A stretch of 64,000 nt of DNA from an uncultured bacterium. GTDB taxonomy: Bacteria; Elusimicrobiota; Elusimicrobia; Elusimicrobiales; Elusimicrobiaceae. Below the pieces are notes generated by a model. The model saw nothing but the letters and a program-made list of their open reading frames with translations. It was not told the origin of the DNA and did not search any database. The position numbers and the translations under genes are program-made. The DNA is taken from contig CASFFZ010000007.1 in assembly GCA_949294095.1 (NCBI GenBank), forward strand, positions 1 through 64,000, in the 5' to 3' direction. Of the stretch, positions 1 to 64,000 are shown piece by piece. Positions within the stretch are counted from its first letter, which is position 1, and each line of letters opens with the position of its first letter.

Positions 1-23
1 ACGGGAAAAAGTACCAAAAAGCG

Positions 24-143
24 TCCGCCCCGGCGTCCTCTAAAAATCACTTTCAAACGGGCCCTTTTACAACTCGCTTCGCTCAAACAATAAAAGGGCC
101 TTGTCGTTTGAAAGGCTTTTTAGAAACAGGACAAAGGGGCGGA
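24..143. repeat. Long imperfect inverted repeat (about 40 bp of stem)
   Basis: Five nested paired segments are visible: 24-31 with 136-143, 35-39 with 128-132, 40-46 with 117-123, 50-59 with 105-114, and 60-69 with 91-100, leaving a loop of about 21 bases. It could be a miniature inverted-repeat element, an extragenic palindrome or a structured RNA. No coding potential is seen inside it. Confidence 0.75.
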
Positions 144-223
144 TAAACGGCAACGGCATAAAAAGGGAATTCCTTATGAAATGGAAGGAGTTGTTTTTTT
201 GTTAGAGCGCGACAGTACAGAAA

Positions 224-266
224 CAGTGTGGCGCAAACTAATCGTGCTAACGGGTATAGAGCGGGG
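224..266. repeat. Direct repeat, copy 1 (43 bases)
   Basis: This copy begins CAGTGTGGC and ends ATAGAGCGGGG. It matches copy 2 at 327-369 at 37 of 43 positions with no gaps; the two are offset by 103 bases. The function is unknown. Confidence 0.7.
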
Positions 267-326
267 CGGCCGGACTCCGGCCCCCCGGCAAGGGTGATGT
301 CTTGGAAGGGCGCGGTATGGCCGGTG

Positions 327-369
327 CAGTGTGGCTAAAACTAATCGGGTTAATGGGCATAGAGCGGGG
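327..369. repeat. Direct repeat, copy 2 (43 bases)
   Basis: This is the second copy of the repeat at 224-266, ending just before the GC-rich hairpin at 372-386 and the pilin promoter. Confidence 0.7.
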
Positions 370-386
370 GAGGGGCGGCTCGCCCC

Positions 387-416
387 TTGACTCGTTTTTT
401 TTTTTTGATAAATTTT
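387..416 (+). promoter_or_regulatory. Pilin promoter module, T12-GATAAATTTT type
   Basis: TTGACTCG, then exactly 12 T, then GATAAATTTT. Read as a sigma-70 promoter, TTGACT (387-392) and TAAATT (409-414) are 16 bases apart. The same module with the same geometry lies before the second pilin gene at 25291-25320. The -10 box ends 6 bases before the ATG at 421, so the transcript may start at or next to the start codon. Confidence 0.55.
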
Positions 417-420
417 GCAT

Positions 421-945
421 ATGACAAGAAATTATCAAAAATCATTTCCCGGCGGTAAAAATGCCGGATTTACGCTAATAGAGTTATTAGTAGTGGTTTT
501 AATTATTGGTATTTTGGCAGCGGTCGCCTTGCCTCAATATGAAAAAGCAGTTTTTAAAGCACGTATGAGTGAAGCTTTTGTCAATTTAAAAAATCTGGCA
601 CGAGCCATACAAGTATGTGAATTAACAAATGGGGGCCCTCCTGCTGGACAGTGGTCTACTTATCCATGTTATGATACTTCTGCTTTAGATATAGAATTGG
701 GTACGCCGGATTCTTATTTTTTTAACACGGAACAGTTTACCTATATAATTGACCGAGGTTCTTTAACTGAGCCGGATGTATTAGCGGTAGGGTATCATAA
801 ATTAAGTGATGTATGTATATGTATTGATGAAGAAGGTAATTTCTTTTCAGATCACGAGCCGGCTGGGTGTGGTAACGGAAATTATCCCAAATTTAATGTG
901 CCAAAAACGTTAAATATAGAAGATAGAGTGTGTAATTGTTGTTGA
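421..945 (+). CDS. Type IV pilin-like / pseudopilin protein, Cys-rich
   Basis: This is a 174-residue prepilin. A short leader ends in Gly (about residue 16), followed by FTLIELLVVVLIIGIL, the class-III signal cleaved and N-methylated by prepilin peptidase, and then the hydrophobic helix that anchors or polymerises pilins. The globular part is unlike the other two pilins here and has about ten Cys (for example VCICIDEE and the C-terminal VCNCC), which suggests disulfides. I chose ATG 421 over TTG 415; no Shine-Dalgarno site precedes it and the promoter -10 box is only 6 bases upstream. Codon use is AT-rich compared with the neighbours. The gene stands alone, convergent with proS. It could be a minor pilin, a pseudopilin of type II secretion or a surface filament subunit; which one cannot be told. 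Confidence 0.85.
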   Translation: MTRNYQKSFPGGKNAGFTLIELLVVVLIIGILAAVALPQYEKAVFKARMSEAFVNLKNLARAIQVCELTNGGPPAGQWSTYPCYDTSALDIELGTPDSYFFNTEQFTYIIDRGSLTEPDVLAVGYHKLSDVCICIDEEGNFFSDHEPAGCGNGNYPKFNVPKTLNIEDRVCNCC

Positions 946-950
946 TAAAA

Positions 951-979
951 AAGCCCCGGTAAAGCCGGGGCTTTTTTAA
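951..979. terminator. Bidirectional terminator between pilin and proS
   Basis: A 9-bp stem, AAGCCCCGG (951-959) with CCGGGGCTT (965-973), is flanked by A and T runs. It serves both convergent genes. Confidence 0.85.
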
Positions 980-999
980 AGGCTCACTGCGCGGAAAAT

Positions 1000-2724
1000 T
1001 TATTTTCCGGCGGCTTGCAACAGTTTTTTAACCGCTTCGTCCAAATTCCAGCGGGCGGACTCTTTCTCCGTGCGCTTTTTGTATTCGCACTGCCCGTCTT
1101 TTACCGTGCGGCTGCTGACCACCAACCGGTGCGGCAGGCCGATTAAGTCCATATCTTTAAACTTAATACCGGCGCGTTCGTCGCGGTCGTCTAGCAGCAC
1201 GGACAGCCCCGCCGCTTCCAATTGTTCGGTAATGGCGTCCGCGTGTTTTTTGACTTCGGGGTTGGACGCATAATCAATGGCCACCAGTGCCACGTCAAAC
1301 GGAGCCAGCGGCGCGGGCCAGATGATGCCGTTTTCGTCGTGGGATTGTTCAATCGCGGCCGCCACCACGCGGCTGATGCCAATGCCGTAGCAACCCATAA
1401 TCATGGGTTTGGAGGTTTGGTTTTCGTCCAAGAAATTGGCGCCCATACTGGCAGAGTATTTGGTGCCGAGTTTAAATACGTGCCCGGCTTCAATGCCGCG
1501 GGTAAAGGTAAATTCTTTGCCGCAGCGGGCGCATTTATCGCCGGCGGAGGCCATTTTTAAATCGGCGTACACGTCCACTTTCATATCGCGGCGGGGGGTA
1601 ACGTTAATCATATGCACGTCTTTTTCGTTGCCGCCGGACACGCCGTTTACGATGTTTTTAACGTAGTTATCGGCATAAATCATGACGGACGGATTTTTCT
1701 CTTTCAGCCCCTGCGCGCCGGCAAAGCCCACAAAAGAACCCGTTACCTGGGTGTAGACTTCTTCGGACGCTTTTTCCAGCTCGTTGCATTTAAGAAGGGC
1801 CTTAAATTTAAATTCATTGAGTTCATGGTCGCCGCGCACCAACGCCACCACGGGTTTCCCGTCGGCGGTGAACACCAAGAGCTTGATTAACTGGGAAGTG
1901 GGCACATTGAGCATGGCCGCTACGTCCTCGATGGTATAAGCTTTGGGCGTGTCCCGCTTTTCCATGGGTTTTAAATCGGCTTCGTTTATCGCAAGGTCGG
2001 CCGGGGCCTGAATTTCGGCTTTCTCCGTATTGGCGGCGTAGCCGCAGGCGGGGCAGTTGGCGATGGCGTCCTCGCCGGTGTCGGCCAGCACCATAAACTC
2101 GTGCGAAAAGTTCCCGCCGATGGCACCGGTGTCTGCCTCTACCGCTTTAAATTCAAAGCCGCAGCGTTTGAAAATGCGCTGGTAAGCGTCGTACATTTTT
2201 TGGTACCAGTCATTGGCGTCTGCATCGTTGGCGGCAAAGGAATAGGCGTCTTTCATATAAAATTCGCGCGCGCGCATCACGCCAAAGCGGGGGCGGATTT
2301 CATCGCGGAATTTCGTGCCGAACTGATAGAGGCAGAACGGCAGCTGTTTGTAGGAAGTGGTGTCTTTCTTTACTAAATCGGTCATTACTTCTTCGGCGGT
2401 GGGGGCAAAGCAGAATTCGGCTTCTTTGCGGTCTGCAAAGCGCAGCAGTTCTTTGCCGTAATACGTCCAGCGGCCGCTTTCTTCCCACAATTCTTTGGGC
2501 TGCACCAGCGGCAGCCACACTTCGCACGCGCCGGCGCGGTTCATTTCTTCGCGCACGATCGTTTCCACTTTTTTAAGCACTTTTAGCCCCAACGGCAGCC
2601 ATTCATACAGTCCGCTGGCGACTTTGCGGATCAGCCCCGCGCGGATCATCAGCTTGGCCGAAAGCGTGTCGGCATCTTTGGGTGCTTCTTTTAAGGTAGG
2701 CAAATAATAATTTGAGAGTTTCAT
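1000..2724 (-). CDS. proS: Prolyl-tRNA synthetase
   Basis: ProRS charges tRNA-Pro with proline in the cytoplasm. The 574 residues match the bacterial long form. In order: class II catalytic core with motif 2 (RPRFGVMRAREFYMKDAYSF, about residues 138-157), an inserted YbaK-like editing domain (about 230-390) that removes mischarged Ala, motif 3 (GCYGIGISRVVAAAIEQ, about 445-460) and the C-terminal anticodon-binding domain. The start fits an AAAGGAAAC ribosome site. It is the last gene of the cdsA-dxr-rseP-ispG-proS block, 15 bases after ispG, an order common to many bacteria. Confidence 0.97.
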   Translation of the reverse strand: MKLSNYYLPTLKEAPKDADTLSAKLMIRAGLIRKVASGLYEWLPLGLKVLKKVETIVREEMNRAGACEVWLPLVQPKELWEESGRWTYYGKELLRFADRKEAEFCFAPTAEEVMTDLVKKDTTSYKQLPFCLYQFGTKFRDEIRPRFGVMRAREFYMKDAYSFAANDADANDWYQKMYDAYQRIFKRCGFEFKAVEADTGAIGGNFSHEFMVLADTGEDAIANCPACGYAANTEKAEIQAPADLAINEADLKPMEKRDTPKAYTIEDVAAMLNVPTSQLIKLLVFTADGKPVVALVRGDHELNEFKFKALLKCNELEKASEEVYTQVTGSFVGFAGAQGLKEKNPSVMIYADNYVKNIVNGVSGGNEKDVHMINVTPRRDMKVDVYADLKMASAGDKCARCGKEFTFTRGIEAGHVFKLGTKYSASMGANFLDENQTSKPMIMGCYGIGISRVVAAAIEQSHDENGIIWPAPLAPFDVALVAIDYASNPEVKKHADAITEQLEAAGLSVLLDDRDERAGIKFKDMDLIGLPHRLVVSSRTVKDGQCEYKKRTEKESARWNLDEAVKKLLQAAGK

Positions 2725-2739
2725 TTTTTGTGTTTCCTT

Positions 2740-3822
2740 TTATTTTTTCCAGTCGTTAATTTTTTGAATTAAAAAATCTACCCATTTTTCCTGGGGGAGT
2801 TTGAACATCGTCTGCCCGTGTTCAAAATACAAGCCTTCGCCTTTGCCGCCGGCGATGCCGAAATCGGCGTCGCGCGCTTCGCCCGGGCCGTTTACCACAC
2901 ATCCCATTACGGCAATTTTAAGGCCGGTGGCTTTTTGCAGGAGGGCTTTGTCGGAATAAATTCTTTCTTCCAACGCGTGCACCGTGCCCGTTACGTCCAC
3001 CTGGGTGCGCCCGCAGGTGGGGCAGGAAATTAAGTTGGGGCCGTATTCGCGCAGGCCAAGAGCCTTTAAAATTTCATACGCGGTGCGCACTTGCATGCGC
3101 GGATCTTCCGTCAGCGATACGCGGATCGTGGCGCCAATGCCTTTTTGCAAGAGCGTTCCCAACGCCACCGCGCTTTTGACCGTGCCGCTTAAAAAACTGC
3201 CGGCCTCGGTCAGCCCGATGTGCAGCGGAATATCACTCTGTTTGGCAAACAGTTCGTTGGCCAATACGGTGCGTTTAAAATTATCCGATTTCAGCGAAAC
3301 GACCACATCTTTAAAGTTTAACTGCTCCAAAATGTTGGCTTGCTCCAGGGCTTCGTTTACCATTACTTCGGCCCATTTTTCATCGGACAAATCCATTTTG
3401 CCCTGCACGCTTTTTAAGTATTTTACGCTGCCCGCGTTTACCCCGATGCGAATGGCCACGCCGGCGTCTTTGGCGGCTTTGATGACTTCTTTGGTGTTCT
3501 CCACCGCGCCGATGTTGCCGGGGTTGATGCGCACTTTGTCTACGCCTTGTTTAATGGCTTCCAAGGCCAGTTTATAGTCAAAATGAATATCCGCCACGAG
3601 GGGGGAGTGAATGCGTTTTTTGATTTCGCCGATAGCCTGCGCGGCCTGCATATCGGGCACGGCTACGCGGTTAATTTCGCAGCCGGCGTCTTCCAGCAGG
3701 TTAATTTGTGCGGCGGTTGCCTGCACATTGCGCGTATCGGTGTTGCACATGCTCTGCACGCGCACGGGGTGCCCGGAGCCCAAAATATACGGGCCTACTT
3801 TTACTTCTCTAGTCTTGTACAT
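2740..3822 (-). CDS. ispG: 4-hydroxy-3-methylbut-2-en-1-yl diphosphate synthase
   Basis: IspG (GcpE) converts methylerythritol cyclodiphosphate to HMBPP, the penultimate step of the non-mevalonate isoprenoid pathway, using a [4Fe-4S] cluster. The 360-residue protein has the TIM-barrel start (PVRVQSMCNTDTRN) and the C-terminal cluster site: CPTCGRTQ plus the distant Cys in GCVVNGPGEA. I start it at ATG 3822, which has a GGAGG site and overlaps the end of rseP by 14 bases; the open frame runs further upstream only because it lies over rseP. Dxr of the same pathway is encoded two genes upstream. Confidence 0.96.
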   Translation of the reverse strand: MYKTREVKVGPYILGSGHPVRVQSMCNTDTRNVQATAAQINLLEDAGCEINRVAVPDMQAAQAIGEIKKRIHSPLVADIHFDYKLALEAIKQGVDKVRINPGNIGAVENTKEVIKAAKDAGVAIRIGVNAGSVKYLKSVQGKMDLSDEKWAEVMVNEALEQANILEQLNFKDVVVSLKSDNFKRTVLANELFAKQSDIPLHIGLTEAGSFLSGTVKSAVALGTLLQKGIGATIRVSLTEDPRMQVRTAYEILKALGLREYGPNLISCPTCGRTQVDVTGTVHALEERIYSDKALLQKATGLKIAVMGCVVNGPGEARDADFGIAGGKGEGLYFEHGQTMFKLPQEKWVDFLIQKINDWKK

Positions 3823-4939
3823 GTTCCGCCTCCGCGGATGGGGTGCCTTTTTCCGCTTGGGCTTGCGTAGCCACAGCGGCGGCCTTGGGTTTAAAGAAAA
3901 TGCGTTTAACATCCGAATAAGACGCATACACCACCAACAACAGCAGGATATATAACCCTACATTGGCGGCGCGGTTGAGCATTTTTTCGGTGGGGAGTTT
4001 TTTGGTCAGCCCTTCCCATAAATATACCAACGCATACCCGCCGTCCAGTATCGGAATCGGGAACAGGTTAAACATCCCTACCGCCAAGGACAGCATGGCA
4101 ATTAAAAACACAAAATCAAACAAACTGCGGTGCACCGATTGATGAATTACGTTCACAATGCCAATCGGCCCGGCCAGCTCGGGCGCTTTCTTTTTGGTAA
4201 AGCTTTGCGCCAGCGAGCGCAGGGAGAAGTCCGTCCAGTAGTAGCACTGGTAAAACCCCAGCCCTGCGGCTTTCCAGGCGGAAACCGGTTTAAACGTCGG
4301 GCTGACGGTAACCCCCAGCACGGTGGGAGCCTCCGGCTTGAAATCGGCGTCTTTTGCCGTGGCGGTCAGCGTTTGGCCGCCGCGCTCGTACGAAAGGGTT
4401 ACGTCCCCTTTGCGCAGGGCCATGGCTTGGGTTAAATCTTTCCAATTAGCAATGGGCTGCCCGTTGATTTGGCGGATTACGTCGCCCGGCTGCAAATCCA
4501 GCTTTTCGGCGGGGTACCCTTTGGCTACCGTTCCCACCGCCGCCGGCAGTTTGACGGGATCCGTTTCCGGCATGCCTTTGATGTAAATCAAAACGCCGAA
4601 AATCAGCGCCGCCAGCAGGTAGTTAAACAGCGCGCCGTTGACCACCATAAAAAATTTGGCATACCATTTTTTGGCCGCAAATTCGTACGGCTTGGGCGGT
4701 TCGGGCGCGTCCTGCGGGTGGAACATCGGGCCGGCGGGCTCCACAAAGCCGCCGAACGGAATGGCGCGGACTTGGTAATCCGTATCGCCCACTTTTTTAT
4801 GCCACAAAATTTTGCCGAACCCGAACGAAAATTCGTTGACGCGAATCCCGGTCAGGCGGCAGGCGATATAATGCCCGAATTCGTGCACAATCACGATAGG
4901 GCTTAACACCACAATTACGGCAATAACGGATAAAAGCAT
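3809..4939 (-). CDS. rseP: RIP/site-2 zinc metalloprotease RseP
   Basis: This membrane-embedded zinc protease cuts transmembrane substrates such as anti-sigma factors or leftover signal peptides. H19-E-F-G-H23 lies in the first membrane helix and the LDGG motif (third zinc ligand Asp) in a C-terminal helix (NLFPIPILDGG, about residue 295). One PDZ domain sits between (about 125-210) rather than the two of E. coli RseP; 376 residues is a normal length for the one-PDZ form. It follows dxr after 8 bases and overlaps ispG. The substrate is unknown. Confidence 0.94.
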   Translation of the reverse strand: MLLSVIAVIVVLSPIVIVHEFGHYIACRLTGIRVNEFSFGFGKILWHKKVGDTDYQVRAIPFGGFVEPAGPMFHPQDAPEPPKPYEFAAKKWYAKFFMVVNGALFNYLLAALIFGVLIYIKGMPETDPVKLPAAVGTVAKGYPAEKLDLQPGDVIRQINGQPIANWKDLTQAMALRKGDVTLSYERGGQTLTATAKDADFKPEAPTVLGVTVSPTFKPVSAWKAAGLGFYQCYYWTDFSLRSLAQSFTKKKAPELAGPIGIVNVIHQSVHRSLFDFVFLIAMLSLAVGMFNLFPIPILDGGYALVYLWEGLTKKLPTEKMLNRAANVGLYILLLLVVYASYSDVKRIFFKPKAAAVATQAQAEKGTPSAEAEHVQD

Positions 4940-4947
4940 ATTCTCTC

Positions 4948-6147
4948 CTAGATAACGGCTTTTTTATAAGCTTTTTCTTTCAGACACGCCGCCGCCGCTT
5001 CCCGCGCCCAGCGGTCGGCTTCCAGCGCTTGGTTGAGGGTGGCGTCTGTCTGAATTTGCGGGGCCGCTTTGAGCACCGTGTACACCAGTTTGGCAATGTC
5101 GGTAAATTTGATTTCTTCTTTTAAGAACGCGTCCACCGCCACTTCGTCGGCCGCGCTTAACACCGCAGGCAGCAGGCCGCCTTTGCGCGCGGCAGCCAAG
5201 GCCAAGTCCAGGCAGGGGAAGCGGTCTAAGTCCGGGGCGAAAAATTCCAGTTTGGCGGTTTCAAACAAATTGAGTTTTTTAACCGGCCCGGGCGCACGTT
5301 TGGGGTAGGTGATGGCGTATTGAATGGGCACGCGCATATCCGGCTCGCCCAGCTGCGCCAAGATGGCCCCGTCGTTAAATTCCACCGCCGAGTGCACAAT
5401 AGACTGCGGATGAATGACAATTTGCACTTTTTCTTCGGGCAGGTTAAACAAATTCATAATTTCAATGGATTCAAAGCCTTTGTTCATTAACGTGGCGGAA
5501 TCAATCGTAATTTTTTTGCCCATGCGCCAGCGGGGGTGATTTAGCGCCTCGCCGGGAGTAACCGTGGAGAGCGCTCCTTTTCGCTTGGCAAACGGCCCGC
5601 CGGAAGCGGTTAAAAACACGCGGGAAATCTGCGGTTCCAGTTTGGAATATCCGTGCGCGTCCGTCATGCCGCTTAGGCATTGGAAAATGGCGGAGGGTTC
5701 GCTGTCCACCGGCAAAATGGCGGCTTGCCAGCGTTCGCATTCTTTCATCAGGGTTTTGCCGGCCATGACCATGGGCTCTTTATTGGCAAGGGCAATGGTT
5801 TTGCCCGCTTTAATGGCGCTGACAAGCGGCTGAAAGCCCACCGCGCCCACCACGCCGCTGACGATTAAATCCGCCGAAGGCAAAGACGCCATAAACATCA
5901 AACTGTCAATTTCCGGCGGCAAGAGCCGGGTGCCTTCGGGCATTTGGTCTTTGATTTTTTCGTAGCTGGCCGGGTTTAAGACGGCCGCGAAACGGGGCTT
6001 AAACGAGTGGAGCTGTTTTAAAAATAAATCCGTATTGTTATTGGCGGAAAGAGCGATGACGCGGTAGTCCGGGCCCAAACGGGCAATCACGTCCAGCGCG
6101 GACGTGCCGATAGAACCCGTGGAGCCTAAAATAACGATGTTCTTCAT
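4948..6147 (-). CDS. dxr: 1-deoxy-D-xylulose 5-phosphate reductoisomerase
   Basis: Dxr makes 2-C-methylerythritol 4-phosphate with NADPH, the committed step of the MEP pathway. The 399-residue protein has the nucleotide-binding start GSTGSIGTSALDVI (residues 7-20), the metal/substrate segment PVDSEPSAIFQCL (Asp and Glu metal ligands) and GMGKKITIDSATLMNKG-type catalytic sequence (here RMGKKITIDSATLMNKG). Its ATG overlaps the cdsA stop by 4 bases, which implies translational coupling. Confidence 0.96.
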   Translation of the reverse strand: MKNIVILGSTGSIGTSALDVIARLGPDYRVIALSANNNTDLFLKQLHSFKPRFAAVLNPASYEKIKDQMPEGTRLLPPEIDSLMFMASLPSADLIVSGVVGAVGFQPLVSAIKAGKTIALANKEPMVMAGKTLMKECERWQAAILPVDSEPSAIFQCLSGMTDAHGYSKLEPQISRVFLTASGGPFAKRKGALSTVTPGEALNHPRWRMGKKITIDSATLMNKGFESIEIMNLFNLPEEKVQIVIHPQSIVHSAVEFNDGAILAQLGEPDMRVPIQYAITYPKRAPGPVKKLNLFETAKLEFFAPDLDRFPCLDLALAAARKGGLLPAVLSAADEVAVDAFLKEEIKFTDIAKLVYTVLKAAPQIQTDATLNQALEADRWAREAAAACLKEKAYKKAVI

Positions 6148-6962
6148 AACGTATACAATACCACGTAGTAGAACAGCGGCGCCAGGAGCAGGTAGGAATC
6201 AAAACGGTCTAAAAAGCCGCCGTGCCCGGGCAAGAGATTGGAAGAATCTTTTACGCCGGTGGAGCGTTTGATGACGGATTCGGCCAGGTCGGACACTTGG
6301 CCCACCACCGCTACCAACAGCCCCAGCCATACCGCTTCGCCCACGGAGAAAAGCGTGGATAAAAACAAATGGCGCATCAGCACCGCCGCACCCACGGCCA
6401 GCACCGTCCCGCCGACGGCCCCTTCCCAGGTTTTCTTGGGGCTGACTTCTTTGTTTAGTTTATGGCGCCCCAAAAAGCGCCCGCTGAAATAGGCCCCCGT
6501 ATCGCATACCCACACGGTAATAATCATAAACAGGGTTAAGTATTCGCCGTAGGTGGCAATGTCGCGCAGGTTGACCAAATGCGCCAGCGACCACGGAATT
6601 AAAAACACGCCCGTAAAGGTGTTGCAGACTCTGTCCCACGAGCGTTTGGGAGTAAGCACTTCAAAGAAAAGCACGCCGAAAATAACCACACTGACGGAGA
6701 ACGGGTACAAATTGTCGGGCAGATCCACCATATCGGCCGGCGCGCGGCCCAAAATAGCCACCACCGCCATCAGCAAGCCAAACAGCAGCAAGCTGGGCAT
6801 ATGCACCGGTTTTTTGCCGGCAGTCAGCACCAGTCCGTATTCATACAGACAGAGCAGAATTACAGCGCCTACAAAGGCCATGTAAATCACGCCGCCAAAG
6901 TGGATGGCGGCCAGTACAACGGGAATCCCAATCAGGGCAGTTAAAATACGGGGTAATAGCAT
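6144..6962 (-). CDS. cdsA: Phosphatidate cytidylyltransferase
   Basis: CdsA makes CDP-diacylglycerol from phosphatidate and CTP in the inner membrane, the branch point to all phospholipids. It has 272 residues, about eight hydrophobic segments and the family signature near the C-terminus (SVIKRSTGVKDSSNLLPGHGG followed by DRFDS). It begins the cdsA-dxr-rseP-ispG-proS run. A TAAAAT box ends 6 bases before its ATG and no ribosome site is visible, so it may be leaderless. Confidence 0.95.
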   Translation of the reverse strand: MLLPRILTALIGIPVVLAAIHFGGVIYMAFVGAVILLCLYEYGLVLTAGKKPVHMPSLLLFGLLMAVVAILGRAPADMVDLPDNLYPFSVSVVIFGVLFFEVLTPKRSWDRVCNTFTGVFLIPWSLAHLVNLRDIATYGEYLTLFMIITVWVCDTGAYFSGRFLGRHKLNKEVSPKKTWEGAVGGTVLAVGAAVLMRHLFLSTLFSVGEAVWLGLLVAVVGQVSDLAESVIKRSTGVKDSSNLLPGHGGFLDRFDSYLLLAPLFYYVVLYTL

Positions 6963-6968
6963 AATTTT

Positions 6969-6974
6969 ATTTTA
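6969..6974 (-). promoter_or_regulatory. -10 box of cdsA, leaderless arrangement
   Basis: On the minus strand TAAAAT is followed by six bases and then ATG. It lies in the 47-base gap after the GNAT gene. I see no clear -35 box. Confidence 0.4.
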
Positions 6975-7009
6975 CTATATTTAGGCGGTTTTATCTTGGA
7001 AAAAACGAG

Positions 7010-7528
7010 CTAAAACGAAAGGACTTTTTCAAATGCGTGGCGCGCTTGGCTTTGGCGCACAAAAATGACGCCGCAGTCCGTAAATCCGTGCTGCAACAGC
7101 AGGTGGCGCACGGGATGGTTTTGGGGGTGGGTGTCGGCGCGGAGGGAGCGGATGCCTTGGATGCGGGTTTTGCGTTCCCAAAAATCTACGATTAATCCTG
7201 CCGCTCCCGTGCCGCGCAGGGCTTCGGTAAGGGCCAGGCGGTGCAGAACGCAGTAGTGCCCGTCCGTCAGCCAGGCGCCTTGGGTAATGACGCGGTAGGG
7301 TTCTTCGTCTTCAAACGACAGGGCAAAATACCCGTGCACGGCGCCGTTTGTTTCTACGGCGTAGCCTTTGCCGCGGGCGATATCGTCGGCCAGGACGGTT
7401 TCGTTGGGGTATCCGTCCTGCCATTGGTCTACGTGGCGGCTGAGCAAGAGCGACTTGGCCGCCCGGATGATTTGGCGGATGCGCGGTAAATCGGCCGGCC
7501 GGGCCGGTCGGATAAGAGGGGTGGTCAT
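7010..7528 (-). CDS. GNAT-family N-acetyltransferase
   Basis: A 172-residue acetyl-CoA-dependent acyltransferase of unknown substrate. The acetyl-CoA loop region (LTEALRGTGAAGLIVDF) and the late motif RADTHPQNHPVRHLLLQHGF are typical of GNAT proteins. ATG 7528 overlaps the stop of the upstream AlkD-like gene in the ATGA manner; the frame upstream of that only shadows the neighbour. It is the last gene of uppS-AlkD-GNAT. The neighbours give no hint of the substrate. Confidence 0.88.
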   Translation of the reverse strand: MTTPLIRPARPADLPRIRQIIRAAKSLLLSRHVDQWQDGYPNETVLADDIARGKGYAVETNGAVHGYFALSFEDEEPYRVITQGAWLTDGHYCVLHRLALTEALRGTGAAGLIVDFWERKTRIQGIRSLRADTHPQNHPVRHLLLQHGFTDCGVIFVRQSQARHAFEKVLSF

Positions 7529-8241
7529 TTTCGTTTGGCTACCATCGCTTTTATTTTGGGGCTTTTCAGTTCCCACAAGGCGTTGGAGGCTACCCAACGG
7601 GCGGATTTATTATCCGCGTACAAATCCAAAATTTCTTCGGCGCAGGCTATGGCCTTGGGCGTTAGGCGCGGGTTCTTTTTGCCGATGTTGCGAAGCGCCC
7701 AGTTGACCGCTTTATACACCATCGGCCGCGGATCGGCGGCGTGGTTTTTGATAAGCGGCAAGAGCTTAATCAGTTCCTCGTCTTTTGTTTTGGCGCGGGG
7801 AGCGGAAAGCGAGCAGATAATCGCAAAGCCGGCCCGGCGGACAAATTCTTCTTCCCGCTTGATCCAGCGTTCCGCCAGTTTCAGCGGATTTTTTACTTTG
7901 GAAAACAGGTTGTTGCAGCACAAATCGCAAATATCCCAGGAATTGAGCGCGTGGGCCCATGCGTTTAATTGCTCGCGCGTTATTTGGGCGGGATCGGCCA
8001 GCATAGAGGCGGTGATGCGCGCTTCGTGTATGCCGGTTTCCCACAGGGCTTCGGCCAGTTCCTGATCCGGCCGCGGCAGGCCCTTTACCAACAGGCGCAG
8101 CGTCGTAACCGGGGTGCCGAGTGCGTTGTCGGTACAGATGCCAAAGCGTTCGTGCATTTGTTTTTTAAACGCGGGCGACGAAAAACGCTTGATGCGCCGC
8201 AGCAGTTCTTCACAGCGGGAGCGGGTAACGGGGGAAGTCAT
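7525..8241 (-). CDS. AlkD-like DNA alkylation repair (HEAT-repeat) protein
   Basis: This 238-residue all-helical protein resembles the AlkC/AlkD family, DNA glycosylases that remove N3- and N7-alkylated purines. Key residues appear conserved: W and D spaced as in AlkD (SWDICD, about residues 104-109, corresponding to W109 and D113) and an Arg-rich helix (FVRRAGFAII) where AlkD has R148. It lies between uppS and the GNAT gene with 4-base overlaps on both sides, so it is co-translated with a cell-wall lipid enzyme, an unexpected pairing with no obvious functional link. Confidence 0.82.
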   Translation of the reverse strand: MTSPVTRSRCEELLRRIKRFSSPAFKKQMHERFGICTDNALGTPVTTLRLLVKGLPRPDQELAEALWETGIHEARITASMLADPAQITREQLNAWAHALNSWDICDLCCNNLFSKVKNPLKLAERWIKREEEFVRRAGFAIICSLSAPRAKTKDEELIKLLPLIKNHAADPRPMVYKAVNWALRNIGKKNPRLTPKAIACAEEILDLYADNKSARWVASNALWELKSPKIKAMVAKRK

Positions 8242-8936
8242 ACGCCTCCAAAGCGGCGCCTGCGCACGCGGTAGGCGGCGAGGGCCTTTTCAAATTCGGC
8301 TTCGTCAAAGTCGGGCCACAGTACGGGCGAAAAATAAAATTCGCTGTAGGCCGCCTGCCACAAAAGGAAGTTGGACAGGCGTTCCTCGCCCGAGGTGCGG
8401 ATAATGAGCTCCGGGTCGGGCAGATCGGGCTGGTAGAGGTGTTGGGAAATATCCTGCAGGGTAATGTGTGTTTTGCCTTCCTGCAGCAGGGAATTAACGG
8501 CGTGCACAATTTCCTGCCGCGCGCCGTAGTTAAGCGCCAGGTTGAGGGTAAATTGCGTGTTGTGTGCCGTAGAGGAAACGGCGTGGTCTATTTGGGTAAG
8601 AATGGCCGGGGGCAGCGGCTCCCGCTCGCCGCTTACCAAGAGGCGTACGCCGTATTTATCCGCCTGTTGCGTATAGCGGGAGAGGGTTTGCTCCAACAAG
8701 CTAAAAAGCCCGGCAATTTCTTCTTGCGGGCGCGTCCAATTTTCGGTAGAAAAGGCATAAAGCGTAAGAATTTTTACACCCGCTTTCTGCGCCGCTTTTA
8801 AGGTGCGCTCCACGGCTTTGGCTCCGGCGTTATGCCCCGCCAGCCTGGGCAGGCGGCGTTCTTTGGCCCAGCGTCCGTTGCCGTCCATAATAATGGCGAC
8901 ATGCTGCGGCACGGGATTGACGGGTGTTTGGCTCAT
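8238..8936 (-). CDS. uppS: Undecaprenyl diphosphate synthase (cis-prenyltransferase)
   Basis: UppS extends farnesyl diphosphate to C55 undecaprenyl diphosphate, the carrier for peptidoglycan and surface glycans. The 232 residues start with the substrate and Mg site MDGNGRWA (17-24) and carry the late RTSGEERLSNFLLWQAAYSEF motif in two parts. MraY and MurG, also encoded in this window, use the product. A terminator after frr separates it from that gene. Its own promoter (TTGCGT 8965-8970, TACAAT 8943-8948) ends 6 bases before the ATG with no ribosome site, so it may be leaderless. Confidence 0.96.
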   Translation of the reverse strand: MSQTPVNPVPQHVAIIMDGNGRWAKERRLPRLAGHNAGAKAVERTLKAAQKAGVKILTLYAFSTENWTRPQEEIAGLFSLLEQTLSRYTQQADKYGVRLLVSGEREPLPPAILTQIDHAVSSTAHNTQFTLNLALNYGARQEIVHAVNSLLQEGKTHITLQDISQHLYQPDLPDPELIIRTSGEERLSNFLLWQAAYSEFYFSPVLWPDFDEAEFEKALAAYRVRRRRFGGV

Positions 8937-8942
8937 AAAGAT

Positions 8943-8970
8943 ATTGTAGCTTTTTTGGCGTTTTACGCAA
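8943..8970 (-). promoter_or_regulatory. uppS promoter, leaderless arrangement
   Basis: Minus strand TTGCGT, 16 bases, TACAAT, then 6 bases to the uppS ATG. The -35 box overlaps the start of the frr terminator region. Confidence 0.45.
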
Positions 8971-8974
8971 ATAA

Positions 8975-9000
8975 AAAACCCCGCCGGAAAGCGGGGTTTT
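8975..9000 (-). terminator. frr terminator
   Basis: A 10-bp stem AAAACCCCGC / GCGGGGTTTT with a 6-base loop lies 15 bases past the frr stop. Confidence 0.85.
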
Positions 9001-9014
9001 AAAAACGAAACGAA

Positions 9015-9578
9015 TTAAATCTTCATAATTTCGTCTTCTTTGTTTTTAATTACCTTGTCAATTTGGGCGATGTTGGCGTCGGTCGCTTTTTGCACGTCCG
9101 CCTCGTAGCGTTTCAAATCGTCTTCGGTAATTTCGGAAGCTTTTTGGGCTTTTTTGAGTTTTTCAATCACGTCGCGGCGTTCGTTGCGCACGGCTACTTT
9201 GAAATCTTCGCTCATTTTGGAAATGTTTTTGGCCAGCTGTTTGCGGCGGTCTTCGGTCATGGAAGGCAGCGTAATGCGGATTACTTTGCCGTCGTTTACC
9301 GGGCTGGCGCCCAAGTCGGCTTTTTGAAGGGCTTTGTCTATATCGTTGATGGAGCTGACGTCCCACGGCTGGATTTCCAAGGTTTTGGCGTCCAGCACAT
9401 TGATGATGGCCATTTGTTTAATCGGGGTGGGCGTGCCGTAGTATTCCACGCGGATGTTTTCCAGCAGGCCTGCGCTGGCGCGGCCGGTGCGGATGGTGGC
9501 CAAGTCGCGTTCCAAGCGGGATACGTGTTCGGCCATGTTGGTTTTGGTTTTGTTTAAAAGGTTGCTGATGCCTTCCAT
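9015..9578 (-). CDS. frr: Ribosome recycling factor
   Basis: RRF splits post-termination 70S ribosomes with EF-G. The 187-residue protein is within two residues of the usual length, with the conserved blocks LATIRTGRASAGLL (about 27-40), YYGTPTPIKQMA and the C-terminal helix. A TGCTATAAT box (9613-9621) lies at the 3' end of the upstream gene and a GAGG site precedes the start, so frr can be transcribed alone as well as from pyrH. Confidence 0.97.
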   Translation of the reverse strand: MEGISNLLNKTKTNMAEHVSRLERDLATIRTGRASAGLLENIRVEYYGTPTPIKQMAIINVLDAKTLEIQPWDVSSINDIDKALQKADLGASPVNDGKVIRITLPSMTEDRRKQLAKNISKMSEDFKVAVRNERRDVIEKLKKAQKASEITEDDLKRYEADVQKATDANIAQIDKVIKNKEDEIMKI

Positions 9579-9612
9579 AGTGTTATTTCCTCGTATAGTG
9601 AAATGTTACTTT

Positions 9613-9621
9613 ATTATAGCA
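9613..9621 (-). promoter_or_regulatory. Extended -10 promoter of frr
   Basis: Minus-strand TGCTATAAT gives a leader of about 30 bases that includes the GAGG ribosome site. It overlaps the stop of the gene at 9614-10858. Confidence 0.5.
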
Positions 9622-10858
9622 ATTCTGGCGCGGTTTGCGCGGGCGCGGCGGGGTATAAGTCGCGGTAGAGCGGCGCGCGCGGGAAAGACTGGGCCGGCGG
9701 AAAACGCCGTCCGTCGTCTAACGTAATGGTGCCGTCGGGGGTGGCCGTCCAAGAACCGGACACGTTAAACGCAATATCGTCTTGATATCTCCCTTTCACG
9801 GCAAAACGAGAGCCCTCTTCCGGAAATTGTTTCTCCATAATCACGACCTGGTTCGGCGGGGTAATCCATCCCAAGTCTTCTATCTGGGAGTAGGTAATCT
9901 GGGCGAACTGACCGTTTTCATCGTATAGAATATCCTGCTGGGTGTTTTCCTTAAAATTGCGGCGGATGGAGCCTGCCAAAAGGCGATTTTCCTGATAGGA
10001 ATTTTCCTCATAGGCGTTTGTATACGCACTGTCCCAGAAAGAAGCGTATTCAACGATTCCTTGTATGGCGTCTTGCGCTTGGGGGGTGTGGCGCGCTTCA
10101 TAGGGGGGCGGGGGGAAAAAGGAGTAAATCGCCAGCAGATCTTTCGGCGCGCGATAATCTTCGCGGGATTGCAAGATGTCGTTTTCAAACGCAAACAGAC
10201 TAAACGAATTTCCTTCGTAAAAAACGACTTCGCACACTTCCGCAAAAGCGTGCCACGGCGTGCATTCGGTAACTTCGCGGCGAAGCGGTTTTTCCCCTTT
10301 TGGGCCGATAACGGATACATTTTTTCGATGCAGGGGTAAACGCAGCGGCCATTCTGCAGCGGCTTGTTCCTCCAGCTGTTTTTGGAGGAGGGCCTGTTGT
10401 TCGTTGCGTTTAGAAATGGCGTCTAAGGCAAGATTTAAGGCGTTTAATTTGGCGTATTCCGCCGCTCTTATTTGCGGATTATCGGCAAGATTGTGGGAAA
10501 AATAATGCAACATGTAAAGCCCTCTAATACTATTCAAGTTAGACGAGTCCAAACTGACGCGGGCCATACCTTCCACATCTTTAGCCGGAAAAAACGGTTC
10601 TAAGTCTTTTTTTGCCAAAGCGATTCTTTCATCTTTTGAGAGAAGTTTTTCCGATAAAGCGGTTTCCTCGGGCGCAGACGCGTCCGTTTGGGCGATGAGC
10701 GTTTGCGGAGGCGTTTGAGCTGGGGCGGCCGCTTCCGACAGTTCTTTTAAATCCATTTTGGAAGCCATCTTATGGGTTCGTTGCCAAATACCACTGATAG
10801 TGGCCAACAAAATTAAAAGCAGCCCCAGCAAAACAGTTAAGTTGGTTTTATTTTTCAT
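9614..10858 (-). CDS. Unknown membrane-anchored protein between pyrH and frr
   Basis: I do not recognise this 414-residue protein. It has a short basic N-terminus, one hydrophobic segment (about residues 8-26, LTVLLGLLLILLATISG) that would anchor it or act as a signal, an Ala/Pro/Thr-rich linker (40-65), a helical stretch (70-170) and a C-terminal domain rich in Tyr, Asp and Gly. That last part (FAQITYSQIEDLGWITPPNQVV, then a strand-rich region with FNVSGSWTATPDGTITLDDG) resembles the pilin C-terminal domains of N-methylated pilin-like proteins in tone only. It sits between pyrH and frr, genes normally adjacent, with a usable AAAGGA site. Confidence 0.75.
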   Translation of the reverse strand: MKNKTNLTVLLGLLLILLATISGIWQRTHKMASKMDLKELSEAAAPAQTPPQTLIAQTDASAPEETALSEKLLSKDERIALAKKDLEPFFPAKDVEGMARVSLDSSNLNSIRGLYMLHYFSHNLADNPQIRAAEYAKLNALNLALDAISKRNEQQALLQKQLEEQAAAEWPLRLPLHRKNVSVIGPKGEKPLRREVTECTPWHAFAEVCEVVFYEGNSFSLFAFENDILQSREDYRAPKDLLAIYSFFPPPPYEARHTPQAQDAIQGIVEYASFWDSAYTNAYEENSYQENRLLAGSIRRNFKENTQQDILYDENGQFAQITYSQIEDLGWITPPNQVVIMEKQFPEEGSRFAVKGRYQDDIAFNVSGSWTATPDGTITLDDGRRFPPAQSFPRAPLYRDLYPAAPAQTAPELL

Positions 10859-10890
10859 ACAAAAGATATTTTTCCTTTGGGCAGTTTGAA

Positions 10891-11628
10891 TTAATAGATA
10901 ATCGTTCCTACGTCTTCGCCGCAGAGGGCTTTTTTGATGTTGCCTTTTTTATGCAGGTTAAATACTTGTACCGGTACTTTGTTTTCTAAGCACAAAGCCA
11001 AGGCGGCGGTGTCCATAAATTGCAATTGGCGGGCGATGGCTTCTTTGTAGGTAATTTTGTGAATGAGTTTGGCGTCGGGGTTTTTCTTGGGGTCACTGTC
11101 GTACACGCCGTCCACCTGGGTGGCTTTCAGCAGTACGTCGGCGTTAATTTCCGAGGCGCGCAGCGCGGCGGCGCTGTCGGTGGTAAAGAAGGGGTTGCCC
11201 GTACCGCCTGCAAAAATCACAATGCGTCCTTTTTCCAAATGGCGCAGGGCCTTGCGGCGCACGAACGGTTCGGCCAGTTGGTAAATGTTGATAGAGGTTA
11301 GCACCCGGGTCGGCACGCCGGCTTCTTCCAGCGCGGACTGCAGGGCCAGGGCGTTAATAACGGTGGCCAGCATGCCCATATTGTCGGAATTGACGCGGTC
11401 AATCACGCCGCCGCCGTCGCGCACGCCGCGCCAGATGTTTCCGCCGCCCAGCACAATGGTCAGCTCGCAGTTGCCGCAGCGGTAAGCGTCGGCAATTTCT
11501 TCGGCGATTTCTTTCAGCGCCTGCGGATTAATGCCGCGGTGGCCTTCGTTAATTAAGGCCTCGCCGGATAACTTGAGCAATACTCTTTTTTTAGGTTGGC
11601 AGTTTTTGGATGGGCAGCACGTTTCCAT
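10891..11628 (-). CDS. pyrH: UMP kinase
   Basis: PyrH phosphorylates UMP to UDP and is the bacterial hexameric amino-acid-kinase-fold enzyme. The 245 residues show RVLLKLSGEAL (15-25), GGGNIWRG (60-67, nucleotide loop) and the NSDNMGMLATVINALALQSALE block. An N-terminal Cys/Lys stretch of about 13 residues precedes the usual start. A TGCTACAAT promoter (11664-11672) and a GAGAGG site give it its own transcript after the tsf terminator. Confidence 0.96.
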   Translation of the reverse strand: METCCPSKNCQPKKRVLLKLSGEALINEGHRGINPQALKEIAEEIADAYRCGNCELTIVLGGGNIWRGVRDGGGVIDRVNSDNMGMLATVINALALQSALEEAGVPTRVLTSINIYQLAEPFVRRKALRHLEKGRIVIFAGGTGNPFFTTDSAAALRASEINADVLLKATQVDGVYDSDPKKNPDAKLIHKITYKEAIARQLQFMDTAALALCLENKVPVQVFNLHKKGNIKKALCGEDVGTIIY

Positions 11629-11663
11629 AAATGGGATCCTCTCAGGGTTATTTTGTTTTTACT

Positions 11664-11672
11664 ATTGTAGCA
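11664..11672 (-). promoter_or_regulatory. Extended -10 promoter of pyrH
   Basis: Minus-strand TGCTACAAT lies about 35 bases before the pyrH ATG. The same box is found before nadE and before the gene at 13927-14445. Confidence 0.5.
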
Positions 11673-11750
11673 CAAAACCGCTTTCTTCGCTACGCGGCGG
11701 CTTCTTCTTATGCCGGCGTTTGGTGTTGCGATGCGCACCGGCATAAAAAG

Positions 11751-11775
11751 AAGCCCCTCGCGGGGAGGGGCTTTT
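11751..11775 (-). terminator. tsf terminator
   Basis: A 9-bp stem (11751-11759 with 11765-11773) just past the tsf stop is followed on the minus strand by CTTCTTTTT. A second inverted repeat around TTATGCCGG / CCGGCATAA (about 11709-11745) lies beyond it. Confidence 0.8.
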
Positions 11776-11777
11776 GA

Positions 11778-12602
11778 TTAGAAGCGAACGAAACGAACGA
11801 CTTTCAGTTCACAACCCAAATTCTTGGATTCTTCGGCCAGGTAATCGGCAACGGTTTTTTTGTTGTCTTTAATGGTCGGCTGTTCCAAGAGGCAGTTTTC
11901 TTTGGCAAACTTTTTGACTTTGCCGGGCAGCATTTTTTCAATGGCCGCGGCCGGTTTGCCTTCGTTGATGGCCTGGGTTTTGTAAATGTCCAATTCGCGG
12001 TCAATCACGGCTTGCGGAATGTCTTTGGCATCCACCCAGCCGCTTTGCATACCGACGGTGTGCATCGCTAAACCGCGGGCAATTTCTTTGGCTTTTTCCA
12101 TATCTTTGCAATCGCCGATGACGGCCAATTCCAAAATGGAGGCTTTTTTATTGTCGGAGTGTACATAATAAGCCATCACACTGCCTTCGGCGGGCGTCCA
12201 GTTGTAGCCGCCTTTGAAGGTGGTGTTTTCGCCAAATTTGGGGGCTTGTTCCACAATCATGGCTTTGATGTTTTCATCGGCGGAATAATCCAAGCCGGGG
12301 TGTTCCAGCACATATTGGGCCAGTTCGTCGGCCAATTTGATGAAGGCATCGGTTTTGGCCACAAAGTCGGTTTCGCAGCCCAAGTAAATCATGGCGTAGT
12401 TCTTACCGTCGGTCTTAACGGACACCCGTCCTTCTTTGGTTTCCCGGTCGGAGCGCTTGGCCATATCCGCCAAGCCTTTTTTGCGCAAAAATACGATGGC
12501 TTGTTCCATATCGTCTTTGCATTCCATCAAGGCTTTTTTGCAGTCCATCAAACCGGCGCCGGTTTTTTCTCTGAGGATTTTGATGTTTTCGGCTAAAGAC
12601 AT
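11778..12602 (-). CDS. tsf: Elongation factor Ts
   Basis: EF-Ts exchanges GDP for GTP on EF-Tu. The 274-residue protein has the N-terminal UBA-like domain (KILREKTGAGLMDCKKALME, 8-27), the TDFVAKTDAF-type core (YLGCETDFVAKTDAF) and a long dimerisation region. An AGGAG site precedes ATG 12602. It follows rpsB, as in most bacteria, but the gap of about 220 bases contains an unusual open extension of the rpsB frame. Confidence 0.97.
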   Translation of the reverse strand: MSLAENIKILREKTGAGLMDCKKALMECKDDMEQAIVFLRKKGLADMAKRSDRETKEGRVSVKTDGKNYAMIYLGCETDFVAKTDAFIKLADELAQYVLEHPGLDYSADENIKAMIVEQAPKFGENTTFKGGYNWTPAEGSVMAYYVHSDNKKASILELAVIGDCKDMEKAKEIARGLAMHTVGMQSGWVDAKDIPQAVIDRELDIYKTQAINEGKPAAAIEKMLPGKVKKFAKENCLLEQPTIKDNKKTVADYLAEESKNLGCELKVVRFVRF

Positions 12603-12672
12603 TTTGTTCTCCTGTAATAGGGTTAAATCTGAGCGGAAGCTCCCGCCAAAGCGGGAACTTCCGTGAGCAATT

Positions 12673-12825
12673 TTATTTGGCTTCTTCGGCCGGAGCTTCT
12701 TCTTTGGCTTCGGCTTTCGGTTCAGCTTCCGTTTCGGCTTCGGCTTTCGCTTTGGCTTTTACGGTTTTTTTGGCTTTGGAAGCAGCCGGTTTTTTGACGG
12801 CCGTTTTTCTCTTGGCGGCCGGTTT
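12673..12825 (-). other. Open in-frame continuation of rpsB beyond its TAA stop
   Basis: Reading on from the rpsB stop (12826-12828) in the same frame gives 50 sense codons and then TAA (12673-12675). The encoded stretch is first basic and Ala/Lys/Pro-rich (KPAAKRKTAVKKPAASKAKK) and then Glu/Ala-rich, ending APAEEAK, the same style as the annotated S2 tail (AEEAAKA). It has no ATG of its own. Either the first TAA is a recent nonsense change in a longer S2 tail, or it is read through, or this is decayed tail sequence. Confidence 0.8.
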
Positions 12826-13731
12826 TTAGGCTTTTGCAGCTTCTTCGGCTTTGGGCTGTTCGGCTTCGGGTTTGGCTTCTTCTTTAGCCGGTTCTTCCGC
12901 TTTTACCGTTTCTTCCACCACGACGGTCGTTTCCACGGCGGCCGGGGCAGCGGCTTCGGCTTTTTCGGCGGCCAACATGGCCGTTTCAAACGCCTGCGCC
13001 ATTACCGGGTTTTCGGCGGGTTTGTTTTCAGCGGCTTTTACGGCTTCCAGCTCGGCTTTGCCTTCCAAGATGGAATCGGCAATCGCGGAGCAGAAAAGCT
13101 TAATGGAGCGCGCAGCATCGTCGTTGCCGGGGATCGGCAGCGTGATCATATCGGGGTCGGCGTTGGTGTCGCACACGGCTACCACCGGAATGCCCAACGC
13201 ATGGGATTCGCGCACGGCGCCGGCGGTGTCCACCGGGTCAATTACAAATACCACATCCGGCAATACTTTCATTTCGCGGATGCCGCCCAAAAGTTTCTGC
13301 AAGCGCAGCATTTCTTTGGTCAAGCGGCTGGCTTCTTTTTTGGAGATGGCTTTAAACACGCCGGAAGATTCCCATTTTTCCAGTTCGTTGAGTCTTTCAA
13401 CCGATTTCTTGACGGTTTGGAAGTTGGTCAGCGTGCCGCCGAGCCATTTTTCGTGGATGCAGTATGCACCGCAGCGGGCGGCTTCGGCCTGGATGGCTTC
13501 CTGGGCCTGTTTTTTGGTGCCGACGAACAAAAATTTGGAGCCTTTTTTGCTTTCTTCTTTAATAAAAGCGCAGGCTTTTTTCAGTTCTTTGGCGGTTTTT
13601 TGTAAGTCTAAGATATGGACGCCGTTTCTTTCTCCAAAGATAAAGCGGCCCATTTTGGGGTTCCAGCGGGAAGTTTGGTGGCCGAAGTGCACACCGGCTT
13701 CCAGCATGGCTTTCATAGATACGTTGCTCAT
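12826..13731 (-). CDS. rpsB: Small ribosomal subunit protein S2
   Basis: S2 binds late to the 30S head-platform junction. Residues 1-230 are typical ([54 protein letters not shown]). Residues 240-301 form an extra Ala/Glu/Val tail ([20 protein letters not shown]), longer than usual, and the frame stays open for 50 more codons after the stop. ATG 13731 has an AGGAG site. The frame also stays open upstream to an ATG at 13845, so a 38-residue longer form is formally possible. The leader of about 120 bases contains a GGGGAAGCCCC hairpin, a place where S2 autoregulation could act. Confidence 0.95.
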
Positions 13732-13860
13732 GTTTTCTCCTGTGGCCGCAACCGAAATTAGGGAAGGGGCTTCCCCGGTGGTTTTGGCCGTGGGTGTCGT
13801 CGGGACTGGCTTTGATTTACAAACTGTTTTCGCTATCCCGCTCATATTACACCTTGTATT

Positions 13861-13869
13861 ATTATAGCA
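13861..13869 (-). promoter_or_regulatory. Extended -10 promoter of rpsB-tsf
   Basis: Minus-strand TGCTATAAT, with no clear -35, gives a 5' leader of about 120 bases before the S2 ATG at 13731. Confidence 0.6.
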
Positions 13870-13874
13870 TAAAA

Positions 13875-13901
13875 AAACCGCGGGCCGTATACCCGCGGTT
13901 T
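13875..13901 (-). terminator. Terminator after the LA_2272-like gene
   Basis: A 10-bp stem AAACCGCGGG / CCCGCGGTTT lies 26 bases past the stop at 13927, followed on the minus strand by a T run. Confidence 0.8.
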
Positions 13902-13926
13902 AAAACCTTTTAAACGGAACTGCGGC

Positions 13927-14445
13927 TTAGAAGCGTCCGTTTACAATCACCATCGCCGGGAACCAGCCGTTTTCGGCAATGTTTAAAAGACCGATTTGCA
14001 GCCCGTCAATGGTTTTGGCGTAGTTTACAAAACCCAGCTGCAAGCCGTTTATGTATTCGGCTTGGTTGAAGAAGCCCCACTGCAAGCCGGTAGTGCTGTG
14101 CATAGAGAGGTTGACCAAACCCAGCTGTGCGCCGATTAAGTCGTCGTTTTTGGTCAGCAACCCAAGTTGCGCGCCTTTTACTTGGTTGGCTAGGTTGATG
14201 ATCCACGCCATGCTGACGCCGTTGAGTTCGTATTCGGTTTGGGCAAACAGGAAATCAAACTGCAAGCCGGTTACGGTAGCGGTTTTGGAAGCGATACCCA
14301 AATCCACGCCTTTTACGTCGTGAATGTTGTTGGGCACGGCTACTGCAATTTCGTCCCAGAGCGAGAGCTTTAAATTGCCCGCTTCGGCAGCTGCGGGCAT
14401 AGCCGCCGCCACGAATAAAGCCATAATCAAGGCTAGTTTCTTCAT
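13927..14445 (-). CDS. Secreted surface-repeat protein (LA_2272-like)
   Basis: This 172-residue protein has a cleavable signal peptide (MKKLALIMALFVAAAMPAAAEA) and then repeated units of about 15-20 residues with the core G-x-Q-(L/I/W)-G-(L/F)-(L/V/F)-N: GAQLGLLTK, GAQLGLVN, GLQWGFFN, GLQLGFVN and GLQIGLLN. The pattern is that of the LA_2272-type surface repeat proteins first named in Leptospira; their function is not known, and the alternating hydrophobic pattern suggests an outer-surface beta structure. A GGAGG site precedes the ATG. Its promoter is a mirror image of the nadE promoter. Confidence 0.8.
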   Translation of the reverse strand: MKKLALIMALFVAAAMPAAAEAGNLKLSLWDEIAVAVPNNIHDVKGVDLGIASKTATVTGLQFDFLFAQTEYELNGVSMAWIINLANQVKGAQLGLLTKNDDLIGAQLGLVNLSMHSTTGLQWGFFNQAEYINGLQLGFVNYAKTIDGLQIGLLNIAENGWFPAMVIVNGRF

Positions 14446-14487
14446 GTGTTTGTTGTCCTCCGTTTGGTTATAAAATTATTCAACGTT

Positions 14488-14553
14488 TTTATTGTAGCAC
14501 TTTTTAGTCACTTTTTTACACAGAAAAACAAGAGTAGAAAGTGCTACAATAAA
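14488..14553. promoter_or_regulatory. Mirror-image divergent promoters (16-bp perfect inverted repeat)
   Basis: TTTATTGTAGCACTTT (14488-14503) and AAAGTGCTACAATAAA (14538-14553) are perfect inverted copies. Each contains TGCTACAAT facing outward, towards the surface-repeat gene on the minus strand and nadE on the plus strand. Confidence 0.65.
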
Positions 14554-14569
14554 TTAAAGAGGTAAACAT

Positions 14570-16072
14570 ATGAAAATAAATTTGGTTTCTTTTAATCCGC
14601 TGGCGGCCGACACCGCCGATAATTCTGCCCGCGTGCTGGACTTGCTGCGCGCGCCCGCGCCACAGGCGGACGTATGGGTGCTGCCGGAAGCGGCCTTGTG
14701 CGGCTGCCCGCTGTTTGATTTGTTTGACGACAAACGGCTGCTGGCGCAAAATCTGGCCGCGTTGAAAGAAATTGCCAAAGAAACCAAAGAAACGGCCATT
14801 GTTTTGGGATATATGGACAAGCAAAACGGCGCTTGCACCACCGCCGCGGCGTTTATATATAAAGGAAAAATCACCAAAATTTTTGACACCGAAACCGTGT
14901 CTTATAAAGGCAAACGCCTGCAGCTGGTGCTGGGCACGCCCGATCAGACCCCGGCCGACCCGGACGCGGACGCCGTCATCTTTCTGGCGGCGCGGCCTTA
15001 TTTAAAAGGAAACATCGCGCCGCGGGTGGACGCGCTTAAAAAGTTTGCCAAAAAGCACGGCGTTACCTCCTTATTATGCTGTTTGTTGGGCGGCGGCGAC
15101 GGAATGATTTTTGACGGGCTCTTGGCCGCGGCCGACAAAAAAGGCTCCTTAATCTTACTGGGCGAACCTTTCCGCGAGCAGACGCTAACGTTTGACTTGG
15201 ATGAAAAATATACGCCCGTTTCCTATAAAAAACCGTGGCAGGAAGAGCTTCTTTCGGCGCTTGCATTCGGTTTGCGCGACTATGTGCATAAAAGCGGAAT
15301 GGACAAGGTGATGTTTGGCATCAGCGGCGGGATTGATTCCGCCTTTACGGCCGTACTGGCGGCCAAGGCGCTGGGCGGCGAAAGCGTGTACTGCGTGTCT
15401 TTGCCGTCCTACTGCACCAGCGATTTAAGCAAAACGCTGGCCGGGCAATTGGCCCGCACGCTGGGGGTAAATTTGGAAGAAGTCGGCGTGATCCCGGCGT
15501 TGGGCGGCGTGAAGGAAGCCATTTCCCATATTGTTTCGCACCCCAAAGACACTACCGAACAGGAACTGCAGTCCCGCCTGCGCACCGCCATTTTGGGGGC
15601 CCTTGCCAGCGAATACCACGCCATGCTGATTTCTACCGACGATAAAAGCGAATGTGCGGTAGGATCCTTTGTACTCTACGGCGATGCCGGCGGCAGCTTG
15701 CAGCCGATCGGCGATTTGTATAAGAGCGAAATTTACGAACTGGCGGAATACATTAATAAACAAGGGGAGCTTATTCCGCGCGGCATTATTGAACGCGCCC
15801 CCACTTCCGAGTTAAGCCCCAACCAAAAAGACGAAGACCAGCTGCCGCCGTATTCCGTGCTGGACAAAATGCTCCGCGCCTATTTGGAAGAAGGCAAAAC
15901 GCCGGAAGAAATTGTCAAAAAATTTCATGTTAAGGCGGCCGTGGTGCAGGATGTGTTAACCCGCGTCAACCAGGCGGATTTAAAACGCCGCCAAACGGCC
16001 CCCGCCCTGCAGGTAAGCGCGCATCCGTTTGCATCGGTCTTGCGCCCGATTATCAAAAAGGTAAACTTGTAA
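14570..16072 (+). CDS. nadE: NAD synthetase with degenerate nitrilase domain
   Basis: NadE amidates nicotinate adenine dinucleotide to NAD. The C-terminal ATP-pyrophosphatase domain is intact: SGGIDS (252-257), a KSE-containing loop (TDDKSECAVG) and LYGD. The N-terminal half (about 1-230) has the carbon-nitrogen hydrolase fold that normally releases ammonia from glutamine, but only the first triad member, Glu40 in VLPEAALCG, is visible. The usual K-x-x-LPNYxxFDE block is absent, and where the catalytic Cys (CED) belongs the sequence reads LVLGTPDQTP (119-128). At 500 residues it is shorter than most two-domain enzymes. I infer an ammonia-dependent enzyme with a structural remnant domain. An AGAGG site precedes the ATG. 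Confidence 0.9.
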   Translation: MKINLVSFNPLAADTADNSARVLDLLRAPAPQADVWVLPEAALCGCPLFDLFDDKRLLAQNLAALKEIAKETKETAIVLGYMDKQNGACTTAAAFIYKGKITKIFDTETVSYKGKRLQLVLGTPDQTPADPDADAVIFLAARPYLKGNIAPRVDALKKFAKKHGVTSLLCCLLGGGDGMIFDGLLAAADKKGSLILLGEPFREQTLTFDLDEKYTPVSYKKPWQEELLSALAFGLRDYVHKSGMDKVMFGISGGIDSAFTAVLAAKALGGESVYCVSLPSYCTSDLSKTLAGQLARTLGVNLEEVGVIPALGGVKEAISHIVSHPKDTTEQELQSRLRTAILGALASEYHAMLISTDDKSECAVGSFVLYGDAGGSLQPIGDLYKSEIYELAEYINKQGELIPRGIIERAPTSELSPNQKDEDQLPPYSVLDKMLRAYLEEGKTPEEIVKKFHVKAAVVQDVLTRVNQADLKRRQTAPALQVSAHPFASVLRPIIKKVNL

Positions 16073-17079
16073 TGATTCGCAAAAGCGTGTGGCTGGGATT
16101 GTGCCTGTGTGTCGGCTCGTGCGTGTACGGGACGGAGACGGTGTTTCTCGGCCCGACGAATCTGCGCGTAAGCGACCAGGGGGAATTTTCGTGGGTGGAT
16201 ACGACCCCCAAACCGGAAGCGTTTGACAACCTGTGGGCCTACCGCTATTACCCCATTGAAAAAAAGCTGACGGGCATGGGCGTAAAAGTGGCCGTGGCCG
16301 ACAGCGGCATTTCTTCCCATCCGGAATTTAACGGCAAACATATTATGGGGCAGGATTTTACCATGTCCGGCGCGCTGACGGATTTAAAAAACCACGGCAC
16401 GGGCGTGGCCGGCATTATCGGTGCGCGCGGGCTGCGCTTTACGGGCATTGCGCCGGAAGCCTCGCTGCTTATTTACAAAATAGACGACGGCAGCCGCTTA
16501 ATCGGCCCGCAGGCCGCGGCCAACGCGCTCAATACGATTTTAACCTACAACGAACAACACCCCAACGATAAAATTACCGTCATTAATTTAAGCTACGGCG
16601 TTTCGGGCGGCGGCTACGCCGCGCTGACCAACGCCGTTAACCGCGCGCACGACTCGGGCATTACGATTGTGTCTCCCGCCGGGAACTATGGCTTTCCGGG
16701 TGTGTTTTACCCGGCCGACTTGTCCACCGTCATCGCCGTAAGCGCCTTGGGGGCGGACGGAAAAACCCTTTATCCCAATTCCGCCTACGGGCCGGAGGTG
16801 GATTTTATCGCCCCCGGAGACCGGGTATTCACCACTGCTTCAGACGGCGGCTATACCCTGATGAGCGGCACTTCCGCGGCGGCGGGCTTTGTAAGCGCCG
16901 CGGCGGCGCTGGCGGTGGAAGGGCTTACCCGCCAATTAGGCCGCTACCCCACGGCGCAGGAAGTGAAAGACGCTCTTAAAAAAGCGGCCGTCAAAATCCC
17001 GGGTTTGCCCGATATCGCCCAAGGAAACGGCATGATTGACGTAGCCAAACTGGAAAGCCAATTTGAAGCAACAAAATGA
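16072..17079 (+). CDS. Secreted subtilisin-like serine protease (S8)
   Basis: A 335-residue subtilase. The N-terminus has a signal peptide ending in VGSC, which could be a lipobox. The catalytic triad is D77 (VADSGI), H108 (NHGTGVAG) and S268 (SGTSAA), with the oxyanion Asn in SPAGNYG. There is almost no propeptide between signal and catalytic domain, unlike secreted subtilisins that fold with a large prodomain. Its ATG overlaps the nadE stop by one base and its stop overlaps the MATE gene, so the three are co-translated. The substrate is unknown. Confidence 0.9.
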   Translation: MIRKSVWLGLCLCVGSCVYGTETVFLGPTNLRVSDQGEFSWVDTTPKPEAFDNLWAYRYYPIEKKLTGMGVKVAVADSGISSHPEFNGKHIMGQDFTMSGALTDLKNHGTGVAGIIGARGLRFTGIAPEASLLIYKIDDGSRLIGPQAAANALNTILTYNEQHPNDKITVINLSYGVSGGGYAALTNAVNRAHDSGITIVSPAGNYGFPGVFYPADLSTVIAVSALGADGKTLYPNSAYGPEVDFIAPGDRVFTTASDGGYTLMSGTSAAAGFVSAAAALAVEGLTRQLGRYPTAQEVKDALKKAAVKIPGLPDIAQGNGMIDVAKLESQFEATK

Positions 17080-18446
17080 AAACAAAGGTCTCATCTAAAA
17101 AACCGCGAAAAGTAATCCGCCGGAAACTGTTTAATTTAACCAGCCCTATTTTTGTGGAAACGCTGCTGATTATGCTCACCGGCGCGGTGGACGTGTTTAT
17201 GCTCAGCCGCTACTCGGACGAAACCGTCGCCGCCGGGGGGGTGGTCAACCAACTGCTCAACTTGGTGTTTATTCTCTACGGCATTACCACGCTGGGCACT
17301 TCGGTGCTGTGCGCGCAGTATTTAGGCGCCAAACAAAAGAAAAATGTAGCCCAAGTGATTGGGGTTTCGCTGCTGGCCAACTTGCTGATGGGCCTGTTGG
17401 TAAGTGCGGGGCTGTTCTTCTTGGCACGGCCTTCGCTGCAGCTGATGGGGTTGGACGAGAGCCTGATCGGGTACGGCATTTCGTATATGAAAATTGTGGG
17501 CGGGTTTTCGTTCTTGCAGGCCCTGTCCATGACGCTTTCCGCTATTTTAAGAAGCCACAACAAAGCGTATTACCCGATGTTTGTTACCCTGCTGATTAAC
17601 ATCGTCAACGTCATCGGCAACTATATGCTGATTTTCGGCAATTTCGGTGCGCCGCGCCTGGGGATTACGGGGGCGGGCATTTCCACCTCGCTAAGCCGCC
17701 TCTTGGCGGTAGGACTGCTGGCCTATATTTTGTTTAGCAAAGTAACGGCGGTGCCGTCCCTTAAATTATTTAAGCCCTTCCCGTGGGATAAAATTAAAAA
17801 CCTGCTGACTATCGGCCTGCCGGCGGCGGGGGAACAGGTATCGTATAATTTATCGCAAGTGTTAATTACGTACTTTTCCGTGATGCTGGGCACGGCCGCG
17901 CTGACGGCGCGTACGTATGCCATGAACATTGTGATGTTTTCGTACGTGTTTGCCATTGCTATCGGGCAGGGGGCGGCCATTTCCATCGGGCATTTGATCG
18001 GGGAGGAGCGCGACAACGCCGCCTTCTCGGTAGAAAAATACTCCATTAAACTGGCCATGCTGGTAACGGTGTGCATTTCGGTGCTGACGGCGCTGGTGGG
18101 AACGGATATTTTTAAACTGCTTTCTTCCAACCCCGAGGTGATTTCCATCGGCGCAACGGTGCTGTATATTGACGTGTTGCTGGAAATCGGCCGGGCGGTA
18201 AACATTACGTCCGTCAACTCCTTAAACGCGGCGGGGGATGTTATGTATCCGTTCATTACGGGCATTATCGTGATGTGGGGGGTGGCCACGCTGCTTTCCT
18301 ATGTGCTGGGCATTTGGTGGGGCTGGGGGATCAACGGCATATGGCTGGCCATGGCGCTGGACGAAAACATCCGCGCCGTGGTGTTTGAACGCCGCTGGAA
18401 AAGCCGCAAATGGGAAGATAAAAGCTTCACGCGCCGGCGCGCGTAA
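17076..18446 (+). CDS. MATE-family multidrug/Na+ antiporter
   Basis: A 456-residue transporter with about twelve membrane helices in two similar halves and MATE sequence features (KLFNLTSPIFVETLLIMLTGAVDVFMLSRYSDETVAA at the start, LRSHNKAYYP in helix 4-5, LPAAGEQ in the second half). MATE proteins export cationic drugs or metabolites against Na+ or H+. It is the last gene of nadE-S8-MATE with a 4-base overlap. The substrate cannot be told. Confidence 0.92.
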   Translation: MKTKVSSKKPRKVIRRKLFNLTSPIFVETLLIMLTGAVDVFMLSRYSDETVAAGGVVNQLLNLVFILYGITTLGTSVLCAQYLGAKQKKNVAQVIGVSLLANLLMGLLVSAGLFFLARPSLQLMGLDESLIGYGISYMKIVGGFSFLQALSMTLSAILRSHNKAYYPMFVTLLINIVNVIGNYMLIFGNFGAPRLGITGAGISTSLSRLLAVGLLAYILFSKVTAVPSLKLFKPFPWDKIKNLLTIGLPAAGEQVSYNLSQVLITYFSVMLGTAALTARTYAMNIVMFSYVFAIAIGQGAAISIGHLIGEERDNAAFSVEKYSIKLAMLVTVCISVLTALVGTDIFKLLSSNPEVISIGATVLYIDVLLEIGRAVNITSVNSLNAAGDVMYPFITGIIVMWGVATLLSYVLGIWWGWGINGIWLAMALDENIRAVVFERRWKSRKWEDKSFTRRRA

Positions 18447-18461
18447 CGGGCGGCGGTTATT

Positions 18462-18470
18462 TGCTAAAAT
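18462..18470 (+). promoter_or_regulatory. Extended -10 of yceD-rpmF, leaderless arrangement
   Basis: TGCTAAAAT ends 6 bases before the ATG at 18477. It overlaps the intergenic end of the MATE gene. Confidence 0.45.
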
Positions 18471-18476
18471 ATATAT

Positions 18477-18971
18477 ATGAGCGAAAAATCTTTTTACCAA
18501 GAATATGATGTCCCGCAGGATTTGCAGTTTAAAACCGCCGATATTATCCGCATGGGCGGGCTGGATTGTACGGCCCGGCTGAGCCCCAAGTATTTTGCGG
18601 ATGTTTTTGCCGCGCCCAATCAAATTACGCAGGTCAATGTGGGGCTGTCTTTTTCGGTGGCTTCTCACGAAATTTTGGTGCGGGGCAATATCAGCGGCAA
18701 GCGCCGGGTGCAGTGCGCGCGCTGTTTGAAGATGACCGAGCAGCCCTTTGCCGAAGAATTTTTGGAAACATATAGCAACAAGTTAGAAATAATTGATATA
18801 ATGTTACTGGTAAGACAAACGCTGGCTTTAACGGAGGAAATCCGTTTTCTGTGCAAGCCCGATTGCAAGGGGCTTTGCCCGCAGTGCGGCCAAGATTTAA
18901 ACGAAGGGCCGTGCGCCTGCAAGCCGGTAAATTTGTCGCCTTTCGCTGAACTGAAAGGAAAATTTAAGTAA
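18477..18971 (+). CDS. yceD: YceD/DUF177 family protein
   Basis: YceD-type proteins are almost always encoded next to rpmF and have been linked to 23S rRNA/50S maturation; the exact activity here is inferred from that neighbourhood. The 164 residues carry the family Cys pairs: CARCLK (about 80-85) and a C-terminal zinc-like cluster CKPDCKGLCPQCGQDL, then CAC. A -10 box lies directly before the start codon with no ribosome site. Confidence 0.9.
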   Translation: MSEKSFYQEYDVPQDLQFKTADIIRMGGLDCTARLSPKYFADVFAAPNQITQVNVGLSFSVASHEILVRGNISGKRRVQCARCLKMTEQPFAEEFLETYSNKLEIIDIMLLVRQTLALTEEIRFLCKPDCKGLCPQCGQDLNEGPCACKPVNLSPFAELKGKFK

Positions 18972-19014
18972 GAATTCAATTGAATTTTACTAGAGTAAAA
19001 CAGGAGTTAGACAA

Positions 19015-19224
19015 ATGCCGAATCCAAAGAAAAAACACACTCGTTCCCGCCGGGACATGAGAAGATCCCACAATTCCGGAGTAGAATTGCCGCAGCTCGT
19101 GGCCTGCCCGAATTGCAAATCTCCCAGACTGCCGCACAACGTCTGCCCGACTTGCGGATTCTATAAAGACAGAGTGGTCGTGGCCCAGAAAACCAAGGCC
19201 GAAGCAACCGAAGAAGCCAAATAA
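19015..19224 (+). CDS. rpmF: Large ribosomal subunit protein L32
   Basis: L32 (69 residues, slightly longer than the usual 56-60) starts MPNPKKKHTRSRRDMRRS and has the zinc-ribbon CPNCKSP...VCPTCGFY. The extra length is a Lys/Glu/Ala tail. An AGGAG site precedes it. It is followed after 8 bases by plsX, the common yceD-rpmF-plsX order. Confidence 0.97.
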   Translation: MPNPKKKHTRSRRDMRRSHNSGVELPQLVACPNCKSPRLPHNVCPTCGFYKDRVVVAQKTKAEATEEAK

Positions 19225-19232
19225 CCGTTATT

Positions 19233-20276
19233 ATGAAAATAGCCCTGGACGCATTAGGCGGAGATTTCGGCGCAAAGCCCAACGTGTTGGGCGCTTTGAA
19301 GGCGGCTAAAGAACTGAAGTTGGAAGTTATTTTGGTCGGCAACGAAGCCGTATTGCGCGAAGAACTCAAAACGCTTGGCTACGCGGATTTGCCTAAAAAC
19401 ATTTCCATCGTCCATGCACCCCAAACCATTGATATGGGGGCCGAACCCGCCAAAGAATGCCGCAACAAAAAAGACGCCAGCATCGTGGTATGCGCCAACT
19501 TGGTGCGCCGCGGGCAGGCGGACGCTTTTGTTTCGGCCGGTCATTCCGGCGCGGCAATGGTGGCGGCGTTGTTCGGCATGGGGCGCATTAAAGGCGTCCA
19601 GCGGCCGGCTATTGCCACGCCTATGCCCACGTACAAAGGCGTAAGCCTGCTTTTGGACGGCGGAGCCAATGCCGATTGCAAACCCATTCACCTGCTGCAG
19701 TTTGCGGTCATGGGGTCGGCCTATATGCAAAAAGTGTTTGATATTCCGGCGCCTTCGGTGGGTATTTTGTCCATCGGGGAAGAGGAAACCAAAGGCAACA
19801 TTTTGGTCAAGCACACCATTCCGCATATGCGCGAAATCGGCGTGAACTTTAAAGGGACGGTGGAAGGACGCGACGTAAATACAGGCGATACGGATGTCAT
19901 CGTCTGCGACGGATTTGTGGGAAACATCGTTTTAAAAATGGCCGAAGGTTTGGCCAAAACGATGATTCAAATGATCAAGCGCGAAATCAAAAAACGCCCG
20001 CTGGCGGTGTTGGGCGCCTTGCTTGCCAAGGGTGCTTTTAAAGCCGTCAAAAACCATACCAACCCGGACTGCTACGGCGGTGCGCCGCTGGTGGGGGTAA
20101 ACGGCGTGGCGATTATTTCGCACGGCAAATCCAACGATTTTGCTATTTTTAACGCCATTAAAACGGCCGCCCGCCTGGTGGAAAAAGATTTCATCGGCGA
20201 TATTGCCGCCAAAATGGCTGCTTTGAAACCGACTTTTGAGGCGATTGAAAAAGAAATCCATCAGGAGGAAGCCTAA
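19233..20276 (+). CDS. plsX: Phosphate acyltransferase PlsX
   Basis: PlsX converts acyl-ACP to acyl-phosphate for glycerophospholipid synthesis. The 347 residues include MKIALDALGGDFG (1-13), SAGHSGA (about 105), DGGANADCKP and DGFVGNI(V)LKM. Its stop overlaps the fabG start by one base. CdsA, encoded elsewhere in this window, acts later in the same pathway. Confidence 0.96.
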   Translation: MKIALDALGGDFGAKPNVLGALKAAKELKLEVILVGNEAVLREELKTLGYADLPKNISIVHAPQTIDMGAEPAKECRNKKDASIVVCANLVRRGQADAFVSAGHSGAAMVAALFGMGRIKGVQRPAIATPMPTYKGVSLLLDGGANADCKPIHLLQFAVMGSAYMQKVFDIPAPSVGILSIGEEETKGNILVKHTIPHMREIGVNFKGTVEGRDVNTGDTDVIVCDGFVGNIVLKMAEGLAKTMIQMIKREIKKRPLAVLGALLAKGAFKAVKNHTNPDCYGGAPLVGVNGVAIISHGKSNDFAIFNAIKTAARLVEKDFIGDIAAKMAALKPTFEAIEKEIHQEEA

Positions 20277-21019
20277 TGGCGGATTTTAAAGGGAAAACCG
20301 TATTGGTTACCGGCGCTACGCGCGGCATTGGCTTGGCGATCGCCGAAGAATTTGCCAAAGCTGGCGCTAATCTGGCCATTTGCGGTACGAACCAAACGGC
20401 GCTGGAACAAGCGGCCAAAACGTTAGGTGCGTATGGCACAAAGGTGTATGCGCAGCAAGTAAATGTAGCGCACGCGCAGGATTGCGAGCAGTTTGTTCAA
20501 AATACCCTCAAAGAATTGGGCTCGGTGGACGTACTGGTAAACAATGCGGGCATCACCAAAGACAATTTGACCGTTCGTATGACCGAACAAGATTGGGATG
20601 ATGTAATTGCTGTGAACCTGAAAGGGACGTTTTTAATGTCCAAGGCCGCTTTAAAAGTGATGTTTAAAAAAAGAAGCGGCAACATCGTCAACATTTCTTC
20701 CGTAGTGGGGGAAATGGGCAACGCCGGGCAGGCCAACTATGTGGCCAGCAAGGCGGGCATTATCGGACTGACAAAAACTTTCGCCAAAGAATTCGGCTCC
20801 CGCGGCGTGCGGGTAAATGCCGTGGCGCCCGGTTTCGTACAAACCGCCATGACCGACGCGCTGCCCGAAGACGTAAAGGCAAAAGCTTTAGAAGCCGTGC
20901 CGCTTAAACGATTTGCTACGACGCAGGACATCGCCAAAGCAGTAATGTTTTTGGCCAGCGAAGATGCTTCGTACATTACGGGGCATATTCTCGCCGTCAA
21001 TGGCGGGCTTTATATTTGA
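20276..21019 (+). CDS. fabG: 3-oxoacyl-[ACP] reductase
   Basis: FabG reduces 3-ketoacyl-ACP with NADPH in fatty acid elongation. The 247-residue SDR protein has TGATRGIG (12-19), NNAG (about 90), the catalytic Ser-Tyr-Lys (NISSVVGEMGNAGQANYVASKAG) and the C-terminal GHILAVNGGLY. It follows plsX directly; fabH and fabD, often between these genes, are absent here. An AGGAGGA site overlaps the end of plsX. Confidence 0.96.
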   Translation: MADFKGKTVLVTGATRGIGLAIAEEFAKAGANLAICGTNQTALEQAAKTLGAYGTKVYAQQVNVAHAQDCEQFVQNTLKELGSVDVLVNNAGITKDNLTVRMTEQDWDDVIAVNLKGTFLMSKAALKVMFKKRSGNIVNISSVVGEMGNAGQANYVASKAGIIGLTKTFAKEFGSRGVRVNAVAPGFVQTAMTDALPEDVKAKALEAVPLKRFATTQDIAKAVMFLASEDASYITGHILAVNGGLYI

Positions 21020-21067
21020 TAAAATTGTAAACAAGGGGAAGCCCCTTTTAATTACCGGAGGACTAAA

Positions 21068-21313
21068 ATGTCTGTAGAAAACGTGCAAGAAAGAGTAAAA
21101 AATATCATTGTGGATCAGTTGGGTGTGGAAGCCGACCAGGTAAAACCCGAAGCCCAGTTCGTGAATGATTTGGGCGCCGATTCCTTGGATACGGTAGAAC
21201 TGATCATGACGCTGGAAGAAGAATTCAACATCGAAATTCCGGACGAAAAAGCCGAAAAGATCAAAACGGTTGGCGAAGCGATTGAATACATTGAACAAAA
21301 CGCCAAAAAATAA
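21068..21313 (+). CDS. acpP: Acyl carrier protein
   Basis: ACP carries growing acyl chains on a phosphopantetheine arm attached to the Ser of [10 protein letters not shown] (about residue 38). It is 81 residues, acidic, with a GGAGG site before the ATG. fabF, often the next gene, is missing; rnc follows directly. Confidence 0.98.
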
Positions 21314-21315
21314 TT

Positions 21316-21984
21316 GTGTATACGGATATAGAGCATATCATTGGATATTGCTTTAAAGATAAGGCCGTTTTAAAGGAAGCACTCACTCACAAGTCCTTTG
21401 CCGGGGAACACCGCAGCGCCAAACACAACGAGCGCTTGGAATTTCTGGGGGACAGTATATTAGGCGCTATTGTTGCAGATTATATCTACAACCAATGCCC
21501 TCATGTAGAAGAGGGAGTGCTTTCTAAAATTAAGTCTAACTTAGTTTCCAGACGCAACCTGTATCTTTGGGGCAAACAACTGGACTTGGGCCGTTATATG
21601 AGCTTGGGCCACGGCGAGCTGGCCACCGGCGGCAGAGAGCGCGACAGCATCATCTCCAACGCGGTGGAAGCGGTGATTGGCGCCGTGTATATAGACGGCG
21701 GTTACCCGGCGGCCGAAGCGATGATTTTGCCTTGGGTAAAAACCCAAGCGCTTACGCAGGACGCCCAAGATTTTAAAAGCGTGCTGCAGGAATACCTGCA
21801 AAAACGCGGCCAGCATACGCCCGTGTACGAAGTGATTCAAACCGTGGGCCCGGAGCACGACAAAACGTTTACCGTACGTGTGAGCCTGGGCGAGAAAGAA
21901 TTGGGAGTCGGAAAAGGCCGGAATAAAAAATTGGCCGAACAAGCCGCGGCGCATGCGGCGCTGGAGCAGTTGAAAAAGAAATAA
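21316..21984 (+). CDS. rnc: Ribonuclease III
   Basis: RNase III cuts double-stranded RNA in rRNA and mRNA processing. The 222 residues show the signature ERLEFLGDSILG (about 40-51), the second catalytic acidic site in NAVEAVIGAVYIDGG (about 115) and a C-terminal dsRNA-binding domain (from about 150, ending EQAAAHAALEQLKKK). I take GTG 21316 as the start, 2 bases after the acpP stop; no ribosome site is obvious, so translation may be coupled to acpP. Confidence 0.95.
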   Translation: MYTDIEHIIGYCFKDKAVLKEALTHKSFAGEHRSAKHNERLEFLGDSILGAIVADYIYNQCPHVEEGVLSKIKSNLVSRRNLYLWGKQLDLGRYMSLGHGELATGGRERDSIISNAVEAVIGAVYIDGGYPAAEAMILPWVKTQALTQDAQDFKSVLQEYLQKRGQHTPVYEVIQTVGPEHDKTFTVRVSLGEKELGVGKGRNKKLAEQAAAHAALEQLKKK

Positions 21985-21995
21985 GGAGGGTGTCT

Positions 21996-23747
21996 ATGCT
22001 TCCGCATAAAAAGGACTCTACGAAAGTCAGTGTTCCGTCGTCGGAGAGAAAACTGCCGGAAGCCTTCTCCGTGCTTACCAAAAAACCGCTGGTAACGCTT
22101 GCCATTGTAGCGGCACTGCCGATTATTTTAATGTTGGCGTTTACCTTTAAAAGCGGCTACACCCCCAATTCCAAAAACACCAAGTTTGACGATATCGTCA
22201 TCGTCAAAACCCCTACCGAAATAGCCGACGAGGCTACCGCCGCGCTGCAAAAAAAAGATACGCAAACATTTACCGATATTTTAAATACCCAAACCAAAAA
22301 CAATCCCAACATCGTCAACAGCAAAGGCGACCCGCTGATTGTGATGGCGGCCACCATGGGCAATTTGGAAGCCGTACAGCAGCTTATTTTAAACGGGGCG
22401 GACGTCAATAAGGCAAACGCCTTTAATAAAGACACGGCCCTGTTGCGCAGCTTGTATGGCAACTTTCCGGAGATTACCCGCCTGTTGGTGTATTCCGGGG
22501 CGGATATCAATGCCAAGAACAATTATAACCATTCTCCCATGTATTTGGCTTTGGAAAAGAAACTGCCCGAATTTATTGACTTGTTCCTTACCAGCGGCGT
22601 AAGAGAGGGGTTAAATTCTGACAATCTGTTCCGCGCCAGCGCCAAAAAGAACCCGATGGGCGTGTTGGCTATGCTAAAAGGGGGAGTGGATCCGAACGTA
22701 AAGAACGAAAAGGGAAACACGCCGCTTATTATTTCGGCTTCCCTGGGCGATGTGGAAAGCGTACAGGCGCTAATGGCCTACCGGGCCGATGTAAACGCCG
22801 CCAATAACGACGGCAATACCTCCCTTATTTATGCGGCGCGCTACAATCATCCGGAAATTATCCGCGAACTTTTAAAACCGCAAACCATGCAGGCCCCGCT
22901 GGATGTAAATATGCAAAACAAGCAGGGTCAAACCGCCTTGTATTGGGGGGCGGCCAAAGGGTATGAAGAAGTAGTCCGCCGCCTGCTGGCGGCCGACGCC
23001 GACCCGACCATCGCCGCCAAAGACGGTTTAATCCCTTATATGATAGCCCGCAAAAATAAGCGCGGGCAAGTGCTGGAATGGTTTAATAAAGACATTCGGG
23101 AAGTTAAAAACAGCGTAATTGAGCAAGACAACGCCGCCTTGATTGCCAAGGCCAAAGCCGAAGGCCGCGAAGTGCCGGAACTGGCGGGCCAAAAGACTCA
23201 AACAAAGCCCGTTACGGAAGATGATATTTTCACTGCGGCGCAGACGGGCGATATGGAACTGGCCAAGAAGGTCATTGCTTCCAACAAAGCGGCCGTATTT
23301 AAAAAGAACAAAGCCGGGTATACGCCTTTATTGGTGGCGGTGCAAAACGGGCAAATTGAAATGGTTACGTACTTGGTGGACAATATGGCGCGCCTGTTTG
23401 AATCGTCCCCGCAGGGCAATGTGTTTCACATAGCGGTAAACACGCAAAACTTGGAAATGCTTAAGCATTTGGTCAGTCTGGCGCGCAAAGAAGGGCGTCT
23501 GGCCATGATGCTGGAATACCGCGCCGCCCCGCAAAAGAACGCCCAATCCATGACGCCTTTGGGTTATGCGGCCTTGCTGTGCAACAAAGAAATTTACGAT
23601 TATTTGATATCGGTAGGCGCCAAAGACGGCGGGCTGAGCAAAACGCCTAATATCTTGGGCTATAAAACACCGGCCGATTTAATGCAGGAATGCAAAGCCA
23701 AACCGGCCCAGGCCAAAACGCTGACGCGTTCCTCCGTCCGCCGCTGA
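21996..23747 (+). CDS. Membrane-anchored ankyrin-repeat protein
   Basis: A 583-residue protein with a cytoplasmic N-terminus of about 30 residues, one membrane segment (VTLAIVAALPIILMLAFTF, about 34-52) and then two blocks of ankyrin repeats, about 105-360 and 405-575, separated by a Lys/Glu/Ala linker. Clear repeat cores are GDPLIVMAATMGNLEAVQQL, GNTPLIISASLGDVESVQAL, GNTSLIYAARYNHPEIIREL and AGYTPLLVAVQNGQIEMV. Topology suggests a periplasmic or envelope protein-interaction scaffold. The start at 21996 rather than GTG 21990 places an AAGGAGG site at the right distance. Its partner and role are unknown; it is the last gene after rnc. Confidence 0.88.
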   Translation: MLPHKKDSTKVSVPSSERKLPEAFSVLTKKPLVTLAIVAALPIILMLAFTFKSGYTPNSKNTKFDDIVIVKTPTEIADEATAALQKKDTQTFTDILNTQTKNNPNIVNSKGDPLIVMAATMGNLEAVQQLILNGADVNKANAFNKDTALLRSLYGNFPEITRLLVYSGADINAKNNYNHSPMYLALEKKLPEFIDLFLTSGVREGLNSDNLFRASAKKNPMGVLAMLKGGVDPNVKNEKGNTPLIISASLGDVESVQALMAYRADVNAANNDGNTSLIYAARYNHPEIIRELLKPQTMQAPLDVNMQNKQGQTALYWGAAKGYEEVVRRLLAADADPTIAAKDGLIPYMIARKNKRGQVLEWFNKDIREVKNSVIEQDNAALIAKAKAEGREVPELAGQKTQTKPVTEDDIFTAAQTGDMELAKKVIASNKAAVFKKNKAGYTPLLVAVQNGQIEMVTYLVDNMARLFESSPQGNVFHIAVNTQNLEMLKHLVSLARKEGRLAMMLEYRAAPQKNAQSMTPLGYAALLCNKEIYDYLISVGAKDGGLSKTPNILGYKTPADLMQECKAKPAQAKTLTRSSVRR

Positions 23748-23763
23748 AGGGATTTGCTTTTCT

Positions 23764-23800
23764 AAACCGGCTCTGTCTGTCCAGGCAGGGCCGGTTTTTT
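23764..23800 (+). terminator. Terminator after ankyrin gene
   Basis: A 12-bp stem (23764-23775 with 23786-23797, one wobble pair) is followed by a run of T. Confidence 0.85.
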
Positions 23801-23856
23801 ATCGGAAAGAATCCCAGCACTGTTTTGTTCGCAGGCCCCTGTTTTTGTTCGCACGC

Positions 23857-23887
23857 AAAAAACCCCGTGGATGTCCACGAGGTTTTT
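23857..23887 (-). terminator. asnS terminator
   Basis: AAAACC-C-CGTGGA and TCCACG-A-GGTTTT pair around a 2-base loop just past the asnS stop. Between this and the previous terminator two similar TGTTTT(T)GTTCGCA segments are adjacent (about 23820-23853). Confidence 0.75.
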
Positions 23888-23905
23888 AAATGCCAGTTGT
23901 ATGGG

Positions 23906-25204
23906 TTAGGGATGGATTTTGTCCATCATGCGCGGGAAGGGAATGGTTTCACGCACGTGCTGCAAACCGCAAATCCAGCGCACCATGCGTTCAATGCCCA
24001 TACCAAACCCGGCGTGGGGCACGCTGCCGTAGCGGCGCAGATCCAGGTACCATTCGTAGCCTTTGGGGTCTAAGCCCTGTTCTTTCAAACGGGAGAGCAA
24101 CGCGTCGTAATCGGCCTCTCTTTCGCTGCCGCCGATAATTTCTCCGGCGCCTTCCGGGCCAATCACGTCCACCGCCAAGACCACTTTGGGGTTTTTGGGG
24201 TCGCGCTTCATATAAAAAGCCTTAATGGCGGCCGGGTAGCGGTGAATCATAATCGGGGTGTCGTAATCTTCGCCCAGCAAGGTTTCTTCGTCGCCGCCGA
24301 TATCGCCGCCCCAGGGGGTGTGATTGCCTTTTTTATGCAAAATTTCAATAGCGTCCGTATAATCAATGCGGGGGAACTTCTTTTCCACCGTGGCTTGCAG
24401 TTTGGACGTATCGCGTTCCAAGGTTTTCAAGTCGTCCGCCCGGTTGGTAAGCACTTGGCGGATGATGTATTTAATAAAGTCTTCCGCCAAGTCCATATTA
24501 TCGTCCAAATCGTTGTAAGCCACTTCGGGCTCCACCATCCAAAACTCCGTCAAATGGCGGCGGGTTTTGCTTTTTTCGGCGCGGAAAGTGGGGCCAAAGC
24601 AATACGTGCGGCCCAGCGCCATGGCAGAAGCTTCGGCATAGAGCTGCCCGCTTTGGGACAGGAAAGCCTTCTCGCCGAAGTAATCGGTTTCAAACAGCGT
24701 GCTGGTGCCTTCACAGGCGGCGGGAGTCAAGATGGGAGAATCCGCCAATACAAAGCCGTTTTTATGCAAGTATTCGCGAATGGCAAAAATAATTTCGTCG
24801 CGGATGCGCAAAATAGCCGCCTGCTTGGCCGATCTAAGCCACAAATGGCGGTAATGCATCAAAAATTCGGGCCCGTGTTCTTTGGGGGAAATCGGGTAGT
24901 CTTTGGCCATTTGCAGTACTTCTAAATTTTTTACGCCCAGCTCATAGCCCAAGGGGGAGCGTTTGTCTTCGCGTACCGTACCGGTTACGATGATAGAAGA
25001 TTCTTGGGTTACTTTGTCGCCCAGTTCAAATTGTTCGGGAGAAACGTCTCCCTTAAACATAACGCATTGGATGATGCCGCTTCCGTCGCGCAGTTGCAAA
25101 AAGTGCAATTTGCCGCTGGAGCGTTTGTTGTACAACCAGCCTTTTAACGTAATTTCCTGGCCCAAATACTGGCCCACGTCTTTGACGCGAATTTTGCTAG
25201 ACAT
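23906..25204 (-). CDS. asnS: Asparaginyl-tRNA synthetase
   Basis: AsnRS charges tRNA-Asn directly. The 432 residues include an N-terminal OB-fold anticodon domain ([22 protein letters not shown], about 20-41), motif 2 ([21 protein letters not shown] in part) and motif 3 ([16 protein letters not shown]). The Asn-type signature ([11 protein letters not shown]) separates it from AspRS. I start at ATG 25204 with a GAGG site; the frame upstream of it has no support. The gene stands alone between terminators. Confidence 0.95.
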
Positions 25205-25290
25205 AATTTCCTCTACAAAATAAAATATATGTATATTGTAGCTTTTTGAAAAGGGAAAGGAAACCTTTTTGACTCTCACGGAAAAAGGGC

Positions 25291-25320
25291 TTGTTTTGTT
25301 TTTTTTTTTTGATAAATTTT
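25291..25320 (+). promoter_or_regulatory. Second T12-GATAAATTTT pilin promoter module
   Basis: TTGTTTTG, exactly 12 T and GATAAATTTT, the same arrangement as at 387-416. Here the box TAAATT ends 37 bases before the ATG, leaving room for a normal leader with an AGGAG site (25345-25349). Confidence 0.55.
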
Positions 25321-25355
25321 ACGGGTGGTTACATCTTGGTAGCTAGGAGAAATAA

Positions 25356-25850
25356 ATGCAAAATAAATTTGGTTTTACGCTTATAGAATTGCTTGTAGTC
25401 GTGCTGATTATCGGGATATTGGCGGCGGTGGCGTTGCCGAAATACGAGTTGGCGGTAGCCAAAAGCCGTTACACTCAGCTGATGATTAATACTCATACCA
25501 TCAAAGAGGCAAACCAGTTATATTATATGGCGAATGGGAAATATAGTATTGATTTAAATGACTTGGATTTAGAATTATCTAATTGCGAAATTGCGGCTGA
25601 CGGCAGATCCTGTCATTTAGCAATTGAGGGCGATTGTTTTATAAACGATGAAACTACTGATGGAAAAGGAAATTTGACGGCGGTGGCTTATTGTGGACGA
25701 AAAGGTCTTTTTTATGCCTTGCGCTATGATTCTGACGAGCGGTGGTGTTATGCACGGCCCGATAATGAATTAGCAAACAAAGTATGCCGGAGTTTGGGTG
25801 GAACTTTAACCAACGTAATAAATAACGTAAATCATTATCTACTGAAATAA
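25356..25850 (+). CDS. Type IV pilin-like / pseudopilin protein
   Basis: A 164-residue prepilin with a six-residue leader ending MQNKFG, then FTLIELLVVVLIIGILAAVALPKYE. The first 45 residues are nearly identical to the pilins at 421 and 61704, while the rest differs. The globular domain has Cys pairs (NCEIAADGRSC, GDCF, YCGRKG, RWCYAR, VCRSLGG). An AGGAG site precedes the ATG. It lies between asnS and a tRNA gene, with no pilus assembly genes nearby. Confidence 0.88.
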   Translation: MQNKFGFTLIELLVVVLIIGILAAVALPKYELAVAKSRYTQLMINTHTIKEANQLYYMANGKYSIDLNDLDLELSNCEIAADGRSCHLAIEGDCFINDETTDGKGNLTAVAYCGRKGLFYALRYDSDERWCYARPDNELANKVCRSLGGTLTNVINNVNHYLLK

Positions 25851-25886
25851 GCGACAAAAGAAAAATTTTCTTTTTGTTTTTGGATA

Positions 25887-25895
25887 TGGTATAAT
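25887..25895 (+). promoter_or_regulatory. tRNA-Ala promoter, extended -10
   Basis: TGGTATAAT lies 42 bases before the first base of the mature tRNA, so a 5' leader of about 35 bases would be removed by RNase P. Confidence 0.5.
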
Positions 25896-25937
25896 AAATA
25901 TGTCAGAAGGAAACCCCAGACGTAAAACCGATTTTTC

Positions 25938-26013
25938 GGGCGTGTAGCTCAGCTGGGAGAGCGCCTCGTTCGCAACGAGGAGGTCGTCGGTTCGATCCCG
26001 ATCACGTCCACCA
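25938..26013 (+). tRNA. tRNA-Ala (anticodon CGC)
   Basis: A 76-base cloverleaf with encoded CCA (26011-26013). The acceptor arms GGGCGTG (25938-25944) and CACGTCC (26003-26009) contain the G3:U70 pair that identifies alanine tRNAs. The anticodon stem CCTCG/CGAGG encloses TTCGCAA, giving anticodon CGC, which reads GCG. D-loop (AGCTGGGA) and T-arm (GTCGGTTCGATCCCGAT) look normal. Confidence 0.95.
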
Positions 26014-26020
26014 TTTAGCC

Positions 26021-26044
26021 AAAACCACGCTTAGGCGTGGTTTT
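26021..26044 (+). terminator. tRNA-Ala terminator
   Basis: A 10-bp stem AAAACCACGC / GCGTGGTTTT with loop TTAG begins 8 bases after the tRNA CCA. Confidence 0.85.
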
Positions 26045-26330
26045 CTTGTTTACGGATAAAAAACGAACGAGGCGCGTTTCGCTTCCGACGTGAGCAGAGG
26101 AAGCCGTCGGGCGGACTTGTATTTCGTTTTCCATTTACCCAAAACCACTAGCCAAAACCACGCTTAGGCGTTCCGTCATCAGGCGGCAGAAGGCTTTGTG
26201 CATCAAGCGGCCCGTACAGAAAAGGCCTATCTTTTGTTAGGTCTAATGACCCTCGCCGTATTTCAATTTTTTTGTTACATTTTTAATATACACCCCCAAA
26301 AAACGCAAGGCGGAGGAGTGCCCGAATTTT
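26045..26330. other. Spacer with duplicated tRNA-flank fragments
   Basis: An 18-base segment starting with the tRNA CCA (26011-26028) recurs at 26131-26148 with one mismatch, and a 23-base segment of the terminator region (26016-26038) recurs exactly at 26149-26171. Between them is an 8-bp inverted repeat AAAACGAA (26060-26067) / TTCGTTTT (26123-26130). No gene is supported; a 73-codon frame from 26198 runs into the metzincin gene in another frame. Confidence 0.6.
26149..26171. repeat. Partial copy of the tRNA-Ala terminator region
   Basis: This is a perfect 23-base direct repeat of 26016-26038, offset by 133 bases. The copy loses the second half of the hairpin, so it is not a working terminator. 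Confidence 0.75.
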
Positions 26331-27413
26331 ATGAAGAATGCGTTGTGGATTGTATTGTTTCTTTTAACTTCCTTTACGGGATGGGGGGGCGCTGTGGCTG
26401 CGCCGAATACGCCTTATGATGTACTCTACTGCGGAAAAGAAAAAATTTACCGCCTCAAACAGACAGAGGGGAAAGAGTTTCTGCTGTCTAATATCATTTT
26501 CCCTCAGCAAAAACGCCAAGTTAAAGTTTTAGCATACGTGAATTTTCCTTTCAGCCCCTCCCCTGCCGATTCTTCCGGCTATTTAGCCAAAAACCCGCAC
26601 TACTGGCGCGCGGTGGAAGAAGTGTATCCCTATCTGCAACAGGCTTGGAAAGATTGGCGTGCGGCGGCCAACGCTTGGCTGCCGGAAAAATTCCGCCTGC
26701 CGGAACTTTCATTTACGCTGTTGGACGGCTATCGCCTGGATGCGGCCCGTCAGCCCCGCTGGGGAGAAGATACCCTCAACCTTTCCTTAGAAATTACTTC
26801 CGGCAAGTATGGTCTTTTTATGCGTTCTGTGCCCGATCCGGTCAGAGGGGCGGGCATTGCGCTGTTTACCAAAGAAGGAAACGGGTTTGGAAGAATTTTG
26901 TTCTTTTTGGAACAGGAATGGATGGATTGGCTCAACGCAGAGCACCTTTCGCAAGAGGAACAGACCCGCCGGGCGGCGGAATATCAAAAGGCGGCCGGAG
27001 CCCAACTGGCCGGCGAGTTTTATGCTGCCGCCGTGCCCAACGGATATGATTGGGAGCGGGAACTTTCTTCCCAAGCCCGCCGCTACATCCGGCAGCTTGC
27101 CGCCCTTTCGCCTAAAGAGTGGAGCAAACAAGGCCCTTGGGCCCACTATAACCAACGGTTAATAACGCATGAAATGGGGCATCTCTTTGGTCTGGTGCAC
27201 ATACAAGATTCCGCTTCGGTTATGGATCCCGTCTTGGCAGGCGGCCGAGGCACCGCTCGGCCCAGTGCATCGGATGGGCTTCGTTTGGCCGCTTTGGTTT
27301 GTTGGTACCATAATCAACGGGCAGGCAAGAATGTCTGCGCACCGCTCTCGGCTAAAAAGCATGCCGCCTTCATTCAGCGCATCCTTCAAAATTCGCTGCA
27401 AAATTCTTTGTAA
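26331..27413 (+). CDS. Secreted metzincin metalloprotease
   Basis: A 360-residue protein with a signal peptide (WIVLFLLTSFTGWGGAVAA, cleaved about residue 24) and the zinc site H280-E-M-G-H284-L-F-G-L-V-H290, the HExxHxxGxxH signature, followed by a Met-turn candidate (SASVMDP, about 295-301). Together these define a metzincin, nearest to matrixin-like or archaemetzincin-like enzymes. The 250 residues before the site have no recognisable domain. It would be active in the periplasm or outside the cell. The ATG follows a GGAGG at slightly long spacing. It stands alone after the tRNA gene. Confidence 0.88.
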   Translation: MKNALWIVLFLLTSFTGWGGAVAAPNTPYDVLYCGKEKIYRLKQTEGKEFLLSNIIFPQQKRQVKVLAYVNFPFSPSPADSSGYLAKNPHYWRAVEEVYPYLQQAWKDWRAAANAWLPEKFRLPELSFTLLDGYRLDAARQPRWGEDTLNLSLEITSGKYGLFMRSVPDPVRGAGIALFTKEGNGFGRILFFLEQEWMDWLNAEHLSQEEQTRRAAEYQKAAGAQLAGEFYAAAVPNGYDWERELSSQARRYIRQLAALSPKEWSKQGPWAHYNQRLITHEMGHLFGLVHIQDSASVMDPVLAGGRGTARPSASDGLRLAALVCWYHNQRAGKNVCAPLSAKKHAAFIQRILQNSLQNSL

Positions 27414-27509
27414 ATTTCAAACGGCCTGCTTTCTTGTATCTGCGCGTTTTTTTGAGCGGGGCGTGCAAAACGTTTCTCCCGGTTTTTAACGGCAGGGACG
27501 CCAATAAAA

Positions 27510-27518
27510 TGCTAAAAT
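27510..27518 (+). promoter_or_regulatory. Extended -10 of hisS-aspS, leaderless arrangement
   Basis: TGCTAAAAT ends 7 bases before the hisS ATG and no ribosome site is present. Confidence 0.5.
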
Positions 27519-27525
27519 TAACTAT

Positions 27526-28755
27526 ATGGCTAAACTAGTACGCGGGTTCAGAGATATTTTTGAACCCCAATCCAAAAATTTTACCGAACTGGAAAATTGC
27601 GCCCGCGGCGTATTTTCCCTCTATGGGTTTGGCGAATTGCGCCTGCCCACCGTGGAGCTGAAAGAGCTGTTTGTCAAATCCACCGGCGAAACCACCGATA
27701 TCGTCCAAAAAGAGATGTACGCCTTTGAGGATGCGGGGCACCGCCAATTGGCCATCCGCCCCGAAGGCACGCCCGGCGTGGTGCGGGCGTATTTGGAAAA
27801 TAACTTTACGCAAAACGCGCCGGTTCAAAAATTTTATTACATTGGCAACATGTTCCGCGCCGAACGCCCGCAGGCGGGCCGCTACCGCGAGTTTGAACAA
27901 ATCGGGGCGGAGTATATCGGCAACTCGGCTCCGGCGGCGGATGCCGAAGTGATTTTGATGTTAAAAGACATCGTGGCTAAATTCGGCGCCAAAAATTACA
28001 AAGTTAAAATTAACAGCTTGGGCTGCGATAAATGCCGCCCGCTCTACCGCCAGGCCTTAATTGATTTTCTGTCGGCCGAAAAAGATACCCTTTGCGAAAA
28101 CTGCCAAACCCGCTTGGAAAAAAACCCCTTGCGCGTGCTGGACTGCAAGATAGACGGCGCCCGTTTTGCGGGCCGCGTGCCTACGCTGCAACTTTGCCCC
28201 GAATGCCAAGCGCATTTTGACGAAGTGCAGGCGCTGCTGAAAGGGAAAATTGATTTTGAAGTAGACCCTATGCTCGTGCGCGGGTTGGATTATTATTCCC
28301 GCACGGTATTTGAATTTCAGGCGGGGGATACCTCGCAAAACGCCATTGCGGCGGGGGGGCGTTACGATACCTTGGTTAAAAATATGGGCGGCCCCGCCAC
28401 GCCGGCCATCGGCTGGGCGATGGGCGCCGAGCGCGTGATTATGGCCCGGGGCGAAACCGTGCCTGCCAAACAAAAAAGCGTGTATGTGGTTTCGTTGGAC
28501 AAGTCCTGCAACGAAACGGCCTTTAACCTGATGCAAACGCTCCGCCAAGCGGGCATCCGCACGGAAGGGGGATTGTTTGACAAAAACATCAAAGGCCAAA
28601 TGAAACAATCCGACCGCTGCGGCGCGTCGTACGCGCTTATTTTGGGCGAAGACGAACTGGCCAAACAGACGGTTACGCTTAAAGACTTGGCAACCGGCGA
28701 ACAAAAACAAATTTCATTTGAAGCTTTAACTGATGAGGTAAAAAAACTGGTATGA
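27526..28755 (+). CDS. hisS: Histidyl-tRNA synthetase
   Basis: HisRS charges tRNA-His. The 409 residues show GFRDIF (7-12), motif 2 (RPEGTPGVVRAYLE, FRAERPQAGRYREFEQIGAE), the His-specific LVRGLDYYSRTVFEF (about 248-262), GGRYD and a C-terminal anticodon domain. The stop overlaps the aspS ATG (ATGA). Confidence 0.97.
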   Translation: MAKLVRGFRDIFEPQSKNFTELENCARGVFSLYGFGELRLPTVELKELFVKSTGETTDIVQKEMYAFEDAGHRQLAIRPEGTPGVVRAYLENNFTQNAPVQKFYYIGNMFRAERPQAGRYREFEQIGAEYIGNSAPAADAEVILMLKDIVAKFGAKNYKVKINSLGCDKCRPLYRQALIDFLSAEKDTLCENCQTRLEKNPLRVLDCKIDGARFAGRVPTLQLCPECQAHFDEVQALLKGKIDFEVDPMLVRGLDYYSRTVFEFQAGDTSQNAIAAGGRYDTLVKNMGGPATPAIGWAMGAERVIMARGETVPAKQKSVYVVSLDKSCNETAFNLMQTLRQAGIRTEGGLFDKNIKGQMKQSDRCGASYALILGEDELAKQTVTLKDLATGEQKQISFEALTDEVKKLV

Positions 28756-30500
28756 AACGAACAAATTATTGCGGGGATATTACCGCTTCCCTGCTGGGCA
28801 CCAAACAAACCCTGTGCGGCTGGGTAAACAGTTACCGCAACCACGGGGGCGTGCTGTTTATCGACGTGCGGGACAGAAGCGGCATCTGCCAAGTGGTGGT
28901 AGAGCCGTCCAAGCCGTTTTTTGCCGAAGCGTCCGCCGTACGCAATGAATACGTGGTGGAAGTAACGGGCACCGTAAACCGCCGCATTGAAGGCGCCGTA
29001 AACAAAACGATGAAAACCGGCGAAATAGAAGTGGTGGCGGAAGCATTTAAAGTGTTAAACACCTCTGTTCCGCTTCCGTTTGACGTGGATAAATCCCGCA
29101 CGGCAGCCGAAGAAATTCGTTTAAAATACCGCTACCTGGACTTGCGCAACCCGCACATGTATGCCAATTTACTCTTGCGTCACCGCATTATGCAGGCCGC
29201 CCGCCGCTATTTGGACGGACAAGGATTTCTGGAAGTGGAAACCCCTATTTTGACGCGTTCCACCCCGGAAGGCGCGCGCGACTATTTGGTTCCATCCCGC
29301 GTGCACCACGGCGAATTTTACGCTCTGCCGCAAAGCCCGCAAATGTTCAAGCAAACGCTGATGGCCAGCGGCATTGACCGCTACTTCCAGCTGGCGCGCT
29401 GCTTCCGCGACGAAGATCTCCGCGCCGACCGCCAGCCCGAACATACGCAGATTGATATGGAAATGTCGTTCGTAACGATTGACGATATCCACGAGGTGGT
29501 GGAAGGGCTGATGAAAGAAATTTTTAAAACGGCCGGCCAAGACATTTCCGTTCCGTTCCCCAAGCTTTCTTACCACGACGCTATGGAAAAATACGGCTCG
29601 GACAAGCCGGATTTACGCTACAGCCTGGAAATGAAAAACGTCAACGATGTTTTCAAAAACACCGGGTTTAAAGTGTTTAAAGAAGTCTTGTCCGCCGGCG
29701 GAGCCATCCGTGCGCTGCGCGGCGAAAAAGGCGCCGCCTATTCGCGCGGACACTTGGATAAACTGACGGAACTGGCCAAAAAGAACGGCGCGAAAGGACT
29801 GGTGTGGCTGAAAGTAAAAGACGGCGCGCTGGAAGGCCCTTCGGCCAAGTTCTTTACGCCGCAGGAAATGAGCGCTTTAAAAGAAGCCGTGGGCGCGCAG
29901 GACGGCGATATTATTTTGGTAGGAAGCGACGCCAGCCTGCACACCTGCCAAAGCTTTATGGGCGCGCTGCGCAAAGAATTGGTCAAAGAATTGCCCCGCC
30001 AAAGCGAATGGGCTTTTGCGTGGATTACCAACTTCCCGCTGTTGGAATATATCCCGGAAGAAGACCGCTGGGACGCCGCCCACAACCCCTTTACGGCCCC
30101 GGTGGAAGAAGACCTGCCCAACTTGGAAAAAGATCCCGCCTCCGTCCGCTCCTATCAGTTCGACTTGGTGTTAAACGGCAACGAGCTGGCCTCCGGCTCG
30201 GTGCGCAACTGCCGCCGCGACGTGCAGGAACGGATTTTGGCGCTGATGAAACACTCCAAAGAAGAATCCGCCCGCCGTTTTGGCATGCTGCTAAACGCGC
30301 TGGAAGCGGGGGCGCCGCCTCACGGAGGGATCGGCCTGGGGTTAGACCGTATTACTGCCCTGCTGGCCGGCGAAGATTCCATCCGCGAGGTCATTGCCTT
30401 CCCCAAAACGACGCAGGCCGTCTGCCCGCTGACGGATTCGCCCAATGTAGTAGATGACATCCAGCTTAAAGAGCTGGGCATTGAAATCAGCAAAGAATAA
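28752..30500 (+). CDS. aspS: Aspartyl-tRNA synthetase
   Basis: The 582-residue bacterial-type AspRS has an N-terminal OB fold (CGWVNSYRNHGGVLFIDVRDRSG), motif 2 (FRDEDLRADRQPEHTQID), an inserted GAD domain (about 275-405) and motif 3 (GIGLGLDRITALL). The host also encodes AsnRS here, so a strictly discriminating AspRS would suffice; which type it is cannot be decided by eye. hisS-aspS is a widely conserved pair. Confidence 0.97.
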   Translation: MKRTNYCGDITASLLGTKQTLCGWVNSYRNHGGVLFIDVRDRSGICQVVVEPSKPFFAEASAVRNEYVVEVTGTVNRRIEGAVNKTMKTGEIEVVAEAFKVLNTSVPLPFDVDKSRTAAEEIRLKYRYLDLRNPHMYANLLLRHRIMQAARRYLDGQGFLEVETPILTRSTPEGARDYLVPSRVHHGEFYALPQSPQMFKQTLMASGIDRYFQLARCFRDEDLRADRQPEHTQIDMEMSFVTIDDIHEVVEGLMKEIFKTAGQDISVPFPKLSYHDAMEKYGSDKPDLRYSLEMKNVNDVFKNTGFKVFKEVLSAGGAIRALRGEKGAAYSRGHLDKLTELAKKNGAKGLVWLKVKDGALEGPSAKFFTPQEMSALKEAVGAQDGDIILVGSDASLHTCQSFMGALRKELVKELPRQSEWAFAWITNFPLLEYIPEEDRWDAAHNPFTAPVEEDLPNLEKDPASVRSYQFDLVLNGNELASGSVRNCRRDVQERILALMKHSKEESARRFGMLLNALEAGAPPHGGIGLGLDRITALLAGEDSIREVIAFPKTTQAVCPLTDSPNVVDDIQLKELGIEISKE

Positions 30501-30506
30501 AGTTTT

Positions 30507-30530
30507 AAAACCCCGCTTCGGCGGGGTTTT
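30507..30530 (+). terminator. hisS-aspS terminator
   Basis: AAAACCCCGC-TTCG-GCGGGGTTTT, a UUCG-capped 10-bp hairpin just past the aspS stop. Confidence 0.9.
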
Positions 30531-30581
30531 TGCACGGCTTCAGGCCTGTCGCCTACAGTACGCGCGCGTTCGGAAAAGGGC

Positions 30582-30610
30582 CTGACAAAAGGGCCTTTTT
30601 GAAGTATAAT
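30582..30610 (+). promoter_or_regulatory. Strong sigma-70 promoter, leaderless arrangement
   Basis: CTGACA (30582-30587), 17 bases, TATAAT (30605-30610), then 6 bases to ATG 30617. This is the clearest case in the window of a consensus promoter whose predicted start site coincides with the start codon. Confidence 0.7.
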
Positions 30611-30616
30611 GAAAAT

Positions 30617-31678
30617 ATGAAAACATCTCGCTTCTTAATCGCCTTACTGGTTTGTTTCGGATTTTTTGCCTGCACTCCGCCGGAAGAGGAAGTGCACCCC
30701 AAACGCCGCTCTGCCCGGGCCGATAATTTGCAGCGCTATATGAACAAAGCCCAGCACCACCGCGCCCTGGCACAGGCACGCGCTAAGGCCATTGTAAAAG
30801 GCCCGTTGGTGGAGGGGAACGCCTTAAAAGAATTTTTGCCGAAAATGCCGGACTTGCGGATTTCTTCTCAAATTTTTGCCCAAAAAAATGCCCTGCAAAA
30901 TGAAGTACGCCAAGCCCATGCCCGCCGGGCGGCGCAAAAAGCGGGGGAATTGTTGGCCCAGTTTCGCGAAGAGGCCATGGCCGCGGCCCTCGCGGCGCAA
31001 ACCCCGCAGGAGCTGGCCACGAAGTTGGATGAAACAACTGCTTTGTATGCACAAAAGATAGCGGCGTTTTCCAAAAACCAGCAGGCCGCTTCATGGGCCT
31101 TGCCGGATGAGGAACAGAGCCTCCTTTCCCGCCAAACCCTGCAGGACGCCGTTGACGGATTAACGGAAGGAATTGAGCGGGATTACGGCAGCGCCTGCGC
31201 GCAAAAAGCGCAGCCGGTGCTGCATAAAGCGGCGGATGATTATTGGCTGGCGCTTTCGTCCGTTTCCGACCCGCAGGAAATGGAGCAGGAACTAACGCGA
31301 GTGGGCAACGAAGCCGATGACGCGTTCCGCAGCATTGTGGCCGAATATGGAGACCCGGTCATTACGGTGTCGGACGAAGAGGCCGCCTCGCTGCGTGCGC
31401 GGCTGATTGCGGCGCATCAGGAAATTGAAAACCAATTTGATAAATTGTACGGCAAAGAAGCGGTGCTGAAAACGCGCGATATTTTTGAGCGTTACAGAGA
31501 CGAGGCGGATCAAATCGTCCGCCGGGCGGCGCGGTTGAGCCAAATGCAGAATGATTTAAATAAAGCCGGCGAAAAATACCGAAAAGAAATGACGGAACTG
31601 CAAGTGCATTTGAATGAAAACTTGGAACGCCGCGCGGCGGAAGTGAGGGGAATCCCGGTTTCGGCGGTAAGGAAGTAA
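30617..31678 (+). CDS. Unknown helical lipoprotein with YGxEA-type repeats
   Basis: I do not recognise this 353-residue protein. It starts MKTSRFLIALLVCFGFFACTPP, a lipoprotein-like signal with the Cys at residue 19. The rest is Ala/Glu/Gln/Arg-rich and predicted largely helical. Segments beginning with Tyr-Gly recur: DYGSACAQKAQPVLHKAADDY (from 189), EYGDP (243) and LYGKEAVLKTRDIFERYRDEA (from 277). The same unit occurs in the next gene. ATG 30617 fits the signal peptide and lies 6 bases after a -10 box. The next gene begins 4 bases after its stop. The pair probably works together in the envelope. Confidence 0.8.
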   Translation: MKTSRFLIALLVCFGFFACTPPEEEVHPKRRSARADNLQRYMNKAQHHRALAQARAKAIVKGPLVEGNALKEFLPKMPDLRISSQIFAQKNALQNEVRQAHARRAAQKAGELLAQFREEAMAAALAAQTPQELATKLDETTALYAQKIAAFSKNQQAASWALPDEEQSLLSRQTLQDAVDGLTEGIERDYGSACAQKAQPVLHKAADDYWLALSSVSDPQEMEQELTRVGNEADDAFRSIVAEYGDPVITVSDEEAASLRARLIAAHQEIENQFDKLYGKEAVLKTRDIFERYRDEADQIVRRAARLSQMQNDLNKAGEKYRKEMTELQVHLNENLERRAAEVRGIPVSAVRK

Positions 31679-31681
31679 AGA

Positions 31682-33472
31682 ATGAACAATAACAACAGGC
31701 TGTTTCAACTCGGAATTTTGATTATTGCCCTGCTGGCCATTGGGATGGCATGGCTGCGTATTGCGCAGTATCATCAGGAATCCTCTCCTTCCTCGCCCGT
31801 CAATCAAAGCAGGCAGGAACAACGCCGTTTTATTGCCGCATTAAAAGATGAAGAAATGTTAGGGATGGATCCCCAACAATCCCTTAGCAAGCAAGAAAAA
31901 CGCGCCCTGGCGGTGCAGCGGTATGTGCACCGGCCCGATTTATCTGTCAGACGGCCGCGTAGCGTGCAAGCGGGATCTTTCTCCGCCCGCCCCAATGCCC
32001 GGCCTTTTACTGCCAGAGGAAGCTCTTTTTCGGCGGCGGCATCCTCCGGCGGGAATTCCTACCGCCCCAGGGGCCTTTCCTCCGTTGATTACGGCAAATA
32101 CGGTTCCTCTTCCGGCGCATATGCCGGCTCCGAAGCGACGCCCACCGGGCAGCAGGCGGGGGTTTATCGCCCGTCCGTGCAGGAGCAAATGCAGGCCGAG
32201 CGGGAACGCTCTTTTGCGCCGTTTATGGCCAGCGTTCCCAAAGAACAGCAAAAACGGCTGGAAATGCAGTTAAAAGGGCTTTCCAGCGGGATTAACCGTG
32301 CCGTGGCCAAGGCGCTGCTTCCTAAAAACAAAAAAAATGCCAACATTGAAAAATATCTCCAGCGCAATGCCGCGCCGGAGGCGGCCTATGCCGGGCCGTT
32401 TGCTCCGGTGCTGGAGCAAGTGGCCGCCCAAAAAGCAGGGGTAGTGCACAGTATGGGGCAGGCGTTCGGGCAAGAGGCGGCGCAGGAAGCGTCTAACATA
32501 ATGGATTCGTTCCAAAGCGAAATGGCTTCCGCCGTAAACGCGCCGGGGCAAACCTCTGAGCAAATTGCCGAAAAAGTACAGCAAGTGGCCCAAAAGTACG
32601 AGCAGAAACTGCAGAAAATGTCGGAAGATAACGGATTTAAAAAATTTGAACAGGAACGCATTGAAAAAGACAATTTATTAAAGCAGGAAATCGCCAAGCA
32701 ATACGGAGAAGATTTGGCCGCACAGGCGGGAACCAAGATTGACGAATTCCGCGAGAAGGATATGCTGCTAGCCCGCCAAGGCTTGCCGCCGGAACAGTAT
32801 TACGAGCAGCAGCTGACCAACCAAAGCGACCGCCGAAAAGCGTTGGAGGATTTAATTGCCAAAAGCGGCAAATCCACCAAAGGCTTAATAGAGGCGGAAG
32901 ATGAAGTGGAAAAACAGGAAGTAGCCCAGCGCCTGAAAGATGAAGAAGAAGGAAAAACGCTGGCGCGCAGCTACAAAGCGGGCGAAAAGGAGTTGGCTGC
33001 GATTGACAAGTCCCTCAGCCAAGAACGCCAGGAAAAACTGCAAACGGCCGGGAAGGTGTACGGCGAAGACGGCGCCCGCCGCATTGACGCAATATACCAA
33101 AAATACTACGACGAATATATGAAAATTTGGCAGGATCCCGATTCTTCCAAAACAGACAAGCAACAAGCTTCCATGCAGCTGCGCCAAGATGTCAACAAAC
33201 AGTTGGAAGAAATTCAAAACGATCCGCAAATGCAGGAAGCCCGTTTGAACCGCCAAGTGGATACTTCGCTGGCGCAAATTATGCAAGATCCGGGCGTTCG
33301 GCGTGCTTCCGCCGAACAAAAAGCCGCCCTGCAGGAAAAAGCGCGCCCGGTGCTGCGGGAAATGTATGAAAAGGTAAATGAGGTAATGGCCTCGGATTTG
33401 CCGGATGCCGAAAAACAAAAACAAATCCAGCAAATTCAAGCTTCGGCACAGCAAAAATTGGCCGGGCAATAA
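31682..33472 (+). CDS. Unknown membrane-anchored long-helix protein with YGxEA repeats
   Basis: I do not recognise this 596-residue protein. It has one N-terminal membrane segment (about 8-26), a Ser/Gly/Ala/Tyr-rich low-complexity stretch (about 95-160) and then over 400 residues of Glu/Gln/Lys/Ala-rich sequence with strong coiled-coil character. Within it the repeat core recurs: AFGQEAAQEASNIMDSF (from 261), QYGEDLAAQAGTKIDEF (from 340) and VYGEDGARRIDAIYQKY (from 459). The lipoprotein encoded just upstream carries the same unit. An envelope-spanning or periplasmic structural role is a guess. Confidence 0.8.
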   Translation: MNNNNRLFQLGILIIALLAIGMAWLRIAQYHQESSPSSPVNQSRQEQRRFIAALKDEEMLGMDPQQSLSKQEKRALAVQRYVHRPDLSVRRPRSVQAGSFSARPNARPFTARGSSFSAAASSGGNSYRPRGLSSVDYGKYGSSSGAYAGSEATPTGQQAGVYRPSVQEQMQAERERSFAPFMASVPKEQQKRLEMQLKGLSSGINRAVAKALLPKNKKNANIEKYLQRNAAPEAAYAGPFAPVLEQVAAQKAGVVHSMGQAFGQEAAQEASNIMDSFQSEMASAVNAPGQTSEQIAEKVQQVAQKYEQKLQKMSEDNGFKKFEQERIEKDNLLKQEIAKQYGEDLAAQAGTKIDEFREKDMLLARQGLPPEQYYEQQLTNQSDRRKALEDLIAKSGKSTKGLIEAEDEVEKQEVAQRLKDEEEGKTLARSYKAGEKELAAIDKSLSQERQEKLQTAGKVYGEDGARRIDAIYQKYYDEYMKIWQDPDSSKTDKQQASMQLRQDVNKQLEEIQNDPQMQEARLNRQVDTSLAQIMQDPGVRRASAEQKAALQEKARPVLREMYEKVNEVMASDLPDAEKQKQIQQIQASAQQKLAGQ

Positions 33473-33486
33473 GTCTTTTGACTGTC

Positions 33487-33520
33487 AAAACGCCCCGATG
33501 ATATATCGGGGCGTTTTTTT
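33487..33520. terminator. Bidirectional terminator
   Basis: AAAACGCCCCGAT / ATCGGGGCGTTTT, 13-bp stem with 5-base loop, between convergent genes ending at 33472 and 33537. Confidence 0.9.
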
Positions 33521-33536
33521 ACGGGCGGAATAAAAA

Positions 33537-35639
33537 TTATTTTTTTGCGGGTTGGGCGCTTTCTTGCGCGGGGGACTCAAACGTTGCCAGCGGGAAATAG
33601 TGCTGCAAAATTTCTTTATAGCCTTGCCCGGCTTCGGCGCGTCCGGCGGCGCCGGTTTGGTCAAACCCTACGCCGTGGCCCCAGCCCCCGCCGTAAAACA
33701 CGAAAAATTTCAATTCGCGGTCTTGGTAATTGGGCTCTACGATAAAGTAGCTGCTTCGCAGCATGCCCAGGCTTAAATTATTGCGAATGACGTTTTCTTT
33801 ATTCAGCGTTAAATTGCCTTTTGTTCCTTTTACCAGCAATCGGCTTACGTAGCCCGAGCGGCCCCGGCGCTGCGGAATAAGGGCGGTAATGCGGCCGATG
33901 TCTTTTTTCTGGCGTTTAATCAGTTGGCTCAGGTCTTCTTCGTCCACGACGCGCGTCCAGCGGAAGGCCGCCAGACTGACGTTTTTGTCGTAGCGGCTGT
34001 AAGCGTCGTGCGGATATTGCAGCAGCTCTTTAAAGTGATAAGGCTGGAGCTGGTCAAAATCAAAATCTTTATAGTCCGATGCGGGCTGCAGATACGGCGT
34101 ATCATACCAGCCGGCTTCTTTGGCGCTTTGGGTTACCCCGCCGCAATTGGCCGAAAATACGCTTTCTATGGGTTTATTTTCATAGGTCAAAATTTCGCCC
34201 ATGGTGGATTCCACCGCCGCGTTTCCGCGTTCGCTTTCGGATGTAACGCCCCCGTACACCTGACAGTTTTGCGTGTCGCACAGATCGTAGCCGTAGTATT
34301 TGTGTTTGCCCAAGTGCTTGAGCGCATAGGTGCGCGCCAACACGGCCTGCGCGCGCAGGGCGTCCATCGGAAATTGGGTGGGCATTTCGGAAGCGATGAC
34401 GCCTTGCAGGTATTCTTCTATATTTACGATATTAATGGGAATGAGGGTGTTAAGCGTGGTGTTGTGTGTAATTTGCAGTTGGCCGCGGTATTCTTTATCG
34501 TCCACGCTGGCCCAGGTCATCCCGGCGCCGCTCATTACGTTTTTCACAATAATGGTGTGGCCTTCGCCCTGCGTGTTGGAGCGGGGGGTAACAATGACGG
34601 ATTTTTTGAAAAAAATCTTTTTGTTGGCCGGCGTTAACAGGTGGGCCTTGCCGTCTTTAAGTACGGCCACCCAGCTTTCTTTGGCTTTGCCGCGGGCCAG
34701 GACGCGCCCGGTTTGGGCGTCCGTAACGGTAAAATCGTGCGAGGGAATGAAATGCACGGTGTTCCGCGCGGACGGGCGGCCGTTGGAGCGCATGCCCAGG
34801 CCGATTTTAATTTGTTTGGTTTTTACGTTTTCCGGCGGAAGAAGCGGTTTTACAAAGGTATGTTTGATGATTTCTTTGCCGCCGGTAATTTCTTTTTCCG
34901 GGCGGGTCAGGCGCGGTTTTAGGCGGGCCAAAGCGGCGTTGACGTCTTTTAGACTTTTTTCCGAGGAATAAATCATTCGGTACTGGCGGTACGCTTCATT
35001 GTAATTGCCCAATTTTTCCAGCGCGGAGGCGTAATGTTTTTTGGCTTCAATAAATTGGTGGTCGTAAACGGTAGCCTTGCGAAACGCATCCGCCGCTTTT
35101 TTATAGTCCTTTTCTTCTTCGTACAAAATGCCCAGCAGGTAATTGGCAAGCGCCGGATGCGTGCCCGCGCGCGCCGCCATTTTTAAGTTATATTTGGCCA
35201 GCTTTTTTTCGCCTAATCCCATTTGCGCCCGCGCCAGATTGATATGAAAAAATCCGGCCCGGCGGGGGTCTTCGGGCAAGAGGGAAAGAAATTTTTCGGC
35301 GGTAATGTATTGTCCGTCCGCCAGATACGCTTCGGCCGCCATTTCAATTACTTCCCGGTCTTGCGGATGGAACTTGTACGCGGCGGACATAATATCTACC
35401 GCCTGTTTGGGGTTGTTCTGCTCCATGGCGATAAAGGCCGCGTTTAAAAACGCCTGGCGGTTGCCGGTATCTTTGGAAAGGGCGATATAGGCTTCCAGCG
35501 CGTCGTCTTGTTTATACGCAAAATACAAGTCGCCCGCTTCCTGCAAACGCTGTTGTTCCGTTTGGGCGGCAGGCGTATTAGCGGCGGCCGGCCAGGCGCA
35601 CGCGGCCAACAGCGCGATAAAAACCAAAAAATGTTTCAC
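33537..35639 (-). CDS. SpoIID/LytB-domain protein with TPR repeats
   Basis: A 700-residue exported protein: signal peptide (1-20, ending AAAN), TPR-like helical repeats (about 30-235; for example NYLLGILYEEEKDYKKAADAFRKA), a linker, and a SpoIID-type domain (about 400-670; LQGVIASEMP, ALRAQAVLARTYAL, CDTQNCQVYGG, FSANCGG). SpoIID proteins are lytic transglycosylases acting on denuded glycan strands in sporulation, and relatives occur in many bacteria that do not form spores. Here it may trim peptidoglycan at division or for surface machinery. The start is GTG with a GGAG nearby. A TGATATAAT box (35670-35678) precedes it, divergent from lipA. Confidence 0.9.
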   Translation of the reverse strand: MKHFLVFIALLAACAWPAAANTPAAQTEQQRLQEAGDLYFAYKQDDALEAYIALSKDTGNRQAFLNAAFIAMEQNNPKQAVDIMSAAYKFHPQDREVIEMAAEAYLADGQYITAEKFLSLLPEDPRRAGFFHINLARAQMGLGEKKLAKYNLKMAARAGTHPALANYLLGILYEEEKDYKKAADAFRKATVYDHQFIEAKKHYASALEKLGNYNEAYRQYRMIYSSEKSLKDVNAALARLKPRLTRPEKEITGGKEIIKHTFVKPLLPPENVKTKQIKIGLGMRSNGRPSARNTVHFIPSHDFTVTDAQTGRVLARGKAKESWVAVLKDGKAHLLTPANKKIFFKKSVIVTPRSNTQGEGHTIIVKNVMSGAGMTWASVDDKEYRGQLQITHNTTLNTLIPINIVNIEEYLQGVIASEMPTQFPMDALRAQAVLARTYALKHLGKHKYYGYDLCDTQNCQVYGGVTSESERGNAAVESTMGEILTYENKPIESVFSANCGGVTQSAKEAGWYDTPYLQPASDYKDFDFDQLQPYHFKELLQYPHDAYSRYDKNVSLAAFRWTRVVDEEDLSQLIKRQKKDIGRITALIPQRRGRSGYVSRLLVKGTKGNLTLNKENVIRNNLSLGMLRSSYFIVEPNYQDRELKFFVFYGGGWGHGVGFDQTGAAGRAEAGQGYKEILQHYFPLATFESPAQESAQPAKK

Positions 35640-35669
35640 ACCCGTTTCTCCGAATAAGATTTCTTTTTT

Positions 35670-35678
35670 ATTATATCA
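35670..35678 (-). promoter_or_regulatory. Extended -10 promoter of the SpoIID gene
   Basis: Minus-strand TGATATAAT, about 30 bases before the GTG start, in the 84-base divergent region shared with lipA. Confidence 0.5.
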
Positions 35679-35707
35679 TATCGCTCTCGTCGCCACGGAA
35701 GCGCTTT

Positions 35708-35716
35708 TGCTATAAT
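35708..35716 (+). promoter_or_regulatory. Extended -10 of lipA, leaderless arrangement
   Basis: TGCTATAAT ends 7 bases before the lipA ATG and no ribosome site is present. Confidence 0.55.
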
Positions 35717-35723
35717 ACTAATC

Positions 35724-36617
35724 ATGACTACACCTATGCCCCAGTGGCTTAAAGATTTAGTGGGCCGCAACAAAGCGGCCTTGCGTTCCAGCGCGGCTTT
35801 GCACGCGCAGCAGTCCATTGACCAACACCTGCTGCATACCGTCTGCCATGCCGCCCGCTGCCCCAACCGGGGGGAATGTTTTAATTGCGGCGATGCGACA
35901 TTTATGGTATTGGGCGATATTTGCACGCGCGGCTGCCGCTTTTGCGCGGTTAGCAAAGCGCGCCCGCTGCCGCCCGATGAAAACGAACCCGAACGGGTGG
36001 CGCAGGCCGTAAAAGAGTGGGGCATCCGCTATGCGGTCTTAACCATGCCCACACGGGATGATTTAAAAGACGGCGGCGCCGCGCATTTTGCGCGCGTGAT
36101 TAGAGCCATCAAAACGCTTACGCCGCAGGTAAAAGTGGAACCGCTGATTTCGGATTTGCGCGGCGATGTGTCCGCCCTGCAAACCGTTTTGCAGGCCGGC
36201 CCGGATGTGCTGGCGCACAATGTGGAAACGGTGCCCGACTTATATGCGGCCGTGCGCATAGGGGCCGATTACAAAAGAACGCTTACGCTATTGGAAAATT
36301 CCAAAAAACTGGCGCCGCATATTTTTACCAAAACCGGCTTTATGGTAGGGCTGGGGGAAAGCGACGGGCAAATTCGTGCCTTGATGCGCGATTTGCGCGC
36401 GGCGGGGGTGGATTTATTGACCATCGGACAGTATTTGGCGCCGTCCGCGGCGCACTATCCGGTGGCGCGCTACCCCGAGCCGGCCGAATACCGCGCGTGG
36501 GAAGAATATGCCCTGTCCATCGGATTTAAAGGAGTAGCCAGCGGGCCTTTGGTGCGCAGCAGCTATCGGGCCGGGGCGCTTTACGCACGGGCGGTCAGCG
36601 GCGGCGTGTCCAAATAG
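35724..36617 (+). CDS. lipA: Lipoyl synthase
   Basis: LipA inserts two sulfurs into protein-bound octanoyl groups to form lipoyl cofactors. The 297 residues hold both [4Fe-4S] sites: the auxiliary cluster C41-x4-C46-x5-C52 and the radical-SAM cluster C67-x3-C71-x2-C74, plus the conserved C-terminal RSSY (residues about 284-287) whose Ser ligates the auxiliary cluster. No lipB or lipoate-dependent dehydrogenase gene lies in the window. Confidence 0.96.
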   Translation: MTTPMPQWLKDLVGRNKAALRSSAALHAQQSIDQHLLHTVCHAARCPNRGECFNCGDATFMVLGDICTRGCRFCAVSKARPLPPDENEPERVAQAVKEWGIRYAVLTMPTRDDLKDGGAAHFARVIRAIKTLTPQVKVEPLISDLRGDVSALQTVLQAGPDVLAHNVETVPDLYAAVRIGADYKRTLTLLENSKKLAPHIFTKTGFMVGLGESDGQIRALMRDLRAAGVDLLTIGQYLAPSAAHYPVARYPEPAEYRAWEEYALSIGFKGVASGPLVRSSYRAGALYARAVSGGVSK

Positions 36618-36627
36618 GAAGCGATAT

Positions 36628-36636
36628 TGCTATAAT
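36628..36636 (+). promoter_or_regulatory. Extended -10, leaderless arrangement (small lipoprotein)
   Basis: TGCTATAAT ends 6 bases before ATG 36643, in the 25-base gap after lipA. Confidence 0.5.
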
Positions 36637-36642
36637 ACAAGT

Positions 36643-36987
36643 ATGAAGAAAAATATATTTTTCTTAGCGGCCGTAGCGGTGCTGGCGGCCGCCTGTGCCG
36701 GCAATCCGCCGGCGTGGTGGAACCCCGGCAATGCGTATTCGTCGGGCGCTGCTGCCGACTCTTCCCGTTCGGAAACTTCCGGCCGGGTAGAAATGAGCAC
36801 GCCCGCCCAGCAGGAAATCTATATCCCGCAGGAAGTGGATATTGCGCCCCTGCCGGACGAAAGCTACGAAGAAATGATTTTAACGCCTTTGCAGGATGAG
36901 GAAACCGAAAACGACTCCGGCGAATCTTCCGCCCAGAGCGCGCCTACCGAAACCGCCTTCCTGCCGCCGCCTAGCGTATTGGAATAG
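36643..36987 (+). CDS. Small acidic lipoprotein of unknown function
   Basis: 114 residues with a clean lipoprotein signal (MKKNIFFLAAVAVLAAAC, lipobox LAAAC, Cys18), then a Gly/Ser/Pro-rich stretch and an acidic C-terminal half (PLPDESYEEMILTPLQDEETEND). No family is recognised. It has its own -10 box just before the ATG and a terminator after the stop. Confidence 0.75.
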   Translation: MKKNIFFLAAVAVLAAACAGNPPAWWNPGNAYSSGAAADSSRSETSGRVEMSTPAQQEIYIPQEVDIAPLPDESYEEMILTPLQDEETENDSGESSAQSAPTETAFLPPPSVLE

Positions 36988-36995
36988 TTTTTCAC

Positions 36996-37025
36996 AAAAA
37001 CCCGGTGCCAAGGCATCGGGTTTTT
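36996..37025. terminator. Bidirectional terminator (lipoprotein / ncRNA)
   Basis: AAAAACCCGGTGCC-AA-GGCATCGGGTTTTT can end the lipoprotein transcript on the plus strand and the RNA gene on the minus strand. Confidence 0.85.
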
Positions 37026-37516
37026 TAAGGGTATAAAGCGGAACCCCCCGGTTATTCAAACCGAGGGGTTCATCTTAACGTCTCCATTCTCACTCCTTCA
37101 CTGCTTATCTGCTTCTCTCAGGATAGGCCCAACCAACTGATTACCGGGACTTATGCCGCTTCTCGTTTCCACTCGGCCGAAGCAATTACATCAACCGCCG
37201 GAAACCCGCTATACACGACTTTGTACGACGTAACCCTCTTGCCGCACTACACCGCTTTACGTCTGCGCGTCGGCGCCCTAACTTCCAGACGGAACAACAC
37301 TTAGCGCCCTGCCCCGTCCGCGGCCAGATACGTCCGGCCCCATGCCTTACCAAGCTCCCGGACAGTTACGTAACCCAACCATCCTGGCTTTCCCTAGCGC
37401 ACAGGCCAACTTCTTCCGGCTCGGCACCTTTACAACAACAGCAACACTGCCTCACGTCACCGCTTTTGTCCGCTTACCAAGCAGCCCCCGGCAGGGCCTA
37501 CGGACTTACTTCCTGT
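36996..37516 (-). ncRNA. Probable large structured RNA, unclassified
   Basis: About 500 bases with no open frame of note but with its own sigma-70 promoter (TTGAAA-16-TATACT, 37523-37550) and a terminator at the other end. The minus strand is G- and purine-rich like a structured RNA. Helices I can see include TAGGCCC (37494-37500) with GGGCCTA (37124-37130), CGTCTG/CAGACG (37260-37265 with 37287-37292), the local hairpin CTGCTTGGTAAGCGG, and a 3' hairpin at 37042-37070. Four short blocks occur twice in the same order: GCTTGGTAAG, a GTGTTG/TTGTT block, GTAAAG(C)GGTG and GGGTTACGT, spaced about 125-175 bases apart, so the RNA seems built from a duplicated module. I could not match it to RNase P RNA, tmRNA, SRP RNA or 6S RNA. 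Confidence 0.6.
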
Positions 37517-37522
37517 ATGGAT

Positions 37523-37550
37523 AGTATAAGTGGAATTTAAAACTTTTCAA
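37523..37550 (-). promoter_or_regulatory. Promoter of the structured RNA
   Basis: Minus-strand TTGAAA (37545-37550), 16 bases, TATACT (37523-37528). It follows the glyS terminator, so the RNA is not part of the glyQS transcript. Confidence 0.6.
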
Positions 37551-37590
37551 GGGGTAATTTTACCGTCGGGAAAGCAAAAAATCTTAAATA

Positions 37591-37619
37591 AAAAACCCGG
37601 CTCAATCAGCCGGGTTTTT
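37591..37619 (-). terminator. glyQS terminator
   Basis: AAAAACCCGGCT / AGCCGGGTTTTT, 12-bp stem and 5-base loop, 16 bases past the glyS stop. Confidence 0.9.
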
Positions 37620-37634
37620 TATGAATGTAATAAC

Positions 37635-39713
37635 TTACAGTTTGGTAATGTCCGCCACCGTCTGCGTCAGGTAGCGGCGCACCCGCGCCAACAGCGCCAA
37701 GCGGTTTTGCCGCACGGCCGCATCCGGCACGTTGACCATGACGTCTTTAAAGAACATTTCCAAAGGTTCTCTAAACGCGCCGTAGGTCTTAAGAATGCGC
37801 AGGTATTCTTCCTGCGTGCAGGCGGTGTGTACCGTGCAGCCCAGTTGGCCGTCCACCTCGTGGATTTTGTCGTACAACGCTTTTTCCGCCGGCAGTTCAA
37901 ACAGTTTTTCATCCACCGTTTCGGTTACGTTGTCCGCCTTTTTAAGGAGGTTGCATACGCGTTTGGCCGGTTCCAACAGCTGGGCGAAATCTTCGCCCGT
38001 TTTAACCGTTTCCAGTGCGCTCACCAACGCCTCTGCTTGCGCAAGCGGCATTTCATACCAATTAATAACCGCATTTAAGGCCGCCGGCGTATGGCCGCGC
38101 TGTTCCAATACCAAGGACAAACGCTGATACAGAAAGCCCGGCAGTTCTTTTAAGCCTTTATCCGGCGTACCGGCCGGATACAAAGAGGCCGATTTTTCCA
38201 CCAATTCTTTAAGCGACACGTTCATTTTGCCTTCCAGCAGGATGCGCACCGCGCCAAAGGCTTGGCGGCGCAGGGCGAAAGGATCTTCGCTTCCCGTCGG
38301 GATTTGGCCGATTAAAAAGTTGCCTACCAAGGTGTCTAGTTTCCCGGCCAGCGATACCACGCTCCCCGGCAGGGTGGACGGCAACGCCGAAGAAGACGTA
38401 AGCGGATAGTAAAATTCTTCCATCGCTTGGGCGGCGTCTTGGCGGCCTTCCAAGGCGGCATATTGCCCGCCCATATAGCCTTGCAATTCGGGAAATTCGT
38501 ACACGACGTGGCTGGCCAAATCGGCATAGGCGTGCGAGGCCGCATAGTCCACGGTACCACGCAGAGAAGCCTGGCCCAGCTTATCGCACAGCCAATCCGC
38601 CAATTGCTCGGTGCGGGCCGATTTTTCGTACATGGATCCCAGCCCTTCCAGAAATTGCACGTTTTTGAGTTTTTCTTTAAACGTTTCCAGCCCGTCTTTT
38701 TTGTCGTTTTCAAAGAAGAACACCGCGTCCGAGAGGCGGGCGGACATCACTTTTTTAAACCCGTCGCGCACTTCGTTTTGGTTGACGGAAATCCCGTCGC
38801 GCACGGCGATGAAATACGGCTGCAGTTCGCCCTTGTCGTTTAGGACGGGGAACATTTTGATTTGTTTCTTAAGCACCGTGGTAACCAATGCTTTGGGCAG
38901 GGTTAAAAATTTAATTTCAAAATCGCCGCCTACGGCCACGGGATGTTCGGTAAACCAGACGGTTTCTTCAATTAATTCCGGGTCTAAGTCGGCTTGGCAG
39001 CCGCGCACCTTGGCTTCGTTGGAAACGGTCTTAATCAACGCTTCTTTGCGTTCCTGCGGCAGCACCAAAATGGGCTGCGGCTGGGAGCGGAGCAAGTCCA
39101 CATAATAGGCTTTGTCGGCTTTTTCCACTTTAATCGGCTTGCGGCCGAAGGAAGAAAGCGGATAGGTGTTGCGGTTGGACGTAACGCCGGCTACCGTAAA
39201 TTTGACCACCTTGCTGCCGTAAAGCCCGATGAGCGAGCGGATCGGGCGGCCGTAGCGCAGGCCCGATTCTTCCCACACCATATTTTTGGCAAATTCCAAC
39301 CCGGTAACGATGCGGGTAAAAATTTCCGGCAGGAGTTTGACCGTTTTTTCGCCTTTGATTTTGACTACCGCATAGATAAAAGGGCCTTTTTCCGTTTCTA
39401 CGACGGTCAATTTTTCGGGAGCGATGCCGTTCTTTTGCGCAAACCCGGCGCTTTGGGGGGTAAAATGGCCGTTGGCATCTTTTAACAGTTTGGCCGGCGG
39501 CCCTTTTACTTCTTTTTGCACGTCGGCCGATTTTTCGGCCAAGTCTTCTATATACACGACTAAGCGGCGGTACGTGCCGAAAGATTCCACCGATTTATAA
39601 GCAATTCTTTTTTCGTCCAACAGTTGGGCGGTTAACGTTTCCAGTTGCTTTAAGGCAGGCGCCATAAAGCGGGCGGGCAAGTGTTCTACGCCGATTTCCA
39701 GCAAAGCATTCAT
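37635..39713 (-). CDS. glyS: Glycyl-tRNA synthetase beta subunit
   Basis: The 692-residue beta subunit of the bacterial alpha2beta2 GlyRS binds tRNA-Gly and carries editing/HD-like and anticodon regions. Recognisable blocks are [14 protein letters not shown] (4-17), [13 protein letters not shown] (about 70), [43 protein letters not shown] and a C-terminal DALR-like anticodon domain. Its ATG overlaps the glyQ stop by 4 bases. Confidence 0.96.
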
Positions 39714-40597
39714 TTGGCGGCCTCCTCGTTTTGGGTTTCTTGTTTTTCTACGCTTTCCACATAGGTTTTGGCGCAGGCTTTGGCCAAGTTGCGGATTTTG
39801 GTAATGTTGTTGGTGCGGTCGGACACGGAAATCGCCCCGCGCGCTTCCAACATATTAAAATAGTGCGAAAGTTTCATCGCGTTGTCGTACGCCGGCAGAT
39901 ACAGGCCTTTTTTGCACAAGGCCATGCATTCTTCTTCGCATTCCTGAATATAGCGGCGCAGGTGGTCTACGTTGGATTCTTCAAAGTAATAATGCGAAAA
40001 CTGCCGCTCGCCTTCGTGGTGGACGTCGCGGTAGGTAATTTCGTCGTTCCAGCGGATGTCAAAAACGTTGTCCACTTTCTGGCAATACATGGCAATGCGT
40101 TCCAAGCCGTAGGTAATTTCCACCGTAATGGGGTGCAGGGCGTAGCCCGCCATATTTTGGAAATAGGTAAATTGGGTAATTTCCATTCCGTCCAGCCAAA
40201 TCTCCCAGCCGACGCCGGACGCCCCTAAAGTGGGGGACTGCCAGTCGTCTTCAATCCAGCGGACGTCGTGCTGCTTGGGGTCTAGGCCGATGGCTTTTAA
40301 AGAGTTTAAATAGATTTCCTGAATGTTGGCCGGGGCGGGTTTCATAATGACTTGATACTGATAGTATTTGCCCAGGCGGTTGGGGTTTTCGCCGTAGCGG
40401 CCGTCCGCCGGGCGGCGGCAGGGTTCCACGTAGGCGCGCTTGACGGGTTTGGTGGTTAAAGAGCCGAAAAAGGTTTCCGGGTTATAGGTGCCGGCGCCTT
40501 TTTCAACGTCATAGGGCTGAACGAGGACGCAGCCTTGTTTAGTCCAATAGGTGTTTAGGGCGGATATCATATCCTGAAAATTCATGCCGTATTTCAT
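39710..40597 (-). CDS. glyQ: Glycyl-tRNA synthetase alpha subunit
   Basis: The catalytic alpha subunit (295 residues from ATG 40597) has [51 protein letters not shown] and [10 protein letters not shown], all diagnostic. I reject ATG 40609 because it overlaps the -10 box TATAAT (40608-40613); even from 40597 the predicted leader is only a few bases. The promoter faces away from the HAD gene. Confidence 0.95.
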
Positions 40598-40607
40598 AAT
40601 TACATAC

Positions 40608-40613
40608 ATTATA
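40608..40613 (-). promoter_or_regulatory. glyQ -10 box, near-leaderless
   Basis: Minus-strand TATAAT, 10 bases before ATG 40597. No ribosome site is seen. Confidence 0.5.
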
Positions 40614-40656
40614 TAAAATACAAACCTTCGGCGCAGAAGTTTGCCCGCGCAAAAAC

Positions 40657-40665
40657 TGCTATAAT
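40657..40665 (+). promoter_or_regulatory. Extended -10 of the HAD gene, leaderless arrangement
   Basis: TGCTATAAT ends 8 bases before ATG 40674. Confidence 0.5.
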
Positions 40666-40673
40666 ACCCCTAT

Positions 40674-41333
40674 ATGATTACGACGGTTATTTTTGATATG
40701 GACGGCTTGTTGTTTGACACCGAACCGATTTATTTTGAATGCTACAAGAAAGCCGCCGCCGAAGACGGATTAAACTTTACGTATGAACTGTTTGAATCGT
40801 GCGTAGGCATCAGCCGGGAGGATGCGGCCCGCTTTATTTTGCAGCATTTCGGCCCGCAGACCGATATGCAAAAACTGCACGTGCGGACGGGGGAAATTTT
40901 TGAAGAATACCTGGCTAACGACGGAGAAATCCGCTTTCGCCCCGGCGCCAAACAAGCGGTGGAGTTTTTTTATAACCGGGGGCTGAAGGTGGCGCTGGCC
41001 TCCTCCAACATTACGCGCTGGGTAATGTTTTTGCTGGAAAAGAAAGGAATTAAAAAGTATTTTTCCTCGGTTACCACGTCCGACGATGTATTCCGCCCCA
41101 AACCCGATCCGGAAGTGTATTTGAAAACCGCCCAAAAGTTGGGGGTGGACGTGTCGGAATGTTTGGTGTTTGAAGATTCCGTCGCCGGGGCTACGGCGGC
41201 CATTTCCGCCCGCATGCGCACCTGCGTGGTGCCGCAAATTAAAAAACCCACCCAATTCGTGCGGGAAAACGCCTTTAAAATCTATCATTCGCTGGAAGAC
41301 ATTTACCCGGATATGGACGAACTGCTGGCCTAA
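40674..41333 (+). CDS. HAD-family phosphatase / beta-phosphoglucomutase-like
   Basis: A 219-residue HAD hydrolase with a helical cap. Motif I is DMDGLLFDTE (residues 8-17, nucleophile Asp8), motif II the Ser of LASSN (about 105), motif III the Lys of FRPKPDPEVY and motif IV EDSVAG. The DGLxFDTE form fits the beta-phosphoglucomutase / phosphoglycolate phosphatase group; the substrate cannot be assigned. It stands alone. Confidence 0.88.
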   Translation: MITTVIFDMDGLLFDTEPIYFECYKKAAAEDGLNFTYELFESCVGISREDAARFILQHFGPQTDMQKLHVRTGEIFEEYLANDGEIRFRPGAKQAVEFFYNRGLKVALASSNITRWVMFLLEKKGIKKYFSSVTTSDDVFRPKPDPEVYLKTAQKLGVDVSECLVFEDSVAGATAAISARMRTCVVPQIKKPTQFVRENAFKIYHSLEDIYPDMDELLA

Positions 41334-41420
41334 CGCCTTTTTGGCCGGCCGGCCCAAAGCACATGCGCCTGCGCCGGCGAAATACGCCTTTGCGGGGGGA
41401 TCGTCGTGTTAAAGAGGGGG

Positions 41421-42122
41421 TTAAACCGTTTCCAACGGGGCCAACGCGGGCACAGAAAGGGCGTCTTCTTGATGCAGCCCTTCCGGCGCTTCCAACCCAA
41501 AGCTTTTAAGCGTATGAAGAGGATAGGACAAATAGCGGTTTAAAAACCGGCGGCACACGCTGTTGCATTTGGCTAAAGAAAGCAAATCTTCCGCGTCGGT
41601 AAACACCAAAGAAGAGAGTTTATCCTCGTGCATGCGGCGCCAAAATTCCGAGGAAATTTGAAGCACAGGATGGTCTAACCCAAACCCGGCCAACATCATC
41701 AGCCGCAGGGTAAATGCGGCGGCAAAAGCGGGGTTGGGCTCGCCGAATTCCAGTTCCGTCAGCGAGGCCAAAAGCAGTTCAAATTTTTCTTCGCTGGGCT
41801 GGTGCAGCGGGGTCAGGCGTTGGAAAAGTTCGCAGAAGTGAAAGGCAAGCGCCGTTCGTTTTAAATCTTTTCGGATCGCGGGAAAAACCTGATGCAATTT
41901 TCCGCCGGTAACCGTTCCCACCACGCCGCCGCGGCGCACATAAATGCGGTAATCGGCGTATACAAACGGCTCGCTTAACGCTTTTAATTTGCCAGCCGCA
42001 CGCGCCACCCCGGGCAGGCGCACGTGAATCCGCCCGTGTTCGCGCGTGTAGAGAGAAACCATGCGGTCGGCTTCGCGAAAATCCTGCCGCAAAAGGATAA
42101 TGCCGCTGTCTGTAAATATCAT
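41421..42122 (-). CDS. recO: DNA repair protein RecO
   Basis: RecO anneals ssDNA and loads RecA with RecR. The 233 residues start MIFTDSGIILLRQDFREADRMVSLYTREHG (OB-fold N-terminal domain) and continue with the helical C-terminal domain. The frame is open upstream to 42242, but ATG 42122 matches the family start and lies 7 bases after a TGCTATTCT box, so it may be leaderless. Confidence 0.93.
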   Translation of the reverse strand: MIFTDSGIILLRQDFREADRMVSLYTREHGRIHVRLPGVARAAGKLKALSEPFVYADYRIYVRRGGVVGTVTGGKLHQVFPAIRKDLKRTALAFHFCELFQRLTPLHQPSEEKFELLLASLTELEFGEPNPAFAAAFTLRLMMLAGFGLDHPVLQISSEFWRRMHEDKLSSLVFTDAEDLLSLAKCNSVCRRFLNRYLSYPLHTLKSFGLEAPEGLHQEDALSVPALAPLETV

Positions 42123-42129
42123 CAGTAAC

Positions 42130-42138
42130 AGAATAGCA
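42130..42138 (-). promoter_or_regulatory. Extended -10 of recO, leaderless arrangement
   Basis: Minus-strand TGCTATTCT, 7 bases before ATG 42122. Confidence 0.4.
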
Positions 42139-42276
42139 AATTTTAAAATATACAAGAAAGTCCTATGTGCAAAGACCCATGCAAAAATAGGTCTTTTGCT
42201 CCTTGAAGCTACAGCACAGATTTGAAATAATAATAATATCAAAAAGATGTTTTATCAAAAGAGGAGAATTGTATTT

Positions 42277-43587
42277 ATGCGTTTTGAAATGCGTGTGATG
42301 TTGCCTTTGTTATGTTGTGTCAGTTGTGTTTGTTCCGCTCATGCACAAAAAGGAAAAGATATTTCTAAATTCATTAAAGCGGCCACCTCTTCCGGGGTAG
42401 AAAAAACCATCGTTAAAAGCTCCTTGCCCAGAGTATCGGCCGCCAGCACGGTTTCCAGAATTCCGCTTGGGAAACAGCTTTCCATTCAATTTCCGGGGGA
42501 ATTAGTACAACTTGAAATTCCTTTTGAAAAGACCACCCTTCCCTCCCAGAAAGATATGGCCAACGCGCTGGAAAAAAACATCGCGGCCCAAGAACAAGCG
42601 GAAAAAGCCCTTAAAAACGCCGTTACGCTGCCCTCCGGGGAAATTGCGCGCGTGGTGGAATTAGAGGCAAAACACTTCAGAAAAACAAACCGCTTGAACG
42701 CCACTGTCCGATATTTCATGAGCTCCACCCCGAACCCGGCCGTATTTGCGCATCCGCAAACTGGCGAAAAAATTACCGTTTTTCAAAATGACCGCCTGCG
42801 CTATTTTTCCGATGTGCAAAAAGTGTGTCCCGCGGGCAGCTATTTAATCAGATATGCGGACGGAAGAGTGGATTTCTTAGCGCCTAAGCAAGCTTCTAAA
42901 GAATTTGTAGACGCGTATGAAAAAGCCTACGAACGCCTAAACCCCTCGCCGTTTTTGGATATTTCGTTTGCGCAAGTGGGATCCTCCTACAAAGTTCCTG
43001 AGTTAAATACTTTGGCTCCTTTCTTTGATCCGGCCGCCGGGCTCAGCCGCGTTTACAGGCTGCCGGCTCACCCGGTTACCGGCCAACCGGCAGAAGTGGC
43101 CGTCATTACCAAATCGGTACAAGTAACCGGCCTGCCGTTGCTGAACTACGGCAGCATGGTGGTGCGGTTTGAAGACGGCACGTTTGACGTTCACCCGGCC
43201 GATATGGTGCCGCCTGTACTGAGAGACAGAATCAACGCCATCGCTTCCAAATCTGCCATTTCCGTTCCGCTTTCGGTTACGCTCACTGAATCAGCAGCCC
43301 CCAGCCTTCCCGCCGGCGTACAGCGCACATATGACGGGCAAGCCGATTTAGCCCGCGATTTGCACCGCGCCTTGGAAGGAAAGGGAAAGCCCTATAGCAG
43401 CATGATGCTGGGAGACTTTCTTGCTTATGAAATTCCGGAAGGCATTGTTTATAAACCGCAAGGAAGAGACGGGGTGATGTTGGATCCCGAAACCAGAGTG
43501 GTTATTTATTTCCCCAAAGCAGACCGCGGTCAAATTGTTGACCGCCATTTATTAACAGATACTCGTTTTGCCACTCCCAAAAAATAA
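42277..43587 (+). CDS. Secreted protein of unknown family
   Basis: I do not recognise this 436-residue protein. It has a signal peptide (MLPLLCCVSCVCSAHA, cleaved about residue 23), a helical section (about 95-130) and two similar-looking halves, each with phrases on page-like strands: FQNDRLRYFSDVQKVCPAGSYLIRYADGRVDFL and VTGLPLLNYGSMVVRFEDGTFDVHPADM. The RYADGRVDFL / RFEDGTFDVH resemblance suggests an internally repeated small beta domain. ATG 42277 is preceded by GAGGAG. It is divergent from recO, and a weak hairpin (43602-43625) follows. Confidence 0.75.
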   Translation: MRFEMRVMLPLLCCVSCVCSAHAQKGKDISKFIKAATSSGVEKTIVKSSLPRVSAASTVSRIPLGKQLSIQFPGELVQLEIPFEKTTLPSQKDMANALEKNIAAQEQAEKALKNAVTLPSGEIARVVELEAKHFRKTNRLNATVRYFMSSTPNPAVFAHPQTGEKITVFQNDRLRYFSDVQKVCPAGSYLIRYADGRVDFLAPKQASKEFVDAYEKAYERLNPSPFLDISFAQVGSSYKVPELNTLAPFFDPAAGLSRVYRLPAHPVTGQPAEVAVITKSVQVTGLPLLNYGSMVVRFEDGTFDVHPADMVPPVLRDRINAIASKSAISVPLSVTLTESAAPSLPAGVQRTYDGQADLARDLHRALEGKGKPYSSMMLGDFLAYEIPEGIVYKPQGRDGVMLDPETRVVIYFPKADRGQIVDRHLLTDTRFATPKK

Positions 43588-43601
43588 AAAGCTTTTTTCT
43601 T

Positions 43602-43625
43602 CCCGCCTTCTTTACGGAAGGCGGG
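43602..43625 (+). terminator. Probable terminator
   Basis: CCCGCCTTC / GAAGGCGGG, 9-bp stem and 6-base loop, but with only a short T tract after it. Confidence 0.55.
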
Positions 43626-43655
43626 ATTTGTTTGCCGTTATTTCGTGCAAAGTTC

Positions 43656-43685
43656 TTGGCAAATGCACCCCAGAAAAGATATAAT
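43656..43685 (+). promoter_or_regulatory. rpmH operon promoter
   Basis: TTGGCA (43656-43661), 18 bases, TATAAT (43680-43685). The leader of about 90 bases before rpmH includes a short CCGG-TTT-CCGG hairpin. Confidence 0.55.
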
Positions 43686-43781
43686 ATCAGTACGTTTCAC
43701 ATAGAAACCATTTTAAATTAATACAGGAGATACGTTCTTTCCAGTCCGGTTTCCGGGCCAGAATTAACGTATAAGAGAAAC

Positions 43782-43919
43782 ATGTTACCGACCTACAGAC
43801 CTAACAAAAGAAGACGTGCCAAACATATCGGATTCAGAGCCAGAATGGCTACCGCCGGCGGGAGAAAAGTACTCAGCGCCAGAAGAGCCAAAGGCCGCCA
43901 CGAATTGATCAGAGCTTAA
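43782..43919 (+). CDS. rpmH: Large ribosomal subunit protein L34
   Basis: This 45-residue gene is easy to miss. The sequence [20 protein letters not shown], then the [22 protein letters not shown]-type end (residues 24-45), is unmistakable L34. It heads rpmH-rnpA-yidD-yidC-khpB, 3 bases before rnpA. In many bacteria this group lies next to dnaA and oriC; here dnaA is not adjacent. Confidence 0.97.
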
Positions 43920-43922
43920 AAT

Positions 43923-44300
43923 ATGCCGTCTTACGGTCTGCCGCGAAGTAGCCGCCTGCACCTGAAGAAAGATTTTCAGCAGGTCATCTATGGCGGCGCC
44001 AAACTGCAGTATAACGGAATTATACTGTGGTGGCGGTCCGGCCCGGAACAAACCCGGCCGGCCCGTTTTGCGGTAGTGGTGTCCAGAAAACTGGGCCCGG
44101 CGGTTGTACGCAACCGCGCCAAAAGACTTTTAAGAGAAGCTTTCAGACTGAACAGAAAAAATATAAAAGAAGGGACTGACCTTGTTTTCAGCCCCCGGGA
44201 AAGCGAAAAAATAACCCATGTGCACGCAGCGCAGGAAGCGCTCAAGACACTGTGCGGCAAAGCCGCTTTATTAAAAAACTCTTCAGAAAATAAGTCTTAA
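43923..44300 (+). CDS. rnpA: Ribonuclease P protein component
   Basis: RnpA (125 residues) helps RNase P RNA trim tRNA 5' leaders. It has LKKDFQQVIYGG and the RNR motif region VVVSRKLGPAVVRNRAKRLLREAFR (about 56-80). The RNase P RNA gene itself was not identified in this window. Confidence 0.95.
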   Translation: MPSYGLPRSSRLHLKKDFQQVIYGGAKLQYNGIILWWRSGPEQTRPARFAVVVSRKLGPAVVRNRAKRLLREAFRLNRKNIKEGTDLVFSPRESEKITHVHAAQEALKTLCGKAALLKNSSENKS

Positions 44301-44321
44301 CCGCATATTATTGAAGGGAAT

Positions 44322-44558
44322 ATGAACAGAATTTCGCTTTTATGTAAGGATTTGTTGCTTTTGCTTCTCAACATTTTTATGTTGCTGGTTCGCCCGTTTT
44401 TGGGGCCCAGGGGCGTGTGCCGCTTTGAACCGACATGCAGCCAATACGCAAAGCAAGCGATTACCAAACACGGCGCGTTAAAAGGGGGATGGCTCGCGCT
44501 GGTGCGGGTGTTAAAATGCCACCCTTTGCATCCGGGCGGATACGACCCGGTGCCCTAG
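44322..44558 (+). CDS. yidD: YidD, membrane protein insertion efficiency factor
   Basis: 78 residues with an amphipathic/hydrophobic N-terminus and the diagnostic [15 protein letters not shown] and [14 protein letters not shown]. It assists YidC-dependent insertion and lies just upstream of yidC. Confidence 0.95.
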
Positions 44559-44641
44559 TACTGTTTTTTCTGTCTAGCGGGAAGTTTCCTCTTAGACGCT
44601 GCATCGCCGGACGCATGCGGCGCTGAAATAAGAGGAGTTTT

Positions 44642-46246
44642 ATGAACAGACAGTTTCTAATTACAGCAATGTTGTTCCTGCTGATAATTACGGGTTACAA
44701 CCAGTTTGTAACCATTCCGCGCGCCCGCGCGGCGCAGCAAGCCGCCGAGGCTCAGCTGCAAAAAGCCGAACAAGAAGCCCAGCGCCAAACGGCCGCACAA
44801 GCCGTCTTGGCCAGTGCCTCTCCCGTCAGCAAAGAAGCCGCTTCCGCTCCCAAACCCGAAGAACTCTTTACCCTCAGCCTTCCTCAGGCCGATGTTACTT
44901 TTTCTTCCAAAGGGGCGGGTATCAAAACCTACCTGTTTAAAGATACCATTGAAGACGTGGATTTAACCCCTTATAAAGGGGAGGGGTATTTTGCCACCTT
45001 GCCGCAGGTGGATTTTGCGGAATTTGCCCGCACCAAAAATTCCATTACGTTTGTGGGGGATATCGTCCCCGGGTTCAGCGTATATAAAGAGTACCGTTTT
45101 AACGATAACGGCATTAACAATGTGTCCGTTACGTTTGAAAACAACACCTCTCAGGCGCTGACCGTATCGCCGTGGAATTGGAATTTCGGCCCGGGGCTCG
45201 CCACCGTCAAAAGCGAAATGAACGACAACGAGCGCGAGTCAAAAGCAGTGTATTTGGTGCAGGAGAAAAATAAGAAAAAACCGACCTTGGAAGTCTTTGC
45301 AAAAGGCGACAAACAACCCGAACTTCCTTGGCTGTGGGCCGGTATTGAAAACCGCTACTTCCTGGCGGTGCTGATTCCGCAAGGCTGGAAGCCGGGCGAG
45401 CTGGCCGCTTCTAAGGAAAAGATCGGCACGCAAAAACGGTTGTGGGGCCTTGCCGGCGAAGGCGCGTTGGAAGGGCCGCAGTTTTCCGTCGGTGTGCCGG
45501 GCGTAACGGTGGAAGCCAAATCCAAAGAAACGTATAAATCGGATTTTTATTTCGGGCCGAAAGATTATAAGCAGTTCTTAACCCTGCCGTATCATTTAGA
45601 CCGTTCCATCGCGTTCGGTTTCTTTGGTGCGCTGGGTAAAATTGCCCGCAACATCTTGGAAATGTTCTACGGCTGGACGGGCAACTACGGCGTAGCCATT
45701 ATTATGATTACCGTACTGCTGCAGGCGATCTTGTTTAAATTTACGCTGATGCAGCTTAAGTCGGCCGCTCAAATGCGCAAAATCCAACCCGAAATGAAAC
45801 GCATCCAGGATAAATATAAAGGCAATCAGGAAGCCCTCAACCGCGAAACGCTGGCCTTGTACCGCAAATACAAAGTCAACCCGCTGGCGGGCTGCCTGCC
45901 GATGCTCATTCAGCTGCCTATTTTCCTGGCGTTGTACAATGCCCTGCGGACGTCGTGGTCTTTGCACGGGGCGAAGTTTGTGTTCTGGATTACGGATTTG
46001 TCGTCTAAGGATCCGTATTATTTGCTGCCCATTTTAATGGGTGCGGTGATGTATTTCCAGCAAAAAGGCAACATTCCCGCCGGGACGGATCCGGCGCAGG
46101 CTGCCATGTTTAAATATATGCCGCTTATTTTTACCTTGTTGTTCATGAATTTCCCTTCGGGGTTGGTGCTGTACTGGCTGACCAACAGCCTGCTCACGTT
46201 CGGAATTCAAACCTTTGTTAATAAAAAAATCGCGAAAGCGAATTAA
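44642..46246 (+). CDS. yidC: Membrane protein insertase YidC
   Basis: The 534-residue Gram-negative-type YidC has an N-terminal membrane helix, a large periplasmic beta domain (about 60-330) and the conserved C-terminal insertase core with five helices (MKRIQDKYKGNQEALNRETLALYRKYKVNPLAGCLPMLIQLPIFLALYNAL in part). The large periplasmic domain argues for a two-membrane cell. GAGGAG precedes the ATG. Confidence 0.96.
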   Translation: MNRQFLITAMLFLLIITGYNQFVTIPRARAAQQAAEAQLQKAEQEAQRQTAAQAVLASASPVSKEAASAPKPEELFTLSLPQADVTFSSKGAGIKTYLFKDTIEDVDLTPYKGEGYFATLPQVDFAEFARTKNSITFVGDIVPGFSVYKEYRFNDNGINNVSVTFENNTSQALTVSPWNWNFGPGLATVKSEMNDNERESKAVYLVQEKNKKKPTLEVFAKGDKQPELPWLWAGIENRYFLAVLIPQGWKPGELAASKEKIGTQKRLWGLAGEGALEGPQFSVGVPGVTVEAKSKETYKSDFYFGPKDYKQFLTLPYHLDRSIAFGFFGALGKIARNILEMFYGWTGNYGVAIIMITVLLQAILFKFTLMQLKSAAQMRKIQPEMKRIQDKYKGNQEALNRETLALYRKYKVNPLAGCLPMLIQLPIFLALYNALRTSWSLHGAKFVFWITDLSSKDPYYLLPILMGAVMYFQQKGNIPAGTDPAQAAMFKYMPLIFTLLFMNFPSGLVLYWLTNSLLTFGIQTFVNKKIAKAN

Positions 46247-46260
46247 GGAGCCAATTTGTT

Positions 46261-47568
46261 ATGCCAAGCAAAATTAAAGTACAAGCAAGAGAAGTATCCG
46301 AAGCCATTGCAAAAGGGCTAAAAGAATTAGGATTAAGAAGAGACCAAGTGGAAGTAACCGTATTGGAAAACCCCAAAAAAGGCTTTTTGGGCATTGGGGC
46401 CCGCCCGGCGGTAGTGGAACTGCGCCAAAAACGCTGGAGCACGGCGGATTTGGATTCCCAAATCTATATGGACGTGCCGAAAAAACGTTCCTCCAAATCT
46501 TCCCGCGGCGGCCGCGGCCGCAAAGACCGCTCCGAATCCCGCAGCGGCCGCAGAAACACCCGCAAGCATGAACGCTTGGATGTAGAAGTGCGTGAAGTGC
46601 GCGAAAAACAACCCAAGGCCAATGAACCTCAACTCCTGCCGAGCGAGGCCATTCAAAATGCCGTCATCCCGGAAAATTTAAAAGCCCCCATGCAGGAAGC
46701 CAAAGAATACTTGGAAAAAGTGCTTACGCATATGGGCGTGAAAGTGGAAAACCTGAACGTCTGGTGGGACGAAAAACAACAGCGCATTTTGCTTACGTTT
46801 GACTGCGACCACCCGGCTATTGTCATCGGCAAAGAAGGCAAAACGCTGGAAGCCATTCAATACTTGTGCACGCTGGCCTTAAGCCGCCATTTTGACAAGC
46901 CGATCTCCGTCATTACCGACACGCAGAACTACTGGAGAAAAGCCGAAGACAAAATTGACGCCGAAATTGCCAAAGGCATTGATATGATTAAACGCGGCAA
47001 CAGCGTCTTCCGCTTCCGCCCCATGAGCGCCCAGCTGCGCCGCTATATCCACCGCGCCGTGGAAGGCAACGAATTTGTTACTACCGCCTCGGAAGGGGAA
47101 GGCAAATGGCGCAAAGTAACCCTGCGCCCCACCGAAAAAGCCCTTGAGCAGGCGCACGCCCACACCGCCCCGGCGGATTTTGTGCCCGGCGTCATCGGGG
47201 AAGACATTCCCGAACAAACGCCCGCCCAACAAGCCGTGGCCGAAGCGGAAAAAGAAAAAGAATTAAACGAATACCACGAATCCTGCTCCTGCTGTGCAGG
47301 CGAGGCGGAAACGCCCACCCAGGAAGCGGCCCAACCGGCCCCTGCGCAAGCGGCGCAAGCCCCCGTGCAGGAAACCGTAACGGTGCACGAGACCATTACC
47401 GTGCAGGAAACGCTGACCGTTACCCCGGTGCAGCAGCCTGCCGCCGAACCGGCCCCGCAGCCCGCAGCCGCGGCCGACTGTCCGGCGGCCGAAGAAAAAC
47501 CGGCTTGCAGCTGCGGCCCGCTCTTTGACGCGCCGGCCGAAGAACAGCCCAAAACGGAAAACAAATAA
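46261..47568 (+). CDS. khpB: RNA-binding protein KhpB/Jag with long C-terminal tail
   Basis: The 435 residues comprise an N-terminal Jag domain (1-55), a basic Arg/Ser/Gly linker (75-115), a KH domain (about 150-235; DHPAIVIGKEGKTLEAIQYL) and an R3H domain (about 245-300). A tail of about 130 residues follows that is not part of the family: it has Cys clusters SCSCCAG and CSCG and a Thr/Val/Glu repeat (QETVTVHETITVQETLTV). KhpB binds many RNAs and affects division in Gram-positives. An AAGGAG site precedes it, 14 bases after yidC. Confidence 0.93.
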   Translation: MPSKIKVQAREVSEAIAKGLKELGLRRDQVEVTVLENPKKGFLGIGARPAVVELRQKRWSTADLDSQIYMDVPKKRSSKSSRGGRGRKDRSESRSGRRNTRKHERLDVEVREVREKQPKANEPQLLPSEAIQNAVIPENLKAPMQEAKEYLEKVLTHMGVKVENLNVWWDEKQQRILLTFDCDHPAIVIGKEGKTLEAIQYLCTLALSRHFDKPISVITDTQNYWRKAEDKIDAEIAKGIDMIKRGNSVFRFRPMSAQLRRYIHRAVEGNEFVTTASEGEGKWRKVTLRPTEKALEQAHAHTAPADFVPGVIGEDIPEQTPAQQAVAEAEKEKELNEYHESCSCCAGEAETPTQEAAQPAPAQAAQAPVQETVTVHETITVQETLTVTPVQQPAAEPAPQPAAAADCPAAEEKPACSCGPLFDAPAEEQPKTENK

Positions 47569-47580
47569 TTTGCACCAACC

Positions 47581-47613
47581 AAAAACCCCGGCCTAAAAAG
47601 CCGGGGTTTTTTT
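47581..47613. terminator. Bidirectional terminator
   Basis: AAAAACCCCGGC / GCCGGGGTTTTT, 12-bp stem, between convergent khpB and the flavodoxin-like gene. Confidence 0.9.
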
Positions 47614-47637
47614 ATGTCATAAAAAGCCACCTTGCGT

Positions 47638-48192
47638 TTAAAGGGTGCGGCCCAGCTCCAGGGCTTCTTTTAGCTTGCCGGTTTTAATCACGTCGCCCGC
47701 GTCCCAGGTGCCGCCGGCCAAAATCATGCCGCGGTCTGTCCATTTTAAATAATCGGCAATGGCCTTGTAGGTGGCTTTTAAGCCTTCATAATCGCCGTCT
47801 TGTTCATTTCCTTCGGCGGCGGAAAGCAGCACGCATTCTTTAATTTTCAGTTTCCGCGGCGCGTTGGGTTTCATATAGGCGTAGAGCTTGTCCACCGCGG
47901 CTTTAAGCTGGGCCGTCATATTAAACCAGTACAGCGGCGTGCACAACACCAGCACGTCGGCTTCTTCCAGCATCGGGGCCAGTTTTTCAAAATCGTCCTT
48001 AAAAACGCACGGTGTGCCGGTCGTCCAGCATTTGTCGCAGGCTTTGCAGGGCAAAACCGGGTGGAAAGCGGTTTCAAACACTTGGGCCGTATGCCCGGCG
48101 GCTTTCACGCCCTGTATAAAAGCATCGGCCAAGAGGGCGCTGTTGCCCAGCTGGCGCGGACTGCCGGTTAAAACCAATACTTTTTTAGCCAT
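47638..48192 (-). CDS. NADPH-dependent FMN reductase / flavodoxin-fold protein
   Basis: 184 residues: MAKKVLVLTGSPRQLGNSALLADAF (FMN phosphate loop GSPRQLGNS), a Cys pair CKACDKC (about 52-58) as in the iron-sulfur flavoprotein/NADPH-FMN reductase group, and TPLYWFNMTAQLKAAVDKLY. It probably reduces flavins, quinones or nitro compounds. ATG 48192 has a GAGGAG site. The upstream region has a TATACT box (minus strand, 48279-48284) and a GGAAACGCCG/CGGCGTTTTCC hairpin at about 48251-48271. It interrupts the plus-strand cluster. Confidence 0.88.
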   Translation of the reverse strand: MAKKVLVLTGSPRQLGNSALLADAFIQGVKAAGHTAQVFETAFHPVLPCKACDKCWTTGTPCVFKDDFEKLAPMLEEADVLVLCTPLYWFNMTAQLKAAVDKLYAYMKPNAPRKLKIKECVLLSAAEGNEQDGDYEGLKATYKAIADYLKWTDRGMILAGGTWDAGDVIKTGKLKEALELGRTL

Positions 48193-48278
48193 ATCCAAAT
48201 CTCCTCATCAAAACCCTATCCCTCCGCTTAGGCGCGGGCCGCACGGAGCGGGAAACGCCGCGGCGTTTTCCTAGTACA

Positions 48279-48284
48279 AGTATA
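48279..48284 (-). promoter_or_regulatory. -10 box of flavodoxin-like gene
   Basis: Minus-strand TATACT after GC. The leader of about 80 bases contains a perfect-looking GC-rich hairpin, which may be regulatory. Confidence 0.4.
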
Positions 48285-48367
48285 GCTTTTTTTATTCTTT
48301 TTTGCGCGGGGCGGAAAAAGACGGTTTTTACGAGGAGAAAAAACCGCCCAAAAACAGCCCCAAAAAG

Positions 48368-48376
48368 TGATAAAAT
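48368..48376 (+). promoter_or_regulatory. Extended -10 of mnmE run, leaderless arrangement
   Basis: TGATAAAAT ends 6 bases before the mnmE ATG. This promoter would drive the eleven genes up to murG. Confidence 0.45.
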
Positions 48377-48382
48377 ATACCT

Positions 48383-49732
48383 ATGCAACATACCATCTGC
48401 GCTTTGGCTACGGGAGCTGGCGGGGCGGTCGCTTTGGTGCGGCTGTCCGGCCCGGAGGTTTGCCGGCTGCTCGCGGTGCTTACCCGCCGCCCGCAACCGC
48501 CCGAACCGCGCAAGCAGGCGCTCCGCACAATTTACGACGGAGATGCTGTTTTGGATAAAGCCCTTGTTACGTATTTTCAGGCCCCGCATTCTTTTACCGG
48601 CGAAGATGTGGCGGAGTTTGCCGTTCACGCCTCGCCCTATATCAAAGGCCGGCTGTTGGAGCTGTTGTGCCAAAACGGCGCGGTGATGGCCAAGCGGGGG
48701 GAATTTTCCCAACGGGCTTTTTTAAACGGGAAAATGGACTTGGTGGAAGCGCAGGGATTGTGCGATTTAATTGCCTCGGGCAACAAAGCCGCGCACAAAT
48801 TGGCAATGGACTCGCTGGACGGAAAACTGTCGGCGCGGCTGGAAGAAATCAAAAAACGCCTTTCCGAATTGCTGGCGCAGATTGAAGTGCGCCTGGATGA
48901 TGTGGACGAGGAAATGACGCCCCTGTCGGACGAGTTTGTGCGGGGGGAACTTAGCGCCGTTTTGGGGCACATCAAAGCGCTTGCGGATACTTTTTCCGTT
49001 GGCAAATACATTAAAGACGGATTAAAAACCGCCATCGTGGGCGCGCCCAACAGCGGCAAATCCAGCCTGCTTAATGCGCTGGTGGGGTTTGACCGGGCCA
49101 TCGTGTCCGACCAGAGCGGCACGACGCGCGACACCGTGGAAGAAACGCTGGAAATAAACGGCCAAAAAATTATTTTAACCGATACCGCCGGCATTCGCGA
49201 ACACGCTTTGGATCCGGCGGAAAAAGAAGGCATGCGCCGCAGCCACCGCGCAATGGAAGCGGCGGATTTGATTTTATTCGTGCTGGACGCATCCCGCCCG
49301 CTTACGCCGGAAGAGCAGGAATTATGGCAGGACATCCGCCGCCAAAACAAACGCACCGTGCTGGTGTGGAATAAGAGCGATTTATCCGCTAAGCGACCCG
49401 TGCTGCCAGCGCAGGAGCAATATCCGTCCGTCTCGGTTTCGTGCAAAACGGGGGACGGGTTAAATGCGCTGAAAGATTTGATTACGGCCGACGTAACCGA
49501 AGCGCAGACGGCGGACGGACTGATGATTTCCAACCTGCGCCATTACGAAGCGCTGCTGCGGGCCCAAACGGAGCTGGAAAGCGCACTGATTCGCTTGGAA
49601 TCGCACGCCGGCGGGGAAATTTATGCCGAACATCTGCGCCGGGCGTTGAACGATTTGCAAGATTTAATCGGAGAAGTAACCCCCGATGACGTGCTGGGGA
49701 TTATCTTCTCGAAGTTTTGTATGGGGAAATAA
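48383..49732 (+). CDS. mnmE: tRNA uridine-5-carboxymethylaminomethyl(34) synthesis GTPase
   Basis: MnmE with MnmG modifies wobble U34 in tRNAs. The 449 residues have the N-terminal THF-binding domain, a G domain with GAPNSGKSS (about 217-225), DTAGI and NKSD, and end in CMGK, the family C-x-GK with the Cys needed for activity. The mnmG ATG follows its stop without a gap. Confidence 0.96.
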   Translation: MQHTICALATGAGGAVALVRLSGPEVCRLLAVLTRRPQPPEPRKQALRTIYDGDAVLDKALVTYFQAPHSFTGEDVAEFAVHASPYIKGRLLELLCQNGAVMAKRGEFSQRAFLNGKMDLVEAQGLCDLIASGNKAAHKLAMDSLDGKLSARLEEIKKRLSELLAQIEVRLDDVDEEMTPLSDEFVRGELSAVLGHIKALADTFSVGKYIKDGLKTAIVGAPNSGKSSLLNALVGFDRAIVSDQSGTTRDTVEETLEINGQKIILTDTAGIREHALDPAEKEGMRRSHRAMEAADLILFVLDASRPLTPEEQELWQDIRRQNKRTVLVWNKSDLSAKRPVLPAQEQYPSVSVSCKTGDGLNALKDLITADVTEAQTADGLMISNLRHYEALLRAQTELESALIRLESHAGGEIYAEHLRRALNDLQDLIGEVTPDDVLGIIFSKFCMGK

Positions 49733-51526
49733 ATGTTTGTTTGTGAAGATCAGTATGATGTCATTGTGATTGGGGGCGGGCATGCCGGCTGCGAGGCCGC
49801 ATTGGCGGCGGCCAAACTGGGCGCCAAAACCCTGTTGCTTAGCCAAAGCTTGGATACGATTGCCCAAATGTCGTGCAATCCCTCTATCGGCGGGATTGCC
49901 AAAGGCCAAATCGTGCGCGAAATTGACGCGCTGGGCGGAGCCATGGGGCGCGTAACCGATCACGCCGCCCTGCATTACCATATGCTCAACACCGGCAAAG
50001 GCCCGGCCGTGCATTCCCCGCGCGTGCAGTGCGACAAAAAAGTCTATCAATTTACCTTCAAGCATTTTCTGGAGCTCCAGCCCAACCTGGATATCATGCA
50101 GGACGAAGCCGTCAAAATTTCCGTCTCCGACAACGCGGTAGACGGCGTGCTGACGCTTCGCAACACGTTTTACCACACTAAAAGCGTGATTTTGACCACG
50201 GGCACTTTTTTGGCGGGGACGATTCACATCGGCACGGAAATGTTCCGCGGCGGCCGCTACAACGATATGCCTTCGGACGGGCTGGCCAAAAACCTGCGGG
50301 AAGAGCTGAAACTAAATATCCTGCGCTTTAAAACGGGCACGCCGATGCGCATTAACGCCCGCGGGCTGGATTATTCCAAATTCCGCCTCCAGCCGTCCGA
50401 CAATCCGCTCCAGCCCATTTCGCATTTTACGGACGTAACCGAACAGTCCAAACGCACTTTTTTAAGCTGCTACATCACCCGCACCACCCTGGAAACGGAC
50501 AAAATTCTGCGCAGCAATTTCCAACGCTCCGCCATGTACAGCGGCAACATTCACAGCTTGGGGCCGCGGTATTGTCCGTCGGTGGAAGATAAAATCAAAA
50601 AATTTCCGGACGTTACCAGCCACCCGCTCTTTTTGGAGCCGGAAGGCTTTCACACCGAGGAATTTTATATACAAGGCTTTTCCACCAGCATGCCCGAAGA
50701 CGTTCAGCGCGCGCTGATTAAATCCGTCCCAGGCATGGAAAAAGCCGCCATTACGCGGCCCGGATATGCCATTGAGTACGATTTTTCCGACCCGCGCGAT
50801 TTGTTCCCTTCGCTGGAAAGCAAGCGGATCCCCGGGCTGTTTATGGCGGGGCAGATTAACGGCACCACCGGCTACGAAGAGGCCGGCGGGCAGGGTATTA
50901 TGGCGGGCATCAACGCCGCGCTGAAGGTGCAAGGCAAAGAGCCTTTCGTCCTGCGGCGCGACGAAGCCTACATCGGCGTGCTGATTGACGATTTAATCAA
51001 CAAAGGCGTCAACGAACCGTACCGGATGTTTACCTCCCGGGCGGAATACCGTATTCTGTTGCGCAACGACAATGCAGACCTGCGCCTTATGCCGCACGCC
51101 TTTAAACTGGGCATGCTGGACAAAAAATACCAAGCGCCCTTTGAAAAATACAAAGCGCTGTGCCAAAAACTGATTGACCACCCCAACGCCCCGGCGGACG
51201 AAGACGAAACGGAACTCTTCCCCTGGACGGTGCAAAAAGCCCGCACCCACGCGGATATTTATCACAAATACGCCGGCTATTACGAGCGCAACAAAAAAGA
51301 CGCCCAGCGGCTGGCCGAAATGGACAGCGTCAAAATTCCCGAAGGGTTTGACCCGTCCTCCGTGCGCGGGCTGTTGTTTGAAAGCGCCCAAAAGCTGGCG
51401 GCGGTAAAACCGCAAACCTTGGGCCAAGCCGGCCGCATTCCGGGCGTAACGCCGGCGGATTTGCAGCTTTTGGCCGTGCATATTGAACGCTTTAGGAGGC
51501 TTAAAAATGCAAAAGCAGCTCATTGA
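49733..51526 (+). CDS. mnmG: tRNA uridine-5-carboxymethylaminomethyl(34) synthesis enzyme MnmG
   Basis: The FAD-dependent partner of MnmE, 597 residues: GGGHAGCEAALAAAKLGAKTLLL (13-35), CNPSIGGIAKGQIVREIDALGG, a central FAD/tRNA region (AGQINGTTGYEEAGGQG) and the C-terminal helical tail. It is slightly shorter than the common 620-630. rsmG starts inside its last 20 bases. Confidence 0.97.
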   Translation: MFVCEDQYDVIVIGGGHAGCEAALAAAKLGAKTLLLSQSLDTIAQMSCNPSIGGIAKGQIVREIDALGGAMGRVTDHAALHYHMLNTGKGPAVHSPRVQCDKKVYQFTFKHFLELQPNLDIMQDEAVKISVSDNAVDGVLTLRNTFYHTKSVILTTGTFLAGTIHIGTEMFRGGRYNDMPSDGLAKNLREELKLNILRFKTGTPMRINARGLDYSKFRLQPSDNPLQPISHFTDVTEQSKRTFLSCYITRTTLETDKILRSNFQRSAMYSGNIHSLGPRYCPSVEDKIKKFPDVTSHPLFLEPEGFHTEEFYIQGFSTSMPEDVQRALIKSVPGMEKAAITRPGYAIEYDFSDPRDLFPSLESKRIPGLFMAGQINGTTGYEEAGGQGIMAGINAALKVQGKEPFVLRRDEAYIGVLIDDLINKGVNEPYRMFTSRAEYRILLRNDNADLRLMPHAFKLGMLDKKYQAPFEKYKALCQKLIDHPNAPADEDETELFPWTVQKARTHADIYHKYAGYYERNKKDAQRLAEMDSVKIPEGFDPSSVRGLLFESAQKLAAVKPQTLGQAGRIPGVTPADLQLLAVHIERFRRLKNAKAAH

Positions 51527-52157
51527 TTTTGCGGCCCGGGCGGGCTTGCCGCTTTCCACAGAGCAAGCAGATCGGCTGGTGCAATATGCCAAGCTGGTGT
51601 GGGGAAAAAAGGATTTTTTAAATTTAACCAGCGCCTCCAGCTTGGAAGAAATTCTCTCCCGCCATATTTGCGACGGCTTAACCGCCGCCGCCAAAATTTA
51701 CGCCATGGCGCATATTAAAAATCTTTCTTCCTGCCACGCGGCGGATGCCGGCGCCGGGGCGGGATATATCGGCCTCACGCTGGCCGTTGCTTTGCCGCAG
51801 GCGCAGGTAACGCTGATTGAAAGCCTGGAAAAACGCTGTTCGTTTATGAACTGGGCCCTCTTGCAGCTGGGCCTTTCCAACGCCAAAGTAAAAAAAGTGC
51901 GGCTGGGGCAGGGAACCAAATTTGCCTTTGATTTTTTAACCGAGCGCGCCATGGGCCAGCTGCCCGATATTTTGGCGGCTTGTTTAAGCGCCGTAAAACC
52001 GGGGGGCGTGTTTATCGCGTTTCAGGGGGAACACCCACAGACGGACGCGTGCGACCCGCACGCCTGCGGTGCGGTGCTTTTGGGCGTAGAACGCTACAGT
52101 TTGCCGTGCGACGATAAAAAACGCCATTTGGCACTGTTTGAAAAACACGAAGCATAA
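51507..52157 (+). CDS. rsmG: 16S rRNA (guanine527-N7)-methyltransferase
   Basis: RsmG (GidB) methylates G527 of 16S rRNA. The 216 residues carry the SAM-binding segment ADAGAGAGYIGLTLAVALP and LIESLEKRCSFMNWAL. ATG 51507 with an AGGAGG site overlaps mnmG by 20 bases. The parAB genes that often follow rsmG are replaced by a metallopeptidase gene. Confidence 0.94.
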   Translation: MQKQLIDFAARAGLPLSTEQADRLVQYAKLVWGKKDFLNLTSASSLEEILSRHICDGLTAAAKIYAMAHIKNLSSCHAADAGAGAGYIGLTLAVALPQAQVTLIESLEKRCSFMNWALLQLGLSNAKVKKVRLGQGTKFAFDFLTERAMGQLPDILAACLSAVKPGGVFIAFQGEHPQTDACDPHACGAVLLGVERYSLPCDDKKRHLALFEKHEA

Positions 52158-52160
52158 AAT

Positions 52161-53510
52161 ATGATTAAGAAATTCGTCATTTTCCTATGGATTTTGGCTG
52201 CGGTGCTGATAGCACCGCCGCTATTGCGTTCGTTCGGATTAAGTCCAAAGGAAATGGTGAAAGACCTTTTTGCGCCTGCGCCGCGGCCGGACGTGATAGA
52301 GCCCGTAAAACCGGCTACCGTCAAACCGGTTCCGCTGGAGCCGGCGGCGGCCCCCCAAGAAGACGAACGCGGCCGCGCGCGCGAACTGCGGCCGGAAATT
52401 TCCGTTCCGCCCATGCCGCAATCGCGGCCGCAAGGCACTCCCGCAGCAAAAGCCGATGAAAAACAATTTAACGAAATGATTTCCGGCCTGGAAAATATCG
52501 TCAGCATTGCACCGGAAGAAAGCATAGAAGATTTGCCCGCGCAGGTCTTCCGCCCCGCCGATTCCGCCCAAAAAGTGCGCTGGATGCCGCCGCCGCCCGG
52601 CTTTTTGACGGCGGATACGTTCAACTATCTGATTTACCGCGAAAAAAACCCGGTTACGCCCACCATTAAAACCGTGCTGGACAATATACACGGCAATTTA
52701 ATGTTGGACTTAACCCCGTTTACGATCATCATTAAACCCAACAAAATTTTAGTCATGCTGTTTGGCCAAAAGAACAGCTATATGGCCTTTACCAAACGCC
52801 CGGCGTGGTCGGGGGCGTCGTCCGATTTGCGGGCGGACACAATGTACGTGATTGAGGGGGACAATTTCTACCCGCTGTCCGTGCACGAGCTGACGCACTT
52901 GTATTTTGACGGGTATTTCCTGCCTACAATCTCGCCGCTGTGGCTGTCGGAAGGGATGGCGGTATATATGCAAATTAACACCACCAAGCAAAAACCCAGC
53001 TGGGTAGACCGCAGCCTGCGCCGTATTTTAAAAGGGGAATTTATTCCGTTTGAGGAAATGACCGTGTTGGAAACGCTGAATGATTACAGCACCGCTCAGG
53101 CCGAGCTCTGGTACACGCAAGCTTACAGCGTAGTGTCCTATCTGCTTAAAACCCGCAGCCGGGATGAATTTTACCGTTTCTGCAACGAACTGAAAGCCAA
53201 AACGCCCTTGCACCAGGCGCTCTACCGCGCGTATGGCATGCCGTTTAACCGCATCAGCGTGCTGGAAAATGTATGGCGGCACGATTTGCAAAAAGCGTAC
53301 GAGGAAGGAAAAATTTTGCAGTCGGACGCGAAAAAAGCCTCCGCTCCCGCCCAACGCCCGGCCGCAGCTCAAGCAGCCGGAAAGCCCGTGTCCAACCCGG
53401 CGCCTGCACGGCCGTCCGTCCAAAAATCCAGCCAACCGGCCCCGCAGAAAACCAAAATTAATAAATTGCAAATGGTGCCCACCAACTCCTATAAAGGAGG
53501 TTTTAACTGA
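52161..53510 (+). CDS. Membrane-anchored gluzincin-like metallopeptidase
   Basis: A 449-residue protein with one N-terminal membrane helix (about 3-22), a Pro/Ala-rich linker (35-100), a peptidase-like domain with H242-E-L-T-H246 and a second Glu at E264 (LSEGMAVYM), the HExxH...E layout of the peptidase MA/gluzincin group, and an Ala/Pro/Gln-rich tail. The catalytic domain should face the periplasm. It sits between rsmG and rsmH and overlaps rsmH by one base (TGATG-like junction), so it is co-expressed with the septal peptidoglycan genes; a role in envelope maturation at division is an inference. Confidence 0.82.
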   Translation: MIKKFVIFLWILAAVLIAPPLLRSFGLSPKEMVKDLFAPAPRPDVIEPVKPATVKPVPLEPAAAPQEDERGRARELRPEISVPPMPQSRPQGTPAAKADEKQFNEMISGLENIVSIAPEESIEDLPAQVFRPADSAQKVRWMPPPPGFLTADTFNYLIYREKNPVTPTIKTVLDNIHGNLMLDLTPFTIIIKPNKILVMLFGQKNSYMAFTKRPAWSGASSDLRADTMYVIEGDNFYPLSVHELTHLYFDGYFLPTISPLWLSEGMAVYMQINTTKQKPSWVDRSLRRILKGEFIPFEEMTVLETLNDYSTAQAELWYTQAYSVVSYLLKTRSRDEFYRFCNELKAKTPLHQALYRAYGMPFNRISVLENVWRHDLQKAYEEGKILQSDAKKASAPAQRPAAAQAAGKPVSNPAPARPSVQKSSQPAPQKTKINKLQMVPTNSYKGGFN

Positions 53511-54400
53511 TGAGCGAAAACTGGGTTCACATTCCCATTATGGCGCCGCTGATTGCGGATTTCTTGTTAACCACCCCCCAAGGCGTATATGTAGACGGCA
53601 CGCTGGGGCTGGGGGGGCATACTAAATTTTTCTTAAACCGTTTGGGGCCGCAGGCCCGCATTTTGGGCTTTGATAAGGACGAAGAAGCCCTGCAAATAGC
53701 GCGCCAGCGCGTAAACGACCCCCGCTTGCTTGCTTTTCACGCCAGCTATACCCAAGCCCCGCAGGAACTGCACAAGCTGGGCCTTGCCGGGGCGGACGGC
53801 GCCTTGTTTGATTTGGGCCTCAGTTCCTATCAGCTGGACAACCCCCAACGGGGCTTTAGCATCGTGCACGACGGGCCGCTTGATATGCGTTTTGACCGTC
53901 AAAACCCGCTGAGTGCGCAGGTAATCGTCAACACCTGGCCCATGGACGAGCTGGAACGCATTTTAAAAGAATACGGCGAAGAGCGCAACGCCACGGCGAT
54001 TGCGTTGGCCATTATGAAGGCCCGCCGCCAGCAGCCCCTGCAAACCACCGCTCAGCTGGCCAAACTGGTGGAACAAGTCTACGGCGGCAAACGCGGCAAA
54101 ACGCACCCCGCCACCCAAACTTTCCAAGCCCTGCGCATTGCCTGCAACCGGGAATTGGAAACGGTGGAAAGCGCCTTGGGCGCGCTGGGGGATATTGTAA
54201 AACCCGGCGGGCGGGCGGCCATCCTTACGTTCCACTCGCTGGAAGACCGGTTGGTCAAAAACCGTTTTAAAGAATTGGCCCGCAGCGGGGAGTGGCTGCT
54301 TGTCAACAAACACGCCATTTCCGCGCCGTACGAAGAGGTACGCCAAAACCGGCGGGCCCGAAGCGCAAAACTGCGGGTAATTGAAAGGATTAAATTATGA
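53510..54400 (+). CDS. rsmH: 16S rRNA (cytosine1402-N4)-methyltransferase
   Basis: RsmH (MraW), first gene of the division/cell-wall group. The 296 residues begin with HIPIMAPLIADFL and VDGTLGLGGHTKFFL (SAM site) and contain FDLGLSSYQLDNPQRGFS and LTFHSLEDRLVKNRFK. No mraZ precedes it. Its stop overlaps ftsL. Confidence 0.97.
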   Translation: MSENWVHIPIMAPLIADFLLTTPQGVYVDGTLGLGGHTKFFLNRLGPQARILGFDKDEEALQIARQRVNDPRLLAFHASYTQAPQELHKLGLAGADGALFDLGLSSYQLDNPQRGFSIVHDGPLDMRFDRQNPLSAQVIVNTWPMDELERILKEYGEERNATAIALAIMKARRQQPLQTTAQLAKLVEQVYGGKRGKTHPATQTFQALRIACNRELETVESALGALGDIVKPGGRAAILTFHSLEDRLVKNRFKELARSGEWLLVNKHAISAPYEEVRQNRRARSAKLRVIERIKL

Positions 54401-54654
54401 AAATTTTCGGCATGGTATTTGTATTGGCGTTATTTCTCTTTGGCGTGGCGGTGATGCGTATTGAAATCAACCGTTCGGGCCGCACGATCAGCCAACTGCA
54501 AAATGAAGTGGAAATTAAAGAAGCGCGCAACCAATACCTGCAGCTGGAAATTTCCCGCATGTCCGGGCCGGGCAGCATCATGCGCCTGGCGGAAGAAAAG
54601 CTGGGCATGGTGCCGGCCAAACCGCATGAAATTGTAGTACTGGAAGAAAAATAA
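54397..54654 (+). CDS. ftsL: FtsL-like cell division protein
   Basis: 85 residues: a short N-terminus, one membrane helix (about 3-20), then a periplasmic coiled coil (ISQLQNEVEIKEARNQYLQLEISRM) and a GSIMRLAEEKLGMVP ending, the FtsL/DivIC pattern. Identity rests on this architecture and its place between rsmH and ftsI rather than on strong sequence conservation. Confidence 0.88.
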   Translation: MKIFGMVFVLALFLFGVAVMRIEINRSGRTISQLQNEVEIKEARNQYLQLEISRMSGPGSIMRLAEEKLGMVPAKPHEIVVLEEK

Positions 54655-54656
54655 AT

Positions 54657-56351
54657 ATGTTTAAAAGAAAGGCTGCTTCTCCCTTTGTGTTCAACGTCAA
54701 AAACCGCATGCGCGTGGCGGGCCTGGTGATTTTGCTGGCGCCGCTGTGCATTTTTGTGCGGCTGTTTTATATGCAGACGTTTTTGTATGAAGAATTTTCC
54801 TCCAAGGCCGAGCGCGCCATTTATAACTATTTGGCGGAAGACCGCCTGCGCGGCAAAATTTTGGACGTAAACGGCCGCGAACTGGCCGAGTCCGTCCGCA
54901 CCCATTCCTGCGGGGTAAACAAACGCTACGTGCAGGATAAAAACAAAACGGTGGCCTTCCTTTCCGAAACATTGGAAATGCCCAAACGGCGCATTTTGGA
55001 AAAATGGAACCGTGCGTCTAACTTCTTCTTTGTGGCCAAAAAAATCAAACCGGATAAATACATCAAAATTTCCCAAATTTTACGCACTAAATTGGGGCAG
55101 GGGCTGGAACTAACCCCCGAATACGAGCGCATCCACCCGTACGGAAACAGCGCCATTGATTTAATCGGGGCGTCCAATTCCAAAAATTTCGGTCTGTCGG
55201 GCATTGAGCAGATGTACAACCGCGAGCTGAGCCAAGACATCAGCAAAAAACGCGCCAAACGGGCCCGCCGCGGCGAAATTATTTACGACCGCAAACTAAA
55301 AGAAGAACTTTCCGTGGCCAACGTCTATTTAACCATTGACGCCGTAGCCCAGTTTTACGCCGAAAACGCCCTTAAAAAAGAGGTGGAAGCCATCGGCGCC
55401 GAACACGGCATCGCTATTGTGCAAGACCCCAAAACGGGCAAAATTCTGGCGGCGGCTTCCTATCCGGCCAAAGACGGGCAGTCGCTCGCGTTCCAATTTA
55501 CGTACGAGCCGGGCTCCACCTTTAAAAGCATTGCCATTTCCTCGGCGCTGGATGCGGGCGTAGTGCACATTACCGACCAGATTGATATGTCCGAGCGCAA
55601 GTGGGAAGTGGCCCGCGGCGTGGTGATAAGAGACAACCAACATAAAAAAGACTTCCTGACGATTCCGGAAATTTTGCAGCTTTCCTCCAACATCGGCGCG
55701 GGGAAAATTGCGCTGGAACTGGGCGCCAAAAATTTATTTTATTATCTCAAAGCCTTTGGCTTTGGCACCAAAACGGACATCAATTTTAACGGCGAATCCA
55801 AAGGCAATGTGCCCCCTTACAGCCGCTGGACGGTGGTGGACACCGCCACCAAAGGCTACGGCTACGGCGTGGCGGTAACGCCTATCCAGCTGATTAACGC
55901 CTATTCCGCCATTGCCAACGGCGGCATTTTGATGCAGCCGCATATCATTGACCGCATTGAATATGCCGGCGGAAAAGTGGAAGAGAAATCCAAACCCGTC
56001 AGAATCCGCCGCGTACTCAAAGAAGAAACCACCGACATCATGAAAAAAGCCCTGCAAAGCGTGGTGGAAGTGGGTTCCGGCAAGCGGGCGCAAATTAAAG
56101 GCTATACCGTAGCGGGGAAAACCGGCACCGCCGAAAAACTAAGCAAAGAAGGCGGCTACGCCAAGCGGCAGCATATTGTGTCGTTCTGCGGGTTTGCCCC
56201 CGTGTCCGACCCGCAGTTTACGGTGCTTGTCGTGCTGGATAACCCGACTAAGTACTCTTTCGGCAGCAGCACCGCGGCACCCGTATTTAAGGAAATTATG
56301 GAGCGGATGCTGGCCATGAAAGGCGTGGCGCCGGATCAAACCGATTTTTGA
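54657..56351 (+). CDS. ftsI: Septal penicillin-binding protein (class B)
   Basis: The 564-residue transpeptidase has one membrane helix (about 18-38), a pedestal domain (RLRGKILDVNGRELAESV) and the penicillin-binding domain with S287-T-F-K290, SSN (about 342) and K488-TGT. It cross-links septal peptidoglycan with FtsW, encoded three genes on. No PASTA domains. Confidence 0.95.
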   Translation: MFKRKAASPFVFNVKNRMRVAGLVILLAPLCIFVRLFYMQTFLYEEFSSKAERAIYNYLAEDRLRGKILDVNGRELAESVRTHSCGVNKRYVQDKNKTVAFLSETLEMPKRRILEKWNRASNFFFVAKKIKPDKYIKISQILRTKLGQGLELTPEYERIHPYGNSAIDLIGASNSKNFGLSGIEQMYNRELSQDISKKRAKRARRGEIIYDRKLKEELSVANVYLTIDAVAQFYAENALKKEVEAIGAEHGIAIVQDPKTGKILAAASYPAKDGQSLAFQFTYEPGSTFKSIAISSALDAGVVHITDQIDMSERKWEVARGVVIRDNQHKKDFLTIPEILQLSSNIGAGKIALELGAKNLFYYLKAFGFGTKTDINFNGESKGNVPPYSRWTVVDTATKGYGYGVAVTPIQLINAYSAIANGGILMQPHIIDRIEYAGGKVEEKSKPVRIRRVLKEETTDIMKKALQSVVEVGSGKRAQIKGYTVAGKTGTAEKLSKEGGYAKRQHIVSFCGFAPVSDPQFTVLVVLDNPTKYSFGSSTAAPVFKEIMERMLAMKGVAPDQTDF

Positions 56352-56397
56352 TGTTCCCCGTAAGGGCGTATGCAGTTGATTTTTGTAAGGAGTATGT

Positions 56398-57741
56398 ATG
56401 AAGCTTAATTTAACCGTCAGTAAAATTGCCCAAATTACCCATGCGGAGCTGGTATCCTCCCATCCTCAGACCGTTGTTACTTCTTTTGTAACGGATTCCC
56501 GCGTCATCCGCCCAGGCGATGCGTTCCTCGCGCTGAAAGGCAAAAATCACGACGCCCGCCAATTTATTCCCCAAGTCTTGCAGAAAGGCGCCAGCGTGGT
56601 GCTGGCCGAAAAAGGGTTTACCCTTCCCGCCGGTTCCGACGCCTCGTTTTTGCTGGTGGACGATTCTTTAAAAGCCCTCCAGGCCCTTGCCAAATACCAC
56701 CGCCTAAACAGCACCCTCAAAGTGGCCGCCATTACCGGCTCTAACGGCAAAAGCACCACCAAACAAATGCTGCGCGCCATTTGCGAAACGGCGGGGGAAA
56801 CCATTGCCAATATGGGCAATTTCAACAATCAGTTCGGGGTGCCGTTTTCGCTCTTGGAAATTCAGCCCAAACACCAGTACGGCGTTTTTGAGCTGGGGGC
56901 TTCCCACCCCGGCGACATCCGCGAAATTGCTTCGCTGGCGGTGCCGGACGTGGCGGTAATTACCAATGTGTCGGCGGCGCATTTGGAGTTTTTCCACGAT
57001 TTGGAAACCGTCTATCAAACCAAAACCGAAATTGCCCAATGCCTCAACAGCGGCGGGACGCTTGTGTATAATGCAGACGATCCCCTGCTCGCCCGCTTAA
57101 AAACCCAATACAAAGGCAAAAGCCTTTCGTTCGGGTTTCATCCGGGGGCGGATTTACAGATTTTGGAAACGGAAAAATTTTCCTTTACCTATAAAGGCGA
57201 GGCCTATGTGCTGGATGTAATACTGCAGCGCCACGACAAACTAAATGCCGCCGCCGCCGCAGCTGCTGCCATTGCGCTGGGGCTGTATATGGACAACGTA
57301 AAAAAAGGCCTCCTTTCCTATACCCCTATGCCCATGCGCATGGAAAGATTGCATAAAGAAGGAGTAGAATTTATTTTGGACTGCTACAACGCCAACCCCG
57401 CCAGTATGCAAAACGCGCTGGAAATTTTGGGGCGGGAAACCGCCTCCCCGCGTATTGCCGTGCTGGGCGATATGAAAGAACTGGGGGAAACGTCCAAAGA
57501 ATACCACCGCCTGATTGCGCGCCAACTGCAGGACAACGGGGTGGAATACGCGTTTTTGGCTGGGCCGGAAATGAAATATGCATATGAAAAATTAAAAGAC
57601 GCCCCCGGCATCAAAACGTTCTACTCGCTCACGCCCAGCGGCTGGACGAAGGAACTTTCCGCCGCGCTTAAAAAAGGCGGCACGTGCCTGGTAAAAGCGT
57701 CCCGTGCGATGAATTTTGAAAATATACTTAAGGAGATTTAA
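56398..57741 (+). CDS. murF: UDP-MurNAc-tripeptide D-Ala-D-Ala ligase
   Basis: MurF adds D-Ala-D-Ala. The 447 residues show TGSNGKSTTKQM (about 115-126, ATP loop), NNQFGVPFSLL and ELGASHPGDI, which are MurF rather than MurE features. An AAGGAG site precedes ATG 56398. murE, normally just upstream, is not in the 46-base gap or anywhere in the window. Confidence 0.95.
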   Translation: MKLNLTVSKIAQITHAELVSSHPQTVVTSFVTDSRVIRPGDAFLALKGKNHDARQFIPQVLQKGASVVLAEKGFTLPAGSDASFLLVDDSLKALQALAKYHRLNSTLKVAAITGSNGKSTTKQMLRAICETAGETIANMGNFNNQFGVPFSLLEIQPKHQYGVFELGASHPGDIREIASLAVPDVAVITNVSAAHLEFFHDLETVYQTKTEIAQCLNSGGTLVYNADDPLLARLKTQYKGKSLSFGFHPGADLQILETEKFSFTYKGEAYVLDVILQRHDKLNAAAAAAAAIALGLYMDNVKKGLLSYTPMPMRMERLHKEGVEFILDCYNANPASMQNALEILGRETASPRIAVLGDMKELGETSKEYHRLIARQLQDNGVEYAFLAGPEMKYAYEKLKDAPGIKTFYSLTPSGWTKELSAALKKGGTCLVKASRAMNFENILKEI

Positions 57742-57746
57742 CCCCG

Positions 57747-58832
57747 ATGTTATACTATCTTTCGTTATTCACAGGCGACATTAGCTTTTTAAATATCTTT
57801 AGCTATATCACCTTCCGCACCGGCGCGGCGATTGTTACGTCTTTTTTGCTGACGCTCCTGATCGGCCCCAAGGTGGTGGCCAAGCTGCGTTCGTATAAGA
57901 TTCAGCAGATTGAACGCGAATACGGCCCGGCCTCGCACCTTTCTAAAAGCGGCACGCCTACGATGGGGGGAATTTTGATTTTTGCAAGCCTGGTCGTCAG
58001 CGTTTTGTTATGGGCGCGGTGGGACAACAATTATATTTGGCTGCTGCTCTTTACCACGGTTACGCTGGGCATTGCGGGTGTAATGGACGATTATACCAAA
58101 CTGGTAAAAAAGAACCCGGAAGGGATGAAATCCTCCATCAAACTGGCCATTCAGCTGTTTACGGCCGTGGTGGTGGTGGGATATCTGGCCCTGAATCCGC
58201 CCAACGGCAACTATACCACTTCGCTTATTATTCCGTATATGAGCAAGATGTTTGTGGATTTGTCCGTTTTTTATTTTGCGTTTGCCATGTTGGTGATTGT
58301 GGGTTCCTCCAACGCTACGAATTTAACGGACGGCCTGGACGGGCTGGCCAGCGGATGCATGGTGTTTACGGCGGCTACCTATGCCATTTTTGCTTATCTG
58401 GCGGGCAACGTCAATTTTTCCGATTATTTAAAAATTATTTACGTGCCCGGCGCGGGGGAAATTACCGTATTTATGGGGGCCCTGATCGGCGCGTGTTTGG
58501 GTTTCTTGTGGTTTAACGCGTATCCGGCGCAAGTGTTTATGGGGGATACGAGCTCGCTGTTTTTGGGCGGCGTCATCGGCACGGCTTCGCTGTGCGTCAA
58601 GCAAGAGCTGTTGCTGCCGATCGCCGGCGGTATTTTTGTGCTGGAAACGCTCTCCGTCATGCTGCAAATGGGATATTTTAAACTTACCCACGGCAAGCGG
58701 CTTTTTAAAATGGCGCCCATACACCACCATTTTGAACTCTTAGGCGTGCCGGAACCGAAAGTCATCGTGCGCTTTTGGATTGTGGGCGCCATGCTGATGC
58801 TGCTGGCGCTGGCGTCGTTAAAAAGCAGGTAA
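57747..58832 (+). CDS. mraY: Phospho-MurNAc-pentapeptide transferase
   Basis: MraY makes lipid I from undecaprenyl phosphate. It has 361 residues, about ten helices, MDDYTKLVKKN (cytoplasmic loop Asp pair), NATNLTDGLDGLA and PIHHHFELLG. It begins 5 bases after murF. Confidence 0.97.
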   Translation: MLYYLSLFTGDISFLNIFSYITFRTGAAIVTSFLLTLLIGPKVVAKLRSYKIQQIEREYGPASHLSKSGTPTMGGILIFASLVVSVLLWARWDNNYIWLLLFTTVTLGIAGVMDDYTKLVKKNPEGMKSSIKLAIQLFTAVVVVGYLALNPPNGNYTTSLIIPYMSKMFVDLSVFYFAFAMLVIVGSSNATNLTDGLDGLASGCMVFTAATYAIFAYLAGNVNFSDYLKIIYVPGAGEITVFMGALIGACLGFLWFNAYPAQVFMGDTSSLFLGGVIGTASLCVKQELLLPIAGGIFVLETLSVMLQMGYFKLTHGKRLFKMAPIHHHFELLGVPEPKVIVRFWIVGAMLMLLALASLKSR

Positions 58833-58835
58833 ACT

Positions 58836-60086
58836 ATGGGTCGGCTATTTAACAAAGCGCCCAAGCGGCGCAATAACTTCATTCGCAAGGCGCCGGCCGA
58901 GTATAACGGCCGGGGGGCCTCCTTCCGCCCAAGCGGTACCAAGCCGGCTCCCGCCCGCGGCGGCTGGAAGCCTTTGCAGCTGGATAAACGCATCGCATTT
59001 ATTACGTTTGCGTTTGTATTGTTCGGCCTGATTTTTACGTATTCTTCCAGTGCGTTTGATTCTACCAGTTATTTTAAACGCCAGCTCTTATTTGACGCGT
59101 TGGGCATTGCGGCGGCGTTGTTCTTGTCCCAGACGTATGACAAACTGCAAAAACTGAAAATTTTTTCGCCCATGAACCTGATGTACGCCACTTGGGTGTT
59201 GCTGATTGTGGTCTTATTTACCCGCGCACAGGCCAATGTGCACCGTTGGATTGATTTCGGCTTTTTTAAGTTGCAGCCGTCCGAAATTGCCAAAGTAACG
59301 CTGGTCATCTATACGGCAGATTATTTAAACAACGTTTCGGGCAAATTGACCAAAAACTGGAAACTGCTCATTAAACCCATGGCGGTGGCGGGCATCACGC
59401 TGGGGCTGATCTTGGCCGAAAAAGATATTGGCACGCCTACGTTAATGGGGGCGGTGTTTGTGTTTATGCTCTTGGTGGCGGGAGCGCGGCTGAAGCACTT
59501 GGCGGTGCCGGCGCTGGTTATTTCGCCGCTGGTCATCCAGCAGTTGTTTTTCGTCAGTTACCGGCGGGAACGCATTTTTTCGTTTCTGGATCCGTTTGCC
59601 ACCGCCGGCACCAGCGGCTATCAGCTGGTGCAATCGTTTTTGGCGGTCGGTTCCGGCGGATGGTTCGGCAAAGGCTTGGGCAACAGCGAACTGAAGCTGG
59701 AATACCTGCCCGCCGCCCATACGGATTTTATCTTTTCCATTATGTGTGAGGAGCTTGGGCTGGTGCGCGTGGTGGTAATTTTGGTGTTTTTCTGCTGGCT
59801 GCTTATCCGCGGCATCAGTTTGGCGCGCATTGCCAAAACGCAGTTTCACGGGCTTGTCATCTTCGGGCTGACGATTACCATCTGCATGCAGGCCTTTTTT
59901 AATATGGCGATGGCCATCGGCTTGCTGCCCACCAAAGGGATTGCCCTGCCGTTTTTCTCCTACGGCGGCTCATCGGTGATTATGACGCTGGTCATGATGG
60001 GCATTATTTTGAACTTAGCCGCAGTAAACAATACCCAAAACAACCTGCGCGAAGATATTACCAATTACAAAAACAGGAACAAATAG
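58836..60086 (+). CDS. ftsW: Peptidoglycan glycosyltransferase FtsW
   Basis: A SEDS-family polymerase of septal glycan, 416 residues. A cytoplasmic N-terminus of about 50 residues rich in Arg/Lys/Pro (KAPKRRNNFIRKAPAEYNGRG) precedes about ten membrane helices. Family blocks are RWIDFGFFKLQPSEIAK, AEKDIGTP and the C-terminal PFFSYGGSS. murD, usual between mraY and ftsW, is absent. The neighbours support FtsW rather than RodA. Confidence 0.94.
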   Translation: MGRLFNKAPKRRNNFIRKAPAEYNGRGASFRPSGTKPAPARGGWKPLQLDKRIAFITFAFVLFGLIFTYSSSAFDSTSYFKRQLLFDALGIAAALFLSQTYDKLQKLKIFSPMNLMYATWVLLIVVLFTRAQANVHRWIDFGFFKLQPSEIAKVTLVIYTADYLNNVSGKLTKNWKLLIKPMAVAGITLGLILAEKDIGTPTLMGAVFVFMLLVAGARLKHLAVPALVISPLVIQQLFFVSYRRERIFSFLDPFATAGTSGYQLVQSFLAVGSGGWFGKGLGNSELKLEYLPAAHTDFIFSIMCEELGLVRVVVILVFFCWLLIRGISLARIAKTQFHGLVIFGLTITICMQAFFNMAMAIGLLPTKGIALPFFSYGGSSVIMTLVMMGIILNLAAVNNTQNNLREDITNYKNRNK

Positions 60087-60089
60087 ACT

Positions 60090-61178
60090 ATGAACAGACG
60101 ATTCTTAATTGCCTCCGGCGGAACGGGGGGACATTTTTATCCGGGGCTGGCGCTGGGCAAAGAACTCCGGCGCCAAGGCTTGGCGGTACTTTTTATCGTA
60201 CGCAAGAACGATCCCGCCGCCCAAATTTTGGAAACCCATAAACTGCGCTACCGGGAAATTGATTTTACCGGCCTGCCCCGGTCTATTAATCCCTTGCGGC
60301 ACATCCGCTTTGTGTGCAAATTTTTCAAGTCTTTGCTGGAAACCCGGCGCATCATCAAGGACTTCCGCCCGGACGCGGCCATAGGAACGGGGGGATACAT
60401 TTCGTTCCCGCTGATTTTTACGGCGCACTTTATGGGAATTAAAACCGCCGTGCACGATTCCAACGCCCGGCTGGGGCTGGCCAATAAAATATGCGGCAAA
60501 TTTGCCGATTTATTTATGCTGGGGCTGCCCGTAAATAAGAAAATAAAAAATGCCGTGCTGACCAGCACGCCTATTCGCCGGGAATTTGCCGAAAAGACCG
60601 ACAGAACCGCCATTTTGGAAGGGCTGGGGCTAGACCCCCAAAAACGGACGGCCCTTATTTTTGGCGGCAGCCAAGGGGCCAAAGGACTCAACGCCGCGTG
60701 CGCGCAAATTATCCGCAAACTGGCGCCCAAGCTTCCCTCCTGGCAGTTTATCCACATTACCGGGGATCGGTGGTTTGGCGTGATACGGCAGGAATATGCC
60801 GGATTTACCAATGTTTCCGTATTGCCCTATTCCCACGAAATCTACGCCCTGATGCACGCCGCCGATTTGGCGGTATGCCGAAGCGGCGCCAGCACCTTGG
60901 CGGAGCTGATGTATTGCCGGCTGCCGGCGGTGTTGGTGCCTTTTCCGTATGCCGCGGCGAACCATCAATTTTATAACGCCAAAATTCTGGCCAACGCCCG
61001 CTGCGCCCGTTTGGTAACGGAAGATAAAAACCTAACCCCTCATCTGGCGCAGGTTTTGGGACGCCTGACCGGCAAAAACCGCGATCTGTATTATATGCGC
61101 TCCTCTTATGCCGGCCTGCGCATTCCCAATCCGATGACGGCGGCCAAAGAAATTGTAAAACGTCTTAAAAATCTCTAA
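60090..61178 (+). CDS. murG: UDP-GlcNAc:lipid I N-acetylglucosaminyltransferase
   Basis: MurG forms lipid II. The 362-residue GT-B protein has GGTGGHFYPGLALG (10-23), a second UDP-GlcNAc site (FGGSQGAKGLNAAC) and RSGASTLAELM. It is the last gene of the run; murC, murB, ddl, ftsQ, ftsA and ftsZ do not follow. Confidence 0.97.
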   Translation: MNRRFLIASGGTGGHFYPGLALGKELRRQGLAVLFIVRKNDPAAQILETHKLRYREIDFTGLPRSINPLRHIRFVCKFFKSLLETRRIIKDFRPDAAIGTGGYISFPLIFTAHFMGIKTAVHDSNARLGLANKICGKFADLFMLGLPVNKKIKNAVLTSTPIRREFAEKTDRTAILEGLGLDPQKRTALIFGGSQGAKGLNAACAQIIRKLAPKLPSWQFIHITGDRWFGVIRQEYAGFTNVSVLPYSHEIYALMHAADLAVCRSGASTLAELMYCRLPAVLVPFPYAAANHQFYNAKILANARCARLVTEDKNLTPHLAQVLGRLTGKNRDLYYMRSSYAGLRIPNPMTAAKEIVKRLKNL

Positions 61179-61185
61179 TCTGTTA

Positions 61186-61215
61186 AAAAAGCCCGGTCAA
61201 CAGACCGGGCTTTTT
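61186..61215. terminator. Bidirectional terminator after murG
   Basis: AAAAAGCCCGGT / ACCGGGCTTTTT, 12-bp stem and 6-base loop, shared with the convergent pilin gene. Confidence 0.9.
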
Positions 61216-61236
61216 ACGTATCGGATCATGCGGATA

Positions 61237-61704
61237 TTAGATTCCCACAAAAAACTTACACATTTGCTCCCCCGTTTCGGGGTCATCGTTTCCGGGTTCA
61301 CATCCTTTCAAGGCGTCTCCGCCGGAAAGATCCGGCTTCTGCCACAGATGATAAATATAGGTGTCAATTCCGTCTCCATCCGTTCGGTACACATCCACCC
61401 GGCCTTCCGCTCCGCCCAATTTATAAATGAACAATTTGGTTTTATAGGTTGCATTATCCACCCACGTTCCGCCTCTTAAATCCACGTCGGCAATTTGGTT
61501 TTTATTGGAAATTACCGTTTCGTTGGGATTGGCTTGAAAATAGCGCTGGGCTGCATCGGAAATAGCTTTGGCATTAATCATAGCTTCCGACATGCGGGAT
61601 TTTTCCACTGCCGATTCATACTGCGGCAACGCAATGGCCGACAGAATGCCGATAATCAATACGACAACCAGTAATTCAATTAACGTAAAGCCCTGTTTAT
61701 TCAT
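61237..61704 (-). CDS. Type IV pilin-like / pseudopilin protein
   Basis: A 155-residue prepilin: leader MNKQG, then FTLIELLVVVLIIGILSAIALPQYESAVEKSRMSEAM in the usual order. The globular part has only two Cys near the end (KGCEPGND, EQMCKFFV), fewer than the other two pilins. ATG 61704 is preceded by AAAGGAG; the frame upstream of it is not part of the gene. Its promoter is of a different type (TTGAGT-16-TATACT) from the T12 module. Confidence 0.9.
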   Translation of the reverse strand: MNKQGFTLIELLVVVLIIGILSAIALPQYESAVEKSRMSEAMINAKAISDAAQRYFQANPNETVISNKNQIADVDLRGGTWVDNATYKTKLFIYKLGGAEGRVDVYRTDGDGIDTYIYHLWQKPDLSGGDALKGCEPGNDDPETGEQMCKFFVGI

Positions 61705-61736
61705 ATACACTCCTTTCAGTAAATTGCTACCCCAAT

Positions 61737-61764
61737 AGTATACAATTTTTCTGTTCTGACTCAA
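61737..61764 (-). promoter_or_regulatory. Promoter of third pilin
   Basis: Minus-strand TTGAGT (61759-61764), 16 bases, TATACT (61737-61742), about 33 bases before the ATG. Confidence 0.5.
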
Positions 61765-61781
61765 GAGCAAAAATAAATTGC

Positions 61782-61833
61782 TTGAAAAAATTTAAAACAA
61801 TTATTATAATAATATATGAACATATGTTCATAT
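61782..61833 (+). promoter_or_regulatory. Promoter and palindromic operator of the metal-resistance pair
   Basis: TTGAAA (61782-61787), 17 bases, TATAAT (61805-61810), followed by the perfect 20-bp palindrome ATATGAACATATGTTCATAT (61814-61833), which spans the expected transcription start. It matches the TGAACA/TGTTCA type bound by SmtB/CzrA-family repressors. Confidence 0.85.
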
Positions 61834-61858
61834 GTAATTATTAAAAAGGATATTTCCC

Positions 61859-62200
61859 ATGCATAAAAAAACCAAACTTTTAGCCGCACACGTGTGCAAG
61901 CCGTCCTTAAAACTGCCGGAAGAAACCCTGTATGACTTGGCGGATCTTTTTAAGGTATTTGGGGACAGCACCCGCCTGCGCATTTTGTGCGCGCTTTTTG
62001 ACTGCGAGCAATGCGTGCAGCACATTGCCGACGAGTTGGGAATGACGCACTCGGCCATTTCCCACCAACTGCGCTTTTTGAAACAAAACAAATTGGTCAA
62101 AAACCGCCGCCAGGGAAAAACAATTTTTTATTCGCTGGCTGATGAACACGTAAAACGGATTTTCAACCAAGGGTTGGAACACGTGCAGGAGGAATTATGA
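61859..62200 (+). CDS. ArsR/SmtB-family metal-sensing repressor
   Basis: A 113-residue winged-helix regulator that should leave DNA when it binds Zn(II) or a similar metal. The recognition helix is THSAISHQLRFLK (63-75). The C-terminal alpha-5 zinc site is complete: D95-x-H97-x10-H108-x2-E111, the exact spacing of SmtB and CzrA. A second site is possible from H11, C13 and C49/C52 in a CadC-like arrangement, which would broaden sensing to Cd/Pb. The gene lies directly behind the palindromic operator and overlaps the ATPase gene by 4 bases, so it very likely represses both. Confidence 0.93.
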   Translation: MHKKTKLLAAHVCKPSLKLPEETLYDLADLFKVFGDSTRLRILCALFDCEQCVQHIADELGMTHSAISHQLRFLKQNKLVKNRRQGKTIFYSLADEHVKRIFNQGLEHVQEEL

Positions 62201-64000
62201 TACACGATTGCAAACAATCCACCTGCCACGACTGCAGCGCCTGCGCGGCGGCACACGGGCAGGAAACGCACCCGGAAGAAAACGGATGGAAAAAATTGGC
62301 TTTGGCGGGGGTGTTATTTGCGGCCGCACTGCTGATACCGGCCGGATTATGGGTAAAACTGCCGCTCTACATTATTTCGTATCTGATTTGCGGATGGGAA
62401 GTGCTGGTTAAATCGCTTCAAAATATCCGCCAAGGAAAAGTTTTTGATGAAAACTTTTTGATGGCCATCGCCACCCTGGGCGCTTTTGCCATCGGCGAAT
62501 ATCCCGAAGCGGCGGCTGTGATGCTGTTTTACCAAATAGGGGAAATGCTGCAGGAAGCCGCCGCCGGCAAATCGCGCCGAAGCATTGTAAAATTAATGGA
62601 CTTGCGGCCGGACTTTGCACGCGTCATTCGCAACGGAAAAGAAGAAAAGGTCTCCCCGCAGGACGTGCAAATTGGCGAAACGACACTCGTCCTTCCGGGG
62701 GAACGGATCGCTTTGGACGGGGTGGTGGTGTCCGGCTCCGGGCATATTGATACGTCGGCCCTTACCGGCGAATCGCGCCCGGTCGGCGCAAAAGCCGGGC
62801 AAGAAGTGCTGGCCGGCTGCATTAGCGTAGACGGCACGCTGCACATCCGCACGCAAAAGAGCTATGCCCATTCGGCGGTAGCCAAAATTTTGGAACTGGC
62901 CGAACATGCCGCCAGCAAAAAATCTTCTGCCGAAAAATTCATCACCCGTTTTGCCCGCATTTATACGCCCGCCGTGGTGGCGGTGGCGGTATTGGTGGCG
63001 GTTATTCCGCCGCTGGTTTGGGCGGATGCGTCGTTTAAAACGTGGTTTTACCGGGCGCTTATCTTTTTAGTCATTTCGTGCCCGTGTGCGCTGGTGTTAT
63101 CGGTTCCGCTGGGATTTTTTGGCGGAATTGGGGGGGCTGCCAAAAACGGTATTTTAATTAAAGGCGGCTCTTATCTGGAACGTTTGGCGCACATCTACAC
63201 GCTGGCATTGGATAAAACAGGCACCTTAACACAAGGCGTGTTTGAAGTAACGACGGTGGTACCGGCGGCGGGTGTTGCGCCGGAAGAAGTGCTGCAGCTG
63301 GCGGCCCGGGCAGAAGGGCATTCCAACCACCCGGTGGCCAAAGCCATTTTGCATGCGGCCAAAGCCCAAAAACGCCCCTTAGCAGAAGGGGAAAGCGTGC
63401 TGGAACGTGCCGGCGAAGGAATTGAGTATAAGCAAGGGCAGGACGTTATTTTGGCCGGGAACGCACGCTTGCTGGAGCGGTTTGGCGTCCAAGGAATGCA
63501 AGCCGGAAGCGGTACCTGCGTATATGTAGCGCAAAACGGCGTTTACAAAGGACGTTTGGAACTGGGGGACATGCCTAAGCCCGGGGCCAAAGAAGCCGTA
63601 AAAGAATTAAACAAGCTGGTTAAACAACTTGTCATTTTAAGCGGGGATCAACCCTCCGCCGTTGAAAAAACCGCCCAGGAATTGGGCATTACAAAGGCTT
63701 ACGGCGGGCTTTTGCCGGCCGGCAAGGTGGACAAAGTGGAAGCGCTCATTGCAAATGTCCCGAAAGGAGCCGTAACGGCTTTTGCGGGAGACGGCATCAA
63801 CGACGCCCCGGTGCTGGCCCGGGCCGATTTGGCCCTGGCGATGGGGGCATTGGGCTCGGACGCCGCCATCGAAGCCGCCGACGTAGTGCTGATGACCGAT
63901 GAAATCCAAAAGATTGCCGCCGGGATACGAATCTCCCGCAAAACCCTGCGCATCATTAAGCAAAATGTAGTATTTGCGCTGGCGGTAAAAGCAGGCGTAT
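62197..64000 (+). CDS. P1B-type Zn/Cd-exporting ATPase (cut at window end)
   Basis: The gene is open from ATG 62197 to the last base (601 codons). It has the CPC metal site (C295-P-C297), the phosphorylation site D339-KTGT, HP (SNHPVA, about 372) and GDGINDAP (from 531). The order and SPC/CPC type fit ZntA/CadA exporters. In place of a full HMA domain the N-terminus is a short Cys/His cluster (C5, C10, C13, C16 with H3, H11, H20, H25). Only the last helices, including any KTG..D site residues, are missing. It is co-translated with the repressor. Confidence 0.93.
   Translation, partial: MIHDCKQSTCHDCSACAAAHGQETHPEENGWKKLALAGVLFAAALLIPAGLWVKLPLYIISYLICGWEVLVKSLQNIRQGKVFDENFLMAIATLGAFAIGEYPEAAAVMLFYQIGEMLQEAAAGKSRRSIVKLMDLRPDFARVIRNGKEEKVSPQDVQIGETTLVLPGERIALDGVVVSGSGHIDTSALTGESRPVGAKAGQEVLAGCISVDGTLHIRTQKSYAHSAVAKILELAEHAASKKSSAEKFITRFARIYTPAVVAVAVLVAVIPPLVWADASFKTWFYRALIFLVISCPCALVLSVPLGFFGGIGGAAKNGILIKGGSYLERLAHIYTLALDKTGTLTQGVFEVTTVVPAAGVAPEEVLQLAARAEGHSNHPVAKAILHAAKAQKRPLAEGESVLERAGEGIEYKQGQDVILAGNARLLERFGVQGMQAGSGTCVYVAQNGVYKGRLELGDMPKPGAKEAVKELNKLVKQLVILSGDQPSAVEKTAQELGITKAYGGLLPAGKVDKVEALIANVPKGAVTAFAGDGINDAPVLARADLALAMGALGSDAAIEAADVVLMTDEIQKIAAGIRISRKTLRIIKQNVVFALAVKAGV

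Follow-up and report, generated by a model that had tools for sequence, protein, structure and literature searches.

NAD synthetases (NadE) have been divided into enzymes fused to a glutaminase and single-domain enzymes, and De Ingeniis et al. (PMC3376133) explain the spread of the two forms without additional fusion or fission. The gene described here comes from an uncultured bacterium of the Elusimicrobiaceae (assembly GCA_949294095.1); the stretch of contig CASFFZ010000007.1 that was analysed, 64,000 nucleotides from positions 1 to 64,000 of the forward strand, is called the window. The gene represents a third state beside the fused and single-domain ones, namely a fused enzyme with a glutaminase half that is dead at the level of sequence and shortened, and this state is kept in 34 genomes. 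In the literature searched, no account was found of a NadE in which the glutaminase half is dead and shortened or the nicotinate pocket is altered.

The fused glutamine-dependent NAD synthetases (PRK13981; PDB 3n05, 5kha and 4f4h) have the same domain order and overall fold as the window's protein (Z 27-30 over 412-459 residues) and lie on the same side of the synthetase-domain tree, but the window's protein lacks the catalytic Lys and Cys, the loop and the glutamine-binding residues, and its nicotinate pocket is changed. Use of free ammonia would be shared with the single-domain ammonia-dependent NadE, type N of De Ingeniis et al. 2012 (PMC3376133). Type N has no glutaminase domain, whereas the window's protein keeps, in its structural model, a folded glutaminase remnant of about 215 residues and falls on the fused side of the tree with branch support 100/99. 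Both halves are homologous to those of the M. tuberculosis-type NadE (PRK02628; PDB 3dla and 6ofc), from which the window's protein differs in having no glutaminase site and a non-aromatic residue at the position of Trp490. The Francisella NadE* is reportedly a NadE relative that prefers another substrate and thus a precedent. PDB 3fiu, named NH(3)-dependent NAD(+) synthetase in the PDB, is presumably this Francisella NMN synthetase, and it keeps the Asn, Tyr and Thr lost in groups A and B of the shortened proteins.

The shortened proteins fall into group A (19 sequences including the window's), group B (5) and group C (10; L076-L085), and groups A and B together form the window's clade of 24 sequences. 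Group C has the same dead, shortened glutaminase half as the window's protein, but unlike it keeps Asn332, Tyr366 and Thr368, and searches of its ten genomes found no further NadE in five of them. Sister enzymes with and without a normal nicotinate pocket would make a substrate change in the NadE family directly testable. For annotation the case matters because a protein that scores above the cut-off of the general nadE domain model, as the window's does, may nevertheless not make NAD. The gene and its downstream neighbours are as follows; the original prediction was placed at 14570-15280, which covers the nitrilase half of the frame.

14570..16072, + strand: whole gene, an open reading frame of 500 aa with a shortened nitrilase half and an NAD-synthetase half
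14570..15214, + strand: degenerate glutaminase (nitrilase) half, residues 1-215, recognised by its predicted nitrilase sandwich, fold matches and omega
15251..15994, + strand: synthetase half (PF02540; median omega 0.063 in group A)
16072-17079, + strand: subtilase-like frame, its start overlapping the nadE stop; named by eye, not by family search
17076-18446, + strand: MATE-type transporter; named by eye, not by family search

The C-terminal half matches Pfam NAD_synthase (PF02540) with 204 bits, and CN_hydrolase (PF00795) is matched by about residues 6-99 only, at a borderline 22.5 bits (23.7 in genome scans; cut-off 23.2). TIGR00552 (nadE) gave 162.9 bits, above its cut-off of 63.65, and the best NCBIfam whole-protein model, PRK13981 (fused NAD synthetase), gave 357.3 bits, below its cut-off of 479. 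Among the eight proteins compared, PRK13981 scored two intact relatives of the same family at 604 and 634 and an alphaproteobacterial one at 697, a protein with an eroded glutaminase at 507, two group C proteins at 420 and 422 and one group B protein at 374. The corresponding TIGR00552 scores were 163 for the window's protein and 161 for the group B protein, 192-207 for the two group C and three intact proteins, and 188 for the eroded one. Among the features that characterise the glutamine-dependent type F enzymes, the window's protein has, in its model, the N-terminal nitrilase fold fused to a synthetase, while the full triad, the glutamine-binding and tunnel residues and a PRK13981 score above cut-off are all missing.

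Motifs, predicted fold and selection in the glutaminase half

A scan of 90 genomes of the window's family yielded 34 shortened frames (L052-L085), all in the window's genus. Residues were counted in 32 of these, L068 and L085 being dropped since they are cut at an end, and compared with 22 intact relatives taken from the best PF02540 scorers and one further set; L014 and L039 (intact) and L031 and L043 (truncated) were not included. The roles of the triad, loop and tunnel residues of the NadE glutaminase follow PMC6946656.

14687..14689, + strand: Glu40 (LPEAAL), the sole residue of the catalytic triad that is kept (34/34 shortened frames, 22/22 intact)
14705..14707, + strand: Cys46, which occupies the place of the tunnel tyrosine (Tyr58 in the M. 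tuberculosis enzyme); of 32 shortened proteins 31 have Cys here and 1 has Val, and 22/22 intact ones have Tyr
14876..14887, + strand: residues 103-106, site of the missing segment with the catalytic Lys and YRE loop (K..LPxYxxFDE); gap in 32/32 shortened, present in 22/22 intact, a short link between two strands in the model
14924..14947, + strand: LVLGTPDQ (residues 119-126), without Cys, aligned where intact relatives have ICED(I/V)W
14993..14995, + strand: Arg142 at the SASP Ser of intact enzymes (Ser in 0/32 shortened, 22/22 intact)
15089..15118, + strand: GGGDGMIFDG (residues 174-183), a glycine-rich version of the intact element; Gly174-176, Asp177 and Gly178 in 32/32

Both the CED motif and the LPxYxxFDE motif are absent from all 34 shortened frames and also from 13/13 Elusimicrobiales-type loci from named records, so the loss is neither chance nor a sequencing error in a single genome. 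At single residues, the catalytic Lys, the Tyr and Glu of the loop, the catalytic Cys, the Glu following it and the SASP Ser are absent in 32/32 shortened proteins and present in 22/22 intact ones. At the glycine-rich element the intact relatives have Asn (14) or Gln (8) at position 176 and Glu (21) or Asn (1) at position 178.

In an AlphaFold2 model made with 15 sequences (mean pLDDT 78.6) the N-terminal half is a confident nitrilase sandwich, with pLDDT 74-97 in ten-residue blocks and a short link at the former Lys loop; residues 474-500 and several loops in the synthetase half are poorly predicted. Compared with solved structures, the whole model comes closest to fused NAD synthetases (Z 27-30). 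Taken by itself, the N-terminal half matches structures of the nitrilase superfamily with Z of about 22-25 and rmsd 2.2-2.9, the formamidase 5g3o giving Z 25.4 and rmsd 2.3 over 210 residues.

Median pairwise omega over residues 1-215 was 0.158 in group A, 0.109 in B and 0.133 in C, compared with 0.063, 0.033 and 0.074 in the synthetase half, saturated pairs being excluded from these medians (79 and 81 of 171 in group A). Where the synthetase halves have diverged little (0.03-0.2), the divergence of the remnant is 2.0-3.0 times theirs, and the corresponding ratio in intact enzymes is 1.1-1.4; at larger divergence the ratios of shortened and intact enzymes are similar. Purifying constraint on the remnant is real and weaker than that on the synthetase half, and a role as structural partner of the synthetase half is plausible.

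The glutaminase half is certainly dead across the whole shortened clade as far as sequence can tell, and the loss of glutaminase activity with retention of a shortened, folded nitrilase domain is well supported. This bears out the original prediction of a dead glutaminase with a remodelled, shortened nitrilase domain, through motif loss, predicted fold and purifying selection alike. Its particulars hold as well: Glu40 and the GGGDGMIFDG element are kept, the window's protein has no K..LPxYxxFDE segment, and LVLGTPDQ stands in place of CED and its Cys. The structure prediction it had proposed as a check returned a remnant predicted to fold as a nitrilase, within a whole model nearest to fused NadE structures.

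Docking of PII was considered as a reason for keeping the remnant and rejected, no P-II protein being found in 13 of the 14 genomes searched, the window's included; a control search found P-II in 13/14 reference genomes.

ATP site and nicotinate pocket of the synthetase half

Two comparisons were made. The first used the 68 positions that are at least 95% conserved in 23 fused relatives, including the eroded protein of g4. At these positions group A shows 16 departures, B 18, C 11, g2 13 and g3 21 (g2 and g3 being single-domain), and the median scores against a fused-type profile were 288.5 bits for A, 290.8 for B, 288.5 for g3 and 331.9 for C. Groups A, B and g3 are thus alike in overall divergence, and A and B are set apart by the residues that only they lost.

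The second comparison used 70 canonical enzymes, comprising 26 fused (F), 7 single-domain of the phylum (N), 7 further single-domain (E) and 30 of M. tuberculosis type (M), which are best matches and not a random sample, most of the fused ones being top PF02540 scorers. Of the 20 positions at least 90% conserved in each of the four classes, groups A and B lost only Asn332 and Thr368; the aromatic residue at 366, outside this set, is lost in them also. At the same 20 positions group C lost only Thr356 (Cys in 8/10), g3 only Ser257 (Cys in 3/3), g2 only Leu342 and g4 only Thr356.

15323..15340, + strand: SGGIDS ATP-pyrophosphatase motif, kept in the alignment
15563..15565, + strand: Glu332 replacing Asn (group A Glu 18 and Ala 1 of 19, group B Lys 5/5)
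15638..15643, + strand: Asp357-Asp358 replacing Gly-Asn in 24/24 of A and B; Asp358 also in 30/30 of M. tuberculosis type
15665..15667, + strand: Ser366 replacing the aromatic stacking partner of the nicotinic ring (human Tyr525, Trp490 in M. tuberculosis); in A and B Ser 23 and Pro 1 of 24, Tyr or Trp in 87 others
15671..15673, + strand: Val368 replacing Thr; in A and B Val 22, Ile 1 and Met 1 of 24, Thr in 87 others

The ATP site is kept, with S252, G253, G254, D256, S257 and E361 in 24/24 sequences of A and B and D372 in 23/24. Asn at position 332 is present in every other class, that is in F 26/26, N 7/7, E 7/7, M 30/30, g2 3/3, g3 3/3, g4 1/1 and group C 10/10. The M. tuberculosis type has Leu at 359 besides the Asp at 358. 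According to PMC6946656, a pi-interaction of human Tyr525 or M. tuberculosis Trp490 stabilises the nicotinic ring, and Glu455 and Val452 are named among the NaAD-binding residues. In the alignment with 3dla, residues being counted along with a construct offset of one, Trp490 corresponds to Ser366 of the window's protein, and Asn456, beside Glu455, to Glu332. Nine distinct solved NadE, 3fiu included, have Asn, the aromatic and Thr at the three pocket positions. This combination, picked after the losses had been seen, is missing in 24/24 of A and B and kept in the 87 others and the nine solved enzymes. Because of this choice after the event, a probability calculated for the three positions is circular and carries no weight here. 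Other marks of an NAD synthetase, the SGGxDS motif, the acidic residues and a TIGR00552 score above cut-off, are all present in the window's protein. The synthetase half had been called intact, which does not hold: beside a conserved ATP motif it has other residues in place of Asn332, of the aromatic at 366 and of Thr368.

Other NAD synthetases in the same genomes and history of the locus

The window's genome encodes a second, complete glutamine-type NadE of the M. tuberculosis type (L017, contig C1, 1081-3183, - strand), a 700-aa frame with KTHLPNYNEFYE and ICEDLW that scores 927 bits with PRK02628 (cut-off 473). A second NadE with Asn, the aromatic and Thr in place was found in 29 of the 34 genomes with a shortened protein; it is of M. 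tuberculosis type in 24 (G073 also having a single-domain one) and single-domain only in 5. Such a canonical second enzyme is present in 24/24 genomes of groups A and B and in 5/10 of group C (Fisher test, p 0.0009, descriptive only, since related genomes are treated as independent). In the other five group C genomes (G047, G092, G193, G136 and G258; completeness 85-96%) a scan with the second NadE matched the shortened protein only. With PF02540 each of them showed the shortened protein and one weak match of 361-474 aa (23-27 bits, cut-off 21), these weak matches being taken for other ATP-pyrophosphatases, and with PF00795 nothing besides the shortened protein except an Lnt-like frame of 541-548 aa. 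NadC and NadD are present in these five genomes and in that of the window, a search of all six for NAPRTase found none, and NAD thus seems to be made de novo in all of them.

A separate nitrilase-type glutaminase subunit was considered for the window's genome and rejected, its three PF00795 matches being the shortened gene, the complete NadE and, third, a frame of 584 aa whose length suggests Lnt.

Among the 30 M. tuberculosis-type loci, a strict pattern for the three glutaminase motifs found all three in 22. Six of the 30 (L123-L126, L128 and L129) are without the strict K..LPN(Y/T)xxF(Y/D)E though CED is kept, which reflects either a variant loop or an over-strict pattern. In a relaxed check of the 24 M. 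tuberculosis-type NadE that share a genome with a shortened nadE, the Lys-loop and Cys motifs were found in 24/24 and the PE motif in 23/24, L111 reading SPE. A shorter M. tuberculosis-type NadE, with a frame of 563-604 aa, was observed in four genomes of genus g2 (G013, G096, G243 and G288); its glutaminase half is 37-41% identical to that of the enzyme of this type in the window's genome.

A tree of the synthetase half was built from 58 rows, which took in 18 of the 34 shortened frames and left out the M. tuberculosis type. In it the shortened proteins form one clade with support 100/99, groups A, B, C and A+B are each supported by 100/98 or better, and the shortened clade falls on the fused side. 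As far as the retrieved stretches reach, the shortened nadE lies between rpsB on one side and the block yceD-rpmF-plsX (named by eye) on the other. The eroded form is flanked by rpsB and yceD; of two full-length forms one has rpsB on one side, and the stretch of the other shows no marker. Within the family the glutaminase half is intact in two genomes and eroded in one, and further relatives have no such half. Descent of the window's gene from a fused glutamine-dependent NAD synthetase is the best explanation of its origin. In 4/4 genomes checked that have an M. tuberculosis-type NadE, the neighbours of the locus are kept with no nadE match between them (one contig ends before rpsB), so loss of the gene is tolerated in the presence of another NadE; groups A and B nonetheless keep it.

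One full-length fused NadE (L087, 409-1971, + strand, in G126) keeps the Glu-Lys-Cys triad and has CAD for CED and Trp for the loop Tyr, and from these residues it may possibly be an early stage of glutaminase loss. The single-domain forms of g2 and g3 (three genomes each) stand on the fused side of the best tree. Complete loss of the glutaminase half from a fused ancestor in g2 and g3 is one possible reading, but an AU test does not reject their grouping with single-domain rows (p 0.449). Three single-domain NadE (L089, L090 and L092, in G302, G181 and G034) have the ATP motif SGGIDC, not SGGIDS, in 3/3.

Proposed function and rival explanations

The features of the shortened proteins would be explained by two steps. 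In the first, common to all 34 relatives, the glutaminase half lost the Lys-loop and Cys segments, after which glutamine would no longer be cleaved and the ammonia tunnel no longer fed; the domain would be kept folded and only free ammonia would be usable. Group C proteins would be the cell's NAD synthetase working with free ammonia. That group C makes NAD in this way is very probable, given that searches of half of its genomes found no other NadE and, besides, only an Lnt-like nitrilase-type frame, and that all five have NadC and NadD. In the second step, on the A+B branch only, residues in contact with the nicotinate moiety of the substrate, or next to those that are, changed while the ATP-activating site stayed. 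The window's protein would then adenylate a carboxylic acid and amidate it with free ammonia, the preferred acid being presumably no longer deamido-NAD, and NAD in the window's genome would be made by the complete NadE encoded elsewhere.

The window's protein is read here, with a probability of roughly 0.5, as an ATP-dependent amide ligase that has been repurposed, in preference to an ammonia-dependent NadE that has survived. A substrate change is the most likely reading because the pocket residues are lost, the ATP site is kept, constraint is strong (the synthetase half is not relaxed, with median omega 0.063 in A and 0.033 in B) and a normal NadE is present in every A and B genome. Since the pocket changed a single time, on the stem of A+B, there is one event to connect this change with the second NadE. 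Weighing against repurposing, the departures of group A (16/68) and its profile score are no more extreme than those of g3, in whose three genomes PF02540 shows no other strong NadE match; pockets tolerate change, as Asp358 and Leu359 of the M. tuberculosis type illustrate, TIGR00552 is still above its cut-off, and none of the neighbouring genes points to another substrate. Somewhat short of an even chance is given to the full history, in which the loss of the glutaminase from an NAD synthetase was followed, after the cell had come to have another NadE, by a change of its pocket; the product would be an amide ligase that uses ammonia, forms an adenylate and acts on a different acid, the pseudo-glutaminase being kept as a structural part and group C being a living intermediate.

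The original prediction of an ammonia-dependent NAD synthetase fits group C best, where the protein is the sole NadE found in 5/10 genomes; it is doubtful for the window's protein, given the changed pocket and the separate complete NadE. That the latter still makes NAD with free ammonia, pocket changes merely retuning affinity and glutamine and ammonia enzymes serving different nitrogen conditions, is a tentative alternative that deserves to be taken seriously. The kept ATP site would agree with it, as would the sister group C, apparently the sole NAD synthetase in five genomes, and a divergence of the A and B synthetase halves no greater than in g3, which looks like a working NadE; coexistence of two-domain and single-domain forms is recorded for Thermotoga maritima in PMC3376133. 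It has to account, however, for change at three positions whose character all other NadE examined preserve, one being the stacker on the nicotinic ring. Moreover, five of the 24 genomes of A and B (G049, G063, G067, G130 and G183) yielded a second NadE of the single-domain form only, and there a split by nitrogen source does not explain why both are kept.

Alteration of both active sites would suit a catalytically silent protein that assists the other NadE in regulation or structure, but such a role is improbable in view of the kept ATP site and of the five group C genomes in which no other NadE was found for it to serve. A version of this idea that involves PII would lack its partner, given the search for P-II in 14 genomes described above. 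Still less credence is given to a new Cys/Lys pair rebuilding the glutaminase site, for example Cys46 with Lys98, Lys100 or Lys103: Cys46 lies at the tunnel-tyrosine position near Glu40 in 33/34 proteins and the three Lys are present in 34/34, but Cys46 is Val in L069, and the loop and the glutamine-holding residues are gone. The amide ligase with a changed substrate remains the favoured reading for the window's protein.

As a functional partner of the shortened nadE the MATE transporter was rejected; it is present in 32/90 genomes, 9 of these without shortened nadE, and was not found in 11/34 carriers. On the other side, a small exported-looking protein (window 13927-14445, - strand) adjoins nadE in most of the relatives retrieved and was matched twice in L132, L133 and L135. 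A tRNA gene at 25938-26010 (+ strand) is the sole Rfam match at gathering threshold in the window.

What the first reader, a model, noticed from the sequence alone, without database searches (positions are those of the whole stretch)
36996..37516. Unclassified ~500-nt RNA gene built from a duplicated module
A long stretch without coding frames has its own promoter (TTGAAA-16-TATACT), a terminator, a long-range helix (TAGGCCC with GGGCCTA, almost 370 bases apart) and a G-rich strand. On the minus strand four blocks appear twice in the same order: GCTTGGTAAG (37473-37482, 37346-37355), a GTGTTG/TTGTT block (about 37434-37446, 37293-37300), GTAAAG(C)GGTG (37425-37433, 37250-37260) and GGGTTACGT (37368-37376, 37228-37236). 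I found no RNase P, tmRNA, SRP or 6S hallmarks. A large ornate RNA with internal duplication may be new or a diverged known class.
Basis: partly seen in the sequence, partly recalled or inferred. Interest (0 to 1): 0.65.

Follow-up and report, generated by a model that had tools for sequence, protein, structure and literature searches.

The report
Structured RNA ending in five-codon gene
A gut bacterium carries a large folded RNA of unknown class, kept throughout its genus, that ends in a tiny ribosome-ready reading frame of exactly five codons pressed against its stop signal; two otherwise unrelated RNAs in the same genome end the same way, which suggests a new way of coupling structured RNAs to ribosomes.

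Summary
The RNA gene is real and unclassified. No Rfam family covers it, and the genome has its own RNase P and tmRNA elsewhere. A model of its 3' core finds it in 56 of 66 genomes of the genus (Elusimicrobiaceae, UBA1436-like gut bacteria) and convincingly in no genome outside it. It usually lies between glyS and lipA, under its own promoter. Covariation is strong: 98.4% of cells paired, and 27 pairs with compensatory changes against 9 in shuffles.

Of 35 distinct versions 34 have exactly five codons, encoding 32 different peptides with all three stop codons in use. Two otherwise unrelated RNAs in the same genome (about 170 nt and about 430 nt) end the same way.

Best reading: a new family of structured RNAs that recruits a ribosome to a docking site between the closed RNA body and the terminator. 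Existence and constraint on the mini-ORF are well supported; translation, expression and the docking function are inferred.

The parts
37523..37550 (-). Promoter: -35 TTGAAA (37550-37545), 16-nt spacer, -10 TATACT (37528-37523)
   Evidence: 10/12 consensus; conserved in 12 homologs with the same spacing; -10 TATACT/TATAAT in distant members
37035..37516 (-). Inferred transcript of the structured RNA (start ~7 nt after the -10; end after the terminator)
   Evidence: Inference from promoter and terminator; homologous stretches of ~350-540 nt in congeners; no transcript data
37494..37500 (-). P1, 5' strand (TAGGCCC) of the long-range helix closing the RNA body
   Evidence: equivalent closing helix in all 27 members tested
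37124..37130 (-). P1, 3' strand (GGGCCTA)
37124..37500 (-). Structured body: multi-helix domain closed by P1
   Evidence: 154 pairs, 98.4% paired, 27 pairs with two-sided changes vs 9.0 in shuffles, 0/500; MFE z=-4.5
37175..37196 (-). Most conserved element: hairpin GGTTGATGTAATTGCTTCGGCC
   Evidence: Pattern in 44 of 66 genus genomes and 6 of 275 other phylum genomes; named hits are nearly all Elusimicrobiales/Elusimicrobiaceae MAGs
37093..37097 (-). Shine-Dalgarno site AGGAG, 5 nt before the ATG
   Evidence: Sequence; GGAG/GGAA conserved in family members
37070..37087 (-). Five-codon ORF ATG GAG ACG TTA AGA TGA (METLR*)
   Evidence: 34 of 35 distinct family ORFs are exactly five codons, 32 peptides, stops TGA/TAA/TAG; background ~3 independent hits in 1.06 million strand-bases
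37041..37071 (-). Terminator hairpin GAACCCCTCGGTT-TGAAT-AACCGGGGGGTTC, overlapping the last two bases of the stop codon; followed by CGCTTT
   Evidence: (helix 19); longer T-runs follow it in congeners
37635..39713 (-). glyS (glycyl-tRNA synthetase beta chain by recalled homology), upstream neighbour on the same strand
   Evidence: used as synteny anchor
36643..36987 (+). Small lipoprotein-like ORF, convergent neighbour
35724..36617 (+). lipA (lipoyl synthase by recalled homology), second synteny anchor; the RNA stays beside it when glyS has moved

Best explanation
This is an independently transcribed structured RNA of about 480 nt, conserved in its genus. A multi-helix body is closed by a long-range 5'/3' helix (P1). 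After P1 comes a linker of 29-62 nt with a Shine-Dalgarno site and a five-codon ORF, whose stop codon abuts or overlaps the intrinsic terminator hairpin. SHOWN by comparison: the fold, the autonomous promoter and terminator, and selection to keep a start, a stop and a fixed short frame while the peptide changes. INFERRED: ribosomes initiate on this tail. The linker is about one ribosome footprint long, so one ribosome is held between the folded body and the terminator hairpin, and the RNA works at or through the ribosome (for example presenting its body to a translating ribosome, or tying its level or activity to translation capacity). Two RNAs with different bodies in the same genome carry the same kind of tail, so the tail looks like a reusable ribosome-recruiting module.
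For: Covariation: 98.4% of cells paired, 27 pairs with two-sided changes vs 9.0 shuffled, 0/500; the sliding control falls to about 40% paired. 3'-core model R1 hits 56/66 genus genomes at E<=1.5e-10 (30 of the sequences built the model). Mini-ORF: 35 distinct DNA versions, 34 of exactly five codons, 32 peptides, stops TGA 24, TAG 6, TAA 5. Length variants stay in frame: 4 codons in L038, 8 in L065, L075 and L161. In 1.06 million strand-bases of other sequence the same architecture occurs about three times, and none of those has five codons. Same tail in two other RNAs of this genome: C11:4329-4559 (MTLMS*; R2 hits in 60/66 genus genomes) and C10:161145-161451 (MEESTR*; stops TGA/TAA/TAG; MAETK* by in-frame codon loss). 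C11 relatives in sister genera keep an in-frame short ORF. RNase P and tmRNA of the same genome lack such a tail. P1-to-stop linker 29-62 nt in 27 members.
Against: No expression, ribosome-profiling or probing data were available. Predicted accessibility of the Shine-Dalgarno site and ATG is uneven (mostly 0.3-1.0 unpaired; L062 ATG 0.05). In the window itself the U-tract after the terminator is weak. No protein partner or phenotype is known. The 29-62 nt linker fits a footprint only loosely.
Confidence: 0.45

Rival explanations
1. The mini-ORF is translated, but only to serve the RNA in cis: the ribosome protects the 3' part from nucleases or tunes termination at the adjacent hairpin. The body does an unrelated job.
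For: ORF position is fixed against the terminator. A two-codon minigene acting in cis, possibly by mRNA protection, is reported for axe-txe (PMC8708949).
Against: RNase P and tmRNA genes of the same genome lack the tail, so it is not a general need of stable RNAs here. Termination interference has no conserved downstream target: genes beyond the terminator are convergent and differ among the three RNAs.
Confidence: 0.25
2. The RNA is a minigene regulator: translating the five-codon ORF causes peptidyl-tRNA drop-off or sequesters ribosomes, or the short polar peptide itself acts.
For: Peptides are mostly polar: K, T, S, E, Q, N make up ~69% of residues, hydrophobic 15% vs 21% expected from composition. 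Minigene drop-off is established for E. coli and lambda (own knowledge).
Against: 32 different peptides and varied last codons argue against a peptide-specific or tRNA-specific action. It does not explain the conserved body.
Confidence: 0.12
3. The tail is a protein-binding purine-rich element plus terminator (Hfq-like), and the ORF is a by-product of motifs such as AGGAG...ATG...TRA-ACCCC.
For: The linker is A/G-rich (A 44%, G 26% in codons 2-5), and an A-run before a terminator can yield TAA/TGA.
Against: Stops change among TGA, TAA and TAG; length variants are multiples of three in three RNA families and in sister genera; no family sequence was seen with the stop lost.
Confidence: 0.08
4. 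It is a leader or attenuator of a downstream gene.
For: A short ORF followed by a terminator is the anatomy of amino-acid attenuators.
Against: No gene follows on the same strand; all three RNAs in this genome point at convergent genes. The C7 RNA is inverted relative to its neighbours in some congeners. Codons are not biased to one amino acid.
Confidence: 0.03
5. It is a strongly diverged member of a known class (RNase P, tmRNA, 6S, SRP, OLE, GOLLD or ROOL).
For: Large ornate RNA with a closed body; 6S and small SRP were not detected elsewhere in this genome.
Against: RNase P (209.7 bits) and tmRNA (131.6 bits) lie elsewhere. No Rfam match covers the body convincingly even at E<=10. 6S and SRP RNAs are far shorter (own knowledge).
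Confidence: 0.05

Closest known systems
Large ornate bacterial RNAs (OLE, GOLLD, ROOL; PMC12286853)
   Same: Hundreds of nt, complex conserved fold, orphan function; OLE binds ribosomal protein bS21 at a Shine-Dalgarno-like mimic (PMC12054373)
   Different: No Rfam match; found here only in one Elusimicrobiaceae genus; ends in a start/stop-constrained five-codon ORF, which is not part of the descriptions of OLE, GOLLD or ROOL known to me
Dual-function sRNAs with small ORFs (e.g. SgrS; survey in PMC5521070)
   Same: Structured RNA plus a short ORF
   Different: The surveyed ORFs are 10-50 aa and are held to make functional peptides; here five codons with no conserved peptide, at the 3' end against the terminator
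Minigenes / two-codon mini-ORFs (axe-txe, PMC8708949; lambda bar minigenes from own knowledge)
   Same: Translation of a few codons matters, peptide does not; possible cis protection
   Different: Those lie in leaders or inside mRNAs; here they end autonomous structured RNAs and are kept across a genus
tmRNA
   Same: Structured RNA with an internal mini reading frame
   Different: The genome has a separate canonical tmRNA; this RNA shows no tRNA-like end or tag consensus, and has a Shine-Dalgarno site and ATG

Membership tests
RNase P RNA (RF00010) | Match to the covariance model at this locus | tested here: not met
   No match at 36950-37650 with E<=10; the real gene is at C1:44710-45052, 209.7 bits
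tmRNA (RF00023) | Model match with tRNA-like end and tag ORF | tested here: not met
   Not found by ARAGORN or Rfam here; the real gene is at C1:159752-160098, 131.6 bits
6S RNA (RF00013) | Model match | tested here: not met
   No match at this locus or in the whole genome; the C10 RNA was also tested, no match
SRP RNA (RF00169) | Model match | tested here: not met
   No match here or in the genome; RF01854 was not searched genome-wide
OLE / GOLLD / ROOL | Match to their Rfam models (all Rfam 15 families were scanned) | tested here: not met
   E<=10
Large structured bacterial RNA (as a kind) | Covariation-supported conserved fold outside protein-coding sequence | tested here: met
Large structured bacterial RNA (as a kind) | Expressed as a discrete stable transcript | not testable with these tools
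   No RNA data; promoter and terminator conserved
Dual-function (coding) sRNA | ORF under selection to stay open with start, ribosome-binding site and stop | tested here: met
Dual-function (coding) sRNA | Conserved, functional peptide | tested here: not met
   32 different peptides among 35 ORF versions
Ribosome-mediated attenuator | Co-directional regulated gene downstream of the terminator | tested here: not met
   Convergent genes follow at C7, C10 and C11

The most novel reading that the evidence does not exclude
Elusimicrobiaceae possess a class of otherwise unrelated structured RNAs (at least three per genome here, ~170 to ~480 nt) unified by a shared 3' module (Shine-Dalgarno site, about five sense codons, stop, terminator) that docks a ribosome on each RNA. 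This would be a previously unrecognised kind of ribosome-tethered regulatory RNA, defined by a translated tail and not by a peptide.
Probability: 0.4. Interest if true: 0.92.

Novelty: new variant of a known kind. Interest (0 to 1): 0.77.

Why it matters
Five-codon ORFs are far below every annotation threshold, so RNAs of this kind would be filed as purely noncoding and their coupling to translation missed. The case gives a clean test of whether structured bacterial RNAs can be tethered to ribosomes by a sequence-independent mini-ORF, and a search rule (SD, ~5 codons, stop, terminator at the end of an RNA gene) that can be run on any genome. It may also bear on the open question of what large ornate RNAs do, given that OLE RNA binds a ribosomal protein.

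Tried and rejected
Internal duplication as an organising principle: rejected, not conserved. Helix between 5' CTATCCATAC and the ORF start (invariant in 12 sequences): most of that 5' strand lies upstream of the inferred transcription start, so it is probably promoter sequence. 6S identity of the C10 RNA (suggested by GGTCCGTCCGCTTAAAACC-like stretches): not supported by Rfam, and the RNA is too long (~430 nt). First alignment A1 mixed strands because loci were not oriented; discarded and redone as A3. mafft-qinsi unavailable. Weak R1 matches outside the genus and several second matches inside it (L186, L187, L188, L190, L191, L192, L195, L196) look like protein-gene ends plus terminators. An MKTF* mini-ORF in the window at 62432 appears to lie inside a coding stretch and is a chance hit. 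The whole genome was not available as a file and I did not piece it together from stretches, so the number of mini-ORF-tailed RNAs per genome is a lower bound. Viral contigs: no match to the core motif.

Full report
CHECK OF THE OBSERVATION. On the minus strand the stretch is led by TTGAAA-16-TATACT (37550-37523) and has no long reading frame. The long-range helix is there: TAGGCCC at 37500-37494 and GGGCCTA at 37130-37124. The fold is more stable than 100 shuffles (z -4.5). The RNA's own terminator is the hairpin 37071-37041; the hairpin near 36996-37025 sits by the convergent lipoprotein gene. The claimed duplicated module consists of real letter repeats, and a chain of three collinear 9-mers was not reached in 200 shuffles, but 6- and 7-mer chains are at chance. 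The two best repeats exist only in this genome and its 97%-identical relative. It is not a design feature of the RNA.

IS IT A KNOWN RNA? No Rfam family reaches its threshold. With E up to 10, matches fall mostly on the flanking terminator hairpins or are weak partial ones (in the body: PVT1_2, E 0.9). The genome has RNase P at C1:44710 (209.7 bits) and tmRNA at C1:159752 (131.6 bits). 6S and small SRP were not found anywhere in it by their models, so the lack of those matches at this locus is by itself weak evidence.

CONSERVATION. Starting from glyS, I read the downstream region in congeners. Eleven close relatives share 79-97% identity with the window's RNA, and a profile from these twelve finds homologs of about 350-540 nt in roughly 40 downstream regions. 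A covariance model of the 3' core (R1) matches 56 of 66 genomes of the genus at E<=1.5e-10; the best match outside is 1.5e-5 and looks like a protein end plus terminator. Thirty of the matched sequences built the model. The motif GGTTGATN(2-5)TKSTTCGGC occurs in 44 of the 66 genus genomes and 6 of 275 other phylum genomes. Named records carrying a stricter form of it are nearly all Elusimicrobiales/Elusimicrobiaceae MAGs, one of them UBA1436. The RNA usually lies between glyS and lipA; where these are apart it can stay beside lipA, and in some genomes it is inverted relative to its neighbours. So it is an autonomous gene.

STRUCTURE. On 12 sequences the consensus has 154 pairs with 98.4% of cells paired. 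27 pairs have changes on both sides, against 9.0 in column shuffles (0 of 500), and sliding the partners drops pairing to about 40%. P1 itself is invariant among those 12; a closing helix between the 5' end and the region before the Shine-Dalgarno site is found in all 27 members tested, with changed sequences (e.g. CAGG/CCTG versus CAAGCC/GGCTTG).

THE TAIL. After the closing helix comes a linker of 29-62 nt up to the stop codon that holds a Shine-Dalgarno site, an ATG, four sense codons and a stop; the terminator stem starts at or just after the stop. In the window this is AGGAG (37097-37093), ATG GAG ACG TTA AGA TGA (37087-37070). Across the family 35 distinct DNA versions were read: 34 have exactly five codons, they encode 32 different peptides, and stops are TGA 24, TAG 6, TAA 5. 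Other versions seen are MSNS*, MNAGN*, MVSTK*, MVCSGCGC*, MGCCSGAV*. Length variants keep the frame. The same architecture turns up about three independent times in 1.06 million strand-bases of other sequence from these genomes, and none of those has five codons. All four inner codons vary freely while start, length and stop are kept, so what is preserved is a short translation event and not a peptide.

TWO MORE RNAs WITH THE SAME TAIL. R1 also weakly hit RNAs whose bodies differ. One is a ~170-nt rod-like RNA, G000:C11:4329-4559 in this genome (61 of 66 genomes by DNA search, 60 by model R2), with 18 of 44 pairs showing two-sided changes and the tail ATG ACx xxx ATG AGC TAA (MTLMS*, MTQMS*, MTRMS*, MTYMS*; one in-frame codon loss). 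Weak R2 hits in two sister genera again end in an in-frame short ORF and terminator (MSKLTN*, MSTPVN*, MTIVSQTN*). The other is a ~430-nt RNA, G000:C10:161145-161451 (27 of 66 by DNA), with MEESTR*, MEELTR*, MEESTK*, MERLEN*, MEELAK*, MEQSTN*, MAETK*, and stops TGA, TAA and TAG. In this genome all three start with a TATAnT box and point at convergent genes. RNase P and tmRNA do not carry the tail.

HOW IT MOST LIKELY WORKS. Shown by comparison: structure, autonomy, and selection on a mini-ORF. Inferred: ribosomes initiate there. A ribosome protects roughly 20 nt upstream and 15 nt downstream of the A of the AUG (established knowledge). A linker of 29-62 nt with 15 nt of sense codons before the stop is about the room one ribosome needs between the folded body and the terminator stem. 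I therefore read the tail as a ribosome dock. What the docked RNA then does (regulates the ribosome, is regulated by it, or is protected by it) is open. The main rival is that translation only protects or shapes the RNA's 3' end; a two-codon minigene has been proposed to protect its mRNA in axe-txe (PMC8708949). Peptide action is unlikely given 32 peptides. An attenuator is unlikely because no co-directional gene follows.

NOVELTY. Large orphan RNAs (OLE, GOLLD, ROOL) and dual-function sRNAs are known kinds; OLE binds ribosomal protein bS21 through a Shine-Dalgarno-like mimic (PMC12054373). A survey of coding sRNAs considers ORFs of 10-50 aa (PMC5521070). Searches of the paper library found nothing on structured RNAs of Elusimicrobia nor on terminal five-codon ORFs; that library is incomplete. 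I file it as a new variant of a known kind, and give 0.4 to the reading that the shared tail defines a new kind of ribosome-tethered RNA.

LIMITS. The genomes are mostly metagenome-assembled. No RNA or ribosome data were available. The number of such RNAs per genome is a lower bound. The alignment-based structure of distant members is rough because no structural aligner was available.

Noticed in passing
G000:C11:4329-4559 (L199, L194, L242): ~170-nt rod-shaped RNA with its own promoter, mini-ORF MTLMS* and terminator, in 60 of 66 congeners; no Rfam match at E<=1. Unclassified RNA family in its own right.
   Followed up: partly
G000:C10:161145-161451 (L226, L243): ~430-nt RNA with mini-ORF MEESTR* and terminator; parts of its group-B relatives resemble 6S RNA by eye, but Rfam does not support it.
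   Followed up: partly
L239, L240, L241 (sister genera): Weak relatives of the C11 RNA outside the genus, each still ending in an in-frame 6-8 codon ORF plus terminator.
   Followed up: partly
own genome G000: Neither 6S (RF00013) nor small SRP RNA (RF00169) is detected by its model, although RNase P and tmRNA are; these may be diverged or hidden among unclassified RNAs.
   Followed up: no
L053, L054, L073, L074, L075, L076, L160, L161: One sub-lineage has cysteine- and serine-rich mini-peptides (MHSCN, MHSCC, MYSCC, MGCCSGAV, MVCSGCGC) and an inverted RNA in several members.
   Followed up: no
G005:C25:264-493 versus G005:C129: G005 holds two copies of the C11 RNA, one 98% identical to that of G000 near the end of a contig: probably contamination of the MAG or recent transfer.
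   Followed up: no
window 37550-37510 and promoters of the C10 and C11 RNAs: The three mini-ORF-tailed RNAs have similar start regions (TATAnT followed by AnTAGTA or similar), hinting at a shared promoter type.
   Followed up: no
window 62432 (+): SD, ATGAAAACTTTTTGA and a hairpin; appears to lie inside a coding stretch and is a chance match.
   Followed up: yes
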